Assembly (NCBI RefSeq): GCF_001205715.1
Contig: NZ_AQQZ01000001.1
Span: 558,001-622,000 of the forward strand
Reading direction: 5' to 3'
Source: Pseudaestuariivita atlantica
GTDB taxonomy: Bacteria; Pseudomonadota; Alphaproteobacteria; Rhodobacterales; Rhodobacteraceae
DNA: 64,000 nt
Shown: one piece after another, positions 1-64,000 of the stretch
Numbering within the stretch: position 1 is the first letter of the stretch
Layout of the letters: each line of letters begins with the position of its first letter
Translations under genes and position numbers: made by a program
Notes under the pieces: generated by a model
What the model was told of the DNA's origin: nothing
The model's database searches: none
The model's input: the letters and a program-made list of their open reading frames with translations, nothing else

Positions 1-105
1 GCGCAGGGGTTCGAGGCAGTTGGCAAGGCACAGGTTTGAAAATCGGTCGAACAGCACGAACGCGACCGAGGTCGCCTCATCTGCCGGTTTTGTCCACTCT
101 TGCAT
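1..105 (-). CDS. GlxA-family transcriptional regulator, 5' end only (CdhR-like)
   Basis: The first 35 codons of a gene that runs off the left edge on the minus strand. They translate to a start MQEWTKPADE followed by VAFVLFDRFSNLCLANCLEP. That stretch resembles the opening beta strand of the DJ-1/PfpI-like domain of GlxA-type AraC regulators, which have an amidotransferase-like sensor domain and a C-terminal AraC helix-turn-helix. It is divergent from the carnitine operon, with 74 bp between the start codons. That is the arrangement expected of a local activator such as CdhR, the carnitine regulator of pseudomonads. The family call rests on 35 residues only; the link to carnitine is inferred from position. 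Confidence 0.7.
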   Translation of the reverse strand, partial: MQEWTKPADEATSVAFVLFDRFSNLCLANCLEPLR

Positions 106-179
106 GGTTTCTGTCGCCTTTGGCCGCGTTTTGTCCCGTCTAGCGCACTAGGCTGGCGCACGAAACAGGGAGATGCCGC
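106..179. promoter_or_regulatory. divergent control region of the carnitine operon
   Basis: The 74 bp between the regulator and the first operon gene. A Shine-Dalgarno AGGGAG lies at 167-172, 7 nt before the chosen ATG at 180. Two direct copies of GCGCAC (143-148 and 156-161) lie 13 bp apart; AraC-type proteins often bind direct repeats, so these may be half-sites, but that is a guess. I see no convincing -35/-10 pair. Confidence 0.4.
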
Positions 180-1088
180 ATGCCACTGACCATGAACACC
201 GAGGTCTTCATCACCTGCGCCGTTACCGGATCGGGCGGCACGCAGGATCGCTCGCCGCACGTGCCGCGCTCTCCGAAACAGATTGCCGACAGCGCCATCG
301 CGGCGGCCAAGGCGGGCGCGGCGATCGTGCATTGCCACGTGCGCGACCCCGAAACCGGCACGCCCGCCCGCGACCTGGCCTATTACCGCGAAGTGACCGA
401 CCGCATCCGCGACGCCGAGGTCGACATGGTCCTGAACCTGACCGCGGGCATGGGCGGCGACATCGTGTTCGGCAGCGCCAAGGCGCCGCTGCCGCTGGCC
501 GAGGGCACCGACATGATCGGCGCCGAGGAACGGGTGGCCCATGTCGCCGAGTGCCTGCCCGAGATCTGCACGCTCGATTGCGGCACGATGAACTTTGCCG
601 AGGCCGATTACGTGATGACCAACACGCCGGGCATGTTGCAGGCGATGGGGCGGATGATGACCGATCTGGGCGTGAAGCCCGAGATCGAGGCCTTCGATAC
701 CGGCCACCTGTGGTACGCCAAGCAGCTGGTCGAAGACGGCATCCTAGACGCGCCCGCGCTGGTGCAATTGTGCATGGGGGTGCCGTGGGGCGCGCCGGAT
801 GACCTGAATACCTTCATGGCGATGGTCAACAACGTGCCCAGCGACTGGACGTTTTCGGCCTTCTCGCTGGGGCGGCACCAGATGGCCTATGTCGCGGCGG
901 CGGTGCTGGCGGGCGGCAACGTCCGCGTGGGGCTGGAGGACAACCTGTGGCTCGGCAAGGGGCAGCTGGCGACCAACGCGCAACTGGTCGAACGCGCGGT
1001 GGGCATCATCGAAGGCTTGGGCGCGCGGGTGATCGGCCCGGAGGAGGTGCGCACCCGTCTTGGTCTGAACAAACGAGCGCCCCGGTGA
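180..1088 (+). CDS. beta-keto acid cleavage enzyme (BKACE), probably 3-dehydrocarnitine cleavage
   Basis: 302-residue TIM-barrel enzyme of the BKACE/DUF849 family, which cleaves a beta-keto acid with acetyl-CoA. The N-terminus has the family pattern EVFITCAVTGSG, and the metal-binding HCHVRD motif puts His51 and His53 in place for zinc. The next genes encode carnitine dehydrogenase and betainyl-CoA thioesterase, so the likely substrate is 3-dehydrocarnitine, giving betainyl-CoA and acetoacetate. The start at 180 is backed by AGGGAG 7 nt upstream; ATG 192 is a shorter alternative. Its stop overlaps the next start by 4 nt (GTGA). The family is clear; the substrate comes from context. Confidence 0.85.
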   Translation: MPLTMNTEVFITCAVTGSGGTQDRSPHVPRSPKQIADSAIAAAKAGAAIVHCHVRDPETGTPARDLAYYREVTDRIRDAEVDMVLNLTAGMGGDIVFGSAKAPLPLAEGTDMIGAEERVAHVAECLPEICTLDCGTMNFAEADYVMTNTPGMLQAMGRMMTDLGVKPEIEAFDTGHLWYAKQLVEDGILDAPALVQLCMGVPWGAPDDLNTFMAMVNNVPSDWTFSAFSLGRHQMAYVAAAVLAGGNVRVGLEDNLWLGKGQLATNAQLVERAVGIIEGLGARVIGPEEVRTRLGLNKRAPR

Positions 1089-1846
1089 CGCGCGTTCTGG
1101 TCACGGGTGGCGCTGCAGGGATCGGTCGGCGGATTGCCGAACGGTTCCTCGACACGGGCGCGCGCGTGGCGATCTGTGACGCCGATCCCGTGGCTGTCGA
1201 TCAGATGAAATCGTCCCATGCCAATGTCTTGGCCGAGACAGTTGATGTGACGGACGAAGCCGGGATGGATGCCTTCCTGTCACGGGTCGAGGCGGAGTTC
1301 GGTGGGATCGACGTCGTCTGCGCCAATGCAGGCACCGGCGGGCCAGCAGGCCGGATCGAGGATCTGGATTATGAGGCGTGGCAGGATTGCGTGGCCGTCA
1401 ACCTGCACGGCGCCTTCCTGACCTGCCGCTGGGCCGCGCGCGTGATGCGCAAGCAGAAACAGGGGCTTATCACGATAACCTCATCCACGTCGGGCCAATG
1501 GGGCCATCCCTACCGCTCACCCTATGCCAGCGCGAAATGGGCGCTGATCGGGCTGACCAAGACGCTTGCGATGGAGCTTGGGCCGGTGGGAGTTCGGGTG
1601 AACGCGATCTGCCCCGGCGCGGTCGAAGGCGACCGGATGGAGCGGGTGCTGGAGCGCGAGGCGCAGGCAGGCGGTCGCGACAAGGAAGAGGTGCGCGCGC
1701 AATACGTGCAGGGCGTGTCGATGCGCACATGGGTGACGGCGGACGATATCGCGGACAGCGTGCTGTTCCTTGCCTCGCCCGCCGCCTCGAAGATTTCAGG
1801 CCAGGTGCTGGCCGTGGACGGACATACGGAGACGAACGCGCCATGA
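1085..1846 (+). CDS. short-chain dehydrogenase/reductase of the carnitine operon
   Basis: 253-residue classical SDR starting at GTG 1085, inside the preceding stop (GTGA overlap). The NAD(P)-binding TGGAAGIG spans residues 7-14 and the NAG motif is near 81-83. Catalytic residues are Ser134, Tyr147 and Lys151 (YASAK). It is translationally coupled to carnitine dehydrogenase, so it probably oxidises a hydroxyl on a carnitine-type compound, perhaps the opposite enantiomer to that handled by the next gene. No single residue fixes the substrate; 3-oxoacyl-reductase activity is an alternative. A longer reading from an upstream ATG would overlap the BKACE gene heavily and has no SDR-like sequence. 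Confidence 0.85.
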   Translation: MTRVLVTGGAAGIGRRIAERFLDTGARVAICDADPVAVDQMKSSHANVLAETVDVTDEAGMDAFLSRVEAEFGGIDVVCANAGTGGPAGRIEDLDYEAWQDCVAVNLHGAFLTCRWAARVMRKQKQGLITITSSTSGQWGHPYRSPYASAKWALIGLTKTLAMELGPVGVRVNAICPGAVEGDRMERVLEREAQAGGRDKEEVRAQYVQGVSMRTWVTADDIADSVLFLASPAASKISGQVLAVDGHTETNAP

Positions 1847-3261
1847 CGGATGCAAGACAGACCGCCGCGATCATCGGTGGCGGCGTGATCGGCGGCGGCT
1901 GGGCCGCGCGGTTCCTGCTGATGGGGTGGGACGTGCGGGTGCATGACCCCGACCCCGAGGCCGAGCGCAAGATCGGCGATGTTCTGGCAGGCGCCCGCCG
2001 CGCTTTGCCCATGCTCTACGACGTGGCTTTGCCCGACGAAGGCACGCTGACCTTCCATAACTCGGTGGGCGAGGCGGTAACCGGTGCGGCCTGGGTGCAG
2101 GAAAGCGTGCCGGAACGGCTCGACCTGAAACACCGGGTCTTCGCCGAAATCCAGTCGCATCTCGACCCCGAGGCGGTGATCGGCTCGTCGACATCGGGTT
2201 TCAAACCGTCCGAGTTGCAACAGGGGGCCAAGGACCCGACGCAAATCCTCGTGACGCACCCGTTCAACCCGGTCTACCTGCTCCCGCTGGTCGAACTGGT
2301 GCCCGGCGACACACACGATCCGCGCGCCGTGGCCTGGGCCGAAGAGGTGCTGACGGGGCTCGGCATGGCGCCCTTGCGGGTTCGGGCCGAGATCGATGCG
2401 CATATCGCCGACCGATTCCTCGAAGCCGTCTGGCGAGAGGCGCTGTGGCTCATCAAGGACGGGATCGCCACAACGGCAGAGATCGACGAGGCGATCCGCA
2501 TGGGGTTCGGTCTCAGATGGGCGCAGATGGGGTTGTTCGAAACCTACCGCATCGCAGGCGGCGAGGCGGGCATGCGCCATTTCATCGAACAGTTCGGCCC
2601 GGCGCTGGCATGGCCGTGGACCAAGCTGATGGATGTGCCCGAGCTGGACGACGCGCTGATCGACCGGATCGCGGCGCAGTCGGACGCGCAATCGGGCCAT
2701 TTGTCGATCCGGGAGCTTGAGCGGCTGCGCGATGACAATCTCGTCGCCATGCTGCGCGCCCTGCGGCAGCAGGGGTCGGCGGCGGGCGCGCATCTGAACG
2801 CGCACGAGGCGCAGATCGCGCCCGCGATCGCCGATGCCTCGCCCCTTGTCACGGTGCGCCGGACGGTGCCGGTCGACTGGACGGATTACAACGGCCACAT
2901 GAACGAAGGCCGGTACGGGCAGGTCTTTTCCGACGCCGCCGATTTCGTGATGCGCCTTGTGGGCGCGGACGCCGATTATATCGCGTCGGGGCTGAGTTAT
3001 TTCACGGTCGAGACGACGGTGAAGTACCTTGCCGAAACCCATGCCGGTGCGCCGTTTCACGTGGTCACGCAGGTGCTGGAAGGCGCGGGCAAGAAGCTGA
3101 AGCTTTATCACGAGATGCGGGGCGAAGACGGCACCGTGCAGGCCACCTGCGAGCAGATGCTGATCCATGTCAGCCTTGAGACGCGGCGCAGTTGCCCGCC
3201 GCGCGCCGATGTTGAGAAAAAGGTCGAAGAGCTGGCCGCAAGTCACGGAGCGGGCGCATGA
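1843..3261 (+). CDS. lcdH: L-carnitine dehydrogenase fused to betainyl-CoA thioesterase
   Basis: 472 residues in two domains. Residues 1 to about 320 form a 3-hydroxyacyl-CoA-dehydrogenase-like part with the NAD loop IGGGVIGGGWAARF (glycines 12-19) and the substrate-pocket sequence THPFNPVYLLPLVE. From about residue 335 comes a hot-dog thioesterase of the 4HBT type, with DYNGHMNEGRY starting at Asp348. The first domain oxidises L-carnitine to 3-dehydrocarnitine; the second should hydrolyse betainyl-CoA to glycine betaine. So one chain covers the steps before and after the BKACE reaction. Start ATG 1843 overlaps the SDR stop (ATGA). Carnitine dehydrogenase/thioesterase fusions are known in alphaproteobacteria, where pseudomonads use separate CdhA and CdhB. 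Confidence 0.9.
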   Translation: MTDARQTAAIIGGGVIGGGWAARFLLMGWDVRVHDPDPEAERKIGDVLAGARRALPMLYDVALPDEGTLTFHNSVGEAVTGAAWVQESVPERLDLKHRVFAEIQSHLDPEAVIGSSTSGFKPSELQQGAKDPTQILVTHPFNPVYLLPLVELVPGDTHDPRAVAWAEEVLTGLGMAPLRVRAEIDAHIADRFLEAVWREALWLIKDGIATTAEIDEAIRMGFGLRWAQMGLFETYRIAGGEAGMRHFIEQFGPALAWPWTKLMDVPELDDALIDRIAAQSDAQSGHLSIRELERLRDDNLVAMLRALRQQGSAAGAHLNAHEAQIAPAIADASPLVTVRRTVPVDWTDYNGHMNEGRYGQVFSDAADFVMRLVGADADYIASGLSYFTVETTVKYLAETHAGAPFHVVTQVLEGAGKKLKLYHEMRGEDGTVQATCEQMLIHVSLETRRSCPPRADVEKKVEELAASHGAGA

Positions 3262-4418
3262 ATTTCGGATTGAGTGACGAGCAGGAGATGATCGTCTCCA
3301 CCGTGCGGAGCTTTGTCGAGAACGAGATTTACCCGCACGAGGACCTGGTGGAGCGGACCGGTGAAGTGCCGTCCGACCTCGCGCAGGAGATCAAGCGCAA
3401 GACGCTCGATCTGGGGTTCTATGCCTGCAATTTCCCCGAAGAGGTCGGCGGCGCGGGGCTGAACCACCTTGATTTCGCGCTGGTCGAACGGGAGCTGGGG
3501 CGCGGGTCGATGGCGCTGACGCATTTCTTTGGCCGTCCGCAGAACATCCTGATGGCCTGCGAGGGCGAGCAGCGGGAGAAGTACCTGCTGCCCGCCGTGC
3601 GGGGCGAGCGGATGGACGCGCTTGCCATGACCGAGCCCGAGGCCGGATCGGACGTGCGCGGGATGCGCTGCACGGCGGTGCGGGATGGCGGCGACTGGGT
3701 GGTGAACGGGACCAAGCATTTCATCTCGGGCGCCGACCACGCGGATTTCTTCATCGTCTTCATCGCAACCGGCGTGGACGAGACGCCGAAGGGCCCGAAG
3801 AAACGCATCACGGCCTTCCTTGTCGACCGGGGCCATCCGGGGTTCGAGGTGCGGGATGGGTACCAGTCGGTCTCTCACCGGGGCTACAAGAACTGCGTGC
3901 TGGAGTTCACCGATTGCCGGTTGCCCGACGCGCAGGTTCTGGGCGAGGTCGATGGCGGGTTCGACGTGATGAACACGTGGCTTTACGCCACGCGGATCAC
4001 GGTGGCGACGATGTCGGTGGGCCGCGCGCGGCGCTGTTTCGACTATGCGCTCGACTACGCCGCCGAGCGCAAGCAGTTCGGCCAGCAGATCGGCAAGTTC
4101 CAGGGCGTGAGCTTCCAGATCGCCGACATGATCACCGAGATCGACGCGGCCGATTACCTGACGCTCGCCTCGGCGTGGCGGCTCGATCAGGGGCTTGATG
4201 CCAATCGCGAAATCGCATCGGCCAAGGTCTATGCGACCGAGATGCTGGCACATGTCACCGACGCGACCTTGCAGATCTTCGGGGGCATGGGCCTAATGTC
4301 GGACTTCCCGATCGAACGGTTCTGGCGCGATGCGCGGGTCGAACGGATTTGGGACGGGACCTCGGAAATCCAGCGGCACATCATCTCGCGCAGTCTGCTG
4401 CGTCCGCTGGGCGCATGA
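3258..4418 (+). CDS. acyl-CoA dehydrogenase, probably gamma-butyrobetainyl-CoA dehydrogenase
   Basis: 386-residue FAD flavoprotein of the acyl-CoA dehydrogenase family with the usual helical, beta-barrel and helical layout. Visible motifs are MTEPEAGSD, the flavin loop ADHADFFIVF and the C-terminal RDARVERIWDGTSEIQR. The base that is Glu in MCAD (YEGT) is Asp366 here (WDGT), an exchange also seen in ACAD10/11-like enzymes. The operon next supplies an acyl-CoA synthetase and a CaiD-like hydratase, so the likely reaction is gamma-butyrobetainyl-CoA to crotonobetainyl-CoA. The start overlaps the previous stop by 4 nt. The family is certain; the substrate is inferred. Confidence 0.85.
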   Translation: MNFGLSDEQEMIVSTVRSFVENEIYPHEDLVERTGEVPSDLAQEIKRKTLDLGFYACNFPEEVGGAGLNHLDFALVERELGRGSMALTHFFGRPQNILMACEGEQREKYLLPAVRGERMDALAMTEPEAGSDVRGMRCTAVRDGGDWVVNGTKHFISGADHADFFIVFIATGVDETPKGPKKRITAFLVDRGHPGFEVRDGYQSVSHRGYKNCVLEFTDCRLPDAQVLGEVDGGFDVMNTWLYATRITVATMSVGRARRCFDYALDYAAERKQFGQQIGKFQGVSFQIADMITEIDAADYLTLASAWRLDQGLDANREIASAKVYATEMLAHVTDATLQIFGGMGLMSDFPIERFWRDARVERIWDGTSEIQRHIISRSLLRPLGA

Positions 4419-6457
4419 CCGACGGGCTGCGCCGGTTGCTGGCGCCGCGATCCATCGCGGTTGTGGGGGGTGGCGCGTGGTGTCGGAACGTGATCCGCGC
4501 GGCGACCGAGTTCGGGTTCGACGGGCCGATCTGGCCGGTGCATCCGACGCGGACCGAGGTGGCGGGCCTGCCCGCCGTGCCCGGCGTCGATGCCTTGCCT
4601 GATGCGCCCGATGCGGCCTTCGTGGGTGTGAACCATGCCGCCACGCTTGACGTGATCGCGGCGCTGGATGCGCGCGGGGCAGGGGGTGCCGTGGCCTTTG
4701 CCAGCGGGTTCGGCGAGGTCGAGGACGCGGATGCGGGTGACCGGCAGGCGCGGCTGGTCGAGGTTGCGGGTGAGATGCCCGTGATCGGGCCGAATTGCTA
4801 TGGTTTCGTCAACGCGCTGGATCGAGCGGCGCTCTGGCCGGACCAGCACGGGCTGGTACCCGTGGCGCGCGGCGTCGCCATCGTGACGCAATCGTCGAAC
4901 ATCGCGATCAACATGACGATGCAGCGTCGCGGTCTGCCCATCGCCGCGATCGTGACGGCGGGCAATCAGGCGCAGCTGGGGCTGGCCGACCTGGGAGAAG
5001 CGCTTTTGCGCGATGACCGGATCACGGCGCTTGGCCTGCATATCGAAGGCGTCGGCGACCTTCGCGCGTTCGAGAGGATGGCGGCAACGGCCCGCGCCCT
5101 TGGCAAGCCGGTCGTGGTGCTGAAAGCGGGACGGTCGGCAGCGGCGCGGGAAGCGACGCTGTCGCACACGGCATCCCTTGCGGGCAGCAGCGCCGGGGCC
5201 TCGGCGCTCTTTCGGCGGCTGGGCTGCGTGGAGACCGAAGGGATTGCGGCCTTCCTTGAGACGCTCAAATTTCTGCACGTAACCGGGCCACTCAAGGGCG
5301 GGCGCCTCGCGTCGATGTCCTGTTCCGGGGGCGAGGCGTCGCTGATCGCGGATGCGGTGGAGGGATTGCCGGGGCTCGACTGGGCTCCGATGACGGAGGC
5401 GCAGCGCACGGGGCTGGCAGAGGCGCTTGGCCCCAGGGTGACGCTCGCCAACCCGCTGGATTATCACACGTATATCTGGAACGACGTGCCCGCGATGACC
5501 CGCGCCTACGCGGCGATGCTGGCCGGGCCGCAGGACCTGACGCTGATCGTGGCGGATTTCCCGCGCGCGGATCGCTGCGATCCCGCCGACTGGGCCTGCA
5601 TCGTCGACGCCGCGCGGGACGCTCAGGCAAAGGCGGGCGGGCGGCTGGCGCTGATCGCAAGCCTGCCTGACACGATGCCCGAGGACGTGGTGGCCGCGCT
5701 TGCGCCGCACGGAATCGCCTGCCTGTCGGGGCTGACCGAGGGGTTGGAGGCGGTGCGGCTGGCGGCCACGCCCGGCCCTGCCACGACGCCTGATCCGGTG
5801 CTGTTGGCAACCGAACCGCGTGATCCGGTGCGGGTCGAGGAGGGCACGGCGAAGGACTGGCTGGCCGCGCACGGCGTGCCGGTGCCCCGGCGCGCGCGGG
5901 CCCGCGATGCTGCCGAAATTGCCGATGCGGCGCGGGCGCTGACCGTGCCGCTGGTCCTGAAAGGCGAGGGCGTGGCGCATAAATCCGAGGCAGGGGCGGT
6001 GCGGCTGGGGCTGACGTCGCCCGACGCAGTGCGCGCGGCGGCGGAAGAAATGGCGGCTCCGGGGTTTCTGGTCGAGGAGCAGATTGAAGGCGGCGTGGCC
6101 GAGATCCTCGTGGGCGTGGTGCGCGACCCCGCGCACGGGTTCGTCCTGACGCTGGGCGCGGGCGGTGTGCTGACCGAGATGTTGCGCGATACGGTGTCAA
6201 TGCTGGTCCCGGCCTCGCGTGCCGAGGTCGAACAGGGGCTGAACGGCTTGCGCGTCGCCACGCTGCTTGACGGATATCGCGGGCGGCCCGCGGGGGCGAA
6301 GGCGGCGCTGCTCGACCTGGTGATGGCGGTGCAGGCCGCGGTCATTGCCGACGCGGCCCGTTTGAACGAAGTTGAGATCAACCCGGTGATCGTGACGCCC
6401 GACCGCGCGGTCGCGGTGGATGCGCTGATCGAAAGAGGAGACATGCGCGATGAGTGA
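4415..6457 (+). CDS. NDP-forming acyl-CoA synthetase, probable carnitine/gamma-butyrobetaine:CoA ligase
   Basis: 680 residues, single-chain alpha-beta type ADP-forming acyl-CoA synthetase. Domains in order: CoA-binding Rossmann fold (about 8-130), two succinyl-CoA-synthetase-like flavodoxin folds (about 145-440), and an ATP-grasp domain from about 460 to the end with VPLVLKGEGVAHKSEAGAV. The phosphohistidine is His251 in LSHTASLAG. It should activate gamma-butyrobetaine or crotonobetaine for the neighbouring dehydrogenase and hydratase. Enterobacteria use an AMP-forming ligase (CaiC) or CoA-transferase (CaiB) for this step, so the NDP-forming type is a different solution. Start ATG 4415 overlaps the previous stop (ATGA). 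Confidence 0.85.
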   Translation: MTDGLRRLLAPRSIAVVGGGAWCRNVIRAATEFGFDGPIWPVHPTRTEVAGLPAVPGVDALPDAPDAAFVGVNHAATLDVIAALDARGAGGAVAFASGFGEVEDADAGDRQARLVEVAGEMPVIGPNCYGFVNALDRAALWPDQHGLVPVARGVAIVTQSSNIAINMTMQRRGLPIAAIVTAGNQAQLGLADLGEALLRDDRITALGLHIEGVGDLRAFERMAATARALGKPVVVLKAGRSAAAREATLSHTASLAGSSAGASALFRRLGCVETEGIAAFLETLKFLHVTGPLKGGRLASMSCSGGEASLIADAVEGLPGLDWAPMTEAQRTGLAEALGPRVTLANPLDYHTYIWNDVPAMTRAYAAMLAGPQDLTLIVADFPRADRCDPADWACIVDAARDAQAKAGGRLALIASLPDTMPEDVVAALAPHGIACLSGLTEGLEAVRLAATPGPATTPDPVLLATEPRDPVRVEEGTAKDWLAAHGVPVPRRARARDAAEIADAARALTVPLVLKGEGVAHKSEAGAVRLGLTSPDAVRAAAEEMAAPGFLVEEQIEGGVAEILVGVVRDPAHGFVLTLGAGGVLTEMLRDTVSMLVPASRAEVEQGLNGLRVATLLDGYRGRPAGAKAALLDLVMAVQAAVIADAARLNEVEINPVIVTPDRAVAVDALIERGDMRDE

Positions 6458-7232
6458 CGCCCTGAAGGTGACCCGGAACGGTGCAATCCTGGAAGTGGTG
6501 CTGGACCGGCCCAAGGCCAATGCCATCGACCTGCAGACAAGCCGTGCCATGGGCGAGGTCTTTCGTGACTTCCGCGACGATCCCGATCTGCGGGTCGCGA
6601 TCATCACCGGCGGGGGAGAGAAGTTCTTTTGCGCCGGGTGGGACCTGAAGGCGGCGGCGGACGGGGACGCGGTCGACGGCGATTACGGCGTCGGCGGGTT
6701 CGGCGGCTTGCAGGAGATGCGGGCGATGAACAAGCCGGTGATCGCGGCGATCAACGGCATCTGCTGTGGCGGCGGGCTGGAGCTGGCCTTGTCAGCCGAC
6801 ATCCTGATCGCGGCGGATCATGCGAGTTTCGCCCTGCCCGAAATCCGGTCGGGCACCGTGGCGGACGCGGCGAGCGTCAAGCTGCCCAAGCGCATCCCCT
6901 ACCACATCGCGATGGAGATGCTGCTGACGGGGCGCTGGATCGACGCGGAAGAGGCGGCGCGCTGGGGCATGATCAACCGCATCGTGCCGGCGGCGTCGCT
7001 GATGGACGAGGTGCGGCAGACGGCGGAGTTGCTCGCATCCGGTCCGCCGCTTGTCTACGCCGCGATCAAGGAGATCGTGCGCGAGGCCGAGGCGATGACG
7101 TTCCAGGACGCGATGAACCGGATCACGCAGCGCCAGTTCGGCACCGTCGATCACCTCTATGCGTCCGAAGACCAGCTGGAAGGCGCGCGCGCCTTCGCCG
7201 AAAAGCGCGATCCGGTCTGGAAGGGGCGGTGA
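6450..7232 (+). CDS. caiD: crotonobetainyl-CoA hydratase / carnitinyl-CoA dehydratase
   Basis: 260-residue crotonase-fold enzyme, the last gene of the operon, overlapping the ligase by 8 nt. Cys61-Ala-Gly and GGG 107-109 form the oxyanion hole. Glu111 (GGGLELA) and Glu131 (LPEIRSG) sit at the two crotonase catalytic positions. The segment GTVADAASVKLPKRIPYH is characteristic of the CaiD subgroup. It should hydrate crotonobetainyl-CoA to L-carnitinyl-CoA, joining the CoA-dependent upper pathway to carnitine dehydrogenase. No separate thioesterase for carnitinyl-CoA is evident in the operon. Confidence 0.85.
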   Translation: MSDALKVTRNGAILEVVLDRPKANAIDLQTSRAMGEVFRDFRDDPDLRVAIITGGGEKFFCAGWDLKAAADGDAVDGDYGVGGFGGLQEMRAMNKPVIAAINGICCGGGLELALSADILIAADHASFALPEIRSGTVADAASVKLPKRIPYHIAMEMLLTGRWIDAEEAARWGMINRIVPAASLMDEVRQTAELLASGPPLVYAAIKEIVREAEAMTFQDAMNRITQRQFGTVDHLYASEDQLEGARAFAEKRDPVWKGR

Positions 7233-7272
7233 TCTGCTGCGCGGCCATTCGTTAAAATCGTCATAACAAAAT

Positions 7273-7291
7273 CGCCCGCGCGAGGCGGGCG
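7273..7291 (-). terminator. rho-independent terminator of the mepK-like gene
   Basis: Perfect 7-bp stem CGCCCGC (7273-7279) / GCGGGCG (7285-7291) with a 5-nt loop. Read on the minus strand, the stem is followed by ATTTTGTTATG, a U-rich tail, so it suits the minus-strand gene ending at 7327. On the plus strand there is no U tract, so it is a weaker stop for the carnitine operon. Confidence 0.7.
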
Positions 7292-7326
7292 TGTGGTAGA
7301 AGATGGTCAGTGGATATGGGTCCCGG

Positions 7327-7893
7327 TTACCGGCCCCAGGCGCGAACCGGACCGCAATCCATGTGCACGAAGTTCGACTTGGAATACCGGCCGACGCCGC
7401 CGCCGTTGCAGGCACCCGCGGCGCGCGCGATCTGGCCGACGGAGCGGGAGTTGAGCCGGATATCCGCGGCCTGTCCGACCATGTGCAGCGAATTCTTGGC
7501 CACGCCGCGCGAACGCGCCCGGAGCATCGCGTTGGTCTGCGGGCTGCGGTAGCCCGACAGGAGCATGTAGGGTTCGTTCACGTCCATGAGGTTGTGTGCG
7601 GCGGCCAGGATGTCGACGGTGCGCAGGTCGATCGTCTTGACCTGGTTGGTGCGCCAGTCGCGCATGAAGCGGTTCACCTCGGACACGGCGTCCTTGATGT
7701 AGTCGCCTTCGACCCAATAGATCATATCGATCCGCTCGCCCGTCCGGCCGGACATCATCCGGATGCGGCGGATGTCGCCGGAGCCGCGCAGGAAACCTGC
7801 TGCGTTGGTGTAGGTCGGCGCTGCGGTGACCAGGGTTGCGGCAAACGCACCCAATACCCCGCGGCGCGTGAAGCCGCCGTTTGATTTCGTCAT
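7327..7893 (-). CDS. DUF882 / MepK-like (YcbK) murein endopeptidase, Tat-exported
   Basis: 188 residues starting at ATG 7893. The N-terminus FTRRGVLGAFAATLV is a twin-arginine signal (Arg10-Arg11). The body is a peptidase M15-type fold with SGYRSPQTNAMLR, then His137, Asp144 (SLHMVGQAAD) and His177 (FVHMD) as the zinc-site pattern. E. coli MepK (YcbK), of this family, cuts peptidoglycan cross-links and lies next to the L,D-transpeptidase YcbB; here the divergent neighbour is also a YcbB-like transpeptidase. Likely role: periplasmic hydrolysis of cross-links made by that enzyme. An upstream start at 7953 would add 20 residues before the Tat motif. Confidence 0.85.
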   Translation of the reverse strand: MTKSNGGFTRRGVLGAFAATLVTAAPTYTNAAGFLRGSGDIRRIRMMSGRTGERIDMIYWVEGDYIKDAVSEVNRFMRDWRTNQVKTIDLRTVDILAAAHNLMDVNEPYMLLSGYRSPQTNAMLRARSRGVAKNSLHMVGQAADIRLNSRSVGQIARAAGACNGGGVGRYSKSNFVHMDCGPVRAWGR

Positions 7894-8227
7894 GTCTTGC
7901 GAGCCTCGTCGCTTGCCTGGTGCCAGGTGTTTCCCCGGCTTCTGCCATCTCATCCCCAGATGCCTCGCGTGTATGGCACAGGACGAATCTTATACCAAGC
8001 GAGAATCCGGGCTATTTTTAGGGATCAAGGGTAATCGGCAGAAATATGCTCAAATTATGGCGATCGTGGCGTGAGGGTGATATTTCTGCGCCATTGTCGC
8101 CGAAATGTTGCGGTGCAGGGCGGGTGCGGGCAGATGTGATTGGACAAAACGGGCCCGTCGCGGGACATATCATGCGGTAGAGGTGCCCGTTTGGCACGAG
8201 GTATGGTGTTCGAGTGGGACAAAAGGG
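7894..8227. promoter_or_regulatory. 334-bp divergent intergenic region with a 10-bp inverted repeat
   Basis: No gene seen. It separates the MepK-like and YcbB-like genes and must hold both promoters. A perfect inverted repeat, GCAGAAATAT at 8038-8047 and ATATTTCTGC at 8080-8089, has centres 42 bp apart, about four DNA turns. AT-rich sequence (CTATTTTTAGG) lies near 8012-8022. I assign no promoter. Confidence 0.4.
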
Positions 8228-9877
8228 ATGCGGACATTGATTTTGACAATGAATTCTCAGGGCGGCGCGCGTGCCGCGATCTTCCGGGTGGTGGCGGTCT
8301 GCGCCATGGCCGTGGTTTTGCACCTTGTCAGCATCGCGCCCGCCAGCGCGCAGGTGACGGCCTTCAAACAGGCAATCGCCGAGGCGGCCGCGAAGGACAA
8401 GGACCTCGCCGCGTTTTACAAGGCCAACAAGTTCAAACCGATCTGGGTGGGGCGCACCGGCAAGGACCGTTCCCGCCGCGAGGCGTTCATCAAGGCGGTG
8501 CGCGCGGCGCCCATGCACGGGTTGCCCGCACCGAAATACGCGATCGACGACCTCGTGGCGCGGATGAAATCGGTCAAGGGCGCGGAAGCGCGGGCGCAGC
8601 TTGAAGTCGACATCTCCACCACGTTCCTCGAATATGCGACCGACATGCAGACCGGCGCGGTCGATCCGCGCCGGATCGACCCGGTCTTCATGGTGCGGCA
8701 GGTGCCGTACCGGTCGCGCGTGTCCTACCTGACCAACCTCGTGAAATCGTCGCCGCGCGGGTTCTTCAAGGCGCTGGCGCCCCGGTCAGAGGAATATGCA
8801 CGCCTGATGAAGGCCAAGCTGACCTATGAAAAGGCGCTGGCGCGCGGGGGCTGGGGCCCCAAGGTACCGGCCAAGTCGCTCAAACCCGGCGCGTCGGGCG
8901 CGCCGGTCGTGGCATTGCGCAACCGGCTGGTGGCGATGGGGTACATGAAGCGCAGCTCGTCCGCCTCGTATGACGGGGCGCTGGCGGCGGGTGTGCAGCA
9001 GTTCCAGCTGGCGCACGGGCTGACCCCCGATGGCGTCGCGGGCGCAGGCACGATGATCGAGATCAATACCGGCATGGACAAGCGGTTGCAGTCCATCATC
9101 GTGGCGATGGAGCGCGAACGTTGGATGAACATCCCCGAAGGCCGCGGCAAGCGTCACGTGCTGGTCAACATCCCCGATTTCACCGCCAAGATCATGGATA
9201 ACGGCAAGGTCACCTTCGAAACCATCACGGTGGTGGGCAAGAACGACCCCGACCGGGAAACGCCCGAATTCTCGGACGTGATGGAATTCATGGTCATCAA
9301 CCCGTCGTGGTACGTGCCGCGGTCGATCGCGACCAAGGAATACCTGCCGCTCCTGCGCCGCAACTCGGGTGCGGTGCGGCATCTGGAAATCACCGACAGC
9401 CGGGGGCGGGTGGTCAACCGGGGCGCCGTGAATTTCGCGCAATATAACGAGCGCAACTTCCCGTTCAACATGCGCCAGCCTCCCAGCCGCCGCAACGCGC
9501 TGGGGCTGGTGAAGTTCATGTTCCCCAACAAGCACAACATCTACCTGCATGACACGCCGGCCAAGAACCTGTTCGACCGCGAACGCCGGGATTTCAGCCA
9601 TGGCTGCGTGCGGCTCGGCAAGCCGTTCGACTTTGCCTATGCGTTGTTGGCCCGGCAGGAAAGCAACCCCGAGGCCTATTTCCAGTCGGTCCTGAACACC
9701 GGGTCCGAGACACGGGTGAACCTGAAACAGGACGTGCCGGTGCACATCATCTACCGCACGGCCTATACCACTCCGAAGGGGCAGATGCAGTTCCGGCGCG
9801 ATGTCTACAATCGTGACAGGAAGATCTTCGCCGCGCTGAGCCGCGCCGGGGTTTCGCTGCGCGCGGTTCAGGGGTAA
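8228..9877 (+). CDS. YcbB-type L,D-transpeptidase (YkuD domain)
   Basis: 549 residues from ATG 8228; ATG 8249 is an alternative and both precede the signal peptide IFRVVAVCAMAVVLHLVSIA ending ASAQ. Regions in order: an N-terminal scaffold, a peptidoglycan-binding PG_binding_1 repeat (GASGAPVVALRNRLVAMGYM), then a YkuD catalytic domain. The catalytic signature HDTP...FSHGCVRLG gives His458 and Cys460. It should form 3-3 cross-links in peptidoglycan in the periplasm. The divergent MepK-like gene mirrors the ycbB-ycbK pairing of E. coli. No good Shine-Dalgarno decides between the two starts. Confidence 0.88.
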   Translation: MRTLILTMNSQGGARAAIFRVVAVCAMAVVLHLVSIAPASAQVTAFKQAIAEAAAKDKDLAAFYKANKFKPIWVGRTGKDRSRREAFIKAVRAAPMHGLPAPKYAIDDLVARMKSVKGAEARAQLEVDISTTFLEYATDMQTGAVDPRRIDPVFMVRQVPYRSRVSYLTNLVKSSPRGFFKALAPRSEEYARLMKAKLTYEKALARGGWGPKVPAKSLKPGASGAPVVALRNRLVAMGYMKRSSSASYDGALAAGVQQFQLAHGLTPDGVAGAGTMIEINTGMDKRLQSIIVAMERERWMNIPEGRGKRHVLVNIPDFTAKIMDNGKVTFETITVVGKNDPDRETPEFSDVMEFMVINPSWYVPRSIATKEYLPLLRRNSGAVRHLEITDSRGRVVNRGAVNFAQYNERNFPFNMRQPPSRRNALGLVKFMFPNKHNIYLHDTPAKNLFDRERRDFSHGCVRLGKPFDFAYALLARQESNPEAYFQSVLNTGSETRVNLKQDVPVHIIYRTAYTTPKGQMQFRRDVYNRDRKIFAALSRAGVSLRAVQG

Positions 9878-9904
9878 GGCTCGGGGCCAGACCGCAAGAA
9901 CGGG

Positions 9905-11005
9905 ATGGCCCCCATGCGCACCACATTGGCAGACATCGCGGCGGCGCTGCGGGTTGATCCCCTTGGCGACGCCGATCTTGTCATCACCGGCATCACCGAA
10001 CCCGCCGATGCGGGTCCCGAGGACCTCGCTCTGGCGATGCAGCCTGCCTATATCGACGATCTTGCCAAGGGTGGCGCGGTGGCAGCGCTGCTGCCGGCGG
10101 GCACGGACTGGCAGGCGCTTGGCCTGAAGGGCGCGATCTGTCCCGACCGGCCGCGTTATGCGCTGGCCGGGGCGTCGGCCATGATGGATGCGGGCGAAGG
10201 CTACCCCGCCGGTCTGCACCCGACCGCTTTCATCGACCCGTCGGCACAGCTGGGTGACGGGGTGAGCGTGGGGCCGCTGGCGGTGATCGGCGCGGGCGCG
10301 CAGATCGGCGCCAATTCGGTGATCGGGCCGCAGGTGCATGTCGGCGCGCAGGCGCAGCTGGGCCAGCGCGCGCTGCTGCGCGAAGGCGTGCGGATCGGCG
10401 CGCGGGTCGTGATCGGCGACAACTTCATCGCGCAACCTGGCGCGGTCGTGGGCGGCGACGGGTTCTCGTTCGTCACGCCCGAGAAATCCACCGCCGAGGA
10501 CGTGCGCGAGACGCTGGGCGATACCGTCACCGCCGAAGGGCAGGCCTGGGCCCGCATCCATTCGCTGGGGGGCGTACTGGTGGGCGACGATGTCGAGATC
10601 GGCGCGAATTCCTGCATCGACCGGGGCACCGTGCGCCCGACCCGCGTGGGCGATGGCTGCAAGATCGACAACCTTGTCCAGATCGGCCACAACGTCGTGC
10701 TGGGCCGCAACTGCCTTGTCTGTGCGGGCGCGGGGATCGCGGGATCATCGCGGCTGGGCGACAACGTGGTGGTCGCGGGCATGGCGGGCGTGGCCGACAA
10801 CATCTCCGTGGGCGACAACGTGGTGATTGCCGCGGCCTCTGCCGTTCTGTCGAACGTGCCCGCTGGACGGGCCGTCATGGGCTATCCGGCGGTGAAGATG
10901 GAAACCAACGTCGCGGCCTACAAGGCCTCGCGCCGCCTGCCGCGCCTGCTGGCGGATGTCGCAAGTCTCAAAAAGGCGGTTTTCAAAGACGGCGGGACTG
11001 ACTAA
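9905..11005 (+). CDS. lpxD: UDP-3-O-acylglucosamine N-acyltransferase (LpxD)
   Basis: 366-residue left-handed beta-helix acyltransferase. It has the N-terminal uridine-binding domain (about 1-100), then many hexapeptide repeats. VGGDGFSF (183-190) matches the LpxD GGDGFGF signature, and His262 in [10 protein letters not shown] is at the catalytic-base position. It transfers a hydroxyacyl chain from ACP to the glucosamine amine in lipid A synthesis. It is followed at once by its own ACP and ketosynthase genes rather than by fabZ-lpxA, the usual companions, so it may be a second copy with a special acyl donor. ATG 9914 is an equally plausible start. Confidence 0.85.
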
Positions 11006-11036
11006 ATCCTCGGCAGAGAAGAAATCGGGGACGAGC

Positions 11037-11294
11037 ATGACCGTTAAGGACAAGGTGATCGCGATCATCGCGGAGCAGGCGGTTCTTGAACCTTCGGATA
11101 TCAGCGAGGACCAGACGCTGGAGGATCTGGGCATCGACAGCCTCGGGCTGGTCGAGGCGATCTTCGCCATCGAGGAAGCCTTCGACATCCAGGTGCCCTT
11201 CAACGCCAACGAGCCAGAGAAAAGCGGGTTCGATATCTCCTCTGTCCGGTCGATCATCGGCGAGGTCGAGGCTCTGGTGAAGGCGCAGGCCTAA
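11037..11294 (+). CDS. acyl carrier protein (specialised, non-AcpP)
   Basis: 85-residue acidic carrier protein with the phosphopantetheine site GIDSLGLVEAIFAIEEAF; the Ser of DSL carries the arm. It differs from housekeeping AcpP by the central VPFNANEPEKSGFDISS region. It lies 31 nt after lpxD and 3 nt before the ketosynthase gene, so the three are almost certainly cotranscribed. It probably carries a dedicated acyl chain to the LpxD above, or for another envelope lipid. The longer open frame from 10956 overlaps lpxD and is not used. Confidence 0.88.
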   Translation: MTVKDKVIAIIAEQAVLEPSDISEDQTLEDLGIDSLGLVEAIFAIEEAFDIQVPFNANEPEKSGFDISSVRSIIGEVEALVKAQA

Positions 11295-11297
11295 GCG

Positions 11298-12506
11298 ATG
11301 CGGCGGGTCGTCATCACGGGCGCGGGAACGATCAACGCGCTGGGTCACTCGGTGCCCGCCACGCTGGAAGCGATGCGCGAGGGGCGCTGCGGGATCGGCG
11401 AGCTGGACATCCGCGACGTCGACCGGCTGTCGATCCGGATCGGTGGGCAGGTGCACGATTTCCACGCCGAGGAGGTGTTCAACCGCCAGCAGATCGCGCT
11501 CTATGACCGGTTCACCCAGTTCACGCTGATCGCCGCGCGCGAGGCGGTGGCGCAGGCGGGGATCGAGTTTTCCGGCGAGCTGGCCGCGCGGGCAGGCGTG
11601 GTGCTGGGCAATTCGGGCGGCGGGATGAACACGCTCGATGCCAATTACCGCACCGTCTACGAGGACGGGAAGAACCGGGTGCACCCGTTCGTGGTGCCCA
11701 AGCTGATGAACAATGCCGCCGCCGGGCACGTGTCGATGGAGTTCAACCTGAAGGGGCCGTCCTTCACGGTGTCGACGGCCTGCGCCTCGTCCAACCACGC
11801 CATGGCGCAGGCTTTCGCGATGATCCGGTCGGGCATGTCGGACGCGATGGTCACGGGCGGGTCGGAATCGATGCTGTGCTTTGGTGGCGTGAAGGCATGG
11901 GAAGGGTTGCGGGTCATGTCGAAGGACGCCTGCCGCCCGTTTTCGGCCAACCGCAACGGGATGGTGCAGGGCGAAGGCGCGGGGGTTTTCGTGTTCGAGG
12001 AATTCGAACATGCCCGCGCGCGCGGGGCCGAGGTCCTGGCCGAGGTGATCGGGTTCGCCATGTCCTCGGACGCCGCCGATATCGTGATGCCGTCGAAACA
12101 GGGCGCGGCGCGGGCGATTGCCGGGGCGCTGAAGGATGCGCGGGTCGATGCCCGCGACGTGCAGTATATCAACGCCCATGGCACCGGCACGGCGGCCAAT
12201 GACAAGACCGAATGCGCGGCGGTGGCGGACGTGTTCGGGCCGCAGGCGGATGCGCTGATGATCTCCTCGACCAAGTCGATGCATGGGCATTGCATCGGGG
12301 GGACCGGCGCGGTGGAGCTTCTGGCCTGCATCATGGCGCTGCGCGACGGCGTGGTGGCGCCCACGATCGGCTATGAAGAGCCCGACCCGGAATGCGCGCT
12401 GGACGTGGTCCCGAACGAGGCGCGCGATGCGCGGGTCGAGGTCGCGCTGTCCAACGCCTTTGCCTTCGGCGGCATGAACGCGGTGCTCGCCCTGCGCCGG
12501 GTGTGA
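11298..12506 (+). CDS. beta-ketoacyl-ACP synthase (KAS II-like)
   Basis: 402-residue thiolase-fold condensing enzyme. The catalytic triad is visible: Cys162 (STACASSNHA), His294 (NAHGTGT) and His331 (SMHGHCIGG). It has the C-terminal NAFAFGGMNAVL motif of FabF-type enzymes. It extends acyl chains on an ACP, presumably the one encoded 3 nt upstream. The set resembles in concept the rhizobial AcpXL clusters that build long lipid A chains, but I see no fabZ or dehydrogenase partners here. A palindrome starts at the last base of the stop codon. Confidence 0.88.
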   Translation: MRRVVITGAGTINALGHSVPATLEAMREGRCGIGELDIRDVDRLSIRIGGQVHDFHAEEVFNRQQIALYDRFTQFTLIAAREAVAQAGIEFSGELAARAGVVLGNSGGGMNTLDANYRTVYEDGKNRVHPFVVPKLMNNAAAGHVSMEFNLKGPSFTVSTACASSNHAMAQAFAMIRSGMSDAMVTGGSESMLCFGGVKAWEGLRVMSKDACRPFSANRNGMVQGEGAGVFVFEEFEHARARGAEVLAEVIGFAMSSDAADIVMPSKQGAARAIAGALKDARVDARDVQYINAHGTGTAANDKTECAAVADVFGPQADALMISSTKSMHGHCIGGTGAVELLACIMALRDGVVAPTIGYEEPDPECALDVVPNEARDARVEVALSNAFAFGGMNAVLALRRV

Positions 12507-12568
12507 CGGGTGAAGATCACCCGTCCTACGCTATTTTTGTCAGGGGATGATGGGTGAAGATCACCCAT
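12506..12568. repeat. two palindromic repeats of the GTAGG/CCTAC family
   Basis: Two hairpins in the gap between convergent genes. Copy 1: ACGGGTGA (12506-12513), loop AGA, TCACCCGT (12517-12524), then CCTAC. Copy 2: ATGGGTGA (12550-12557), loop AGA, TCACCCAT (12561-12568), then CCTAC. The single difference in the arms (C/T) is compensated (G/A) on the other arm. Copy 1 is followed by TATTTTTG (12532-12539), so it may also end transcription of the ketosynthase operon. The same family, in the other orientation, forms the array at 50.8 kb. Confidence 0.75.
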
Positions 12569-12625
12569 CCTACCGGCTTTCGCAGTGCCTTGAGGATCAT
12601 GTGGTGCGCTGGCCGTGAGGGCGGG

Positions 12626-12659
12626 AGCCTCCGGCGGACATATTTTCAAAGAGAAGAAG
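12626..12659 (+). repeat. dispersed TATTT...AGAAG repeat, copy 1 (variant)
   Basis: The string ACATATTTTCAAAGAGAAG (12638-12656) after a GC-rich CCTCCGGCGG matches the copy at 21550 closely and the copies at 34371, 42726 and 42887 more loosely. It covers the end of the gluQ reading frame (stop at 12646-12648), so the frame's last codons lie in the repeat. Confidence 0.5.
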
Positions 12660-13521
12660 GGGCGAGGCCCGCGAGATGGCGGATGTCGTCCGGGGTGCGG
12701 CCTTCGCTGCGGTAGGTTGCGAGGCTGCGGGCGTCGTCGCGTTTGGCCAGCCGTTTGCCGGTCTCGTCCCGGACGAGGCGGTGGTGGTGGTAGGTGGGCG
12801 TTGGCAGGGAGAGCAGGACCTGCAGGACGACGTGGATCCATGTGGCGTCGAAGAGGTCCTCGCCGCGGGTGACGTGGGTGATCTGTTGCGCGGCGTCGTC
12901 GAGGATGACGGAGAGGTGGTAGGAGCCGAGGAAGTCCTTGCGTGACAGGACGATGTCTCCGACCTGCGAGAGGAGCACGTCGGCGCTGCGGGTCATGGTG
13001 CGGGGGGTGCCGTTGGCGGGCGTGCCGGTTTCGGTGAAGGTGTAGCGCGGGTGGTGGAGAGCCGCGCCGAGGTCGAGGCGGAGGGCGGCCTCCGTGGGTA
13101 TGGGGCCGGTGCGCGGGGAGAGGTCGCGGCAGGTGCCGGGATAGATGACGCCATCGGGGCCCATGGGCGGGTCGGCGCCTTCCTGCGGGGCAGAGAGCGC
13201 GGTGGCGATGTCGCGGCGGGTGCAGGTGCAGGGGTAGAGCAGTCCCTGTTGCCAGAGCGTGTCGAGGGCGGCGCGGTAGGCGTCGAGCCGGTCGGTCTGA
13301 CGCATGACGGGGCCGTCCCATGTAAGGCCGAGCCATGCGAGGTCGTCGAGGATCTGCGTGTCCCATTGGGGGCGGGAGCGGGTGGTGTCGATATCCTCGA
13401 TCCGCAGGAGGAACCGGCCGCCCGAGGCGCGGGCCATGTCGTGGGCGATGAAGGCCGAGAAGGCGTGGCCGAGATGCAGGGGGCCGGTGGGAGAAGGCGC
13501 GAAGCGGGTGACGCAGGTCAC
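12646..13521 (-). CDS. gluQ: glutamyl-Q tRNA(Asp) synthetase
   Basis: 291 residues, a truncated GluRS-like enzyme with only the catalytic domain. It has the HIGH-type motif FAPSPTGPLHLGH at the N-terminus and a KMSKS-like KRLAKRDDA near residue 254. The zinc ligands CTC and YPGTC, seen in GluQ-RS proteins, are present. It attaches glutamate to queuosine in the anticodon of tRNA(Asp). The length fits GluQ-RS (about 290-300) rather than full GluRS (about 470). Its start overlaps the end of the upstream methyltransferase gene by 4 nt. Confidence 0.9.
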   Translation of the reverse strand: MTCVTRFAPSPTGPLHLGHAFSAFIAHDMARASGGRFLLRIEDIDTTRSRPQWDTQILDDLAWLGLTWDGPVMRQTDRLDAYRAALDTLWQQGLLYPCTCTRRDIATALSAPQEGADPPMGPDGVIYPGTCRDLSPRTGPIPTEAALRLDLGAALHHPRYTFTETGTPANGTPRTMTRSADVLLSQVGDIVLSRKDFLGSYHLSVILDDAAQQITHVTRGEDLFDATWIHVVLQVLLSLPTPTYHHHRLVRDETGKRLAKRDDARSLATYRSEGRTPDDIRHLAGLAPSSL

Positions 13522-14132
13522 AGACGTTTCAGGACGTAGACGTTCGATTTCATGTCCCGGCCGGGCAGGTGGTCGCCGTATTCCTTGAACAACAGTTCGA
13601 CCGATCCGTCGGCGATGCGGGCGTTGAGGCGGCCTTCGAAGCTCGGGTCCGCGAGCGTGTGGTCGTTGAAGGAGAAGACCAGCAGCGCCTCGGGGTCGAG
13701 TGCGTCGATCAACTGGTCCAGCACCTCGACCGGGGCGGCGCCCGATCCGATGACGCCGATGGCGGCGACGGCGTGGTAGTCGCCGGGGGCGAAGGGCACG
13801 CCGTTTGCCGGGTCGTAATGGTGCAGGTTGCGGTAGAGGCCGGGCTTGGCGCGGGCGACGTCCAGCATCTCGGCCGAGATGTCGCAGCCGTCGATCATGG
13901 TGAATCCGGCGGTGGCCAGCGCAAGGCCGGACAGCCCCGTGCCGCAGCCGAAATCGAGGATCGGCAGGTCGGCGCGGTCCATGTGGGCAAGCAGGGCCTC
14001 GGCACAGCGGCCGGGCGTGGCATAGCCGTTATCGGCGACCTCGGCCTCGTAGGTCGCGGCCCAGGCATCGTACATGTCGCGCGTGTCATCGACGCCGTCG
14101 AGGCCATAGGCCTTGTCGAGAAAACCGGTCAT
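13518..14132 (-). CDS. class I SAM-dependent methyltransferase
   Basis: 204 residues. The SAM-binding glycine loop is ILDFGCGTGLSG (about residues 58-69), followed by the acidic GCDISAEMLD strand. The protein opens with KAYGLDGVDDTRDMYDAWA, a pattern seen in uncharacterised TPR-linked or Williams-Beuren-type methyltransferases of alphaproteobacteria. The substrate is unknown. It is coupled to gluQ by a 4-nt overlap and lies 9 nt after trmFO, so the three form a minus-strand operon that otherwise concerns tRNA modification. A tRNA or small-molecule substrate are both possible. Confidence 0.8.
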   Translation of the reverse strand: MTGFLDKAYGLDGVDDTRDMYDAWAATYEAEVADNGYATPGRCAEALLAHMDRADLPILDFGCGTGLSGLALATAGFTMIDGCDISAEMLDVARAKPGLYRNLHHYDPANGVPFAPGDYHAVAAIGVIGSGAAPVEVLDQLIDALDPEALLVFSFNDHTLADPSFEGRLNARIADGSVELLFKEYGDHLPGRDMKSNVYVLKRL

Positions 14133-14141
14133 GGCGCCACG

Positions 14142-15509
14142 CTAGGCCGCGGGTGCGTCCGCGTCCAGTGTCGACTGCGCGAGCCAGCCCTGCCATGCCG
14201 CCTTGGCGCGGTCGGTATAGGCCTTGTAGCGGTCCTTGCGGCCCCGGCGCCCGCCACGCACGCCGTCGAGCGGGCGGAAGAGGCCGAAATTCACGTTCAT
14301 GGGCTGGAAGGTCTTTGCTTCGGCCCCGCCGGTGATGTGGTGGATGAGCGCGCCCATGGCGCTGTCCTGCGGCACGTCGGGCAGGGGCTGGCCAAGGATT
14401 TGCGCGGCGGCCATGCGGCCCGCGATAAGGCCCATCGCGGCGCTTTCCACGTAGCCTTCGACGCCGGTGATCTGGCCCGCGAAGCGGATATGGGGATGGG
14501 CGCGCCAGCGCATCTGGCGGTCGAGCAGGGTGGGCGAGTTGAGGAAGGTGTTGCGGTGGATGCCGCCAAGCCGGGCGAAACGCGCCTCTTCAAGCCCCGG
14601 TATCATGCGGAAGACGTCGGTTTGCGCGCCGTATTTCATCTTGGTCTGGAAACCGACGATGTTGAAGAGCGTCCCCAGCGCGTTGTCGCGGCGCAGTTGC
14701 ACCACGGCGTGGGGCTTGATGTCGGGGGCGTGGGGGTTGGTCAGGCCCACGGGTTTCATCGGCCCGTGGCGCAGGGTTTCGCGGCCGCGTTCGGCCATGA
14801 CCTCGATCGGCAGGCAGCCGTCGAAATAGCCCGCGGTTTCGCCTTCGTGGAACTCGGTCTTGTCGGCGGCGAGGAGCGCGTCGATGAAGGCCTCGTACTG
14901 CGCCTTGTCCATCGGGCAGTTGAGGTAGGCGGTGCGCTCTTCCTCGGTCTCGCCCTTGTCGTAGCGCGACTGCATCCACGCCTTCGACATGTCGATCGAG
15001 TCGGCGTGCACGATCGGGGCGATGGCGTCGAAGAAGGCGAGCGCCTCGGACCCCGTTTCGCGCTGGATTGCCTGCCCGAGGGCGGCGGAGGTGAGCGGGC
15101 CGGTGGAGATGATCCAGTGGCCGTCCGCGGGGATGTCGGTGATTTCCGCATCGCGGCGGGTGATGCGGGGATGCGCCATGAGGGCGGCGGTGACCGAGGC
15201 GGCGAAGGGATCACGGTCGACCGCGAGCGCACCACCGGCAGGCAGGCGGTGGCGGTCGGCGGTGGCCATGACGAGGCCGTCTGCGGCGCGCATTTCCCAG
15301 TGCAGCAGGCCGACGGCGTTCTGTTCGTCGTCATCCGAGCGGAAGGAGTTGGAGCAGACCATTTCGGCGAGGTCACCGGTCTGGTGAGCGAAGGTGCCGA
15401 CGCGGGGGCGCATTTCGTGGATCACCACGTCGACGCCCGCCTGCGCGGCCTGCCAGGCGGCCTCGGAGCCTGCCAGCCCGCCGCCCACGATGTTGAGAAC
15501 CTCTGCCAT
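14142..15509 (-). CDS. trmFO: methylenetetrahydrofolate-tRNA-(uracil-5-)-methyltransferase TrmFO
   Basis: 455 residues, folate- and FAD-dependent maker of ribothymidine at position 54 of tRNA. The FAD site is [13 protein letters not shown] (8-20), and Cys52 (MVCSNSF) and Cys198 (LNCPMDK) are the two conserved cysteines. The TrmFO signatures [13 protein letters not shown] and [12 protein letters not shown] are intact. The start is ATG 15509, just before [11 protein letters not shown]; an extension to 15557 would add a proline-rich tail not seen in the family. It is the first gene of the trmFO-methyltransferase-gluQ operon. Confidence 0.93.
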
Positions 15510-15579
15510 AGAGGGGCATGTAGCGGTGCGCGGCCCCGTTGGAAAGGGGCCGCTCATCCGCCCTGGTGGGCGGCCTCGC

Positions 15580-16914
15580 TTATGGCTGGTCCTGCGGCAT
15601 GTCGATATCGAGGCCCGAGGGCACGGTGACCGGGATGCCCAGCCGCCCGGTGAGCGCCACCGGATCGGTCAGCGCGTCGAGGAAGGCGAGGAGGTCGTCG
15701 ACCTCGGCATCGTTCAGCGGCACGGGGTTGATCGACATCGCCGTGGCGATGCGGAACGTCTCCCCGGTGGTATCAAGCGCCACCCAGTCGTCGGTGATCG
15801 AGGGCACGTCGTGCAGCAGGACCTGCGCGCGGTCGAAATTGCCCAGCGATTGCAGCGGGTTCAGGTGGTGCCGGACCATGGCTTCGAGCGTCGTGAAGGC
15901 GCCATTATGGCCGTAAGGCGCGGTCAGGGTCACGTTGCGCAGCATCGGCGTGCGGAAACTATAGATGTCCTCGTAGGCGCCCGAGGTGCGCATGTGGCCT
16001 TCGTCGGCATGCGGGAAGTCGGCGTTTTCCTTCTTGCCCGGTCCGAATTGCGGCAGGGCGAGCGCGTGCATCTCGAAATCCGACATCAGCGGACCGGAAT
16101 GGCAGGAGGAACATTCGGCCTTGCCGTAGAACAGCTCCATCCCGCGCATCTGCGCGGCGTCGAGCGCGTCGTCATCGCCGCGCAGGTAGCGGTCGAACGG
16201 CGTGTTGGCGGCGCGGAATTCGTACATGATGAAGGAGGACAGGGCGATGCCGATATGGCTGATATGCAGGGGTTCATCGGCACCGATCAGCCAGTCGAAG
16301 GCGTTGCGGTAATCATCGATCCCCTCGATCTCCTTGGCGATCAGATCCCATGCGCCGCCCGGCCCGGTCAGGCGGTTGCGCGCCACCGCGCGGCCCACCG
16401 GGTTCTCGTCGGGCTGGCCGGCCATTTCCTCCACGTTCAGGAGCGGCAGCAGGTTCTGCGCCGACAGCATCGTGGGCATCCGGCGTTCCAGTTCGTTGCC
16501 CTTGGGCAGGCGGATGCCGAACGGCGCGCTGCGATCGCGGAACATGCGGCCATCGTGGAAGAAGACGTCGAAATCGCGCGCGCCGAGGTTGAAGAGCGGC
16601 GGCGCGTTGCGCGGCACGCGTTCCAGCGGGATGTTGGTCTCCCCCGCGACCCGTTGCAGGCCAAGCCCGATGCCGCCTTCGCCAAGCGGCAGCGCCATGC
16701 CGTCACCGGTCCCGAGAGCGGGGTGGTGACAGGTGGCGCAGGAGATGTTGTCGTTGCCCGAAAGGGCCTTGTCGAAGAACAGGTTTCGCCCGATCGCGGC
16801 CCATTCGATGTTCACGTCGAAGAAATCGGACGGGTCCAGCGCGCGCGGCAATTCGTCGGCCGACAGCGTGGTCGCGGCAAAGGACAGAGCAATAAACGTA
16901 GGAATGCGCTTCAT
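15580..16914 (-). CDS. di-heme cytochrome c peroxidase / MauG family protein, exported
   Basis: 444 residues from ATG 16914, with GAGGGG as Shine-Dalgarno. A Sec signal peptide [19 protein letters not shown] is followed by two c-type heme sites: CATCH at 59-63 and CSSCH near 267-271. The order and spacing fit the bacterial CcpA/MauG family. It should act in the periplasm, either reducing hydrogen peroxide with electrons from cytochrome c or carrying out MauG-like protein oxidation. No amine dehydrogenase genes are near, which favours a peroxidase role. A 16-bp palindrome lies upstream of the start. Confidence 0.85.
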
Positions 16915-16939
16915 CAGAGCCCCCTCAATGAATGGCATT

Positions 16940-16955
16940 TTCACAAATATGTGAA
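16940..16955. promoter_or_regulatory. palindromic candidate operator of the di-heme peroxidase gene
   Basis: TTCACA-AATA-TGTGAA, 6-bp arms with a 4-bp centre, lies 26-41 bp upstream of the peroxidase ATG on the minus strand. That is where a repressor site overlapping the transcript start would be. It is not the CRP order (TGTGA-N6-TCACA), nor an FNR box. Confidence 0.45.
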
Positions 16956-17152
16956 CAGCTTGGCCGATCCCTTGCCCGCACCCCAAGACCACGATGCGCG
17001 ACAGATCGTTTCCAGATCAAAAACAATCCGATGGTAGAGCGTTTTCAGGCGCTTATCGGCGACAATTCATGTGAAACAGGAGGTCGTCCGCGGCGCTTTT
17101 GTTGCGCTGGCGGAGACAATTAACCAAGGAACAGGGAAATTGTTGACGCGGC

Positions 17153-17938
17153 CTAGCGCGACCAGTCCGGCGGGCGTTTTTCAAGGAAGGCGGCCATGCC
17201 TTCCTCGGTATCGCGCAACCGCAGGTTTTCGACCATCACGTCGCCGGTAAAGGCATAGGCGTCGGCAAGGGACATTTCGATCTGGTCGTAAAAGGCGCGC
17301 TTGCCTATCGACACGGCGGCGGCAAGCTTGTCGGCGATGCTCGCGGCCAGGTGCTGCGCGGCGTCGTCCAGCTCGTCCCGCGCGACCACGCGGTTGACGA
17401 GGCCAAGCTCCTGCGCGCGGGCGGCGTCTATGAACTCGCCGGTCGTCAGCATCTCGAACGCCTGCTTGCGCGGCACGTTGCGGCTGAGCGCGACCATGGG
17501 GGTCGAGCAGAAAAGGCCGATTTTGACGCCGTTCACGCCGAACCGCGTGTCCGAGGCCGCAACGGCAAGGTCACAGGTGGCGACAAGCTGGCAGCCCGCG
17601 GCGGTGGCGATGCCGTGGACTTGCGCGATGACCGGTTGGGGCAGGGCGCGGATCGCCAGCATGACCTGCGTGCAGCGGTCGAACAGGTCCTTGAAATAGG
17701 CCGCGCCGCCATCCTCGGCCTGCCGCCCCGCCTGCATCTGCCGCAGGTCATGGCCCGCGCAGAACGCCTTGCCCGCGCCTTTCAGCACCACGGCGCGCGT
17801 GTCGCGGTCGTCTTCAAGCCCGGCCAGCGTTTCCGACAGGGCGGCCAGCATCTCGTCCGACAGCGCGTTCAGACGCTCGGGCGCGTTCAGCGTGAGCGTC
17901 GCGATCCCGCCTGCATCTTCCCTCTCTAGCAAAGCCAT
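17153..17938 (-). CDS. ECHDC3-like crotonase-family protein lacking the catalytic glutamates
   Basis: 261 residues from ATG 17938. The crotonase fold is clear (FCAGHDL at 59-65 and IATAAGCQLVATCDLAVA). At the positions of the two catalytic glutamates it has Gln117 (AAGCQLVA) and Asn136/Gly137 (FGVNGVKIGL). The stretch GLFCSTPMVALSRNVPRKQA is the hallmark of the ECHDC3 subgroup, whose biochemical role is unsettled. So it should not be called an enoyl-CoA hydratase without proof; it may be an isomerase, a hydrolase or a non-catalytic binder. It is divergent from the thioesterase gene at 17995. Confidence 0.8.
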   Translation of the reverse strand: MALLEREDAGGIATLTLNAPERLNALSDEMLAALSETLAGLEDDRDTRAVVLKGAGKAFCAGHDLRQMQAGRQAEDGGAAYFKDLFDRCTQVMLAIRALPQPVIAQVHGIATAAGCQLVATCDLAVAASDTRFGVNGVKIGLFCSTPMVALSRNVPRKQAFEMLTTGEFIDAARAQELGLVNRVVARDELDDAAQHLAASIADKLAAAVSIGKRAFYDQIEMSLADAYAFTGDVMVENLRLRDTEEGMAAFLEKRPPDWSR

Positions 17939-17994
17939 CTTGTCCTCCCCGGATTTGCGCGACAGGTTAGCCGCGCGTGCCGGGGGAGGGAAGC

Positions 17995-18420
17995 ATGGAC
18001 GTGAAGATGGATGTGGCGGCCTTGACCGAGTTCCTTGGCACGGCGTTTCCGCAGGTGGCCGATGATTTCGTGGTCGAGGCCATCGCGCCGATGCAGGCCA
18101 CGATCCGCCTGAAAGTGTCGGACGCCCACCTGCGGCCCGGTGGGACCGTGTCGGGGCCGTCGATGTTCGCGCTGGCGGACGTGTCGGTCTACCTTGCGAC
18201 GCTGGCGATGATCGGGCCGCAGGCGCTGGCGGTGACAACGAACATCTCGATGGATTTCATGCGCAAACCGGCATCGGGCGTCGACCTTGTGAGCGACACG
18301 CGGCTTTTGAAACTGGGGCGGCAACTGGCGGTCGGGGATTGCCTGATCCGGTCGGTCGGGGAGACCGATCCCGTCGCGCGGGCCTCGATGACCTATGCCA
18401 TCCCGCCCGCGCGGGGGTGA
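17995..18420 (+). CDS. PaaI-family hot-dog thioesterase
   Basis: 141 residues, starting at ATG 17995 behind a strong GGGGAGGGAAG. The hot-dog core shows HLRPGGTVSGPSMFALADVSVYLATL, where the helix ADVSVYLA carries the usual Asp, and TTNISMDFMRKP. It should hydrolyse an acyl-CoA of unknown identity in the cytoplasm. It lies head to head with the ECHDC3-like gene, which also belongs to CoA metabolism, so the two may share control. A GTG start at 17977 would add six residues and place the good ribosome site inside the gene. Confidence 0.82.
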   Translation: MDVKMDVAALTEFLGTAFPQVADDFVVEAIAPMQATIRLKVSDAHLRPGGTVSGPSMFALADVSVYLATLAMIGPQALAVTTNISMDFMRKPASGVDLVSDTRLLKLGRQLAVGDCLIRSVGETDPVARASMTYAIPPARG

Positions 18421-18440
18421 AAACCGGCCGAAAATATGGG

Positions 18441-18460
18441 GTATTATGATACCTTATTTT
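18441..18460 (+). terminator. weak hairpin after the thioesterase gene
   Basis: GGTAT (18441-18445), TATG loop, ATACC (18450-18454), followed by TTATTTTG. The stem is only 5 bp, so termination is possible but unproven. Confidence 0.35.
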
Positions 18461-18501
18461 GAAGCCATTGTTTTGCAACGGAAAAGACGGCACATGGTCG
18501 A

Positions 18502-18529
18502 TTGACACGGCATTTTCGCCGCGTATAAC
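18502..18529 (+). promoter_or_regulatory. sigma-70-type promoter of rplM-rpsI
   Basis: Consensus -35 TTGACA (18502-18507) and TATAAC (18524-18529) separated by 16 bp, about 55 bp before the rplM ATG. It is the clearest housekeeping promoter in the window and fits a strongly expressed ribosomal protein operon. Confidence 0.85.
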
Positions 18530-18583
18530 CGCGCAATCGAATTTGTACGGCGGGCCTGCCCGCATCGAACCCGAGAGACCAAG

Positions 18584-19048
18584 ATGAAAACCTATTCCGC
18601 AAAACCGGCGGACATCGACAAGAAATGGATCATCATCGACGCCGAAGGCGTGGTGCTTGGCCGTCTTGCCTCGATCGTCGCCATGCGTCTGCGTGGCAAG
18701 CACAAGGCCACCTTCACGCCGCACATGGACATGGGCGACAACGTGATCGTCATCAATGCCGAGAAGATTCAGCTGACCGGCAACAAGCGCCAGGAAAACT
18801 ATTACTGGCACACCGGCCACCCCGGCGGGATCAAGTCGCGCACCAAGGAGCAGATCCTTGAAGGCGCGCATCCCGAGCGCGTGGTGATCAAGGCCGTTCA
18901 GCGCATGCTGCCGGGCGGCCGCCTGTCGCGCCAGCAGATGACCAACCTGCGCGTCTATGCCGGCACCGAACATCCGCACGAGGCGCAGTCGCCGGAAGTG
19001 CTGGATGTGAAATCGATGAATTCCAAGAACACCCGGGTGGCAAGCTGA
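18584..19048 (+). CDS. rplM: 50S ribosomal protein L13
   Basis: 154 residues, full length. It has the L13 features [18 protein letters not shown], the central [18 protein letters not shown] and the [13 protein letters not shown] segment. It is an early-assembly protein of the large subunit. It is the first gene of the rplM-rpsI operon and shares a base with the next start (TGATG at the junction). A consensus promoter lies 55 bp upstream. An AGAG element before the ATG serves as ribosome site. Confidence 0.97.
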
Positions 19049-19551
19049 TGGCTGATGAAGTGAAATCCCTCGACGGGCTGGATGCCCTCGCAGGCGGCGT
19101 CGCTGAAGCGGCGGTTGCCATGGACATGGTCGAAGCGGAACCGCGTGAGCCGGTGCGTGACGATCTGGGCCGGTCTTATGCCACGGGCAAGCGGAAGGAC
19201 GCGGTTGCCCGCGTCTGGATCAAGCCGGGCTCGGGCAAGGTATCGGTCAACGGCAAGGACATGCCCGTCTATTTCGCGCGTCCGGTTCTGCAGATGATCC
19301 TGCGCCAGCCCTTCACCGTGGCCGGTGTCGAGGACCAGTTCGACGTGATGGCGACCGTCAAGGGCGGTGGCCTGTCCGGTCAGGCCGGTGCGGTCAAGCA
19401 CGGCATCTCGAAAGCACTGCAGCTGTATGACCCCAGCTTGCGCAGTGCGCTGAAGGCGGCAGGTTTCCTGACCCGCGACAGCCGCGTGGTGGAACGGAAG
19501 AAATACGGTAAGCGCAAGGCGCGCCGCAGCTTCCAGTTCTCGAAACGCTAA
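19048..19551 (+). CDS. rpsI: 30S ribosomal protein S9, with N-terminal extension
   Basis: 167 residues. The S9 body starts near residue 43 ([16 protein letters not shown]) and ends in the basic tail [14 protein letters not shown] that reaches the decoding site. E. coli S9 has about 130 residues; the extra 40 or so at the front here are acidic and alanine-rich, an extension seen in alphaproteobacterial S9 proteins. ATG 19048 overlaps the rplM stop, supporting coupled translation. A strong terminator follows at 19589. Confidence 0.96.
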
Positions 19552-19588
19552 GGTCGGGTGGGTTGATCGCCCACGCCAAGGTTACGAG

Positions 19589-19615
19589 GGGCCGCCTGTT
19601 TCGGGCGGCCCTTTT
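19589..19615 (+). terminator. rho-independent terminator of rplM-rpsI
   Basis: 8-bp stem GGGCCGCC (19589-19596) / GGCGGCCC (19604-19611), 7-nt loop TGTTTCG, then TTTT. It lies 38 nt after the rpsI stop. Confidence 0.9.
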
Positions 19616-19632
19616 GCGTTAGGCAGAACGTC

Positions 19633-20667
19633 ATGGACACGTTTCGGATCGAGGACGCGGCAGGGCTGGCGCAGGTGGTGCATGGCACGGTCGATCCGGC
19701 CGCGCGCAGCATGTTCGCCATCGTCAAGGACGAGATGGCGTTGCTGCCGGCGTTTGTCGCTCATTACCGCGCGCTCGGGATCGAGCAATTCGTGGTCTTC
19801 GACGATGCCTCGACCGACGACACGCGCGCGTTTCTCGCCCAGCAGCCCGATTGCGTCGTGCTGGCCGGGCCGCGCGGGTTCGGGGAGCAGATCCGGTATG
19901 TCGATCCCGAAGGCGCGGCGCGGGTCGAAAGGGTGGGGACCTACCTGAAGATCGCCGTGCCGCATCTTTGGTTCGACGGGGCCTATGTCGCCTATTTCGA
20001 TGCGGACGAGTTCCTGATCCTGCCCGATGGCATGACGCTGGCCGATGTCTGGGCGCGGCTCGAGGCGGAGGGCGCGGCGGCGGCGGTGGCGTCGGTCGTG
20101 GAGTTTTTCCCCGAAACCGTCGCGGGCCTGAAGGCGCCGATGCCGCACGATTTCGCGGGCCTGATCGCGGCTTATCCCTGGTTCCAGCCCGAGCGGCTGG
20201 TGGAGACGGTCGCGGGCGCGCAGCCAACCCTCGTCGGTGAGAGCAAGACCGCGCGGCTGTTCCGCGCCTTCGACATCAGGCCCGAGGTCAGGCGCACCGG
20301 CTGGCAAAGGCTGTGGATGCCCCGCAAGGCGCGGGAGGCGCAAAGTTTCATGCGCTCGCCCCGCCACAAGACGCCCATCGTGCGGCGGGACGCGCACACG
20401 CGGCTGACGGGAAGTCATGCGGCCAACCTGCCGCCCAGCTCCGACATCCTGCTGACCATCGCGCATTTCGTCTTTACCGCGCAATTCGCCGACAAGATCG
20501 CCCGCGCGCAAGCCTGGGGCGCGCATGCAAACGGCGCGTCCAAGTACCGGTACTACGCGCGGTTGCTGGAGCGGATGGAGGCGGAGGGCGGATCGTTCCT
20601 CGACGCCGCCTCGGTGCGGTACGAGGGGCCGGACCAGTTGATCGACGCGGGCCTCATGCGCTGGTGA
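19633..20667 (+). CDS. glycosyltransferase family 2-like protein
   Basis: 344 residues. The pattern FAIVKDEMALLPAFVAHYRALG followed by FDDASTDDT is that of the Glyco_tranf_2_4 type, and YFDADEF (Asp123, Asp125) is the DXD metal and nucleotide-sugar site. No membrane segment is evident, so it acts in the cytoplasm on an envelope glycan or a lipid-linked sugar. The convergent neighbour is a sulfotransferase whose end overlaps this gene by 14 nt, so the two may modify the same surface polysaccharide. The acceptor is unknown. Confidence 0.8.
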   Translation: MDTFRIEDAAGLAQVVHGTVDPAARSMFAIVKDEMALLPAFVAHYRALGIEQFVVFDDASTDDTRAFLAQQPDCVVLAGPRGFGEQIRYVDPEGAARVERVGTYLKIAVPHLWFDGAYVAYFDADEFLILPDGMTLADVWARLEAEGAAAAVASVVEFFPETVAGLKAPMPHDFAGLIAAYPWFQPERLVETVAGAQPTLVGESKTARLFRAFDIRPEVRRTGWQRLWMPRKAREAQSFMRSPRHKTPIVRRDAHTRLTGSHAANLPPSSDILLTIAHFVFTAQFADKIARAQAWGAHANGASKYRYYARLLERMEAEGGSFLDAASVRYEGPDQLIDAGLMRW

Positions 20668-21511
20668 GAACGTGGCGGGCCGAGGGCCAGAGCGTTGCGA
20701 CCTGCGGCAGGGCCTCTGCCGCGGCATGGTAGACCGGGGCGTAGTGCCGCGCGATTTCCGCTTCGAGGGTGTCGGGCAGGGGCGCGATGTCGGTCTGGCG
20801 GGCGTTGACGCGGGTGCCGCCGGCGCTTTGGGGAATGTCGATCCCGGCGAAGGCGGCGAAGGCGGCGATGCCGTCTGCCGTGAACATCTCTTCGAAGAGG
20901 CAGAGGAAAGAATTTTCCTGCGAAAATTCTTGCGCGAGGGCGGCGAGGGTCAGGTCATAGCGGGAGCGGGCTGCGGCCTCTTCGGTGGCGTAGAAGGCGG
21001 CGAGGCGTTCGGTCTCGTCCCCCGGCGGGATCCGGCCCTTGGCGATGTCCATGTTCAGGTGCGAGCGCAGCCGCGCCACTGGGTCACGCATGGCGAACAT
21101 CACCTTCGTCGTGATGCCGCGCGAGGCCATGCCGTCGCGGATGCCCGCCAGCATGGGCGCGGGCAGGGCCGCGTAGGACGGTGTGACATCGCCCGTACGG
21201 ACGATGTCCCGAGGCGCGAGCAGGCGGGCGAAATAGTCGAAATACTCGTCCCGGTCCGTCTGCATGCGCCAGCGCAGGTAGCGCGCGGGGACCGGGCGGC
21301 GCAGGCGGCGCATCGCCTCGCCCTTGATCTTGCCCCACGTTGATGGCTCCGCCACGCGGTAGCGGGCGAAGACCGAGCCGAGATCGCCCTCCCACACCTG
21401 GTATTCGCCCAGCCGACCGAAATCGGACCCCGGCGCGCGCGCTAGTTGCGCCTGCATCCAGGTGGAGCCGCATTTCTGGCCGCCGAGGCCTAGGAAGAAG
21501 GTTCTGGTCAT
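20654..21511 (-). CDS. PAPS-dependent sulfotransferase
   Basis: 285 residues from ATG 21511. The phosphosulfate loop GGQKCGSTWM (residues 10-19) binds the 5' phosphosulfate of PAPS. A later segment, AMRDPVARLRSHLNMD, has the Arg and Ser of the 3'-phosphate site. This is the layout of Sulfotransfer_1/3 proteins. It should sulfate a carbohydrate or a cell-surface lipid. It overlaps the convergent glycosyltransferase by 14 nt. An upstream open stretch of 72 codons in the same frame is proline-rich and crosses a dispersed repeat, so it is not coding. Confidence 0.82.
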   Translation of the reverse strand: MTRTFFLGLGGQKCGSTWMQAQLARAPGSDFGRLGEYQVWEGDLGSVFARYRVAEPSTWGKIKGEAMRRLRRPVPARYLRWRMQTDRDEYFDYFARLLAPRDIVRTGDVTPSYAALPAPMLAGIRDGMASRGITTKVMFAMRDPVARLRSHLNMDIAKGRIPPGDETERLAAFYATEEAAARSRYDLTLAALAQEFSQENSFLCLFEEMFTADGIAAFAAFAGIDIPQSAGGTRVNARQTDIAPLPDTLEAEIARHYAPVYHAAAEALPQVATLWPSARHVLTSA

Positions 21512-21549
21512 GCGCGTCGTGTCCGGCCGTTGCGGGGGCCAGACCCCGC

Positions 21550-21577
21550 ACCCCCGCCATATTTGGAAAGAGAAGAA
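21550..21577 (+). repeat. dispersed TATTT...AGAAG repeat, copy 2 (variant)
   Basis: CCCCCGCCATATTTGGAAAG followed by AGAAGAAG. It shares ACCCCCG, TATTT and AGAAG with the 34.4-kb and 42.7-kb copies and CATATTT-N2-AAAGAGAAG with the 12.6-kb copy. It lies between the sulfotransferase start and the DUF6476-like gene end. Confidence 0.55.
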
Positions 21578-21593
21578 GGGGGAAGGGGGTGCG

Positions 21594-21965
21594 CTATGAC
21601 ACCGGGCAGCGATGCGGGGGCGCAAGGCGCCACGAGACGCGGCCGCTGGCGCGGTCGAGCCGCAGCACGCAAGCCGTGTCGACAACCGTCTGGGCGAGTG
21701 CGAGCGAGGTGGTGGTGACCCGCACAAGTGTTTCGTCGGGGGTTTTCAGGATGAAGCTGGCCTCGAACCCGTCCTCGCCGGACGTGTCCATGCTGCGGAT
21801 GACCGGGAGGCGTTGCGGCGTCTCGGCCATGACCTTGTCGGGTTTCAGCAGGGCGATGTAGGCGACGAGCCCGATGGCGGCTGTCAGACCGACCAGCAAG
21901 AGGGCCCCGTATTCGAGCACCCATGTCTGCGCGCGGGGGGACAGCCTGCGCAGGAGCCTATCCAT
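21594..21965 (-). CDS. DUF6476-like small membrane protein
   Basis: 123 residues with one transmembrane helix (about 18-40, YGALLLVGLTAAIGLVAYIAL) and a C-terminal soluble domain with one cysteine near each end of ACVLRLDRASGRVSWRLAPPHRC. The soluble part is probably periplasmic. It overlaps the tetR gene by 8 nt, and that gene overlaps ppk2 by 8 nt, so the three are one operon. No known function; it is of a type conserved in Rhodobacterales. The two cysteines could form a disulfide. Confidence 0.7.
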   Translation of the reverse strand: MDRLLRRLSPRAQTWVLEYGALLLVGLTAAIGLVAYIALLKPDKVMAETPQRLPVIRSMDTSGEDGFEASFILKTPDETLVRVTTTSLALAQTVVDTACVLRLDRASGRVSWRLAPPHRCPVS

Positions 21966-22569
21966 CGGGCGCGATCAGGCCGAGGCCGCGCAGGTAGACG
22001 CCGATGGCGGATTCCAGGAGTTCGTCGGGGGGGAAGGGCGACTGGCTGCCGGTGTTGCGGGCGAACAGTTCGACCACGCCGTGGCTGAGCGCCCAGATAT
22101 GGGCCGAGAACATCGAGGCCGGGGGGCGCTTGTCGGGCGGGATGTGCTGGCTGAGATCGGCGGCGGCCTTTTCCAGCACGGCGCGGGCACGGGCCGAGAC
22201 CTTGGCGAGGTCGGGCGTGCGGTTCACGCTAATGCCCGATTCGAACATCGCGATGTAGTGGCCGGGATAGCGGCGGGCGAAGGCGAGGTAGGCGCGGCCC
22301 GTGGCCTCGAACGCGGCCAGCGCGGTGGATTCCTTGGAATAGGCGTATTCCATCAGGTCGGCGAAGATGTCGTAGCCCTGCCGCGCGGCTTCTGCGATCA
22401 GGTCCTCGCGGCCTTCGAAATGGCGGTAGACGGCGGCGGGGGTGACGCCCGCGGTCTTGGCGGCTTCGGACAGGGTGAAGCCGGTCGGACCCTTCTTCTC
22501 GATCAGGTCCAGCGCCGCGTCGACGAGGGCCTGGCGCAGGTTGCCGTGATGATAGCCGCGTTTAGGCAT
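21958..22569 (-). CDS. TetR-family transcriptional regulator
   Basis: 203 residues from ATG 22569. The N-terminal helix-turn-helix is typical: RQALVDAALDLIEKKG, then FTLSEAAKTAGVTPAAVYRH. The ligand-binding C-terminal part is divergent. It sits between ppk2 and a membrane protein gene with 8-nt overlaps on both sides, which implies coupled expression and probably autoregulation. A TAAGTC-GTT-GACTTA palindrome just upstream of ppk2 is the best candidate operator. The ligand cannot be guessed from sequence. Confidence 0.85.
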   Translation of the reverse strand: MPKRGYHHGNLRQALVDAALDLIEKKGPTGFTLSEAAKTAGVTPAAVYRHFEGREDLIAEAARQGYDIFADLMEYAYSKESTALAAFEATGRAYLAFARRYPGHYIAMFESGISVNRTPDLAKVSARARAVLEKAAADLSQHIPPDKRPPASMFSAHIWALSHGVVELFARNTGSQSPFPPDELLESAIGVYLRGLGLIAPDG

Positions 22570-23431
22570 TCCAGATTTCGGGGCCGCCGGCGATCTTGGG
22601 GTCGACATGGCCGCAGGCACGGTCGGACTTGTGGTGGTATCGCAGCGCACACAGCACGCTGCGGATGGCGTTTAGCCGGGCGCGGCGCTTGTCGTCGGTG
22701 CGGATCACCGTCCACGGCGCGGGATCGTGGTGCGTGCGGTCGAGCGTTTCGGCAATGGCCTGCGTGTAGGCGTCCCAGCGGTTGAGGCCCTCGACATCGA
22801 TCCAGCTGAGTTTCCAGTGCTTGAGCGGATCGGATTCGCGGTCGAGGAAGCGGCGCAGCTGTTCCGCGCGCCCGACATTGAGCCAGAGCTTGAAGAGGTG
22901 GATGCCGTCATTCACCAGCATGCGTTCGAACGGCACCACCTGCCTGAACCAGCGGTCGCGATCCTCGTCCTCGCAGAAGTCGAAGACCTTTTCGACGACG
23001 CCGCGATTGTACCATGACCGGTCGAAGAACACGATTTCGCCCGCCGTGGGCAAGTGCCGCACGTAGCGCTGGAAGTACCACTCGCCGGCCTCCCTGTCGG
23101 ACGGTTTGGACAGGGCCACGGTGCGCGCGATGCGGGGGTTCATGTTCTCGCGGAAGCGCTTGATCGTGCCGCCTTTTCCAGCCGCGTCGCGGCCTTCGAA
23201 GATGATGGCGACACGGGCGCCGCTTTCCTTCACCCAGGATTGCAGTTTCACCAGTTCGATCTGCAGCGCGGCGAGGTCGGTTTCATACGTGTCGCGGTCG
23301 AGCCGCTTGTCATAGGGGAAGGCGGGATCGAGGATCTGGCCCTTCTTGCGCGCGGCGATGGCATCGCGCACGGCGTCCGGCGCGGTGTCCCTGTAGAACC
23401 GGCTGATCGCGCCATCGAACGGTTTCGTCAT
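22562..23431 (-). CDS. ppk2: polyphosphate kinase 2
   Basis: 289 residues, a full-length single-domain PPK2. Walker A is EGRDAAGKGG (79-88), and the Walker B/lid region is FFDRSWYNRGVVE with Asp137. The enzyme moves phosphate between polyphosphate and nucleoside di- or monophosphates; class I-type length suggests NDP phosphorylation. It is first in an operon with a TetR regulator and a small membrane protein, an unusual association for ppk2. The start at 23431 follows an AAGGGGA ribosome site on the minus strand. Confidence 0.92.
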   Translation of the reverse strand: MTKPFDGAISRFYRDTAPDAVRDAIAARKKGQILDPAFPYDKRLDRDTYETDLAALQIELVKLQSWVKESGARVAIIFEGRDAAGKGGTIKRFRENMNPRIARTVALSKPSDREAGEWYFQRYVRHLPTAGEIVFFDRSWYNRGVVEKVFDFCEDEDRDRWFRQVVPFERMLVNDGIHLFKLWLNVGRAEQLRRFLDRESDPLKHWKLSWIDVEGLNRWDAYTQAIAETLDRTHHDPAPWTVIRTDDKRRARLNAIRSVLCALRYHHKSDRACGHVDPKIAGGPEIWNA

Positions 23432-23442
23432 GGGGTCCCCTT

Positions 23443-23457
23443 TAAGTCGTTGACTTA
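23443..23457. promoter_or_regulatory. palindromic candidate operator of the ppk2-tetR operon
   Basis: Perfect TAAGTC-GTT-GACTTA, 12 bp upstream of the ppk2 ATG. On the minus strand TATATA directly precedes it, so a repressor here would cover the transcript start. Confidence 0.45.
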
Positions 23458-23477
23458 TATATGGCGACCCACCGGCC

Positions 23478-24434
23478 TTAGCGCAATCCGGCGCGGGCGG
23501 CGGCGCTGTCGATGGCGGCGACGACCGGGTCGGGATGGGTGTGGTGCGGCATGTGGCCGGCCCCCGCGATCAGGGTGACGCGGGTCTGGGGCACGTCGCG
23601 CTCCATCTGGGGGACGTGCAGTTCGGGGCCGACGGTGGAATCCTCGGTGCCGTGCACGACTTCGACCGGGACGGTGATGGCGGAGCCGTAGAGTTGCGAT
23701 TGCGTCTTCACGTCGCTCAAAAGCCGTGCGCGCTGGTCGGCATTGGCACGCAGCGAGGCGCGGCGCAGGGTCAGCCGGGCGCCGACATAATCGGCGTAGC
23801 CGTCGGGCACCGGGAAGGGGTCGAAGATGCTCTTGATCGACGCCTCGATGGTGCTTTCGGGTACAAAGGCGGTCATCAGGGGCACGACCGTGTGTTGGCC
23901 GACGGGGTTCGACAGGACCTTGTAATAGGTCGAAAGCGGCGTCGTCCACGGGTGCGAGACACCGCTGATCGTCACCAGCGCCGCAAGCGTGTCGGGCGTG
24001 TAGGTCGCCCAGGCAAGCGCCACGGCGCCGCCAAGCGACTGGCCCACGACGATGGGCCTGTTGGCGCCCAGTTGCGCGGCGGCCTTCTGCAACAGCGCCG
24101 CCTGCGCCTTCATGCTGTCGCCGCCGGGTGCCATTTCCGGCGTGTAGCCAAGGCCGGGACGGTCGAAGGCGATGACGCGGTAGCGGTCGGTCAGGCGCCC
24201 GGCGAAGGAATGGGTGAAGTCGCGCAGGTTGCCGCTGGAGCCGTGGATCAGGACGACATCGGGGCCGGAGCCTTTGACCCATGCGTGAACCGGGTGGCCG
24301 TCGACGTCGAGGATGCGGCCGATCGGCGGGTTGTCTTCCTCGGCCTGCGCCTCGCGGTAGGCCGCGCAGCCCGTGACCGTCGCCCCGGTCGCCGCAAGCA
24401 GCGCCACTCCCGTCAGAATTCCCTTCCAGCCCAT
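23478..24434 (-). CDS. alpha/beta hydrolase, probable lipoprotein
   Basis: 318 residues. The N-terminus is a signal with a plausible lipobox ending at Cys23 (ATVTGC), so it may be lipidated and anchored in the periplasm. The alpha/beta-hydrolase triad is visible: Ser133 (VVGQSLGGA), Asp265 (HGTEDSTV) and His294 (GAGHMPHHTHP), with the oxyanion HGSSGNLRDF. The substrate is unknown; relatives include haloalkane dehalogenase-like esterases and epoxide hydrolases. It lies 3 nt from metA on the same strand and may be cotranscribed with it. Confidence 0.83.
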   Translation of the reverse strand: MGWKGILTGVALLAATGATVTGCAAYREAQAEEDNPPIGRILDVDGHPVHAWVKGSGPDVVLIHGSSGNLRDFTHSFAGRLTDRYRVIAFDRPGLGYTPEMAPGGDSMKAQAALLQKAAAQLGANRPIVVGQSLGGAVALAWATYTPDTLAALVTISGVSHPWTTPLSTYYKVLSNPVGQHTVVPLMTAFVPESTIEASIKSIFDPFPVPDGYADYVGARLTLRRASLRANADQRARLLSDVKTQSQLYGSAITVPVEVVHGTEDSTVGPELHVPQMERDVPQTRVTLIAGAGHMPHHTHPDPVVAAIDSAAARAGLR

Positions 24435-24437
24435 GTC

Positions 24438-25367
24438 TCAGCGTCCTATCGCGTCAAGGTCGTAGGGCGTAGATTGATAGATCGCGTTGACCCAGTTTCC
24501 ATAGAGAAGATGCGCATGACTGCGCCAGCGGTTGCGCGGGGTCTGTGACGGGTCGTTGCCGGGGAAGTAATTGACGGGCACCTCGATCTCGGTCCCTGCG
24601 ACCTGCGCGTTGTCGCGGTCGCGGGCGTATTCGTCGCCCAGCGTGCCGCTGTCATACTCGAAATGGTTGAAGATATAGAGCGCGCGGTGTTCCGGGTCCT
24701 CGACAAGGCAGGGGCCGACCTCGTCCGAGGCAAGCAGCGTGCGCAGCGCGGGGGCCGCGTCGATCTCGTCCTGCCGGACCTCGGTCCAGCGGGAGACGGG
24801 GATCAGGCATTCGTCGGAGAAGCCGCGCAGGTATTGCGAGGCGGGGGCGAGGTTCTTCTGGCGGTAAAGGCCGAATGCCTTTGCATCCAGCATGTGCTTG
24901 TCGACGCCGTGGAAGTGATAGAGCATCGCCATCCCGCCCCAGCAGACGCCGAAGGTGGAATGCACGTTGGTCTGGGTCCAGTCCATGACCTCGCGCAACT
25001 CGTTCCAGTAGGTCACCTCGTCAAAGGCGAGGTGTTCGATCGGCGCGCCGGTGATGATGAGGCCGTCAAATTTCTCGTCCCTGACCGCCTGGAAGGGTCG
25101 GTAGAATTCCTGCATGTGCTCGGCCGCGGTGTTGCGCGTCTCGTGCTCGGTCATGCGGATCAGCGACAACTCGATCTGCAAGGGCGTCGCGCCGATCAGG
25201 CGGGCGAACTGGTTCTCGGTGTCGATCTTCTTGGGCATCAGGTTCAGAAGCCCGATGCGCAGGGGGCGGATGTCCTGCCGCGCGGCCTGATCGTCCGACA
25301 TCACCATCACGCCTTCGCGCGTCAGCACGTCGTAGGCGGGGAGGGTGGAAGGGATCTTGATGGGCAT
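24438..25367 (-). CDS. metA: homoserine O-acetyltransferase, MetA type
   Basis: 309 residues from ATG 25367. The active nucleophile is Cys142 (FGVCWGGMA), and [12 protein letters not shown] carries the conserved Glu. Residue 111 is Glu ([10 protein letters not shown]). In the MetA family Glu111 goes with acetyl-CoA use and Gly111 with succinyl-CoA, so this is predicted to make O-acetylhomoserine, despite the usual succinyltransferase label. It starts methionine synthesis. I find no recognisable SAM riboswitch in the short leader. Confidence 0.9.
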
Positions 25368-25449
25368 CGCGTGTGGTCTTTCCTCGGTTCGGACCGGAGA
25401 CATACGCAAGCCGCCCCGTGCTCACAACCCTCGGGTGGTCACGGGGGCG

Positions 25450-26307
25450 TCAGCGGGCGAGCGCCGCCTCGACCACGGCGTCGAAATCGGCGGCGTCGCG
25501 GAGGTCTGCAAGGTCCTCGGCCTGCACGGTCACGCCCCAGTTGCGCGCCATCGCGGCATAGCGCGGCTGGCGGTGGGCGAGCGCGCGGGCATAGGTCCAG
25601 CGGATGAACGCGTCGGGGTCGACCTGCGTCTCGGTCTGGCCGGTCTCTGCCAGGTAGGCGGCCCAGCCATCGGCAAGGAAATCCGGCTGGTAGGCCATGG
25701 GTTTGGGCGCGCGGTCGAAGCGGCGGATCAGTTCCTCGGTATGGGCGTCGCTGCCCTCGATCCAGATCATCAGGGTTTCGGACGACAGGGTGCGCAGGAT
25801 CGGGTCGGCGGGGTCGTCGGGATCGACCCATTCGCAGATCGACCCGCCGGTGTCGCAGACGAAATGCGGGTAGCCGTAGAGCGATTGCGCGCGCGCGATG
25901 AAGTGGCCGGTATCCTGCAGGGCGGCCTCTTCGGCGGCGCGGAACTGGGCCTGCCGGCGGGTATATTCAGCGAAGGGCAGGCCGCCCTTGTCGGGGTTGC
26001 CCGGCTTGCCAAGGTAGGTCGAGACCGGCGTGAGGTTCGAAAACGTGATGTTCGACGCGAGGTAGATCGAGTCGGTCATCAGAAGCTCGCGCAGGAACGG
26101 CACCTTCATCGCTTCGCGCTTGGCGTTGTCGACGATGTGTTCGCCCATGTACCGCGTCCCGATGCGGTAATCGATGGAATAGTGGAACCAGTCGCCCTGC
26201 GCGCGCAGCGTGGTGGAGACGTGCGTCTTGCCAAGGCCCGACATGCCGAACAGCAGCACGCGTTTGTGAGGGGCGTCGCGCCAGTCTTGCGGCGTCTGGT
26301 AAAGCAT
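25450..26307 (-). CDS. P-loop ATPase of unknown function
   Basis: 285 residues from ATG 26307. A Walker A motif GMSGLGKT occupies 21-28, followed by DWFHYSIDYRIGTRYM. Later parts include VCDTGGSICEWVDPDDPADP and a tryptophan-rich C-terminal half. The kinase-like P-loop fits an NTPase or small-molecule kinase, but I do not recognise a named family. It ends with a domain (EAALAR) without membrane segments. It stands between metA and an EamA exporter, with no obvious partner. A longer open frame on this strand overlaps the EamA gene and is not used. Confidence 0.75.
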   Translation of the reverse strand: MLYQTPQDWRDAPHKRVLLFGMSGLGKTHVSTTLRAQGDWFHYSIDYRIGTRYMGEHIVDNAKREAMKVPFLRELLMTDSIYLASNITFSNLTPVSTYLGKPGNPDKGGLPFAEYTRRQAQFRAAEEAALQDTGHFIARAQSLYGYPHFVCDTGGSICEWVDPDDPADPILRTLSSETLMIWIEGSDAHTEELIRRFDRAPKPMAYQPDFLADGWAAYLAETGQTETQVDPDAFIRWTYARALAHRQPRYAAMARNWGVTVQAEDLADLRDAADFDAVVEAALAR

Positions 26308-26360
26308 GGGCGGCGTCTCCGGCGGCGGCTGAAGGTTGGTAGGCAGACGCGCCCGCCCCG

Positions 26361-27269
26361 TCAAGTCAGCCGGCGCAGCAACCGCCCGTCGATCACCACA
26401 AGCCCCAGCGCCAGAAGGGCAAACCCGGCATAGGCCTGCGGCAACAGCGTCTCTCCCAGCCCCCAGGCGCCCAGCAGGATGGCGATGGGCGGGATCACCA
26501 GCGTCACCAGCATCAGGTTTCCGCTGCCCGCCATGGCAAGGACGCGCCAGTAGATCAGGTAGGCCAGCGCGGTGGCAGCGAGCGAGAAATAGGCGATGGC
26601 GCCCCACGTGCGCGCCTCCATCACCAGCGGCGGCACGCCTTCGGTCAAAAGAACCAGCGGGATCATCAGAAGGGTCGAGCCGGTCAGCATCCCCGCGGCG
26701 GACACCATCGGCGGCAGCGCGCCCAGCCGCGCCCGGCCCCAGACGCTGGCAAAGCCATAGGACAGCGCACCGGCCAGCACCGCGATCTGTGCCGCGCTGC
26801 GGATGTCGAACTGCATCAGCGCCTCGATCCCGATGGCGACGCAGACCCCGGCAAATCCCAGCGCCACGCCCACGCCCTTGCGCAGGGTCAGCCGTTCGTC
26901 GGCAAAGAACAGCGCGGCCAGCAGCACGCCGAAGATCGCGGTCGCCGCGTTGAAGATGGAGGTCAGGCCGCTTTCGATATGCAATTGCCCCCATGCCATC
27001 AGCGAGAAGGGGATCACGTTGTTGAGGCACCCCATGACAAGGAACGCCGCCCAGATCCGCGGCGAGCGCGGGACCGGCAGGCCGCGCAACAGCACCACGA
27101 CCCACAGGACCAGCATGGCCCATCCCGTCCGGTGCAGCACCACGGTCATCGGCCCGATCTCGTCCAGCGCGATGCGGATGGCAAAGAAGGACCCGCCCCA
27201 TAACAGGCCCAGCGTCAAAAGCTCGGCCCAGGCGCGCGGTGAGACGGATTTCTGCTCGGTGGTCGTCAT
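26361..27269 (-). CDS. EamA-family (DMT) transporter
   Basis: 302 residues with about ten transmembrane helices in two EamA repeats (about 12-140 and 155-290). Typical signs are the opening LLWGGSFFAIRIALDEIGP, the glycine-rich FGVLLAALFFADERLT end of repeat 1 and the AGFALLALGLVVIDG last helix. It probably exports an amino acid or another metabolite across the inner membrane. The start at ATG 27269 is favoured over 27326, which would overlap the terminator of the FadL gene upstream. Confidence 0.85.
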   Translation of the reverse strand: MTTTEQKSVSPRAWAELLTLGLLWGGSFFAIRIALDEIGPMTVVLHRTGWAMLVLWVVVLLRGLPVPRSPRIWAAFLVMGCLNNVIPFSLMAWGQLHIESGLTSIFNAATAIFGVLLAALFFADERLTLRKGVGVALGFAGVCVAIGIEALMQFDIRSAAQIAVLAGALSYGFASVWGRARLGALPPMVSAAGMLTGSTLLMIPLVLLTEGVPPLVMEARTWGAIAYFSLAATALAYLIYWRVLAMAGSGNLMLVTLVIPPIAILLGAWGLGETLLPQAYAGFALLALGLVVIDGRLLRRLT

Positions 27270-27327
27270 GCGCGCATCTGTCCGCTGAACCCGTGGCGGC
27301 TCAACCCGAAACATGCGCCTTCGCAAG

Positions 27328-27362
27328 AAAAAGCCCCCGTGCCGGTGACCGGCCGGGGGCTT
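27328..27362 (-). terminator. rho-independent terminator of the FadL-type gene
   Basis: On the minus strand, GCCCCC (27360-27355) pairs with GGGGGC (27338-27333), an inner GGCCGG/CCGGC extends the stem, and a U tract (TTTTTCTT) follows. It lies about 20 nt after the FadL stop. Confidence 0.88.
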
Positions 27363-27383
27363 TCCAATTCAGGTGGCGTCAGA

Positions 27384-28703
27384 TCAGAAGCTGAAGCCCA
27401 GCGACAGGCCGAAACCGATCGCGTTGTTGTCCGAGAACTGGACGCCCGACCCGTCGGTCGCGTCACCCAGCTTGACGTATTCGACGCCCGCCGTCAGCTT
27501 GACGTTCTCGTTGGTCCAGGTGCCGCCGATGCCGAACGCGGTCGACCCGTCGGTGGGCGACAGGCGCGATGCGATGCCGCCGTTGCCCGGCTCGTGGGTG
27601 ATCCGTGCGAAGCCCGCGAAGGTTTCCGAGAAGCGGTAGCCGACGCCGATCTGGTAGCGCCACGTGTCGTTGTCGAGGCCGGTCACGGCCTGGCCGAACG
27701 TGCCCTGGTATTCCGGCGGTGCGACTTCCCAGACGGACCATTCCGTCCACTCGACCGAGCCGAAGACCAGCGTGTTCGCGGCGACGCCCGACTGGAAGTC
27801 GAGGCGGACCGATTGCGGCATGTCGACCTCGGTCGTGCCGGTGCCGCCCGCGCCAAAGCCGAGACCGGCCAGCGTTTCGGCGGTCTCGAAGCTGTGCGTG
27901 AAGCCTGATTCGTAGGTCAGCGCGACGCGCAGCGCGATCTCGGGACGCTCGTACGCGACGCCGAGCAGGTAGGCGACCTGGCTGTCGCGCTCACCCATGG
28001 CGGTGTAGTTGAAGGTACCCGCCGGGCCGTTCTGAACGGCGTTGTCGACGGCCAGCAGACCTTGCAGCTGCGCCAGCTGTGCCTGCTGCGCGGCGGTCGG
28101 GTTGGCGATGCCCGAAAGGGCGGCCACGTTGCCTTGCGCGATGGCACGGCCCGAGGCCACGTCACCGGTGCCGCCGTTCATCAGGTCGATGCCGGCGAGG
28201 TTGGTGTTGACGCTGTTCTGAACGCCGGGGCGGATCAGCTGGTCGGGGATCGCGATGTCAGCCGAGGAGGTGACGTAGCGCAGACCGCCATAGACCGAGA
28301 AGTTGTTCGTGAACTTGTATTTCGCAACCGCTGCAAGCTGTTGCGACGTCCAGTCGGCGCGCAGGCCGTTGTAGAACCCCTGCTGGTAATCGGCGTTCGC
28401 GCCGTAGGGCTGGTTCAGGAACAGGCCGAAGGACAGGTTCTCCGACAGGTCCATTTTGACCGCGGCGGACACGTTGCCATAGTTCTTGGCCATGTTGCCC
28501 GTGGTCGATGCGCCACCGGCAAAGGCGAGCGGTGCGGTGTAGGCGCCCGACACGCCCGGCGTCACCTGGCTGAAGCTGAGTTGCGCGTAGTTGCCGGTCT
28601 CGAACATGACCGAAAGCGGAAGGTCCGCGCGCGAGATACCGTCTGCCGAAGCGGCGCCTGCGAAAAGCGCGAGAGTGGCCGCGCCGCCGAGTAGATGTTT
28701 CAT
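27384..28703 (-). CDS. outer membrane transport protein of the OmpP1/FadL family
   Basis: 439 residues from ATG 28703. Signal peptide MKHLLGGAATLALFAGAASA, then alternating beta-strand sequence through to the C-terminal phenylalanine (GLSLGFSF), the BAM-recognition ending of outer membrane barrels. The family carries hydrophobic compounds such as long-chain fatty acids across the outer membrane. An insertion at about 215-265, rich in Ala and Gln (ANPTAAQQAQLAQLQGLLAV), is probably an extracellular loop. It is a single-gene unit with its own terminator; inverted repeats lie in the upstream region. Confidence 0.85.
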   Translation of the reverse strand: MKHLLGGAATLALFAGAASADGISRADLPLSVMFETGNYAQLSFSQVTPGVSGAYTAPLAFAGGASTTGNMAKNYGNVSAAVKMDLSENLSFGLFLNQPYGANADYQQGFYNGLRADWTSQQLAAVAKYKFTNNFSVYGGLRYVTSSADIAIPDQLIRPGVQNSVNTNLAGIDLMNGGTGDVASGRAIAQGNVAALSGIANPTAAQQAQLAQLQGLLAVDNAVQNGPAGTFNYTAMGERDSQVAYLLGVAYERPEIALRVALTYESGFTHSFETAETLAGLGFGAGGTGTTEVDMPQSVRLDFQSGVAANTLVFGSVEWTEWSVWEVAPPEYQGTFGQAVTGLDNDTWRYQIGVGYRFSETFAGFARITHEPGNGGIASRLSPTDGSTAFGIGGTWTNENVKLTAGVEYVKLGDATDGSGVQFSDNNAIGFGLSLGFSF

Positions 28704-28869
28704 ACGTACTGTCCCCGTTGAGTGGCCGCTTTGAGTGAAAAACCGCCCTTGACTCAGAATTGTGCAAAACAATTGCTTTGAGCGCAATTTTAGGTCAATC
28801 GCTGACGCAACGTCACCGCGAAGGCCGTTCCGCGGCGTCACGTTTTTACATCATTGTCATGGAATGCGT
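28704..28869. promoter_or_regulatory. upstream region of the FadL-type gene with inverted repeats
   Basis: 166 bp. AATTGC (28771-28776) and GCAATT (28784-28789) form a 6-bp inverted repeat with a 7-bp centre. An overlapping AATTG...CAATT (28758-28774) shares one arm. On the minus strand TTGACC at about 28796 could be a -35 element. A fatty-acid-responsive regulator site is possible, but I recognise no known consensus. Confidence 0.35.
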
Positions 28870-29757
28870 TCAGCGCCCCGCGACGGCGGGCCGGGTCGCG
28901 CCCCAGACGTTGATGTAGTTGCCCGCGAAGATCACCACCGCGCCCGCGATGACCCAAGTATCGAGCGGTTCGTGATACAGGAAATACCCGATCAGCGCGA
29001 TCACCGGCAGGCGGGCGAAGTCGAACGGGACGACGACGCTGGCGGGCGCGATGGTGAGCGCGCGGGTCAGGCTGAAATGCGCGGTCAGCCCACAGACCGC
29101 GACCAGCACCACCCATGGCCAGCCCGCGGCGTCGGGCAGCGCGATGTCGCCGTCGAACCCGGCGGTGATCGCTCCGAACGCCGCCTGCATCACGGTCAGC
29201 CAGAACAGGATGCAGACGATCCCGGTGGTGCGGGTCAGAAGCTTGGTCGCGATCATCGAGCCCGCGAACCCAATCGCGGCAAGCGCCGCCGCGACCGACC
29301 CGATGCCCAGCGTGAAATCGGCACCGGGCCGCACCACGAGGAGGACACCGGCGAACCCAAGAAGCGCGGCGATGACCTTCAGCCCGGTCAGCCGCTCCCC
29401 AAGGAACAGCGGTGACAGGATCAGCACCCAGAGCGGTGTGGTGAACTCCAGCGCGAAGACCTGCGCAAGGGGCGCGGCGGTGATGGCGAAGAACCACAGG
29501 TTCTGGCCCGCGAAATGCGCCACGTTGCGCAACCCGTGCAGGCCCATGCGCTGGCGGTTGATCTGGCCCAGCGTGCCGGTCGCCGTGGCGATGGCGGTGA
29601 CCAGAACGATGCCCATCAGGCTGCGGTAGAACATGATCTCGAACGTGTCGAGCGTGCTGGCCAGCGTGCGCCCGGCAATCGCCATCAGCGAAAAGGACAC
29701 GATGGCGCCCAGCATCCAGAGGCCGGCAGTCAGGACAGGCGTGCGGGGGGTGGTCAT
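28870..29757 (-). CDS. EamA-family (DMT) transporter
   Basis: 295 residues with about ten transmembrane helices in two EamA halves. The N-terminal half has RNVAHFAGQNLWFFAITAAP and LEFTTPLWVLILSPLFLGERL, typical of the RhaT/EamA drug and metabolite transporter superfamily. It is only distantly similar to the exporter at 26361, so not a recent duplicate. The substrate is unknown. ATG 29757 is chosen; GTG 29781 would add eight basic residues. It is divergent from the degenerate zincin gene. Confidence 0.84.
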   Translation of the reverse strand: MTTPRTPVLTAGLWMLGAIVSFSLMAIAGRTLASTLDTFEIMFYRSLMGIVLVTAIATATGTLGQINRQRMGLHGLRNVAHFAGQNLWFFAITAAPLAQVFALEFTTPLWVLILSPLFLGERLTGLKVIAALLGFAGVLLVVRPGADFTLGIGSVAAALAAIGFAGSMIATKLLTRTTGIVCILFWLTVMQAAFGAITAGFDGDIALPDAAGWPWVVLVAVCGLTAHFSLTRALTIAPASVVVPFDFARLPVIALIGYFLYHEPLDTWVIAGAVVIFAGNYINVWGATRPAVAGR

Positions 29758-29836
29758 GCGCCACCGTTGGGCGCGCTTCACGACAAGGTCAAGCGCAAAG
29801 GCTTGACGCGCGTGCGTGCCGCGCCACGATCAGGAC

Positions 29837-30448
29837 ATGAGCACTCGATTCCTGTTGATCCTCGCCCTGTCCGCTGCCGGGTCCGCGCAGGCCGACCCGG
29901 TGGCCGTGCACGACGCCGCGACGCGGCTTTTTCCCGACATGCCCGAAGTGGTCGAGACCGCCGCGCCCGACCGATGCGGGCTCGACCAGACCGTCTCCGC
30001 GCCCATGGTGCACTGCACCTCCGACAACACCATCCTCGTGCGTCCCGGCGCGCTGTCCGCACCCGACGCGGGGTACCGCATGGCGCATGTGCTGGGCCAC
30101 GCGATCCAGGTCCGGCACGGGATCGCCGACATCGCCCTGCGCGAGATCCGGCGCCGCCGCGACGAGGAAGCCGCGCTGCGCGGTCTGGTGACGCGGCAGG
30201 TGGAATGCCTGGCCGGTGTGCTGTTCGCCGAGGCCGGTCTGCCCGCCACCGATCTTGCGACGCTTTATGCCGAGGAGCCGCATACCGGCAGCCATTGGGG
30301 CCGCGACCCGTTGCGGCGTGGTCCGCAGGTCTCCATCGGGCTGGCGCCGCGGGCGGAGTGGTTCTCCAGGGGTCAGGCAGAGGGCGAGGTGGCGGCCTGC
30401 GCCGTGGGCGAGATCCCGGTCGCGCCCCTCATCGACGCGCTGCGCTAG
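29837..30448 (+). CDS. exported DUF6639-like protein, degenerate zinc-peptidase-like
   Basis: 203 residues with a signal peptide (MSTRFLLILALSAAGSAQA). The middle part, YRMAHVLGHAIQVRHG, followed 50-odd residues later by TRQVECLAGVLFAEAGLP, mirrors the neutral zinc metallopeptidase layout (HExxH, then ELQADCxAG). The motif here reads HVLGH: both histidines remain but the catalytic Glu is Val. So it may bind metal but should not be a normal peptidase. Conserved cysteines (DRCG, VHCTSD) may form a disulfide. The DUF6639 label is from memory; function unknown. Confidence 0.65.
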   Translation: MSTRFLLILALSAAGSAQADPVAVHDAATRLFPDMPEVVETAAPDRCGLDQTVSAPMVHCTSDNTILVRPGALSAPDAGYRMAHVLGHAIQVRHGIADIALREIRRRRDEEAALRGLVTRQVECLAGVLFAEAGLPATDLATLYAEEPHTGSHWGRDPLRRGPQVSIGLAPRAEWFSRGQAEGEVAACAVGEIPVAPLIDALR

Positions 30449-30470
30449 GCGGTTCCGTCGCGGTTCCGTC
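30449..30470. repeat. 11-bp tandem duplication
   Basis: GCGGTTCCGTC occurs twice in a row immediately after the stop codon. The remaining gap to 30647 (about 180 bp between convergent genes) holds nothing I recognise. Confidence 0.5.
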
Positions 30471-30647
30471 GCCCACAAGCAAGACCGCGGTCCGGAGTGC
30501 CTCGATTAGATCAGGCTCGGCGCGCGGTGCCAGGTGTGTCCCTCTGCAAGGGAGTGTTGCGGGATATCCGGTTGAGCGGCCGGGGTCTGATTGAGACCGC
30601 CTCGTCTCCAGCCGTCATCGCAAGACATGCGAGGATCGGATCCCGGA

Positions 30648-32228
30648 TCATTCCCACTCGATCGTGCCCGGAGGTTTCGACGTGATGTCGTAAGTCACGC
30701 GGTTGATGCCCTGCACCTCGTTGATGATGCGCGTGGCGGTCTCGCCAAGGAAGTCGTGGGTGAAGGGATAGTAATCCGCCGTCATGCCGTCGACGGACGT
30801 GACGGCCCGCAGGGCGCAGGCGTAATCATAGGTGCGCCCGTCGCCCATGACTCCCACGGTGCGCACGGGCAGGATCGCGACATAGGCCTGCCAGATCTCG
30901 TCATAGAGGCCGTGCTTGCGGATTTGGTCGATGTAGACGGCGTCGGCCTCGCGCAGGATGTCGAGTTTCGGGCGCGTGATCTCTCCGGGGCAGCGGATGG
31001 CGAGGCCGGGGCCGGGGAAGGGGTGGCGACCGATGAAGCTGGCGGGCAGGCCCAACTCGCGGCCCAGCGCACGGACCTCGTCCTTGAACAACTCGCGCAG
31101 GGGTTCGACGAGCTTGAGGCCCATCTTCTCCGGCAGGCCGCCGACATTGTGGTGCGACTTGATCGTGACCGAAGGGCCGCCCGAGAAGGACACCGACTCG
31201 ATCACGTCGGGGTAGAGCGTGCCTTGGGCGAGGAATTCCGCGCCCTCGACCTGGTCGGCGTATTTCTGGAAGACGTCGATGAAGAGCCGCCCGATGATCT
31301 TGCGCTTGGTCTCGGGGTCGGACTGGCCGTCGAGCTCGCCAAGGAACAACTCGCTTTCATCGGCGTGGATCAGCGGGATGTTGTAATTGTCGCGGAACAT
31401 GGTGACGACTTCGTCGGCCTCGTTCTTCCGCAGGAGGCCGTGATCGACGAAGACGCAGGTCAGCTGGTCACCGATGGCCTCGTGGATCAGGACGGCGGCG
31501 ACCGACGAATCGACGCCGCCAGACAGCCCGCAGATCACGCGCTTGTCGCCCACCTGTTCGCGGATCGCGGCAATGGCCTGTTCGCGGTAGGCGCCCATCG
31601 TCCAGTCGCCGGAAAAGCCCGCGCTTTTCACGAAATTCTCGAACAGGGTGCGGCCGTTCGGCGTGTGGTGCACCTCGGGGTGGAACTGCACGGCATAGAA
31701 CCGACGGTCCGGGTCGGCGGTGATGGCATAGGGCGCGTTGGGGGAGGTGCCATAGACCTCGAACCCCGGGGCGATCTTGCTGACGTGGTCGCCGTGGCTC
31801 ATCCAGACCTGTTCGCGGCCCGATCCATCCATGAACCAGCCGGTCAGAAGGTCCGAGCGGTCCTCGGTCGGCGTGACATAGGCGCGGCCGAACTCGGCGG
31901 TGCCGCCACCGCCGGATATCTTGCCGCCTTCGACCGTGCCGCCCAGCATGTCCATCATGACCTGCTGGCCGTAGCAGATGCCGAGGATCGGCACTCCCAT
32001 GTCGAACACCGATGCCGGCGGGCGCGGCGCGTGGTCATGCACGACGCTGGCGGGGCCACCGGACAGGATGATTGCCTTGGGGGCGAAGTCGGCCAGGAAG
32101 GCCTCGGTCACGTTCTGGAAGGGGTGGATTTCGCAATAGACGTTCAGCTCGCGCAGGCGCCGTGCGATCAACTGGGTGACCTGGCTGCCGAAGTCTATGA
32201 TAAGAAGGCGGTCATGGGGGCTGCTCAT
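30648..32228 (-). CDS. guaA: GMP synthase (glutamine-hydrolysing)
   Basis: 526 residues, full length. The N-terminal class I amidotransferase has Cys85 (GICYGQQ) and AVQFHPEV for the histidine. The ATP-pyrophosphatase domain has the P-loop GLSGGVDSS, and the C-terminal dimerisation domain ends in [10 protein letters not shown], the usual GuaA terminus. It turns XMP into GMP in the cytoplasm. It is a single gene, divergent from a small exported protein. The start ATG 32228 is the family start; the frame stays open upstream but with no conserved sequence. Confidence 0.97.
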
Positions 32229-32276
32229 GGCCCGAGGGTTTAGGCAGCGCGTGCAAGCTTGTCGAGAGGGGACGGT

Positions 32277-32684
32277 ATGGCAAATCGGGTGAGTCAGGCG
32301 GGTGCCCTGGCGTTGGTCATCGCAGGCGCGGCGTCGGGTAGTTGGGCCTGTCCTGCGGGGACAGTCGACATGGCGGCGCTGTCGGAGATGTTCGATACGG
32401 CAGATGCCGCCTGCGCCCCGGCGGACACCTTGCCCGCGCATGATGCCTGCCAGTGGACGTTTGACCTGCGCGCGCCCGCGGCTCTGGCTTTGTACGAAGG
32501 CCTTGTCGCGGACCTGTCGGCCTGCTGGGAGGGGCTGGCCGATACCGGTGTGAACCATCCCGACAGCTATCGCGCCATGACGTTCGAGGCACCCGGCGCG
32601 CGCGTCGTGGTGTCGGAGAAGGACAAGAGCGTGCTCGATGCCACGCTGGTCACGCTGCGGGTTTACCCGGCTTCCGGCGGTTGA
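32277..32684 (+). CDS. small exported protein of unknown function
   Basis: 135 residues. A signal-peptide-like start [20 protein letters not shown] is followed by [20 protein letters not shown]. Five cysteines (WAC, AAC, DAC, SAC and similar) suggest disulfides in the periplasm. The remainder has no motif I recognise. It is divergent from guaA with 48 bp between the starts, and followed 100 bp later by the MttB-family gene. A lipoprotein reading is less likely because the Cys context (SWAC) does not match a lipobox well. Confidence 0.55.
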
Positions 32685-32784
32685 TGTCGGTTTTGTCTCT
32701 GCTTGGACGGTTATTGCCCGTGGGGGTCGGCCCCGGCGCTGTATCAGCATCGCAACACGATGCACGGCGGCCAAGGGGGCGATC

Positions 32785-34329
32785 ATGGCAGAAGCAACAG
32801 CACGCAGACGCGGACGGGGTGGCGGCGGTGCCGCGCGCCGGGCGGAGCGCACCAGCGTCAAGATCGAGACCGCGAAGTATATCGAGCGGAACATCCCCAA
32901 TTACGAGATCCTGACCGCCGAGGCGATCGAGGTCATCGAAACCAATGCCGATGCGATCCTTGAAGAGGTCGGCGTCAACTTCGTGTCGAACCCCGCCGCA
33001 CTTGATCGCTGGCGCGAGGCGGGTGCCGACGTGGAAGGTGAACGCGTGCGCATCCCGCGCGGGTTGGCCCGGAAACTCTGCGCCACCGCGCCGTCGCGGA
33101 TCACCCAGCACGCCCGCAACCCCGAACGCACCGTGGAAATCGGCGGCAACACGCTCGTCTGCGCGCCGGTCTATGGCCCGCCCTTCGTGCGCGATGCCGA
33201 AGGCGGCCGCCGCTATGCCACGATGGCGGATTTCGAGAAATTCGTGAAGCTTGGCTACATGTCGAAATGGCTGCACCATTCGGGCGGCACGGTCTGCGAG
33301 CCGACGGATGTGCCGGTGAACAAGCGCCACCTCGACATGCTGCGGGCGCACATGGTGCTGTCGGACAAGCCGTTCATGGGGTCGGTCACCGAACCGTCGC
33401 GCGCGCAGGACAGCGTGGAGATGTGCGAGATCCTGTTTGGCAAGGACTTCGTGGCCGAGAACACGGTCATGACCTCGCTCATCAACATCAACTCGCCCAT
33501 GACGTTCGACGACGTGATGATGGGCGCGCTGGAGGTCTATGCCGCTCACAACCAGGCCTGCGTCGTGTCGCCCTTCATCGTCGGTGGCGCGATGGCGCCG
33601 GTGTCGGTCGCGGGTACGCTGACCCAAGTGCTGGCCGAGGTGCTGGCGGGCATCGCCTATTCCCAGCTTGTGAAGCCCGGTGCCCCGGTGATCTTCGGCG
33701 CTTTCGTGTCGTCGATCGACATGAACTCGGGCGCGCCGACCTTCGGGACGCCGGAAGCCTCGCAGATCCTGTACGGCGCGGGCCAGCTGGCACGGCGGAT
33801 GAACCTGCCGTTCCGGTCGGGCGGGTCGCTGTGTGGCTCGAAACTCCCCGATGCGCAGGCGGCCTACGAGACCGCGCATACGCATAATGCGGCGCTGTTG
33901 GGTGGTGTGAACTTCATGCTGCACGCCTGCGGCTGGCTGGAGGGAGGCCTTGTGTCGTCTTTCGAGAAGTTCGTGATGGATGCCGACCAGCTGGGCGCAT
34001 TGCACCAGTTGGCGAAGGGCGTTCCGATCGACACCAACGCGCAAGCCCTGGACGCGATCCACGAGGTGGGGCCGGGCGGGCACTACCTTGGTTGCGCGCA
34101 CACGCAGGCGAACTTCAAGGAAGCGTTCTGGCGGTCGGACCTGTTCGATTACAAACCGTTCGAGACGTGGTCGGACGAAGGCGCGCGCGACACGCAGGCG
34201 CTGGCCACCGCAAGGGTGCAGACGCTGTTGTCGCAATACCAGCAGCCCGCGATGGACCCCGCGGTGCTGGAGGCGCTCGACGCCTACGTGGCCCAGAAGA
34301 AGGCATCGATGCCGGACGCGTTTGTCTGA
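32785..34329 (+). CDS. MttB-family methyltransferase without pyrrolysine (glycine betaine-type candidate)
   Basis: 514 residues, COG5598 family. It starts at ATG 32785 with a basic, glycine-rich leader. The reading frame has no amber codon; typical MttB uses a pyrrolysine at an in-frame TAG. Non-Pyl members include MtgB, a glycine betaine:corrinoid methyltransferase, so the likely reaction is removal of one methyl from glycine betaine or another quaternary amine. It needs a corrinoid protein, which is not in this window. The carnitine operon at the left end makes glycine betaine and DMGDH-type genes follow, which fits that substrate. Subtype not settled by sequence alone. Confidence 0.82.
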
Positions 34330-34339
34330 GAAGGGGCAG

Positions 34340-34399
34340 GAGGGGGGGAGCCCCCTCGGCCTGCGGCCTCACCCCCGAGGTATTTCGGAACCAGAGAAG
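34340..34399 (+). repeat. dispersed TATTT...AGAAG repeat, copy 3, with hairpins
   Basis: Between convergent genes. GGGGG...CCCCC and CCTCGG (34354-34359) / CCGAGG (34375-34380) can fold, and CCCCCGAGGTATTTCGGAAC with CAGAGAAG follows. It may act as terminator for the MttB-family gene. Confidence 0.6.
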
Positions 34400-34406
34400 C
34401 GGGTGG

Positions 34407-35723
34407 TCAGAGTGTGACCGGGTCGCTGCCGCCGGCGCGGGTGGCTTCTTCCCACGCGGCCTTTGCGAGGTCGGTGGGCAGGGGGCCGTCGATCTCGCGC
34501 CGGAGTTCGAGGCCGAGGAGCGAGTCGTACCGGGCGACGAGGCCCAGTTTTTCGCCGGGTTCCAGCGCCTTGGATTTGAGGATCGTCTGAAGCTCGACCA
34601 TGACCTGCGGCATGGCGAGGTCGTCGCGCAGGGCCGCCTCGATCCTGGCGATGTGGCGGTTCGCGGCCTCGGACGTGGGCGGGACGGCTTCGGCCTCGTC
34701 GTTCAGCGTCTTGATGCGCAGGCGCAGGCGGCGGAGCGCGGTGGCGGCGTCTTCGACATGTTTCCATGAAAAGAGCATGCGCTTGCGGTAATGGGTGCGG
34801 AAGCACAGGAGGCGGAAGGCGAGCGGGTCGATCCCGCGCTCTTCCAGCGTGAAGACCGTCAGGAATTCGCCCGACGACTTGGCCATCTTCACGCCATCGG
34901 TCGCTTCGAGAAACGCGCCGTGCATCCATGTGTGGGCGAAGGGTTTGCCCGTGCAGCATTCGGTCTGCGCGATCTCGTTCGAGTGGTGGATCGCGATGTG
35001 GTCGATCCCGCCGGTGTGGATGTCGATCTGGTCGCCGAGGTACTGGCGCGCCATGGCCGAACATTCGATGTGCCAGCCAGGAAAACCTGTGCCCCACGGG
35101 CTGTCCCATTCCATCTGGCGCTGTTCGCCTTCTGCCGAGAACTTCCAGAGCGCGAAGTCGGTCGGGTTGCGCTTGTCGCCGGCATCGACGCGCGCGCCGG
35201 CCTCGAACCCTTCGCGGCTGGAGCCGGTGAGTTTGCCGTAATCGTCGATCTTCGACGTATCGAAATAGATGCCGTCGCCGGTGCGGTAGGTGAGGCCCTT
35301 GTCCTCGAGCGTGGCGATCATGTCGATCTGCTGGGGGATGTGGGCGGTAGCGCGGCTGAGGATGTCGGGCGCGGCGATGTTGAGCGCGAGGCACTGGCGG
35401 ATGAACCCGGCCTCGTAGCGTTTGGCGATGTCCCACGCGGTCAGGCCCTCGCGGCGGGCGCCGACCTCCATCTTGTCCTCGCCCTCGTCGCCGTCGCTGA
35501 CGAGGTGGCCGACATCGGTGATGTTCATCACGTGTCTGACCGTAAGCCCGGTGTGCCGCAGCACCTTTTTCGCCATGTCGACGAAGACATAGGTGCGCAG
35601 GTTGCCCAGATGCGCGTCGTGATAGACCGTGGGCCCGCAGGAATACATCCTGACCGGTTCGCCAAGGGGTTCGAACGGGTCCGCGGTGCGGCGCATGGTG
35701 TCGTAGAAACGAAGCTGGGTCAT
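34407..35723 (-). CDS. cysS: cysteinyl-tRNA synthetase
   Basis: 438 residues. The zinc ligand Cys29 (YSCGPTVY), the HIGH motif as HLGN (38-41), the zinc site GGIDHIAIHHSNE and the KMSKS motif as KMAKSSG are all in order. The length is a little short of E. coli CysS (461), the difference lying in the C-terminal region. It charges tRNA(Cys). It is convergent with the MttB-family gene and lies 9 nt downstream of the MobA-like gene on the same strand. Confidence 0.96.
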   Translation of the reverse strand: MTQLRFYDTMRRTADPFEPLGEPVRMYSCGPTVYHDAHLGNLRTYVFVDMAKKVLRHTGLTVRHVMNITDVGHLVSDGDEGEDKMEVGARREGLTAWDIAKRYEAGFIRQCLALNIAAPDILSRATAHIPQQIDMIATLEDKGLTYRTGDGIYFDTSKIDDYGKLTGSSREGFEAGARVDAGDKRNPTDFALWKFSAEGEQRQMEWDSPWGTGFPGWHIECSAMARQYLGDQIDIHTGGIDHIAIHHSNEIAQTECCTGKPFAHTWMHGAFLEATDGVKMAKSSGEFLTVFTLEERGIDPLAFRLLCFRTHYRKRMLFSWKHVEDAATALRRLRLRIKTLNDEAEAVPPTSEAANRHIARIEAALRDDLAMPQVMVELQTILKSKALEPGEKLGLVARYDSLLGLELRREIDGPLPTDLAKAAWEEATRAGGSDPVTL

Positions 35724-35732
35724 GGGCGCGGG

Positions 35733-36329
35733 TTAGCTTTGTGCGGGGCGGTTGGCAAGGTAGGCGGCCCAGGCTTCGGGCGTGTCGAGGTCGGTCAGCG
35801 CATGATTGTCCGGCAGCGAAACGCGCAGGAGGCGGTGCGCATGGGCCGCGATGACGGTGCGGGCGCCGGTGTCGCCGGTGCATTTCAGCAGGTCACCTCG
35901 GCAGGCGGGGGGGAAAAGCACCGGATGACCGGGTGTCATGTCCGCTCCGGCTCCCTGCACGATCTGCTCGCCCGAGCCGCTTTGGAACATTGCGGCAATG
36001 AGGTGCAGGTCGTCGGAGGTGATGTCGGGCATGTCGGCGGGGAGGATCATCACGGCGTGATCTTCGGGGATTGCCAAGACGCCTGCGCGGATGGAGGCGC
36101 TCATGCCTTCGGCGGCGTCCGGGACGGCGACGGGCTTGGCGGAGCCGATCAGCGCGGCGCGGGGGTGGTCGAGCGAGGGGAGCGTGACCCAGGTTGGCGC
36201 GACCTTGGTGGCGCGTTCTGCTTGCCGTTCCAAAAGGGGTGTTTCGCCAATCTTTTCAGTAAGTTTGTCGCGGCCCTTCATGCGGCTGGACGCGCCCGCA
36301 GCAAGGAGAAGGATCGCGACGGGCGTCAT
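35733..36329 (-). CDS. MobA/MocA-like nucleotidyltransferase
   Basis: 198 residues of the NTP_transf_3 fold. The N-terminal ILLLAAGASSRMKGRDKL is the nucleotide-binding signature with GxSxRM and Lys, and ILPADMPDI carries the metal-binding Asp. In MocA or MobA the product is a cytosine or guanine dinucleotide of molybdopterin. It overlaps the DMGDH-type gene by 4 nt, so it could be coupled to that gene rather than to a molybdoenzyme; no molybdoenzyme gene lies in the window. The exact nucleotide is not decided. Confidence 0.8.
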   Translation of the reverse strand: MTPVAILLLAAGASSRMKGRDKLTEKIGETPLLERQAERATKVAPTWVTLPSLDHPRAALIGSAKPVAVPDAAEGMSASIRAGVLAIPEDHAVMILPADMPDITSDDLHLIAAMFQSGSGEQIVQGAGADMTPGHPVLFPPACRGDLLKCTGDTGARTVIAAHAHRLLRVSLPDNHALTDLDTPEAWAAYLANRPAQS

Positions 36330-38725
36330 GCGCGGAGCCGGGCGCCGTCGGGGTCGAAGACGGGCTGGCGCATCCGGGTGGCGGGGCGCATCTGGCCGAG
36401 GATTTCGATCTCGGCGCTGTCTCCATCCCAGTCGGCGGGGACAAGGGCAAGCGCCATGGACGTGTCGGTGTGGTGCGAGTAGCCGCCGGAGGTGCAGAAG
36501 CCCCTGACCTTGCCGTCGATCCAGACGGGTTCGTAGCCGTGCACGTCGGCATCGTCGGCGTCGACCGCGAAGGTGACGAGTTGGCGATTGGCGCCTTGCT
36601 GGCGCTCGGCCTCACTGGCGCTTCGTCCAATGAAATCAACCTCTTTCGACCAGTTGATGAAGCGGTCCATGCCGGTCTCTCCCGGTGTGTAGTCAGGCGA
36701 GAATTCCGACAGCCACGATCCGAAGAAGCGGTCGAGCCTGAGCGACATCATCGCCCGCATGCCGAAGGGGCGCATGCCGTGGGGCTGGCCTGCCTGCCAG
36801 AGCGTGTCCCAGAGGCCGCGTTGGTACATCGGGTCGCAATAGATCTCGAACCCGAGGTCGCCGGTATAGCTGACGCGCTGGATGATACAGGGGGTCATGC
36901 CCACGTCGACCTCTGCCACGTCGAGGAAGCGCAGATCGGGCAGGGTGCGGGCGGCGGCTTTCAGGACTTCGAGCGCCTTGGGGCCTGCGATCTGGAACCC
37001 GGTGCGGCGGTCGGACATGTTTTCGACGTGAACGTCGCCTGACAAGTGCTTGTCAAACCACCGCATATGTACGTCCTGCGCGCCGTAGGAGGCAGTCAGA
37101 AGGAAGCGGGTGTCCGACAGGCAGGAGACGGTGAAATCGCCGATCAGCTTGCCCTTGGGCGACAGCATCGGCGTCAGGGACACACGGCCCGGTTTGGGGA
37201 TGCGGCCAGCCATGATCCGGTCGAGGCATGCGCGGGCGTCCGCTCCCGTCACCTCGTACTTGCCGAAATTGTGGGTCTCGTTGATGCCGACGGCCTCGCG
37301 GACGGCCTTGACCTCTCGCCGGGTGGCGTCCCACGCGTTGGAGCGGCGGAAGGACGGGGTTTCGAACCGGGGCTCGTCGCCGGTCGCGAAGTAGTTCGGC
37401 ACCTCCAGCCCGTACTGCGCGCCCCAGACCGCGCCCATCGCGTCGAAGAGGTCGTACATCGGTGTCCGGCGCAGGCCGCGCGCGGCGGGCAATTCCTCGT
37501 TCGGGTAGGCGACGGAAAAGCGTTTCTGGTAGTTCTCGATCACCTTGGGCCGGGTGAATTCCTGCGTCAGCCAGCGCGGGAAGCGGGCGACGTCCATCGC
37601 GGTCACGTCGCGGTCGGGTTCGCCACCGATCATCCATTGCGCCAGCGTCAGGCCGACACCGCCGCCTTGGGAAAAGCCCGCCATCACGCCGCAGGCCGAC
37701 CAGTAGTTCGACAGGCCCGGCACCGGGCCTACCAGCGGGTTGCCGTCGGGTGCGAAAGTGAAGGGGCCGTGGATCACCGATTTCACGCCCGCGCGTTCGA
37801 GGACGGGGAAGCGTTTGTAGGCGAAGGCGATCGAGTCCTCGATCTTGTCGAGGTCGTCGGGCAGCAATTCGTGCCCGAATTCCCATGACGTGCCGTCGAC
37901 CGCCCAGGGTTTGCAGGGCTGTTCGTAAAACCCGATGCAGAGCCCGCGCCCCTCTTGCCGCAAATAGCTTTCGCCCGCCGGGTCCATGACGTGCGGGTGT
38001 TCGGTGTCGCGGTCATAGATCTCGGGCACGTCGTCGGTGACGATATACTGGTGCTCCATCGGGTGGAGGGGCAGGTAGACGCCCGCCATTGCCGCGACCT
38101 CGCGCGCCCAGAGGCCGCCCGCGTTGACGATGTGTTCGGCGTGGATGTCGCCGTCTTCGGTCTGCACGGTCCACGTCCCGTCTGGGCGCTGGAGGGTCGC
38201 CGTGACCTTGCAGTGGGTCTTGATCGTCGCCCCGCCCATCCGCGCGGCCTTGGCATAGGCGTGGGTGGTGCCCGAGGGGTCGAGGTGGCCGTCGAGCGGG
38301 TCGTACAAGGCTCCGAGGATACCGTCGGTGTTGGTAATGGGCGCGATCTGGCGGATCTCGTCCGGACCGACGATCTGCGTTTCCAGCCCCATGAACCGGT
38401 GCTTGGCGCGTTCGGCGAGCAGCATGTCGAACCGGTCGCGGTTGTCGGCCAGCGTGATGCCGCCCACGTGGTGCAGCCCGCAGGACATGCCGGTCAGCTC
38501 TTCCAGCTCGCGGTAGAGCCGGATCGTGTAGCCCTGAAGCGCGGCCATGTTGGTGTCGCCGTTGAGCGTGTGGAAGCCGCCCGCGGCGTGCCACGTCGAG
38601 CCACTCGTCAATTCCGAGCGTTCGATCAGCATCACGTCGGACCAGCCGAGCTTGGTCAGGTGGTAGAGGACCGAGCATCCCACGACACCCCCGCCGATCA
38701 CCGCCACTTGCGTCGTTTCTGTCAT
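36326..38725 (-). CDS. FAD-dependent DMGDH/GcvT-type oxidoreductase, paralogue 1
   Basis: 799 residues from ATG 38725. Residues 1-430 form a DAO-type FAD domain: VIGGGVVGCSVLYHL, then the STWHAAG motif with His46. From about 430 comes a folate-binding GcvT-like domain with PMLSPKGKLIGDFTV and SYTGDLGFEIY. The layout is that of dimethylglycine dehydrogenase and sarcosine dehydrogenase: N-demethylation, with formaldehyde passed to tetrahydrofolate. It is paralogous to the protein at 40277 across its length. Its end overlaps the MobA-like gene by 4 nt. The methylated amine substrate is inferred from the window's theme. Confidence 0.82.
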   Translation of the reverse strand: MTETTQVAVIGGGVVGCSVLYHLTKLGWSDVMLIERSELTSGSTWHAAGGFHTLNGDTNMAALQGYTIRLYRELEELTGMSCGLHHVGGITLADNRDRFDMLLAERAKHRFMGLETQIVGPDEIRQIAPITNTDGILGALYDPLDGHLDPSGTTHAYAKAARMGGATIKTHCKVTATLQRPDGTWTVQTEDGDIHAEHIVNAGGLWAREVAAMAGVYLPLHPMEHQYIVTDDVPEIYDRDTEHPHVMDPAGESYLRQEGRGLCIGFYEQPCKPWAVDGTSWEFGHELLPDDLDKIEDSIAFAYKRFPVLERAGVKSVIHGPFTFAPDGNPLVGPVPGLSNYWSACGVMAGFSQGGGVGLTLAQWMIGGEPDRDVTAMDVARFPRWLTQEFTRPKVIENYQKRFSVAYPNEELPAARGLRRTPMYDLFDAMGAVWGAQYGLEVPNYFATGDEPRFETPSFRRSNAWDATRREVKAVREAVGINETHNFGKYEVTGADARACLDRIMAGRIPKPGRVSLTPMLSPKGKLIGDFTVSCLSDTRFLLTASYGAQDVHMRWFDKHLSGDVHVENMSDRRTGFQIAGPKALEVLKAAARTLPDLRFLDVAEVDVGMTPCIIQRVSYTGDLGFEIYCDPMYQRGLWDTLWQAGQPHGMRPFGMRAMMSLRLDRFFGSWLSEFSPDYTPGETGMDRFINWSKEVDFIGRSASEAERQQGANRQLVTFAVDADDADVHGYEPVWIDGKVRGFCTSGGYSHHTDTSMALALVPADWDGDSAEIEILGQMRPATRMRQPVFDPDGARLRA

Positions 38726-38819
38726 GCCCGTACGTCCCGTTTGCACACGCGCCGACACTATCTTTGACGCCGTCGGGAACCAAGTGCCGAAACCGACGCT
38801 TTGTGTCGTGGAGGAGCCG

Positions 38820-40085
38820 ATGAGAGAACTTCTTGAACTGCCGCACACGGTTGTCCGCAAGGCTCTGGAATACTGGCGGAAATTGTGGGTGCGGGTGGTG
38901 CTGATGGGTGCGCTCGCCGGGCTGGCCATGGCCCTGACCCAGCCGGTCTCGTGGTTGTTGCCCGAGGACCTGCAGACGCGGCTTGCGGGATCGGCCGCCG
39001 ACCGGCTGCTCGACATCATCGCGGGCGCGATGCTGTCGGTCACGATCTTCTCCCTCACGGTCATGGTCACGGTCTTCAACAACGTGTCGAGCCAGTGGAC
39101 GCCGCGCATCCACCGCCTTGCCATGCAGGACGAGGTCACGCTGCACACGCTGGCGACCTTCATCGGCGCGTGGGTTTACGCGCTGATGGGGATCGTGCTG
39201 CGGGAACTGGGCATCTTTCCAGATAACGGGGCCACGGTGCTGTTCGCCGTCACGGTGCTGGTGCTGGTCTATGTCGGCTGGTCGCTGATCCGCTGGGTTC
39301 TGCACCTTCAGACCTTCGGATCGCTCCTGGCCTCGACCCGGCAGGTGGAGGACATCACGACCGAACAGTTGAAGGAACGACTGAACACGCCCTGCCTAGG
39401 CGCGGTGCCGATGCAGGAGGACCCGCCCGACACGGCCGAGATCCTCGTCGCCGAGCGCTGCGGATACGTGCAGCGGATCTACCAGGAGGCGCTGAACGCC
39501 TATTGCGAGGACCATGACCTGACGATCTGGCTTCTGGTGATGCCGGGCGATTTCGTGTCCCTGCACGAACCGCTGGTCGCGGTGGAGGGGGATATCCCCG
39601 ACGACCTGCGCGACACGCTGGACGCACAGATCCGGCTGGGGGACGTGCGCATCCACGATCAGGACCCGCGGTTCGGGCTGGTCGTCTTGTCGGAAATCGG
39701 CTCGCGCGCTCTGTCGCCGGGCATCAACGATCCCGGAACGGCCATTGACGTCATCACGCGCGGGCAGCGCATTCTCGCGCTCTACCGCGACGAAACCGAG
39801 GTGGAAAAGCCCGCCTACGAACGCCTGTGCGTGCGGCCCCTCAGCGCCGGCGCGCTGATCGATGATGTGTTCGGCCCGATCGCGCGTCACGGGGCGGGGC
39901 AGCTTGACGTGCAGATATGTTTGCAAAAAGCCCTCGCAAGCCTCGCGCGGCACCCGGACAAGGGAATCGCGCAGGCCGCCCGCGAGGAACGTGACCGCTG
40001 TGGGCAACGTGCGCTACAGGCGCTGGCTTTCGCGCCCGACAAGGCCCGGCTGAAAGACCATCTGGACGGTGGCGATGATGCCTGA
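38820..40085 (+). CDS. DUF2254 membrane protein
   Basis: 421 residues starting at ATG 38820 behind GTGGAGGAGCC. The N-terminal quarter is membrane-bound, with helices near 22-42, 65-90, 110-125 and 135-155. The MLSVTIFSLTVMVTVFNNVSSQWTPR section is typical of DUF2254. The large soluble C-terminal part contains SEIGSRALSPGINDPGTAIDV, also diagnostic. The family has no proven function. It is divergent from DMGDH paralogue 1 (94 bp between starts) and precedes paralogue 2, but no motif links it to amine catabolism. Confidence 0.85.
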   Translation: MRELLELPHTVVRKALEYWRKLWVRVVLMGALAGLAMALTQPVSWLLPEDLQTRLAGSAADRLLDIIAGAMLSVTIFSLTVMVTVFNNVSSQWTPRIHRLAMQDEVTLHTLATFIGAWVYALMGIVLRELGIFPDNGATVLFAVTVLVLVYVGWSLIRWVLHLQTFGSLLASTRQVEDITTEQLKERLNTPCLGAVPMQEDPPDTAEILVAERCGYVQRIYQEALNAYCEDHDLTIWLLVMPGDFVSLHEPLVAVEGDIPDDLRDTLDAQIRLGDVRIHDQDPRFGLVVLSEIGSRALSPGINDPGTAIDVITRGQRILALYRDETEVEKPAYERLCVRPLSAGALIDDVFGPIARHGAGQLDVQICLQKALASLARHPDKGIAQAAREERDRCGQRALQALAFAPDKARLKDHLDGGDDA

Positions 40086-40276
40086 CGGGCTGATCCACAT
40101 CCGGTCCAAAGGGCGCAATTTGACGATTGCGTTGATCCGAAACTGATCCAAATGTCGGAAAAAAGTGAGCCGAAACTGAAAAGCGACGGAACCTGACCGG
40201 GAAATGTCGGGAACCGGCATGTATCTTGACCCGCCCCCCGCCACGCTGCCGCCAAGGGACCAACAGGAGCGGTGAC

Positions 40277-42697
40277 ATGCGGGACAAGGCACAGGCGGTG
40301 GTGATCGGTGGGGGCGTGATCGGGTGCTCGATCCTCTATCACCTGACCAAGCTGGGATGGACGGACGTTGTCTTGCTGGAACGCGACGAGCTGACCTCCG
40401 GCTCGACCTGGCACGCGGCGGCCAACATCCACGGCCTGCATGACTCGACGAATATCAGCCGCATCCAGCACTACACGATGAACCTGTATAATTCGCTGGA
40501 GGAAGAGACGGGCCAGTCCTGCGGCGTGTTCCAGCCCGGATCGCTGTACCTTGCCCAGACCGAGGCGCGAGAACACCAACTGCGGCTGCAGGCCTCGAAA
40601 GCGAAGCTCTACGGCATGAACTTCCACGAAGTCAGCCGGGACGAGGCCGAGCGCCTGCACCCGCTGGTCAACTTCGACGGCATCCGCTGCATCATGTACG
40701 AACCCGATGGCGGCAACGTGGACCCGTCGGGCGTGACCAACGCCTATGCCGTGGGCGCCCGCCAGCGCGGCGCGGAAATCCACCGCTTTACCCCCGTGAC
40801 CGCGACCGAACAGCAGCCCGACGGCACGTGGATCGTGCGCACGACCAAGGGCGACATCCACACCGAATGGGTGGTCAACGCCGCGGGCCTGTGGGGCAGG
40901 GAGGTCGCCGCTCTGGCCGGTCTCGAACTGCCGCTGCAACCGACCGAACACCAGTATTTCGTGACCGAGACCATCGCCGAAATCGACGCGATGCCCGACC
41001 GTCTGCCGTCGGTCGCGGACCGCGATGGCGAGTATTACCTGCGTCAGGAGGGCAAGGGCCTGCTGATCGGTGCCTATGAACGCGACCTGAAGTTCTGGGC
41101 CGAGGAGGGCACGCCGCTCGACTTCGCGCATGACCTGTTCCCCGATGATCTGGAGCGGATCGAGGACAACATGATGCGCGCGATCGACCGGGTGCCGGTC
41201 GTGGGTGAGGCGGGCATTAAGCGCGTCATCAACGGCCCGATGATCTGGTCGCCGGATTCGAACGTTCTGATGGGGCCGGTCCCGGAGCTGAAGGGCTATT
41301 TCTGCTGCAACGGCATCATTCCCGGCTTCTCGCAATCCGGCGGCATGGGCCTGATGGCGGCGCAATGGATGATCGAGGGCGAGATGCAGTACGACATGTT
41401 CCCGTGGGACATGGCGCGCTTCGGCGACTTCGCGGACAAGGCGTTTACCAAGGCCAAGGTGGCCGACCAATACGCCCACCGCTTCGCCATCCACTACCCG
41501 AACGAGGAACGCGCCGCAGGCCGCCCCTGCCGCGTGCGCCCCGCCTACCAGATGCAGAAGGACATGGGCGCGGTCTTTGGCCTCAACTACGGCTGGGAAC
41601 ATCCGCAATGGTATGCCGAGACGCCGGGCACCGAGGACACCAACGGCTTCACCCGCCAGAACTGGTGGGGCCCGGTCGGCGACGAGTGCCGCATGCTGCG
41701 CGACCGCGCGGGCATCATCGACATCTCGAACTTCGCCAAGTACCGCTGCAAGGGGCCGGGCGCGGCCGAGTGGCTGAACAAGGTCTTCGCCAACAACATG
41801 CCCAAGGCGGTAGGCCGGTCCTGCCTGACGCCCCTGATCGGCGTGCGCGGCGGGATCGCGGGCGACGCCACGGTGACCCGCACGGCAGAGGACGAGTTCT
41901 GGATCATCTCGTCCGGCATGGCCGAACGCTACCAGAAACGCTTCTATGACGCGGTCCCGCTGCCCGAAGGCACGACCTTCGAATCGATGACCGTCGCCAT
42001 GTGCGGCTTCAACGTCGCGGGCCCTGAAAGCCGCGCGTTGCTGTCGCGCCTCACGAACGCCTCGCTCTCGACCGAGGACTTCCCGTTCATGCGCTCCAAG
42101 ATGATCACCATCGCGGGCGTCGAGGCGCTGGCCCTGCGCGTTTCGTTCACTGGCGATCTGGGCTGGGAGCTGCACTGCAAGACGGAAGATCAGGAAAAAC
42201 TCTTCGCCGCGCTCTGCGAGGCCGGGAAAGAGTTCGGTGCTGGCCCCGTCGGCGCGCGCGCACTCATGTCGCTGCGGGTCGAAAAAGGCTATGGCTCGTG
42301 GTCCCGCGAATACTCGCCGGAATACTGGCCGCAGGAAGTGGGCCTCGACCGCCTGTGCAAGATGGACAAGGATTTCCTCAACAAATCCGCCTGCGCCGAG
42401 GTGCTGGCCAAGGAAGCCCGCGAAAACCTCGTCCTCCTGCATATCGACGAAGCGGCGGTCACGGCCTCGAACGCGGACGCGACGGGAGGTGAGCCGATCT
42501 TCAAGGACGGCAAGGGGATCGGCCGGGTCACCTCCGGCACCTATGGCTACACCGTCGGCATGTCGCTGGCCCTCGGCTACGTGAAGGATGCGGGTCCCGG
42601 CGACGCGGTCGAGGTCATGATCCTCGGCCAACCCCACAAGGCCACGATCCTGTCGGAACCGCCGTTCGACCCGAAAGGCGAACGCCTGCGCGCCTGA
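40277..42697 (+). CDS. FAD-dependent DMGDH/GcvT-type oxidoreductase, paralogue 2
   Basis: 806 residues from ATG 40277, with CAGGAGCGG upstream. It shares the full layout of paralogue 1: VIGGGVIGCSILYHLTKLGW at 9-28, STWHAAA with His46, and a C-terminal GcvT half with SFTGDLGWELHCK. The differences are many (for example AANIHGLHD against AGGFHTLNG just after the flavin motif), so the two are old duplicates with probably different substrates. Likely an N-methyl amine dehydrogenase feeding one-carbon units to folate. The cysteine pair FCCNGIIPGFSQ is unique to this copy in the window. Confidence 0.82.
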   Translation: MRDKAQAVVIGGGVIGCSILYHLTKLGWTDVVLLERDELTSGSTWHAAANIHGLHDSTNISRIQHYTMNLYNSLEEETGQSCGVFQPGSLYLAQTEAREHQLRLQASKAKLYGMNFHEVSRDEAERLHPLVNFDGIRCIMYEPDGGNVDPSGVTNAYAVGARQRGAEIHRFTPVTATEQQPDGTWIVRTTKGDIHTEWVVNAAGLWGREVAALAGLELPLQPTEHQYFVTETIAEIDAMPDRLPSVADRDGEYYLRQEGKGLLIGAYERDLKFWAEEGTPLDFAHDLFPDDLERIEDNMMRAIDRVPVVGEAGIKRVINGPMIWSPDSNVLMGPVPELKGYFCCNGIIPGFSQSGGMGLMAAQWMIEGEMQYDMFPWDMARFGDFADKAFTKAKVADQYAHRFAIHYPNEERAAGRPCRVRPAYQMQKDMGAVFGLNYGWEHPQWYAETPGTEDTNGFTRQNWWGPVGDECRMLRDRAGIIDISNFAKYRCKGPGAAEWLNKVFANNMPKAVGRSCLTPLIGVRGGIAGDATVTRTAEDEFWIISSGMAERYQKRFYDAVPLPEGTTFESMTVAMCGFNVAGPESRALLSRLTNASLSTEDFPFMRSKMITIAGVEALALRVSFTGDLGWELHCKTEDQEKLFAALCEAGKEFGAGPVGARALMSLRVEKGYGSWSREYSPEYWPQEVGLDRLCKMDKDFLNKSACAEVLAKEARENLVLLHIDEAAVTASNADATGGEPIFKDGKGIGRVTSGTYGYTVGMSLALGYVKDAGPGDAVEVMILGQPHKATILSEPPFDPKGERLRA

Positions 42698-42993
42698 GAA
42701 TCGGAAAGCGGGGGCCAGCCCCCGCACCCCCGAGGTATTTCCGAACCGAAGAAAACCAAGGTCCACCCCGCGAGGCGGCATCCGCCGAGGCTCGCGGGGC
42801 TTCTCCGGTTACGGCCATCGGGACCTCTCCCTGTACCGCCCCCTGACCGTGGCCCGTTAAGGTTAATCGCCCGTTACCGCATCCGGCTTCTTCGGTTCAA
42901 AAATACCTCGGGAGCGCGAGGGGCCGCGCCCCTCGTCCGGGGGTGTGGGGGCCTGCCCCCACGCGGGAAAAGCGTGCCGAAAGGCATTCCGCC
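42698..42993. repeat. 296-bp convergent gap with two opposed dispersed repeats
   Basis: No gene. Copy 4 of the dispersed family (42726-42753, CCCCCGAGGTATTTCCGAAC then CGAAGAA) reads plus; copy 5 (42887-42912) reads minus, CCCGAGGTATTTTTGAACCG then AAGAAG on that strand. Each follows the end of the nearest gene. Around 42920-42965, GGGGC/GCCCC and GGGGGC/GCCCCC arms make further hairpins, so transcription from both sides could end here. Confidence 0.65.
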
Positions 42994-45462
42994 TCACTCC
43001 ATCGGCACCAGCGTCGTCACGCCCACCGCCGCCGCGCGGGCCAGCCCCTCGTCCAGCGACATCGGCACGTATTCGCCCCGCCGCCACAAAACGCTCAGGT
43101 CGTCGTAATGGCGCGAGAAAAGGTGCCCCGACTGCCCCGTCGCGGTGACGAAGACCGACGAATCGGGATCGAGGAAATCATAGACCCCGCGATACCCCGC
43201 CGCGTGCACGTTGAGGTACGGGTTGTCGCCTTCGCCCGAGGTCTTGCCGCGCATCAGCGTGTTGTCGCCGCCGCTGGTCGACTGGCGGATGTTCACGAAA
43301 TACCGCAACAGCGGCACCTTGCCGAGGATCTGGTGATCATGTGTTGCCTGGTGAGCGTCGCCCCAGCGCAGGCTGTCGAGCTGCGTGCCATAGGTGTCGC
43401 CGATCCACACCAGCGCATCGTCCAGCGCCGCGCGGGCGATGTCGGTGCAGGTCTCCTCCCGCGCCGACTGGATCACGTCGCACCAGGCCGAGGCGCCGTT
43501 CACGTCGCGGAACACCCGTTCGAGGAACAGCGGCTCGACCCGCGTGAAATCCTCCGCCACCGGGCCCAGCTCGTCGCGGATCAGCCGGTCCTGCAGGTGG
43601 CGCATCCACGCGGCATAGATCAGGGGCTCGGGCAGGTGCTCGTTCATCTCCCCGTTCCAGTCCGCCAGCAGGCGCAGCGCGTCCTGTCGCAGCCGCTCGG
43701 ACGTGCCCGCGGGCGCGGCGGAGCCGGTGAACCACAACTCCGCCCCGATCAGCGGCAGAAGCGAGCGCGCGGCGAAACTGACGGTGTCCAGCTGCGCCTC
43801 GATGAAGCTGTCGCGCGTATGCACCTCGCGCGACTGCATCAGCAGTTCCCACCGCTTCACCCGCTGGCTGTCGCCCCACAGGAACGACACGTGGAGCGGG
43901 AAGGGGCGTTCGACGATCTTGTTGTTGGTGTTGCCCACGATCCCGCCCGGTGGCTGGATGAATTCGGGGTTGGCGGCATAGGGCAGGCGCCCCTGCCAGC
44001 GATTGGCCGCGATCCAGCCCGGCGCGGGCAGGCGGCCTTGGCTCTGGTGGCGTTCGTCCCGGCGCGGCATCGCGCCCACCAGCTTCAGCGCGATCGCACC
44101 GGTGGAATCGGCCAGCGTCATGTTCTGCGCCGGCGCCACGAATCCCGCCGTCGCGGCCACGCCCTCGGTCACGGTCCGGGCATGCAGCAGGTTCATCGCC
44201 GCCGTCATCGACGTGTCGCGGGGGCTCAGCGCCGTCCAGCTCAGCGACACCACGTGCCCCGGCGGCGTGATCAGCCCAAGATCATAGACCGAGCCCGGCA
44301 GGACCGGGCCATTCTCCGTCCAGCGCAGCGTCAGCGTGACCGGGTCGGCATCCTTGATCTTCACGATCGACCGGCGGGTGCGGAAGGGCTTGAACCCGTC
44401 GGGCGTCTCTACCTCCTCGGGATTGTCGGGGTTCAGCCGCTCGATGAAAAGGTCCTGGTCGTCGAGGTAGGACGAGGTCACGCCCCATCCCAACGCCTCC
44501 GACCGCCCCGCCAGCACGATGGGCATGCCGGGGATCGTGCCGCCGATCACGCCGCCCGATTGCAGGTCCAGCCGCGCAAGGTACCAGATCGTCGGGGCGG
44601 TCAGTTCCAGATGCGGGTCGTTGGCCAGAAGCGCCCCGCCGCTGGCCGACCGCGACGTCGCCGCAGCCCATGCATTCGACGCACCCGCGCGGCCCGGCGC
44701 GGGACGCGGATCAAGCGGATCGCGCGGTTTTCGGTTCGCCGCAAATACGCGCGGCGCGTCGGGAAAAAGCGCCGCGAAACCGGGCAGGGCGGCGCTGCCC
44801 TTGCCCGGAATGTCCGGCATCAGGTCGTCCAGCCGGTCGGCATCGTTCAGCACCAGCGACGTGCGCGCCCGCAGCACCTCGTTTTCAAGATGCCCGGCCA
44901 GTTGCAGCGCCATCAGCTTCAGGATCGCCAGCGAATCGGCGGGTTTCCACGGCGCCAGCGGTCCGGGAAAGAGAAAGAACTCCGGCGCGCCCCGGCCCAG
45001 TGCATCGCGGTTGATCTCGTCGATCCGCGCGTTGACCCCCGCGGCATAGGCCCGCAGCGCCTCTTTCACCTCGGGCGATTGAACCTCGACCGACTGCACC
45101 GCCAGCGGGTAGAGGTCGAGCCGCCGCAGAAGCGTGTCGATCTCGACCGTGCGCGCGCCGAACACCTCGCTCAGCCGGCCCTGCGCGGTGCGGCGCATGG
45201 TCATCATCTGCCACAGCCGGTCCTGCGCATGGGCGTATCCGAGGCCCAAGAACACGTCGTTGTCGCTTTGCCCGAAGATGTGCGGCACGTTGGAATTGTT
45301 TCGCACGATCTCCAGCTCGGCCGCCAGACCCGCCGCCGGCACCGTCTTGGTGTAATCGGGCAGCGACCGCGAGGCGAGGTAGTAGACCCCGATCACCACC
45401 AGCACCGCAAGGATCACCGCCGTGCCCGTCAGCCGCAGCAACCAGCGAAAAATCAGCCCCAT
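42994..45462 (-). CDS. penicillin acylase-family (Ntn hydrolase) protein
   Basis: 822 residues from ATG 45462. An N-terminal membrane anchor or signal (IFRWLLRLTGTAVILAVLVV) precedes the acylase alpha chain. The autocatalytic nucleophile is Ser262 in GASNAWAAA, which opens the beta chain. Later motifs NDPHLELTAP and GNTNNKIV are family signatures. It cleaves an amide bond; in Gram-negative bacteria natural substrates include acyl-homoserine lactones and N-acyl amino acids, so quorum quenching is possible but unshown. It is convergent with DMGDH paralogue 2 and divergent from the HIBADH-type gene. Confidence 0.85.
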   Translation of the reverse strand: MGLIFRWLLRLTGTAVILAVLVVIGVYYLASRSLPDYTKTVPAAGLAAELEIVRNNSNVPHIFGQSDNDVFLGLGYAHAQDRLWQMMTMRRTAQGRLSEVFGARTVEIDTLLRRLDLYPLAVQSVEVQSPEVKEALRAYAAGVNARIDEINRDALGRGAPEFFLFPGPLAPWKPADSLAILKLMALQLAGHLENEVLRARTSLVLNDADRLDDLMPDIPGKGSAALPGFAALFPDAPRVFAANRKPRDPLDPRPAPGRAGASNAWAAATSRSASGGALLANDPHLELTAPTIWYLARLDLQSGGVIGGTIPGMPIVLAGRSEALGWGVTSSYLDDQDLFIERLNPDNPEEVETPDGFKPFRTRRSIVKIKDADPVTLTLRWTENGPVLPGSVYDLGLITPPGHVVSLSWTALSPRDTSMTAAMNLLHARTVTEGVAATAGFVAPAQNMTLADSTGAIALKLVGAMPRRDERHQSQGRLPAPGWIAANRWQGRLPYAANPEFIQPPGGIVGNTNNKIVERPFPLHVSFLWGDSQRVKRWELLMQSREVHTRDSFIEAQLDTVSFAARSLLPLIGAELWFTGSAAPAGTSERLRQDALRLLADWNGEMNEHLPEPLIYAAWMRHLQDRLIRDELGPVAEDFTRVEPLFLERVFRDVNGASAWCDVIQSAREETCTDIARAALDDALVWIGDTYGTQLDSLRWGDAHQATHDHQILGKVPLLRYFVNIRQSTSGGDNTLMRGKTSGEGDNPYLNVHAAGYRGVYDFLDPDSSVFVTATGQSGHLFSRHYDDLSVLWRRGEYVPMSLDEGLARAAAVGVTTLVPME

Positions 45463-45558
45463 AACCGCCTCATCGCGCGTTTCTTGGTGTCTGCCCCTTG
45501 CGCGCCGCGCGCGGGCAAGGGAACGTCCGTAATGAACCGGAACCTGAGGGGATTGCCA

Positions 45559-46434
45559 ATGGCTAAGCTGGCGTTTTTGGGATTGGGCGTGATGGGGTAC
45601 CCGATGGCGGGCCACCTGCAGAAGGCCGGGCATGACGTGACCGTCTACAACCGCACCGCTTCCAAGGCCGAAGCCTGGGCGAAGGAACATGGCGGCAACC
45701 ATGCCGCCACACCGGCCGAGGCCGCGAAGGGCGCCGAGTTCGTGATGGCCTGCGTCGGCAACGATGACGACCTGCGCGGCGTCTGCATGGGCGACGATGG
45801 CGCCTTCGCGGGGATGTCAGCCGATGCGGTCTTTGTCGATCACACAACCGTCTCTGCCGCTGTCACGCGCGAGCTTTATGGCGCGGCCTCCGACAAGGGC
45901 CTGCACTTCGTCGACGCGCCTATCTCGGGCGGGCAGGCGGGCGCGGAAAACGCCCAGCTTGTGGTCATGTGCGGGGGCGATCAGGCGGCCTATGACCGGG
46001 CCGAGCCGATCATCGACGCCTATGCCAAGCTCTGCCGCCGCCTCGGCGACAGCGGCGCGGGCCAGTTGACCAAGATGGTCAACCAGATCTGCATCGCGGG
46101 GCTGGTGCAGGGCCTGTCCGAAGGCCTGCATTTCGCCGAGAAGGCGGGCCTCGACGGCCGCGCGGTGGTCGAGGTGATCGGCGGCGGCGCTGCCGGGTCA
46201 TGGCAGATGGTCAACCGGTACGAGACGATGCTGGACGACGAGTTCAACCACGGCTTCGCCGTCGACTGGATGCGCAAGGACCTCGGCATCTGCCTCGCCA
46301 CCGCGAACGAAACCGGCGCATCGCTGCCTGTCACCGCGCTGGTCGACCAGTTCTACAAGGACGTGCAGAAGCTGGGCGGCGGGCGCTGGGACACGTCGAG
46401 CCTCGTCAAGCGCCTCCGCGCGCTCGACGGCTGA
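45559..46434 (+). CDS. 3-hydroxyisobutyrate dehydrogenase-family oxidoreductase
   Basis: 291 residues from ATG 45559 with GAGGGG 8 nt upstream. The NAD(P) loop is FLGLGVMGYPMAGHL, the substrate region DAPISGGQAGAENAQL, and the catalytic lysine sits in GQLTKMVNQ. It belongs to the beta-hydroxyacid dehydrogenase family that includes 3-hydroxyisobutyrate, tartronate semialdehyde and gamma-hydroxybutyrate dehydrogenases. Which acid is used cannot be told. In the window it stands alone, divergent from the acylase gene and convergent with a Spy-like gene. Confidence 0.84.
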   Translation: MAKLAFLGLGVMGYPMAGHLQKAGHDVTVYNRTASKAEAWAKEHGGNHAATPAEAAKGAEFVMACVGNDDDLRGVCMGDDGAFAGMSADAVFVDHTTVSAAVTRELYGAASDKGLHFVDAPISGGQAGAENAQLVVMCGGDQAAYDRAEPIIDAYAKLCRRLGDSGAGQLTKMVNQICIAGLVQGLSEGLHFAEKAGLDGRAVVEVIGGGAAGSWQMVNRYETMLDDEFNHGFAVDWMRKDLGICLATANETGASLPVTALVDQFYKDVQKLGGGRWDTSSLVKRLRALDG

Positions 46435-46441
46435 CCGCGCC

Positions 46442-47038
46442 TCATTCGCAGCCGTTGTGACGCCGCCACATGGTGGCGTCATGGCCTTCCGGCACGCTGG
46501 CGCAGGGGTCCTCGGCATAGCCGCGCAGGACGGCATAACGCCCGATCTGGCCGTCGGTCAGCAGGGGCGGCGTCATCAGGTGGCGCGACAGGTGCACGTA
46601 TCGCAGCGCGGCCCGTGCCTCGCCGGCCTCCGCGATCAGGGCGCGCAGGCGTTCGGGGCCAAGGCCGGGATCGGCGAAAGCGTCGCTCAGCGCGCGCTCC
46701 GCCTCGATGAACCTTGCGCCCGCCGCGATCGCCTCGGCCAGCATGGTTTCCCGGATGTCGGTGATACGCGCGACCTGATCGCCCGTCAGGCCCAGTTGCT
46801 CCTGCAATTCCAGCAGATGCGCCGGGCCGGGCAGGCCGCCCAGTTCGGCGGGCAGGGCAAGGCCCCAGCCACCGCCTGCGCGCAATTCCTCGAGGTCCGC
46901 CGCCGACAGGCTCTTGATTTCGCGCGATTCGAACCCGGCATAGGGTTGCGTGCCATGCGTCCCGTCCCCGTCAGCCGACAGGGCGGCGGGCAGGCAGGCG
47001 GCGAGGGCGGTGGACAGGGCGGCAAGGCGCGGGAACAT
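46442..47038 (-). CDS. exported Spy/CpxP-like protein
   Basis: 198 residues with a signal peptide (FPRLAALSTALAACLPAALSA). The rest is helical and acidic: HLLELQEQLGLTGDQVARIT is the LTxxQ-type segment found in Spy, CpxP and ZraP periplasmic chaperone or metal-sensing proteins. Three cysteines are in the mature part, one at the very C-terminus. Likely periplasmic. It is divergent from a Crp/Fnr-type regulator with 69 bp between the starts, so that regulator may control it. The family link rests on pattern, not on strong motifs. Confidence 0.6.
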   Translation of the reverse strand: MFPRLAALSTALAACLPAALSADGDGTHGTQPYAGFESREIKSLSAADLEELRAGGGWGLALPAELGGLPGPAHLLELQEQLGLTGDQVARITDIRETMLAEAIAAGARFIEAERALSDAFADPGLGPERLRALIAEAGEARAALRYVHLSRHLMTPPLLTDGQIGRYAVLRGYAEDPCASVPEGHDATMWRRHNGCE

Positions 47039-47107
47039 GGCAATCTCCGGTCAGGGTCATCCACCACAGGCTAGCCGCGCCGATCCGACCGCCATATGAT
47101 AGCGATC

Positions 47108-47650
47108 ATGTCCCACGGCTTTGCCTCGCTTTTCTCCGATGCCCCGCACACGGCCTGCGCGCGCGGCGCGCGGCTCTTCCGGTTCGACGACCCGGTCACC
47201 CGCATGTACCTTGTCGAAGAGGGCCGGATCGACCTCGTCCGCCACACCCGCTCGGGCGCGGCGCTCACGCTGTCGCAATACCGGGCCGGAGAGGTCGTCG
47301 CCGAAGCCGCGGCCTATGCCATGGCCTACCATTGCGACGGGGTCGCGGCCGGGGAGACGCACCTGCGGTGGCTCACGGTGCAAGGCTTCCTCGACCGGCT
47401 CGACGCCACTCCCGATGCGGCGCGGGACTGGTCCCGCCACCTCGCCCGTTCCCTGCAATCGGCCCGGATGAGCGCCGAGATCCGGTCGCTTGCCACCGTG
47501 GCCGACCGGCTCGACGCGTGGCTGGGGGAGGCGGGGGAGATGCCCGAAAAGGGCCGGTACCAGGAGGTCGCGGCGCAGATCGGCGTCTCGCGCGAGGCGC
47601 TCTACCGCGAACTGTCCCGGCGCAGGCGCGGGGCCACAGTGCCGCGCTGA
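47108..47650 (+). CDS. Crp/Fnr-family transcriptional regulator
   Basis: 180 residues. A cNMP-binding-like beta-roll (LFRFDDPVTRMYLVEEGRIDLVRHT) is followed by a long dimerisation helix and a C-terminal helix-turn-helix, GRYQEVAAQIGVSREALYRELSRRR. There is no FNR-type N-terminal cysteine cluster, so it is not an oxygen sensor of that type; the single cysteines are scattered. ATG 47108 or ATG 47096 could start it; neither has a good ribosome site. The short palindrome ATGAT-AGCG-ATCAT (47096-47109) covers the start region and could be an autoregulatory site. Confidence 0.82.
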   Translation: MSHGFASLFSDAPHTACARGARLFRFDDPVTRMYLVEEGRIDLVRHTRSGAALTLSQYRAGEVVAEAAAYAMAYHCDGVAAGETHLRWLTVQGFLDRLDATPDAARDWSRHLARSLQSARMSAEIRSLATVADRLDAWLGEAGEMPEKGRYQEVAAQIGVSREALYRELSRRRRGATVPR

Positions 47651-47701
47651 CCTCGCGCGCCCGCTTGACAGTGGCCGCGACCTGAGACACCGCTTAACCC
47701 C

Positions 47702-49150
47702 ATGTTCGACATGCGTCCCGTGGGATACGTCATCGGCCTTCTGGTCACGGTGCTGGGCGCAACCATGCTGCTCCCGATGGTCGTCGATCTGGCCGAAGGG
47801 CGCGGGCACTGGCCCGTCTTCGCCGAAAGCGCCATCATCACCGTCGTCTGCGGGCTGACCCTGTCGCTGTCCTGTTCCAACAGCATCAGCGGCGGGCTGT
47901 CGCTGCAGCAGACCTTCCTGCTCACCACCGGCGTCTGGGCCGCGCTGCCCTTCTTCGGCGCCATCCCCTTCGCGCTCGGCGCGACCGAGGCCGATTTCGT
48001 CGATGCCTATTTCGAGGCGATGTCAGGCCTCACCACCACCGGGGCCACGGTGTTCACCGGGCTCGACGATCTGCCCAAGGGGCTCTTGCTGTGGCGCGGC
48101 ATCCTGCAATGGCTGGGCGGGATCGGGATCATCGTCGTCGCCATGGTCTTTTTGCCGGAACTGCGCGTGGGGGGCATGCAGATCTTCCGCTCCGAAGGGT
48201 TCGACACCTTCGGCAAGATCCTGCCCCGCGCGACCGAGATCTCGGCCCGCATCTCCACCATCTACCTCACCCTGACGCTGGCCTGCGCGCTGGCCTACCT
48301 TGCCAGCGGGATGACGGCCTTCGATGCCACCGTGCACGCCATGACCACCCTGTCGACCGGCGGGTTCGGCAATTCCGACAAGTCGTTCGGCGCGTTTCCG
48401 GGCGCGGTGGAATATGTCGCGGTGTTCTTCATGCTCGCCTCGGCCCTGCCATACGTGCGTTTCGTCCAGATCACCGCCGGCAGCGCCCGGCCGCTGTTCG
48501 AGGACCGGCAGGTGCAGGTCTTCCTCGCGCTGGTCGCGGGCATCACGCTGCTTGCCTCGTTTGGCTATGCCATGCGGTTCGACACGTTCAGCGCCGAGGT
48601 CTTCCGCGAGGCGCTCTTCAACGTGACCTCGATCATCACCGGCACCGGCTATTCCTCCACCGATTACCAGCTTTGGGGGCCGTTCATGATCGCGCTGATC
48701 TTCTTCACCGGGCTGATCGGCGGCTGCGCCGGCTCGACCTCGTGCTCGGTCAAGGTGTTCCGCTACCAGCTTCTCTTTGCCTCGATCCGTGCGCAGGTGC
48801 GCCGCATCCTCGCGCCCCACGGCGTCTTCACGCCCAAGTATAACGGCCGGCCCGTGGACGAGGACGTGCTGAACTCGGTCATGGCCTTCTTCGTCCTCTA
48901 CTTCGTCACGCTCGGCGTGATCTCGGTCGCGCTCGGCATGACGGGGCAGGACATCGTGACGTCGGTGTCGGGCGCGGCGGCGGCCCTGTCGAATATCGGC
49001 CCCGGCCTTGGCGACCAGATCGGGCCGGCGGGCAATTTCGGCATGCTCGGCGATACCGAGAAGGTGATCCTGACCATCGCCATGCTGATCGGACGGCTGG
49101 AACTGATGGCCGTCTTCGTCCTCTTCACCATCCGCTTCTGGAGAGCCTGA
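47702..49150 (+). CDS. trkH: Trk-type potassium uptake protein TrkH
   Basis: 482 residues, an integral membrane protein with four pore repeats. The filter segments are visible in order: SGLTTTGATVF, TTLSTGGFGN, SIITGTGYSST and AALSNIGPGLG. With TrkA it takes up potassium through the inner membrane; trkA is not in the window. It lies 51 nt after the Crp/Fnr-type gene and its stop abuts the start of the ThDP enzyme gene (no gap), so the three may be one transcript. Confidence 0.95.
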   Translation: MFDMRPVGYVIGLLVTVLGATMLLPMVVDLAEGRGHWPVFAESAIITVVCGLTLSLSCSNSISGGLSLQQTFLLTTGVWAALPFFGAIPFALGATEADFVDAYFEAMSGLTTTGATVFTGLDDLPKGLLLWRGILQWLGGIGIIVVAMVFLPELRVGGMQIFRSEGFDTFGKILPRATEISARISTIYLTLTLACALAYLASGMTAFDATVHAMTTLSTGGFGNSDKSFGAFPGAVEYVAVFFMLASALPYVRFVQITAGSARPLFEDRQVQVFLALVAGITLLASFGYAMRFDTFSAEVFREALFNVTSIITGTGYSSTDYQLWGPFMIALIFFTGLIGGCAGSTSCSVKVFRYQLLFASIRAQVRRILAPHGVFTPKYNGRPVDEDVLNSVMAFFVLYFVTLGVISVALGMTGQDIVTSVSGAAAALSNIGPGLGDQIGPAGNFGMLGDTEKVILTIAMLIGRLELMAVFVLFTIRFWRA

Positions 49151-50761
49151 ATGCCCGACCGCCCCCTAGGCGCCCAAATCTCGCACATGCTGAAGGCCCG
49201 CGGGGTCGACGTGATCTTCGGCATCCCCGGCGTGCACAACCAGGAAATGTACCGCGGGATCGAGGAGGCGGGCATCACCCATGTCCTCGCCCGCCACGAA
49301 CAGGGCGCGGGCTTCATGGCCGACGGATACGCCCGCGCCACGGGCCGTCCGGGCGTGGCTTACGTCATCACCGGGCCGGGCTTGTGCAACATCATGACCC
49401 CCATGGGACAGGCCTATAGCGACAGCGTGCCGATGCTGGTGATCTCCTCTTGCCTCGACGACGTCGCGGCGACACGCGGCCAGCTGCACCAGATGCTCGA
49501 CCAGGCGGGCGCCGCGCGCACGGTCTGCGACTGGTCGTATCAGGCAACCACGGCAGATGCGGCCTATGCCCTGATCGACCGGGCGTGGTTCGAGTTTTTC
49601 GCGGAACGGCCCCGCTCCAAACATGTTCAAGTGCCGATCAAGCAGGCCGAAGGTGTTGCCGCTGCACCGCCCGAACCGGTGCAGGTACCGGATGGCCCTC
49701 CGTTTCACGGCGCGGGTGTGCAGGACCGGTTGGCGGCCAGGGCGGCAAATGCGCTGGTGCAGGCCGAACGGCCTCTTGTGGTGTTTGGCGGCGGGGCGAG
49801 GCAGTGTCGGGACGTGGCACAGGATATTCTATCGCGGTGCGGCGCGGCCAGTTTCGTCAGTTATGCCGGGCGCGGCGTGGTTCCGCCCGGCGCGCCGCTG
49901 CATTTCGGCAGCTATCTTGCGCGTCCGTCCAGCGCCGCCATCGTGGCGCAGGCGGATCTGCTCATGGTGGTTGGGTGCGAGTTGAGCGAAACCGACCTCT
50001 GGCGCGACGAACTGGGGCACGATTGTCCGCTGATCCGCGTCGATATCGATGCCGAGGTGCTGTCGCATCAATTCGCGTCCATCGCGATCCAGGGCGATGC
50101 GGGCGAGGCACTGTCCGCAATCTCCGCGCACCTGCCGGAGGGACCTTTCCCGATGTCGGAACGCGCACACCCGTGGCAGCCGCGTGATGTGGCCAGAACC
50201 AAGGAGACGTGGCGCGCCGAAGTCGACGCCGAGCGCCCCGGTATCCTGCCCGTGATCGACGCGCTGAAAGCGGCGCTGCCCGAAGGCTGCATGATCTATT
50301 CCGACATGACCCAGTTCGCCTATGCCGCGAAAGAGGTCTGGGACATGGACCGCCCCGGCCACTGGCACCACCCCACGGGGTTCGGAACGCTCGGCTACGC
50401 GCTGCCCGCCGCGATCGGCGGGGCGGTGGGGCGACCCGGCCTGCCGACGCTCGCCATCGCGGGCGATTACGGCCTGCAATACACCATCCAGGAGCTGGGT
50501 ACGGCGGTCGAACTGGGCCTGCCGCTGCCTATCTTCGTCTGGGACAACGAGAAACTGGGCGAGATCGAGGACAGCATGGTCGCCGCCCAGATCGCCCCCA
50601 ACGCGGTCACCCTGAAAAACCCCGATTTCTGTGCGCTGGCCCGCGCCTGGGGCGCGTATGCCGTACGCCCCGCCACGCTCGCCGAGATGACGCGCGCGGT
50701 GCAGGAGGCCTTCGCCGCGGACGCCCCAACGCTCATCCACGTGACCCCCGGCATGTCCTGA
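49151..50761 (+). CDS. thiamine diphosphate-dependent enzyme, candidate 5-guanidino-2-oxopentanoate decarboxylase
   Basis: 536 residues with three ThDP domains: N-terminal pyrimidine-binding part with the conserved Glu50 (ARHEQGAGFMADGYA), a central domain (VVFGGGARQ), and a C-terminal diphosphate-binding part (AGDYGLQYTIQELGTAVELG, WDN). The usual GDG opening is GDY here. It belongs to the acetolactate synthase-like group. Length and pattern suit AruI-type 5-guanidino-2-oxopentanoate decarboxylase of arginine breakdown, but the substrate is not fixed by sequence. It starts at the base after the trkH stop. A palindrome array follows. Confidence 0.75.
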   Translation: MPDRPLGAQISHMLKARGVDVIFGIPGVHNQEMYRGIEEAGITHVLARHEQGAGFMADGYARATGRPGVAYVITGPGLCNIMTPMGQAYSDSVPMLVISSCLDDVAATRGQLHQMLDQAGAARTVCDWSYQATTADAAYALIDRAWFEFFAERPRSKHVQVPIKQAEGVAAAPPEPVQVPDGPPFHGAGVQDRLAARAANALVQAERPLVVFGGGARQCRDVAQDILSRCGAASFVSYAGRGVVPPGAPLHFGSYLARPSSAAIVAQADLLMVVGCELSETDLWRDELGHDCPLIRVDIDAEVLSHQFASIAIQGDAGEALSAISAHLPEGPFPMSERAHPWQPRDVARTKETWRAEVDAERPGILPVIDALKAALPEGCMIYSDMTQFAYAAKEVWDMDRPGHWHHPTGFGTLGYALPAAIGGAVGRPGLPTLAIAGDYGLQYTIQELGTAVELGLPLPIFVWDNEKLGEIEDSMVAAQIAPNAVTLKNPDFCALARAWGAYAVRPATLAEMTRAVQEAFAADAPTLIHVTPGMS

Positions 50762-50766
50762 AAGGC

Positions 50767-50977
50767 GGTCGGCTGACTAGCAGCCGACCTACAAGAGGCT
50801 CACGGCAGGTCGGCTGATCCCCAGCCGACACCCATCCGTCCCGCTGCCGAGAAGTAGGTCGGCTGACCCTCAGCCGACGCCCATCCGTTCCGCTAACTGA
50901 AAGTAGGTCGGCTGATCCCCAGCCGACACACACCCGCTCCGCTATCGAAAAGTAGGTCGGGTGATCCTCACCCGACC
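50767..50977. repeat. array of five palindromes of the GTAGG/CCTAC family
   Basis: Five hairpins between convergent genes. Arms: 50767-50775/50781-50789, 50809-50816/50822-50829, 50858-50866/50870-50878, 50907-50914/50920-50927, 50955-50964/50968-50977. The first four have GTCGGCTG/CAGCCGAC; the fifth has GGTCGGGTGA/TCACCCGACC, with the C-to-G change compensated in the other arm. The last four repeat at a 48-49 bp period with similar linker text (CCATCCGT-CCGCT and AAGTAG), so whole units duplicated in tandem. It is the same family as at 12506-12568. Confidence 0.85.
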
Positions 50978-50987
50978 ATCACCCGCC

Positions 50988-52127
50988 TCACGCGCCGCGC
51001 CAGATCCAGCCGCCACCAAGGATGCGCGAGCCTTCGGGGGCGTAGAACACGCAGGCCTGTCCCGGCGACACGCCCTGTTCGGGCGACAGGAGTTCCACCT
51101 CGGCCAACCCGCCGGGGCGCGCGCGCAGGATCGCGGGCGCGGGCGGGCGGGTGGAGCGGACCTTGACCGTGATCTCGCGCTCGGCCACGTCCTCGAACCC
51201 GCCGTCGCCCAGCCAGTTCACCTCCCTGACCGGCACCGTGCGCGTGGCAAGCATCTCTTTCGGGCCCACGACCACGCGCCGCGTGTCGACATCCAGCCGC
51301 ACCACGTACAAGGGCTCTGCCAGCCCGCCGATGCCCAGCCCCCGCCGTTGCCCGATCGTGTAGTGGATCACGCCGCGATGGGTGCCCAGCACGCGGCCCT
51401 CGGGGTCCACGATCTCGCCCGGCTCCGCCGCTCCGGGGCGCAGCTTCTCGATCACCCGCGCGTAATCGCCGTCGGGCACGAAACAGATGTCCTGGCTGTC
51501 GGGCTTGTCGGCCACCGGCAATCCGTGCTTGACCGCCAGCGCCCGCGTCTCCGCCTTCGACGGCAGATGCCCCAACGGGAAGCGCAGGTAATCCAGCTGC
51601 TCTCGCGTGGTGGAGAACAGGAAATAGCTCTGGTCCCGCGCCGCATCCGCCGCCCGGTGCAACTCGGCCCCCGCATCGCCCATCTTGCGTTGGATGTAAT
51701 GCCCCGTCGCCATGCAATCGGCATCGAGGTCCTTCGCCGTCTCCAGCAGGTCACGGAACTTCACCCGCTCGTTGCAGCGGATGCACGGAACCGGGGTCGC
51801 GCCGGCAAGGTAGCTTTCGGCGAACTCGTCGATCACCGCGTCGCGGAAGACGTTCTCGTAATCCAGCACGTAATGCGGAAAGCCCATCTCCTCGGCCACG
51901 CGCCGCGCGTCGTGGATGTCGCGCCCGGCGCAGCACGCGCCTTTCTTGGCCAGTGCCGCGCCGTGATCGTAAAGCTGCAGCGTCACACCCACCACGTCAT
52001 ACCCTTCGCCCGCCAGCTCCGCCGCCACGACCGAACTGTCCACGCCGCCCGACATCGCCACGACCACGCGGGTCTCGGCCGGGGGCTTGGCAAATCCAAG
52101 CGAATTGAGGCGCGCGTCAAGCGGCAT
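50988..52127 (-). CDS. mnmA: tRNA-specific 2-thiouridylase MnmA
   Basis: 379 residues from ATG 52127 (a GTG at 52142 would add five residues). The PP-loop is SGGVDSS (26-32). The two catalytic cysteines are Cys118 (PCIRCNE) and Cys215 (SQDICFV). The rest follows MnmA: GHYIQRK, DQSYFLF, and the C-terminal beta-barrel. It thiolates the wobble uridine of tRNAs for Lys, Glu and Gln. It is divergent from sciP with 132 bp between. Confidence 0.95.
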
Positions 52128-52259
52128 GGGCGGGGTCTCCACGGGTCCTAGGGGAACCCCGGCAATATATGAAAATCCGACACACTCTCAAGGTGTCGTT
52201 TCACCGGTCGTTAAGCGCGAGCCGCGACAACCCCTGCACGCCAACGAGAGGGACCGGTG

Positions 52260-52538
52260 ATGTTTCTGAAGAAAGTCGAAGGGCCGCGCGCCGTGACGTT
52301 GCCCGATGGCTCGGTAATGACCCGTGCGGACCTGCCCCCGCCCGACACGCGACGATGGGTCGCCTCGCGCAAGGCCGCGGTGATCCGCGGGGTGCTCTAC
52401 GGGCTGATGACGCAGGAAGAGGCGCTCAGGACCTACGACATCAGCGCCGACGAATTTGCCGAGTGGGTGGGGCTTGCCGCCGAACACGGGGAAGAGGCCC
52501 TGAAGACGACCGCGCTGCAAAAGTATAGACAACTTTAA
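52260..52538 (+). CDS. sciP: SciP-type small CtrA inhibitory protein (DUF1153)
   Basis: 92 residues. DUF1153 proteins such as Caulobacter SciP bind CtrA and stop it from recruiting RNA polymerase. The sequence shows RWVASRKAAVIRGVLYGLMT and EALRTYDISADEFAEWV, the helix-turn-helix that defines the family. It sits directly upstream of ctrA, 91 bp away on the same strand, so repressor and target are linked. ATG 52260 is used; GTG 52257 just before it would add one residue. A CAACGAGAGGGAC ribosome site precedes. Confidence 0.92.
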   Translation: MFLKKVEGPRAVTLPDGSVMTRADLPPPDTRRWVASRKAAVIRGVLYGLMTQEEALRTYDISADEFAEWVGLAAEHGEEALKTTALQKYRQL

Positions 52539-52564
52539 GTTGTTTCAGTATTTGTTCAGGGACA

Positions 52565-52579
52565 GTAACCGCTGATTAA
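52565..52579 (+). promoter_or_regulatory. CtrA box in the ctrA promoter
   Basis: GTAA-CCGCTGA-TTAA matches the TTAA-N7-TTAA CtrA site in 7 of 8 fixed bases. It lies 51-65 bp upstream of the ctrA ATG, which suits autoregulation. Confidence 0.7.
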
Positions 52580-52594
52580 CTTTTCTTGGCGACT

Positions 52595-52613
52595 GTGTTT
52601 GCGAAACAAACAC
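52595..52613 (+). promoter_or_regulatory. hairpin in the ctrA leader
   Basis: Perfect 7-bp inverted repeat GTGTTTG-CGAAA-CAAACAC, ending 5 nt before the GGAGAG ribosome site (52619-52624). It could limit translation, protect the message or be a protein site. Confidence 0.5.
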
Positions 52614-52629
52614 ATTTTGGAGAGAATAG

Positions 52630-53343
52630 ATGCGCGTCCTTTTGGTCGAAGACGACCCGGCAACGTCGAAAAGCATCGAACTGATGCTCACGCATGCCAA
52701 CCTCAACGTCTACGCCACCGACCTCGGTGAGGAAGGGATCGATCTTGCCAAGCTCTACGATTACGACCTGATCCTGCTCGACCTGAACCTGCCGGACATG
52801 AACGGTCACGAAGTGCTGCGGCAACTGCGCATGGCGCGGATCGATACGCCCACGCTGATCCTGTCGGGCTCCGACGATACAGAGAACAAGATCAAGGGCT
52901 TCGGCTTCGGTGCCGACGACTACCTGACCAAACCCTTCCACCGCGAGGAACTGATCGCGCGCATCCACGCGATCATTCGCCGGTCCAAGGGCCATTCGCA
53001 GTCGATCATCAATACCGGGCGGGTGTCGGTCAACCTCGACGCCAAAACGGTGACGGTGGATTCCAAGCCGGTGCACCTGACCGGCAAGGAATACCAGATG
53101 TTCGAGCTGCTGAGCCTGCGCAAGGGCACGACGCTCACCAAGGAGATGTTCCTCAACCACCTCTACGGCGGCATGGATGAACCCGAACTCAAGATCATCG
53201 ACGTGTTCATCTGCAAGTTGCGCAAGAAGTTGAGCGAGGCGACGGGCGGGGACAATTACATCGAAACCGTCTGGGGCCGCGGCTACGTCCTGCGCGATCC
53301 CGAACCGGTAGAGGAGTCGCCCCGGTTCGCCGTCGGCGCCTGA
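52630..53343 (+). CDS. ctrA: cell-cycle response regulator CtrA
   Basis: 237 residues, OmpR/PhoB family. The receiver domain (1-120) has Asp51 as phosphoacceptor ([11 protein letters not shown]) and Lys in [10 protein letters not shown]. The winged-helix domain covers about 125-230 with [26 protein letters not shown], the CtrA signature. It is the master regulator of cell cycle, motility and gene transfer agent genes in this order. A strong GGAGAG is 5 nt before the ATG. SciP is upstream; a CtrA box and a hairpin lie in the 91-bp gap. Confidence 0.96.
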
Positions 53344-53374
53344 CCCGATCCCGTCCGCCCGGTGCTGGACCTGA

Positions 53375-57654
<4,280 letters not shown>

Positions 57655-57672
57655 TCGCTCCATTGTCATTTT

Positions 57673-57724
57673 GTTCGCAAATGTTCTCAAAAAGTTCTTT
57701 ACAGACCGTTTCCCGTATGAGAAC
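57673..57724 (+). promoter_or_regulatory. LexA (SOS) box upstream of a small membrane protein gene
   Basis: GTTC-TCAAAAA-GTTC at 57683-57697 is a perfect alphaproteobacterial SOS box (GTTC-N7-GTTC). A further GTTC (57673-57676) sits 6 bp before it, and GAGAAC (57719-57724) ends the region. The spacing to the small gene start at 57764 allows a promoter here, though no consensus -35/-10 pair is clear. Confidence 0.7.
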
Positions 57725-57763
57725 AAATAAGCAACAAACATGATCGAGAGCAGGTCACCAACA

Positions 57764-57883
57764 ATGTACGCCCAAGTCAAAACTACCCTCCGCCGCAGCC
57801 GGTCCACCCTGATCGAGGATGCCGCCGGCGCCGCCGCACTGACCGTGATGCTGCTCGCCGCGCTCTACCTGCCGGTTCTCTGA
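57764..57883 (+). CDS. 39-residue membrane protein, SOS-box-associated
   Basis: Starts at ATG 57764 and ends at TGA 57881-57883. The basic N-terminus (YAQVKTTLRRSRSTLIED) is followed by one hydrophobic helix, ALTVMLLAALYLPVL, so it is a single-pass inner membrane protein with the basic end in the cytoplasm. Only AACA lies near a ribosome-site position (weak). Upstream is a perfect LexA box; a strong terminator follows at 58043. Caulobacter SidA, a 29-residue SOS-induced division inhibitor, has the same size class and topology, but I see no sequence identity to claim homology. Rhodobacterales carry similar short proteins of unknown role. Confidence 0.65.
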   Translation: MYAQVKTTLRRSRSTLIEDAAGAAALTVMLLAALYLPVL

Positions 57884-58042
57884 CCCTTTCTGCCTGCATC
57901 CCCGTGCCTTGACCCCGTGGCGCTCCCCAAGCGTCATGCCCGCGCAACACTGCCTGTCCGCGCGGCCTCGCATTCCGGATCTGCCTTCCGCAATGCCGAT
58001 TTCCGGGTCTCAAGGGTCCCACACGGGCGATTGCTCACCTCT
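57884..58042. other. intergenic stretch between the small gene and its terminator
   Basis: About 160 bp with no gene I would support. It is GC-rich and could be the 3' part of the small transcript. Confidence 0.4.
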
Positions 58043-58080
58043 CCGCCGCCAGCGCCCCACGCTGTGCGGCGGTTTTTTTT
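58043..58080 (+). terminator. strong rho-independent terminator
   Basis: CCGCCGC (58043-58049) / GCGGCGG (58066-58072) with an inner CAGCG/CGCTG (58050-58054, 58060-58064) and a one-base bulge, followed by eight T residues (58073-58080). It ends the recG/small gene unit before rpiA. Confidence 0.93.
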
Positions 58081-58176
58081 GTCTCCGGCCCGGAAACAGT
58101 GCTAACTGGGCGCCAAGCAGTTGGCGGCCCGTGGCAAAGCCCGTATAAGCCCGCAACCCGAACCGCGGAGCAGAGC

Positions 58177-58965
58177 ATGACCGGAGACCTCTCGCCCATC
58201 GACAAGGCCAAGTTCGTGGCCGCCAAACGCGCCGCCGACCTCGTGGAATCGGGGATGCGCGTGGGGCTCGGCACCGGCTCGACCGCCGCGTGGCTGGTCC
58301 GCTGCCTGGGCGAGATGGTGCGCCAGGAGGGGCTCAAGTTCAAAGGCGTGCCGACCTCGACCCGCACCGCGGCGCTGGCGCGCGAAGTGGGGATCGAGGT
58401 GGTCAGCCTCGACGAGGCGCGCTGGCTCGACCTCACCATCGACGGGGCCGACGAATTCGACGGCGACCTGAACCTCATCAAGGGCGGCGGCGGGGCGCTC
58501 TTGCAGGAAAAGATCGTGGCGACGGCGTCGGACCAGATGGTCGTGATCGCCGATATCGGCAAGGAGGTCGAAACGCTGGGCGCGTTCCCCCTGCCGTGCG
58601 AGGTCATCCCCTTCGGCTGGCAGACCACCAAGGCGCTGGTCGAGGAAACGCTGATCCAGATGGACGTTCTGGGCCGCAACACCACCCTGCGCATGAACGG
58701 CGATGCGCCCTTCGTGACGGACGAGGGCAATTACATCCTCGACTGCCACCTCAAGCGCATCGGCAACCCGCGCCAGCTGGCGATGGTTCTCAACCAGATG
58801 CCGGGCGTGGTTGAAAACGGGCTCTTCATCGATATCTGCGACATCGTGGTGATCGGGTTCGGCGACGGTCGGGTCGAACTGCGCGACATCAACGCGGGCA
58901 CGGTGGAAGAGGAACGTCTGGATTTCGTCGAAAGCGACAATCTCTTCTCCGACCTTGCAGACTGA
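58177..58965 (+). CDS. rpiA: ribose-5-phosphate isomerase A
   Basis: 262 residues from ATG 58177. Signatures: GLGTGSTAAWLVRCLGE near residue 29, TIDGADEFDGDLNLIKGGGGALLQEK with the catalytic residues, and the C-terminal VIGFGDGRVELRD. It interconverts ribulose 5-phosphate and ribose 5-phosphate. It is followed by gor 11 nt later, so both may respond to demand for NADPH and pentose metabolism. An upstream in-frame ATG (58099) lies in the untranslated leader. Confidence 0.95.
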   Translation: MTGDLSPIDKAKFVAAKRAADLVESGMRVGLGTGSTAAWLVRCLGEMVRQEGLKFKGVPTSTRTAALAREVGIEVVSLDEARWLDLTIDGADEFDGDLNLIKGGGGALLQEKIVATASDQMVVIADIGKEVETLGAFPLPCEVIPFGWQTTKALVEETLIQMDVLGRNTTLRMNGDAPFVTDEGNYILDCHLKRIGNPRQLAMVLNQMPGVVENGLFIDICDIVVIGFGDGRVELRDINAGTVEEERLDFVESDNLFSDLAD

Positions 58966-58976
58966 ACAGGTGACAG

Positions 58977-60443
58977 ATGGCATTTGATTACGACCTCTTC
59001 GTGATCGGCGGAGGATCGGGCGGCGTGCGCGCGGCCCGCGTGGCGGCAAGCGAGGCAGGCGCGAAGGTCGCGCTGGCCGAGGAAAGCCGCTATGGCGGCA
59101 CCTGCGTGATCCGCGGCTGCGTGCCCAAGAAGCTGATGGTCTTCGCCTCCGGCTATCCCGAGGCGGTGGAAGAGGCCAAGGCCTATGGCTGGGCGATGGA
59201 GCAGGGCCCGTTCGACTGGCCCGCTTTCCACGGCAAGATGGCGGCCGAGCTTGACCGGCTGGAAGAGGTCTATCGCTCGATCCTGTCGCGGTCGGGCGTC
59301 GAAACCTTCGACCAGCGCGCGCGGCTGGTCGATGCCCACACGGTCGAACTGGCCGACGGCACCCGCAAAAGCGCCAAGCATATCCTTGTCGCCACCGGCG
59401 GCCGCCCCGTGCGCCCCGACCTCGCCAATGCCGATCTGGGCCTCGTGTCCGACGACATCTTCCACCTCGAAAACCTGCCGAAGAAGATCCTAATCATCGG
59501 CGGCGGCTACATCGCCTGCGAGTTCGCCTGCATCCTCAACGGTCTCGGCGTCGACGTGACGATGTATTACCGCGGCGCGCAGATCCTGCGCGGCTTCGAT
59601 GACGAGGCGCGCGGTCTCGTGGCCGACGCCATGGCCCGGCGCGGGATCGAGATCCACACCGGCGCCAACATCCTCGAAATGGCCCCCGCCAACAGCGATC
59701 ACGGCTCGATCACGCTCACCGATTCCGACGCCGCGATGGGTGCGGACCGTGAAATGGTCGAAACCGTCGCGCATGCGGACACCGATGGCGCCGCCCCGGA
59801 CGGCCCGGTCTGGGTCAAGGCGGGCAACGGCGAGGAAGGCGTGTTCGACAAGGTTTTCTTCGCCACTGGCCGCGCGCCCAACACCGCCGATATGGGCCTT
59901 GAAGAGGTGGGCGTGAAACTGGCCCGCAATGGCTCGATCGAGGTGGATGAATACAGCCAGACGGCGGTGCCCTCGATCTACGCCATCGGCGACGTGACCG
60001 GCCGCGTGCAACTTACGCCCGTCGCCATCCGCGAGGGCATGGCGTTCGTCGAAACGGTGTTCAAGGGCAACCCGACGCCGGTGGATCATGACCTGATCCC
60101 GTCGGCCGTCTTCACCCGGCCCGAACTGGGCACCGTCGGACTGACCGAGGAACAGGCGATGGCGCAGGGCGAGATCGAGGTCTACTGCACCTCCTTCCGC
60201 CCCATGCGCGAAGCCTTCGCCGACGGTCACGAACGCGTGTTGATGAAACTGATCGTCGCCAAGGACACGCGCCGCGTGCTGGGCTGCCACATCGTCGCGC
60301 CCGAGGCGGGCGAGATGATCCAACTCGCCGGAATCGCGATCAAGATGGGCGCCACGAAAGAGCAGTTCGACGCAACATGTGCGGTCCACCCGACCATGAG
60401 CGAGGAAATCGTCACCATGCGACACCCGGTCCGCACGGCTTGA
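58977..60443 (+). CDS. gor: glutathione-disulfide reductase, with an acidic insertion
   Basis: 488 residues. FAD site VIGGGSGGVRAARVAA (9-24); redox disulfide Cys43-Cys48 (GGTCVIRGCVPKK); NADPH domain with GGGYIACEFACILNGLG and YYRGAQILRGFD, whose arginines favour NADPH; the C-terminal histidine in CAVHPTMSEE. Between about residues 239 and 295 lies an acidic loop, about 30 residues longer than in E. coli (450 residues). The insertion is in the NADPH domain, outside the disulfide. AGGTGACAG precedes the ATG. Confidence 0.9.
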   Translation: MAFDYDLFVIGGGSGGVRAARVAASEAGAKVALAEESRYGGTCVIRGCVPKKLMVFASGYPEAVEEAKAYGWAMEQGPFDWPAFHGKMAAELDRLEEVYRSILSRSGVETFDQRARLVDAHTVELADGTRKSAKHILVATGGRPVRPDLANADLGLVSDDIFHLENLPKKILIIGGGYIACEFACILNGLGVDVTMYYRGAQILRGFDDEARGLVADAMARRGIEIHTGANILEMAPANSDHGSITLTDSDAAMGADREMVETVAHADTDGAAPDGPVWVKAGNGEEGVFDKVFFATGRAPNTADMGLEEVGVKLARNGSIEVDEYSQTAVPSIYAIGDVTGRVQLTPVAIREGMAFVETVFKGNPTPVDHDLIPSAVFTRPELGTVGLTEEQAMAQGEIEVYCTSFRPMREAFADGHERVLMKLIVAKDTRRVLGCHIVAPEAGEMIQLAGIAIKMGATKEQFDATCAVHPTMSEEIVTMRHPVRTA

Positions 60444-60507
60444 TTTTCATTCCCGCGTCCACAGGTTATGACGCAACATACCCATGCATCTCCACAAGAG
60501 GACGACA

Positions 60508-61665
60508 ATGGCAGGAAATAACGGCCCCTGGGGCGGAGGCTCTGGCGGTTCGGGCGGCGGCAATCGCGGCTCGGGCGGTGGCGGCAATAATGGTGGCGGC
60601 GGGCGTGGGCCCGGCGATCAGGGCCCGCAAATCCCCGAAATCGACGAACTGGTCAAGAAAGGCCAGGAACAGCTGCGCGTCCTGATGGGCGGTCGCGGCG
60701 GGCAGGGACGCGGCGGCGCCGGTGGTCCCGGCGGCGGCGGTGGCCCCGCGCTGACCCGTGGCACCGTCGGGCTCGGCATCCTCGCGGCGCTGATCCTGTG
60801 GCTGCTTGCCTCGTTCTATACCGTCAGGCCCGAAGAACAGTCGGTCGAACTGTTCCTGGGCGAGTATTCCTCGACCGGCAATCCCGGCCTCAATTTCGCG
60901 CCCTGGCCGCTGGTCACGGCGGAAGTCGTGCCGGTGACCTCGGAACGGACCGAGGAAATCGGCGTCGGCGCGCGCGGCTCGGATGCGGGCCTGATGCTGA
61001 CCGGGGACGAGAACATCGTCGACATCGACTTCCAGGTCGTCTGGAACATCAACGACCCGGCCAAGTTCCTGTTCAACCTCCGCGATCCGCGCGCCACGAT
61101 CGACGCGGTGGCGGAATCGGCGATGCGCGAGATCATCGCGCAATCCGAACTGGCCCCGATCCTCAACCGGGACCGCGGCGTCATCGCCGCCCGCCTGACC
61201 GACCTGATCCAGCTGACGCTCGACAGCTACGACGCGGGCGTGAACGTGATCCGGGTCAACTTCGACAAGGCCGACCCGCCGGAACCCGTGATCGACGCTT
61301 TCCGCGACGTCCAGGCCGCCGAGCAGGAGCGTGACCGTCTGCAGAACGTCGCCGACGCCTACGCCAACAAGGTGCTGGCCGAGGCCCGCGGTGAAGCGGC
61401 GCAGGTGCTGGAACAGGCCGAAGCCTACCGCGCGCAGGTGGTGAACGAGGCGCAGGGTGAGGCGTCGCGCTTCACCTCGGTCCTCGAAGAATACCAGAAG
61501 GCCCCCGAAGTGACCCGCAAGCGTCTGTACCTCGAGACGATGGAACAGGTTCTGGGCCGCGTCGACAAGATCATCCTCGACGAACAGGGCGGCGGCGGCC
61601 AGGGCGTCGTGCCGTACCTGCCGCTCAACGAGCTGCGCCGCAACGCCGGCCAAGGAGGCAACTGA
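60508..61665 (+). CDS. hflK: HflK, SPFH-domain modulator of FtsH
   Basis: 385 residues from ATG 60508, with AAGAGGA 5 nt upstream (ATG 60484 has none). The N-terminus is glycine- and asparagine-rich, one transmembrane helix follows (TVGLGILAALILWLLASFYT), then the SPFH/band 7 domain with NIVDIDFQVVWNINDPAKFL and a long alanine/glutamate-rich helix. With HflC it forms the large periplasmic cage that encloses FtsH and limits its membrane proteolysis. It shares one base with hflC (TGATG). Confidence 0.94.
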   Translation: MAGNNGPWGGGSGGSGGGNRGSGGGGNNGGGGRGPGDQGPQIPEIDELVKKGQEQLRVLMGGRGGQGRGGAGGPGGGGGPALTRGTVGLGILAALILWLLASFYTVRPEEQSVELFLGEYSSTGNPGLNFAPWPLVTAEVVPVTSERTEEIGVGARGSDAGLMLTGDENIVDIDFQVVWNINDPAKFLFNLRDPRATIDAVAESAMREIIAQSELAPILNRDRGVIAARLTDLIQLTLDSYDAGVNVIRVNFDKADPPEPVIDAFRDVQAAEQERDRLQNVADAYANKVLAEARGEAAQVLEQAEAYRAQVVNEAQGEASRFTSVLEEYQKAPEVTRKRLYLETMEQVLGRVDKIILDEQGGGGQGVVPYLPLNELRRNAGQGGN

Positions 61666-62543
61666 TGCGCTATCTTGTAATCCTCGTGGCCGTCGTCCTT
61701 GTCGCGGCCCTGTCGGCGGTCTTCATCGTCGACGAACGTCAGAAGGCGCTGGTCCTGCAATTCGGCCGCGTCGTGTCGGTCAAGGAAGAGCCGGGCCTCG
61801 CCTTCAAGATCCCGCTGATCCAGGAAGTCGTGCGCTACGACGACCGGATCCTCAGCCGCGATGTCGACCCGCTCGAAGTCACGCCGCTGGATGACCGGCG
61901 GCTGGTGGTCGACGCCTTCGCGCGTTACCGGATCGCCGATGTCGAACAGTTCCGCCAGGCCGTGGGTACGGGTGGCGAACTGGCGGCCGAACGGCGGCTC
62001 GACGGCATCCTGCGGAACGAGTTGCGCGAAGTGCTGGGTTCGGTTTCCTCCAACGACATCCTGTCGTCGGACCGGGCGGCGCTGATGCTGCGCATCCGCA
62101 ACGGCGCGATCGAGGAGGCCGAGAACCTCGGCCTCGAAGTCATCGACGTGCGCCTGAAACGCACCGACCTGCCGCGCGAGAACCTCGACGCCACCTTCGA
62201 ACGGATGCGCGCCGAGCGGGAGCGCGAAGCGACCGACGAACGCGCCCGCGGTAACGAGGCCGCGCAGCGGGTCCGTGCCACCGCCGACCGGACGGTCGTG
62301 GAACTGGTGTCGGACGCCAACCGGCAGGCCGAGATCATCCGCGGTGAGGCCGACGCCGAACGCAACGGCATCTTCGCCGAGGCCTTCGGGGCGGACGCTG
62401 AATTCTTCGAATTCTACCGCTCGCTCACCGCCTACCAGCGCTCCCTGCGCGAAGGGAACTCGACGATGGTGCTGTCGCCCGACAGCGAATTCTTCGACTA
62501 CCTCAAATCCGACCAGCCGCGTGGCGCGGCCCCGGCGGAATGA
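61665..62543 (+). CDS. hflC: HflC, SPFH-domain partner of HflK
   Basis: 292 residues. N-terminal membrane helix MRYLVILVAVVLVAALSAVF, then the SPFH domain with DERQKALVLQFGRVVSV, ISSNDI-like SVSSNDIL, and the C-terminal helices (AEFFEFYRSLTAYQRSLREG, the conserved HflC ending). It pairs with HflK. Start overlaps the hflK stop by one base; end overlaps the DUF2065 gene by 4 nt, so the order hflK-hflC-yjeT-like matches E. coli. Confidence 0.95.
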   Translation: MRYLVILVAVVLVAALSAVFIVDERQKALVLQFGRVVSVKEEPGLAFKIPLIQEVVRYDDRILSRDVDPLEVTPLDDRRLVVDAFARYRIADVEQFRQAVGTGGELAAERRLDGILRNELREVLGSVSSNDILSSDRAALMLRIRNGAIEEAENLGLEVIDVRLKRTDLPRENLDATFERMRAEREREATDERARGNEAAQRVRATADRTVVELVSDANRQAEIIRGEADAERNGIFAEAFGADAEFFEFYRSLTAYQRSLREGNSTMVLSPDSEFFDYLKSDQPRGAAPAE

Positions 62544-62728
62544 TCGAAACCGCGCTTCTGGCCCTCGGGCTGGTGCTGATTGTCGAGGGGCTGGTGTACG
62601 CACTGGCCCCTTCGCTTGTCGAACAACTGCTCGAAGCCCTGCGCACCCTGCCGCTCGACCAGCGGCGCCTGATGGGCCTCGTGGCGCTCGCCTCGGGCGT
62701 CGCGCTCGTCTGGATCGCCACCGCCTGA
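62540..62728 (+). CDS. DUF2065 (YjeT-like) membrane protein
   Basis: 62 residues, two hydrophobic helices (ALLALGLVLIVEGLVYALAP and LMGLVALASGVALVWIATA). The family is a small inner membrane protein found next to hflKC in many proteobacteria, as yjeT is in E. coli. Overlap ATGA with hflC supports cotranslation. Function unknown; an accessory role to the HflKC-FtsH complex is likely from context. Confidence 0.85.
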   Translation: MIETALLALGLVLIVEGLVYALAPSLVEQLLEALRTLPLDQRRLMGLVALASGVALVWIATA

Positions 62729-62832
62729 TCCGCGCGCCCGCCCGACTTTCCTTGGACAGACCCGCCACAACGTCATAGCGTTGACCCTGCGGCACCCTGC
62801 CGCGCGTGGGACAGACGGGGGCACCGGGCAGC

Positions 62833-64000
62833 ATGGCAAATCTGACGAACACGACGCGACTTGGATTTCTCGATACCTTGACGCTGGCCCTGGGCGACAG
62901 CGGATTTACCGACACGGGTACCAGCACGCCCACGACCTTCACGTCCGGCAACGATCTGCACGTGTCGGGGGTAGAGCTTTTCTCGCTTGCTATCGACAAC
63001 ACCGCCGGCGCGTTCAGCTTCACCGGCCTTTCGTCGAACGGCAGGCTGGTGGTCGAAGGGGATGACCTGACGCTGACCGACGGCGCGTCGCTTGGCGGCG
63101 GCACGGTCAACGAACGCATCGTCGTCGGCAACCACCTCGCCACGGGCACGAACGACATCGACATCTTCGGCGACACCGTGCTGCAGGGCACCGCCGACGG
63201 CACCGGCACCTTCGGAATCTACGACGGATCGCTGACGCTCGACCTCGCTTCGGGCACGTTCGGCGCGCTGGTCGAAGTCTACGAAGACACCGCGTTCACC
63301 ATCATCTCGGACATGATGGGCGATCTCTACATCGAAGGCGCGGTATACGTGTACGGCGCGTTCGAAGGCAGCGTCCTGTTCTGCGAATACGGCCTGCGCG
63401 ACCTTGAAATCTTCTCGGGCGGCAGCGTCACCTCGCAGGTCATCATCGGCGGGCAGGGGCGCGAGAATGTCGAGGTCTCGGGCACCGGCACCTTCCACGC
63501 CAACATCATGGACCTCTGGCGCGGCGACGACGATTTCGACATCTTCTCGGGCGGCACCGCGTCCGGCGACATACTCCTCGGCGTGGGCGCGGATACCGTC
63601 ACGCTCGACGGTTCGTTCACGGGGTTCCTGTCGACCGGGCAGGGCGACGACTCGGTCGTCAGTGACGACCCCGGCGCGTCGATGACCGGACTAATCGCGC
63701 TCGATGCCGGTAACGACAGCTTCGACGGCACCAACGGCCCGGATTCGGTGCGCGGTGGCGCGGGGGATGACTGGATCCTCGGCGACGGCGGGCGCGATGT
63801 GCTGCGCGGCGACGCGGGCGACGACACCCTGATCGGCGATCGCGGGATCGACCGGCTGTTCGGCGGCGCAGGCGCGGACGAGTTCTGGTACATGTTCGAC
63901 GATGCCAGTCCGACCACCATCCTGACCGAAACCATCGTCGATTTCGTGGCCGCCGACGATACGCTGGTCTTCTTCGAAACCGGCCAGTTCATCGGCGGCG
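62833..64000 (+). CDS. RTX / hemolysin-type calcium-binding protein, 5' part
   Basis: At least 389 residues, cut by the right edge. It starts at ATG 62833 (AGC before it, no clear ribosome site). There is no Sec signal; RTX proteins leave by a C-terminal type I signal that is not in view. The first 290 residues repeat a loose beta-strand pattern (FSGGSVTSQVIIGG, FSGGTASGDILLGV). The nonapeptide repeats GGAGDDWILGDGGRD and GDAGDDTLIGD start near residue 308. Likely a secreted, calcium-binding surface protein; no enzymatic domain is visible yet. Confidence 0.8.
   Translation, partial: MANLTNTTRLGFLDTLTLALGDSGFTDTGTSTPTTFTSGNDLHVSGVELFSLAIDNTAGAFSFTGLSSNGRLVVEGDDLTLTDGASLGGGTVNERIVVGNHLATGTNDIDIFGDTVLQGTADGTGTFGIYDGSLTLDLASGTFGALVEVYEDTAFTIISDMMGDLYIEGAVYVYGAFEGSVLFCEYGLRDLEIFSGGSVTSQVIIGGQGRENVEVSGTGTFHANIMDLWRGDDDFDIFSGGTASGDILLGVGADTVTLDGSFTGFLSTGQGDDSVVSDDPGASMTGLIALDAGNDSFDGTNGPDSVRGGAGDDWILGDGGRDVLRGDAGDDTLIGDRGIDRLFGGAGADEFWYMFDDASPTTILTETIVDFVAADDTLVFFETGQFIGG

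Follow-up and report, generated by a model that had tools for sequence, protein, structure and literature searches.

Effectors of the SOS response that pause the cell are small and fast-diverging, and annotation easily overlooks them. With TisB of Escherichia coli there is both an antisense RNA, IstR-1, and a full-length mRNA that is inhibited, and the mRNAs of type I toxins often carry regulatory folds. The Rhodobacteraceae are a large family of bacteria from sea and soil, and we know of no SulA- or SidA-type inhibitor in them. SidA itself, from Caulobacter crescentus, is reported to be an SOS-induced inner-membrane protein of 29 residues that blocks division through FtsW (PMC4211646). DinR of Klebsiella pneumoniae is an SOS sRNA from the 3′ end of the LexA-controlled dinI mRNA; DinI modulates RecA filaments and DinR silences ftsZ (PMC10907235). 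VcdRP of Vibrio cholerae, a dual-function RNA, encodes a protein of 29 residues and depends on four consecutive cytosines for its regulation (PMC8672173). The LexA motif described for α-proteobacteria is GTTC-N7-GTTC, and comparative work has predicted LexA sites for recG in some of them (PMC3323433).

The locus considered here was found in a window of 64,000 nucleotides from Pseudaestuariivita atlantica, where a small gene with a LexA-type box occupies 57673-57883, 3′ of recG. Its features are as follows.

55546-57654, + strand: recG, the conserved neighbour upstream of the small gene
57673-57676, + strand: upstream GTTC half-site, 10 bp before operator 1 and on the same helix face, nearly invariant in 76 relatives
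57683-57697, + strand: LexA operator 1, GTTC-N7-GTTC (motif conservation; also before recA, uvrA and others in the same genome)
57698-57703, + strand: probable −35 element TTTACA (column conservation and fixed spacing; resembles the genome's own lexA promoter)
57718-57726, + strand: probable extended −10 element TGAGAACAA, 17 bp past the −35
near 57733, + strand: probable transcription start
57721-57735, + strand: operator 2, GAAC-N7-CAAC, in the opposite orientation over the −10 (GAAC in 76/76 and CAAC in 75-76/76 relatives)
57748-57754, + strand: probable ribosome-binding site GAGCAGG
57764-57883, + strand: 39-codon ATG frame for the membrane peptide MYAQVKTTLRRSRSTLIEDAAGAAALTVMLLAALYLPVL (family profile, codon-position bias, predicted helix)
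57885-58038, + strand: conserved structured RNA with a closing helix and three hairpins (covariance models, covariation)
57887-57896, + strand: unpaired C-rich strand UUUCUGCCUG just past the stop (CTGCCTG in 77/79 3′ regions; unpaired in folds)
57896-58034, + strand: closing helix P1, in which 57896-57915 pairs with 58005-58034 (fold; helices 1-5 of the covariation count)
57916-57938, + strand: hairpin 1, with a C-rich loop (fold; helix 6 of the covariation count)
57940-57965, + strand: hairpin 2, with loop CUGCCUGUCC (fold; helix 7 of the covariation count)
57968-57999, + strand: hairpin 3, with loop UCUGCCU (single-sequence fold; outside the pairs counted for covariation)
58043-58080, + strand: intrinsic terminator, a 12-bp hairpin followed by T8, also in relatives

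An earlier sequence-only reading had pointed to a GTTC-N7-GTTC box at 57683-57697 with an extra GTTC six bases before it, and this is what the sequence has. It had also called a frame of 39 codons specifying one basic segment and one membrane helix, whose size and topology it likened to SOS-induced membrane toxins or division inhibitors (SidA, TisB-like) without clear sequence identity, and the frame is in the sequence as described. The terminator that it gave to the gene is present, though not directly behind the frame; it lies some 160 bases past the stop, and a conserved RNA fills the space between.

With SidA the locus shares LexA-type control, a tiny (predicted) inner-membrane protein and an α-proteobacterial host; a very short protein, one predicted membrane helix and an SOS-type promoter occur together here as in the SidA type. 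Unlike SidA, which was compared by description only, the present peptide has no homologue outside the Rhodobacteraceae in a class-wide profile search, and it comes with a structured RNA, whereas the accessible part of PMC4211646 mentions no such attachment. The likeness to TisB/IstR-1 is a small hydrophobic peptide, with SOS induction that is established for TisB and probable here; the difference is that the present transcript gives no signal of 5′-3′ inhibition. DinR and dinI likewise combine a 3′-end RNA and a small protein on an mRNA under LexA, but here that protein is a predicted membrane-helix peptide and the RNA is a closing helix with three hairpins. The resemblance to VcdRP, which is one of features only, consists of a dual-function RNA (a proposed one here) with a small protein, and of cytosines, which regulation by VcdRP needs and which form C-rich strands in the present case, but VcdRP is under CRP and acts on carbon metabolism. 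The operator GTTC-N7-GTTC is common to this locus and the α-proteobacterial LexA regulon; in contrast to the recG sites of PMC3323433, the present site is behind recG and would serve a separate small transcript, which is a different claim.

Operator and promoter

Bare GTTC-N7-GTTC was rejected as proof of LexA control, being by itself near chance: there are four matches in the window against 1.75 expected, a number reached by 7 of 100 shuffles, and in the whole genome there are 137, where the reversed pattern has 80. Further copies in the window, at 6230-6244, 9116-9130 and 30452-30466, are about the chance level. The stricter TGTTC-N7-GTTCT has seven matches in the whole genome, the small-gene site included, and precedes recA, uvrA (which we take it to be from the translated sequence), a PA0069-type radical SAM gene, an imuA-like gene (a weak assignment, with a score under the family cut-off) and a DnaE2-type OB-fold frame. 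Because it stands before recA, uvrA and other SOS genes, this motif is very probably the LexA box of P. atlantica. The last of these boxes is 2.9 kb beyond the window end (L123, G000:C1:624959-624975), and the short frame behind it is like the error-prone DNA polymerase DnaE2 in the C-terminal OB-fold end alone. The remaining TGTTC-N7-GTTCT site (L121, G000:C1:2974-2990) has no evident SOS gene adjoining it.

At the small gene the box is part of a composite operator, with GTTC three times at spacings of 10 and 11 bp beside the −35 and GAAC-N7-CAAC over the −10. Positions 57673-57697 of the window read GTTCGCAAATGTTCTCAAAAAGTTC, followed by TTTACA and then TGAGAACAA. The three GTTC, CTTTAC, TGAGAACAAA and GCAAC are near-invariant across 76 aligned copies, and since their spacing is fixed they suggest a promoter with −35 TTTACN, 17 bp and the extended −10. 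Operator 1 abuts this −35, and the inverted second operator overlies the −10. The genome's own lexA promoter, TTGACA-N17-TAGAAC, is similar in layout, and GAAC-N7-GAAC, to be compared with operator 2, is found in its recA and lexA promoters. An alternative start at ATG 57740 would give 47 codons but leave almost no leader.

When 297 family genomes (one per genus) were scanned, the composite pattern was found in 219, at most once in each, and the reversed-control pattern in none of the 297. Conservation in relatives removes the doubt that the weak bare box had left, and LexA control of the small gene is strongly supported by sequence, as the sequence-only reading had claimed from the box.

The membrane peptide

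Across the family the peptide has 36-42 residues. No member of the alignment departs from D19, G22 or L34, and M1, L26 and P37 are almost as constant. The first, second and third codon positions show differences of 0.39, 0.26 and 0.57, and pS (0.64, with synonymous sites near saturation) exceeds pN (0.32), from which purifying selection on the protein is indicated. There is one start and one length class among 79 sequences and, judged by these patterns, the frame is evolving as coding sequence. AlphaFold2 predicts a single helix of residues 2-35 (pLDDT 87), basic, amphipathic to hydrophobic, with the C-terminal half hydrophobic. The P. atlantica peptide has no match in Pfam or NCBIfam, 36 members searched against Pfam gave one stray match (E 0.05), and no relative was found in the PDB.

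The structured RNA

The approximately 150 nt between the stop codon and the terminator are a conserved structured RNA. Two motifs are shared by the 3′ regions, CTGCCTG (77/79) and CTGTCCC (66/79), each expected about three times in shuffles. When all 3′ regions were aligned with MAFFT, the terminator was the sole consensus fold; the rest was brought out by single-sequence folds together with a covariance model whose seed was ten similar sequences. The single folds agree in layout: UUUCUGCCUG stays single-stranded, a long helix closes around hairpins with C-rich loops, usually three of them, and the terminator hairpin follows. The closing helix forms in 76/76 folds against 33% of dinucleotide shuffles, a figure that is partly built in because the stretches were cut by reference to the helix, and this applies less to the others, namely exactly three hairpins in 57/76 folds against 12% of dinucleotide shuffles and a mean z of −3.1.

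The covariance model R1, whose seed of ten relatives excludes the P. atlantica window, finds 57885-58038 of the window (47.9 bits) together with 69 further loci, with one hit apiece; a second model, R2, scores the window RNA at 64.5 bits. In the R1-based alignment 86.8% of cells pair and 29 of 30 pairs have changed on both sides, counts that lean toward structure because the alignment was fitted to it, with the controls nonetheless far off: covariation is 0.534 against 0.177 ± 0.008 when shuffled and 0.05-0.08 with slid partners. As G-U pairs (111) exceed A-C mismatches (46), the structured RNA is assigned to the + strand. No Rfam family scored above its gathering threshold, and a permissive search of the region gave only E > 1. 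Taken as a dual-function RNA, the transcript has the two parts that the type calls for, a frame that is conserved and a conserved non-coding part with covariation.

Inhibition between 5′ and 3′ parts, as in type I toxin mRNAs, was considered for the post-stop motif and the ribosome-binding site and gave no signal: the energy of their pairing is what shuffled leaders give, and the ribosome-binding site pairs with the 3′ part at a probability of 0.11. Targets in trans were sought through the exact complement of the hairpin 2 loop, GGACAGGCAG, and none was convincing: the complement has 26 occurrences in this genome and the reversed pattern 40, which is no enrichment, and none of the complement's sites there is at a clear ribosome-binding site.

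Distribution in the Rhodobacteraceae

Eighty named loci were fetched with RecG as anchor, blind to the small gene. The module is present at 79 of the 80, which are the closest RecG matches and, with several species per genus, are not independent; in 78 the element is directly behind recG. At one locus (L043) a gene in reverse orientation has been inserted and the module follows it, farther downstream, frame and RNA included. The sole recG locus of the 80 without it within 3.5 kb is from an uncultured Sedimentitalea (L097). In a single-sequence peptide search, 27 of 30 fetched loci adjoin recG, and under laxer filters the RNA (E < 0.05) is found at 22 of 28 family loci retrieved by peptide search.

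A peptide profile built from 36 members matches 267 of the 297 family genomes, and in the rest of the class it found nothing convincing, only two weak matches inside long frames. The RNA is in at least 134 of the 297 under a strict scan in which ten candidates per genome were scored; the class scan outside the Rhodobacteraceae gave none. In ten genomes compared by eye the RNA has the strand of the frame and starts at most 60 bases from it. Across the family, promoter, frame and RNA occur as a set. The frame has no match in the phage and plasmid collections, and an origin from either was rejected for that reason; matches to PHROG were single and weak.

Peptide and RNA can nonetheless come apart, since one genome (G024; L200, G024:C12:297500-298900) keeps the LexA element and a very diverged frame (MRPTVKPTRTLPDLPDALADMLGVAAIGVATLTVLWLPALAGV) with no recognisable RNA. 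A second, weak match to the RNA model, of 29.7 bits, is away from the small frame (L201:647-798, G264:C3:86046-86197; it starts UUUUUCUGCCUGCG), and is possibly a stand-alone paralogue of the 3′ RNA, or chance.

The sequence-only reading had proposed that box and frame should both be conserved in relatives with change biased to synonymous positions, and both are conserved, with change biased to the third codon position. Its interpretation as an SOS effector holds in part: LexA control as far as sequence goes, the unlisted family and the predicted helix stand, and the second operator, the promoter geometry and the 3′ RNA were missed.

Possible mode of action

That the locus is a module of LexA control, peptide and RNA is, on computational grounds, highly probable. 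What it may do can be set out as a single LexA-repressed unit of ~350 nt with two products, a peptide working in the manner of SidA or TisB and a 3′ RNA in that of DinR or VcdR. The unit would be switched on when DNA damage removes LexA, and the two operators would hold it tightly silent and probably make it late. The peptide would insert in the inner membrane with its basic N-terminal part cytoplasmic, and its conserved D..G and LHLP positions may contact a membrane partner. The most likely partner, judging by SidA and DidA (PMC4211646), is the divisome, in which case division would pause during repair. The 3′ RNA, acting on the full transcript or cut free, would use its C-rich strands (CUGCCUG, CUGUCCC) to pair with G-rich sites of other mRNAs and lessen their translation. 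Analogy with DinR and VcdRP, together with the conserved unpaired C-rich motifs, is the reason for reading the RNA as a trans-regulator, and the arguments for such action about balance those against it. Division arrest by the peptide, resting on analogy as well, is somewhat less likely to be right than wrong. The whole account, one LexA-repressed transcript with a peptide that pauses division and a 3′ RNA that lowers mRNA translation, we would give an even chance. More tentative is its specific form as the SOS checkpoint of the Rhodobacteraceae, a dual-function RNA whose peptide holds the divisome or membrane and whose multi-seed 3′ RNA silences mRNAs.

The main rival to trans action is a purely cis role, in which the RNA protects the mRNA, restrains translation of a harmful peptide or shapes decay, leaving an SOS gene with one product. 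The constant attachment of the RNA to the frame and its ending in a terminator fit this, as does the frequency of regulatory folds in type I toxin mRNAs as a matter of general knowledge, but repeated, unpaired and near-invariant C-rich strands resemble pairing seeds more than a protective fold, and nothing indicates that the post-stop motif covers the ribosome-binding site (shuffle-level energy; the low pairing probability given above). We consider it unlikely, if the best of the alternatives.

Somewhat less likely again is that the peptide is a TisB-like toxin, depolarising the membrane and favouring dormancy with no inhibition of division. Size, the basic amphipathic-to-hydrophobic helix and the tight composite operator would suit such a toxin; against it, the gene is passed on vertically in single copy throughout the family and its sequence is under restraint (D19, G22, L34), which a specific partner explains better than a generic pore, and a non-exhaustive look at the conserved parts of the module recognised no antisense antitoxin. 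A regulator other than LexA might read the GTTC repeats, with the unit answering another stress, and the third in-phase GTTC and the inverted GAAC-N7-CAAC do exceed a simple LexA box; with the same box marking recA, uvrA and other SOS genes in this genome, and GTTC-N7-GTTC being the described α-proteobacterial LexA motif (PMC3323433), this is very improbable. That the RNA, strong as its structure is, might be the sole product and the frame incidental is barely credible given the codon-position differences, pS above pN, a single start and a single length class shared by 79 sequences, and a frame that outlives the RNA in G024.

Returning to the module itself, it is real, conserved and undescribed in the available literature and libraries; no earlier description was found in the literature, an absence that is weak evidence as many subscription papers were out of reach. 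Each of its parts is of a known kind. What is new is to have them combined under LexA throughout a family, on a single transcript whose peptide seems to represent a new protein family and whose RNA seems to represent a new RNA family. The Rhodobacteraceae thus seem, on comparative grounds, to have an undescribed DNA-damage effector, a near-universal candidate for SOS function in an ecologically dominant family. If the proposal is true, dual-function RNAs would gain a LexA-controlled example, the operator, start codon and loops would be short clean targets for separate mutation, and the Rhodobacteraceae would gain a testable DNA-damage checkpoint.
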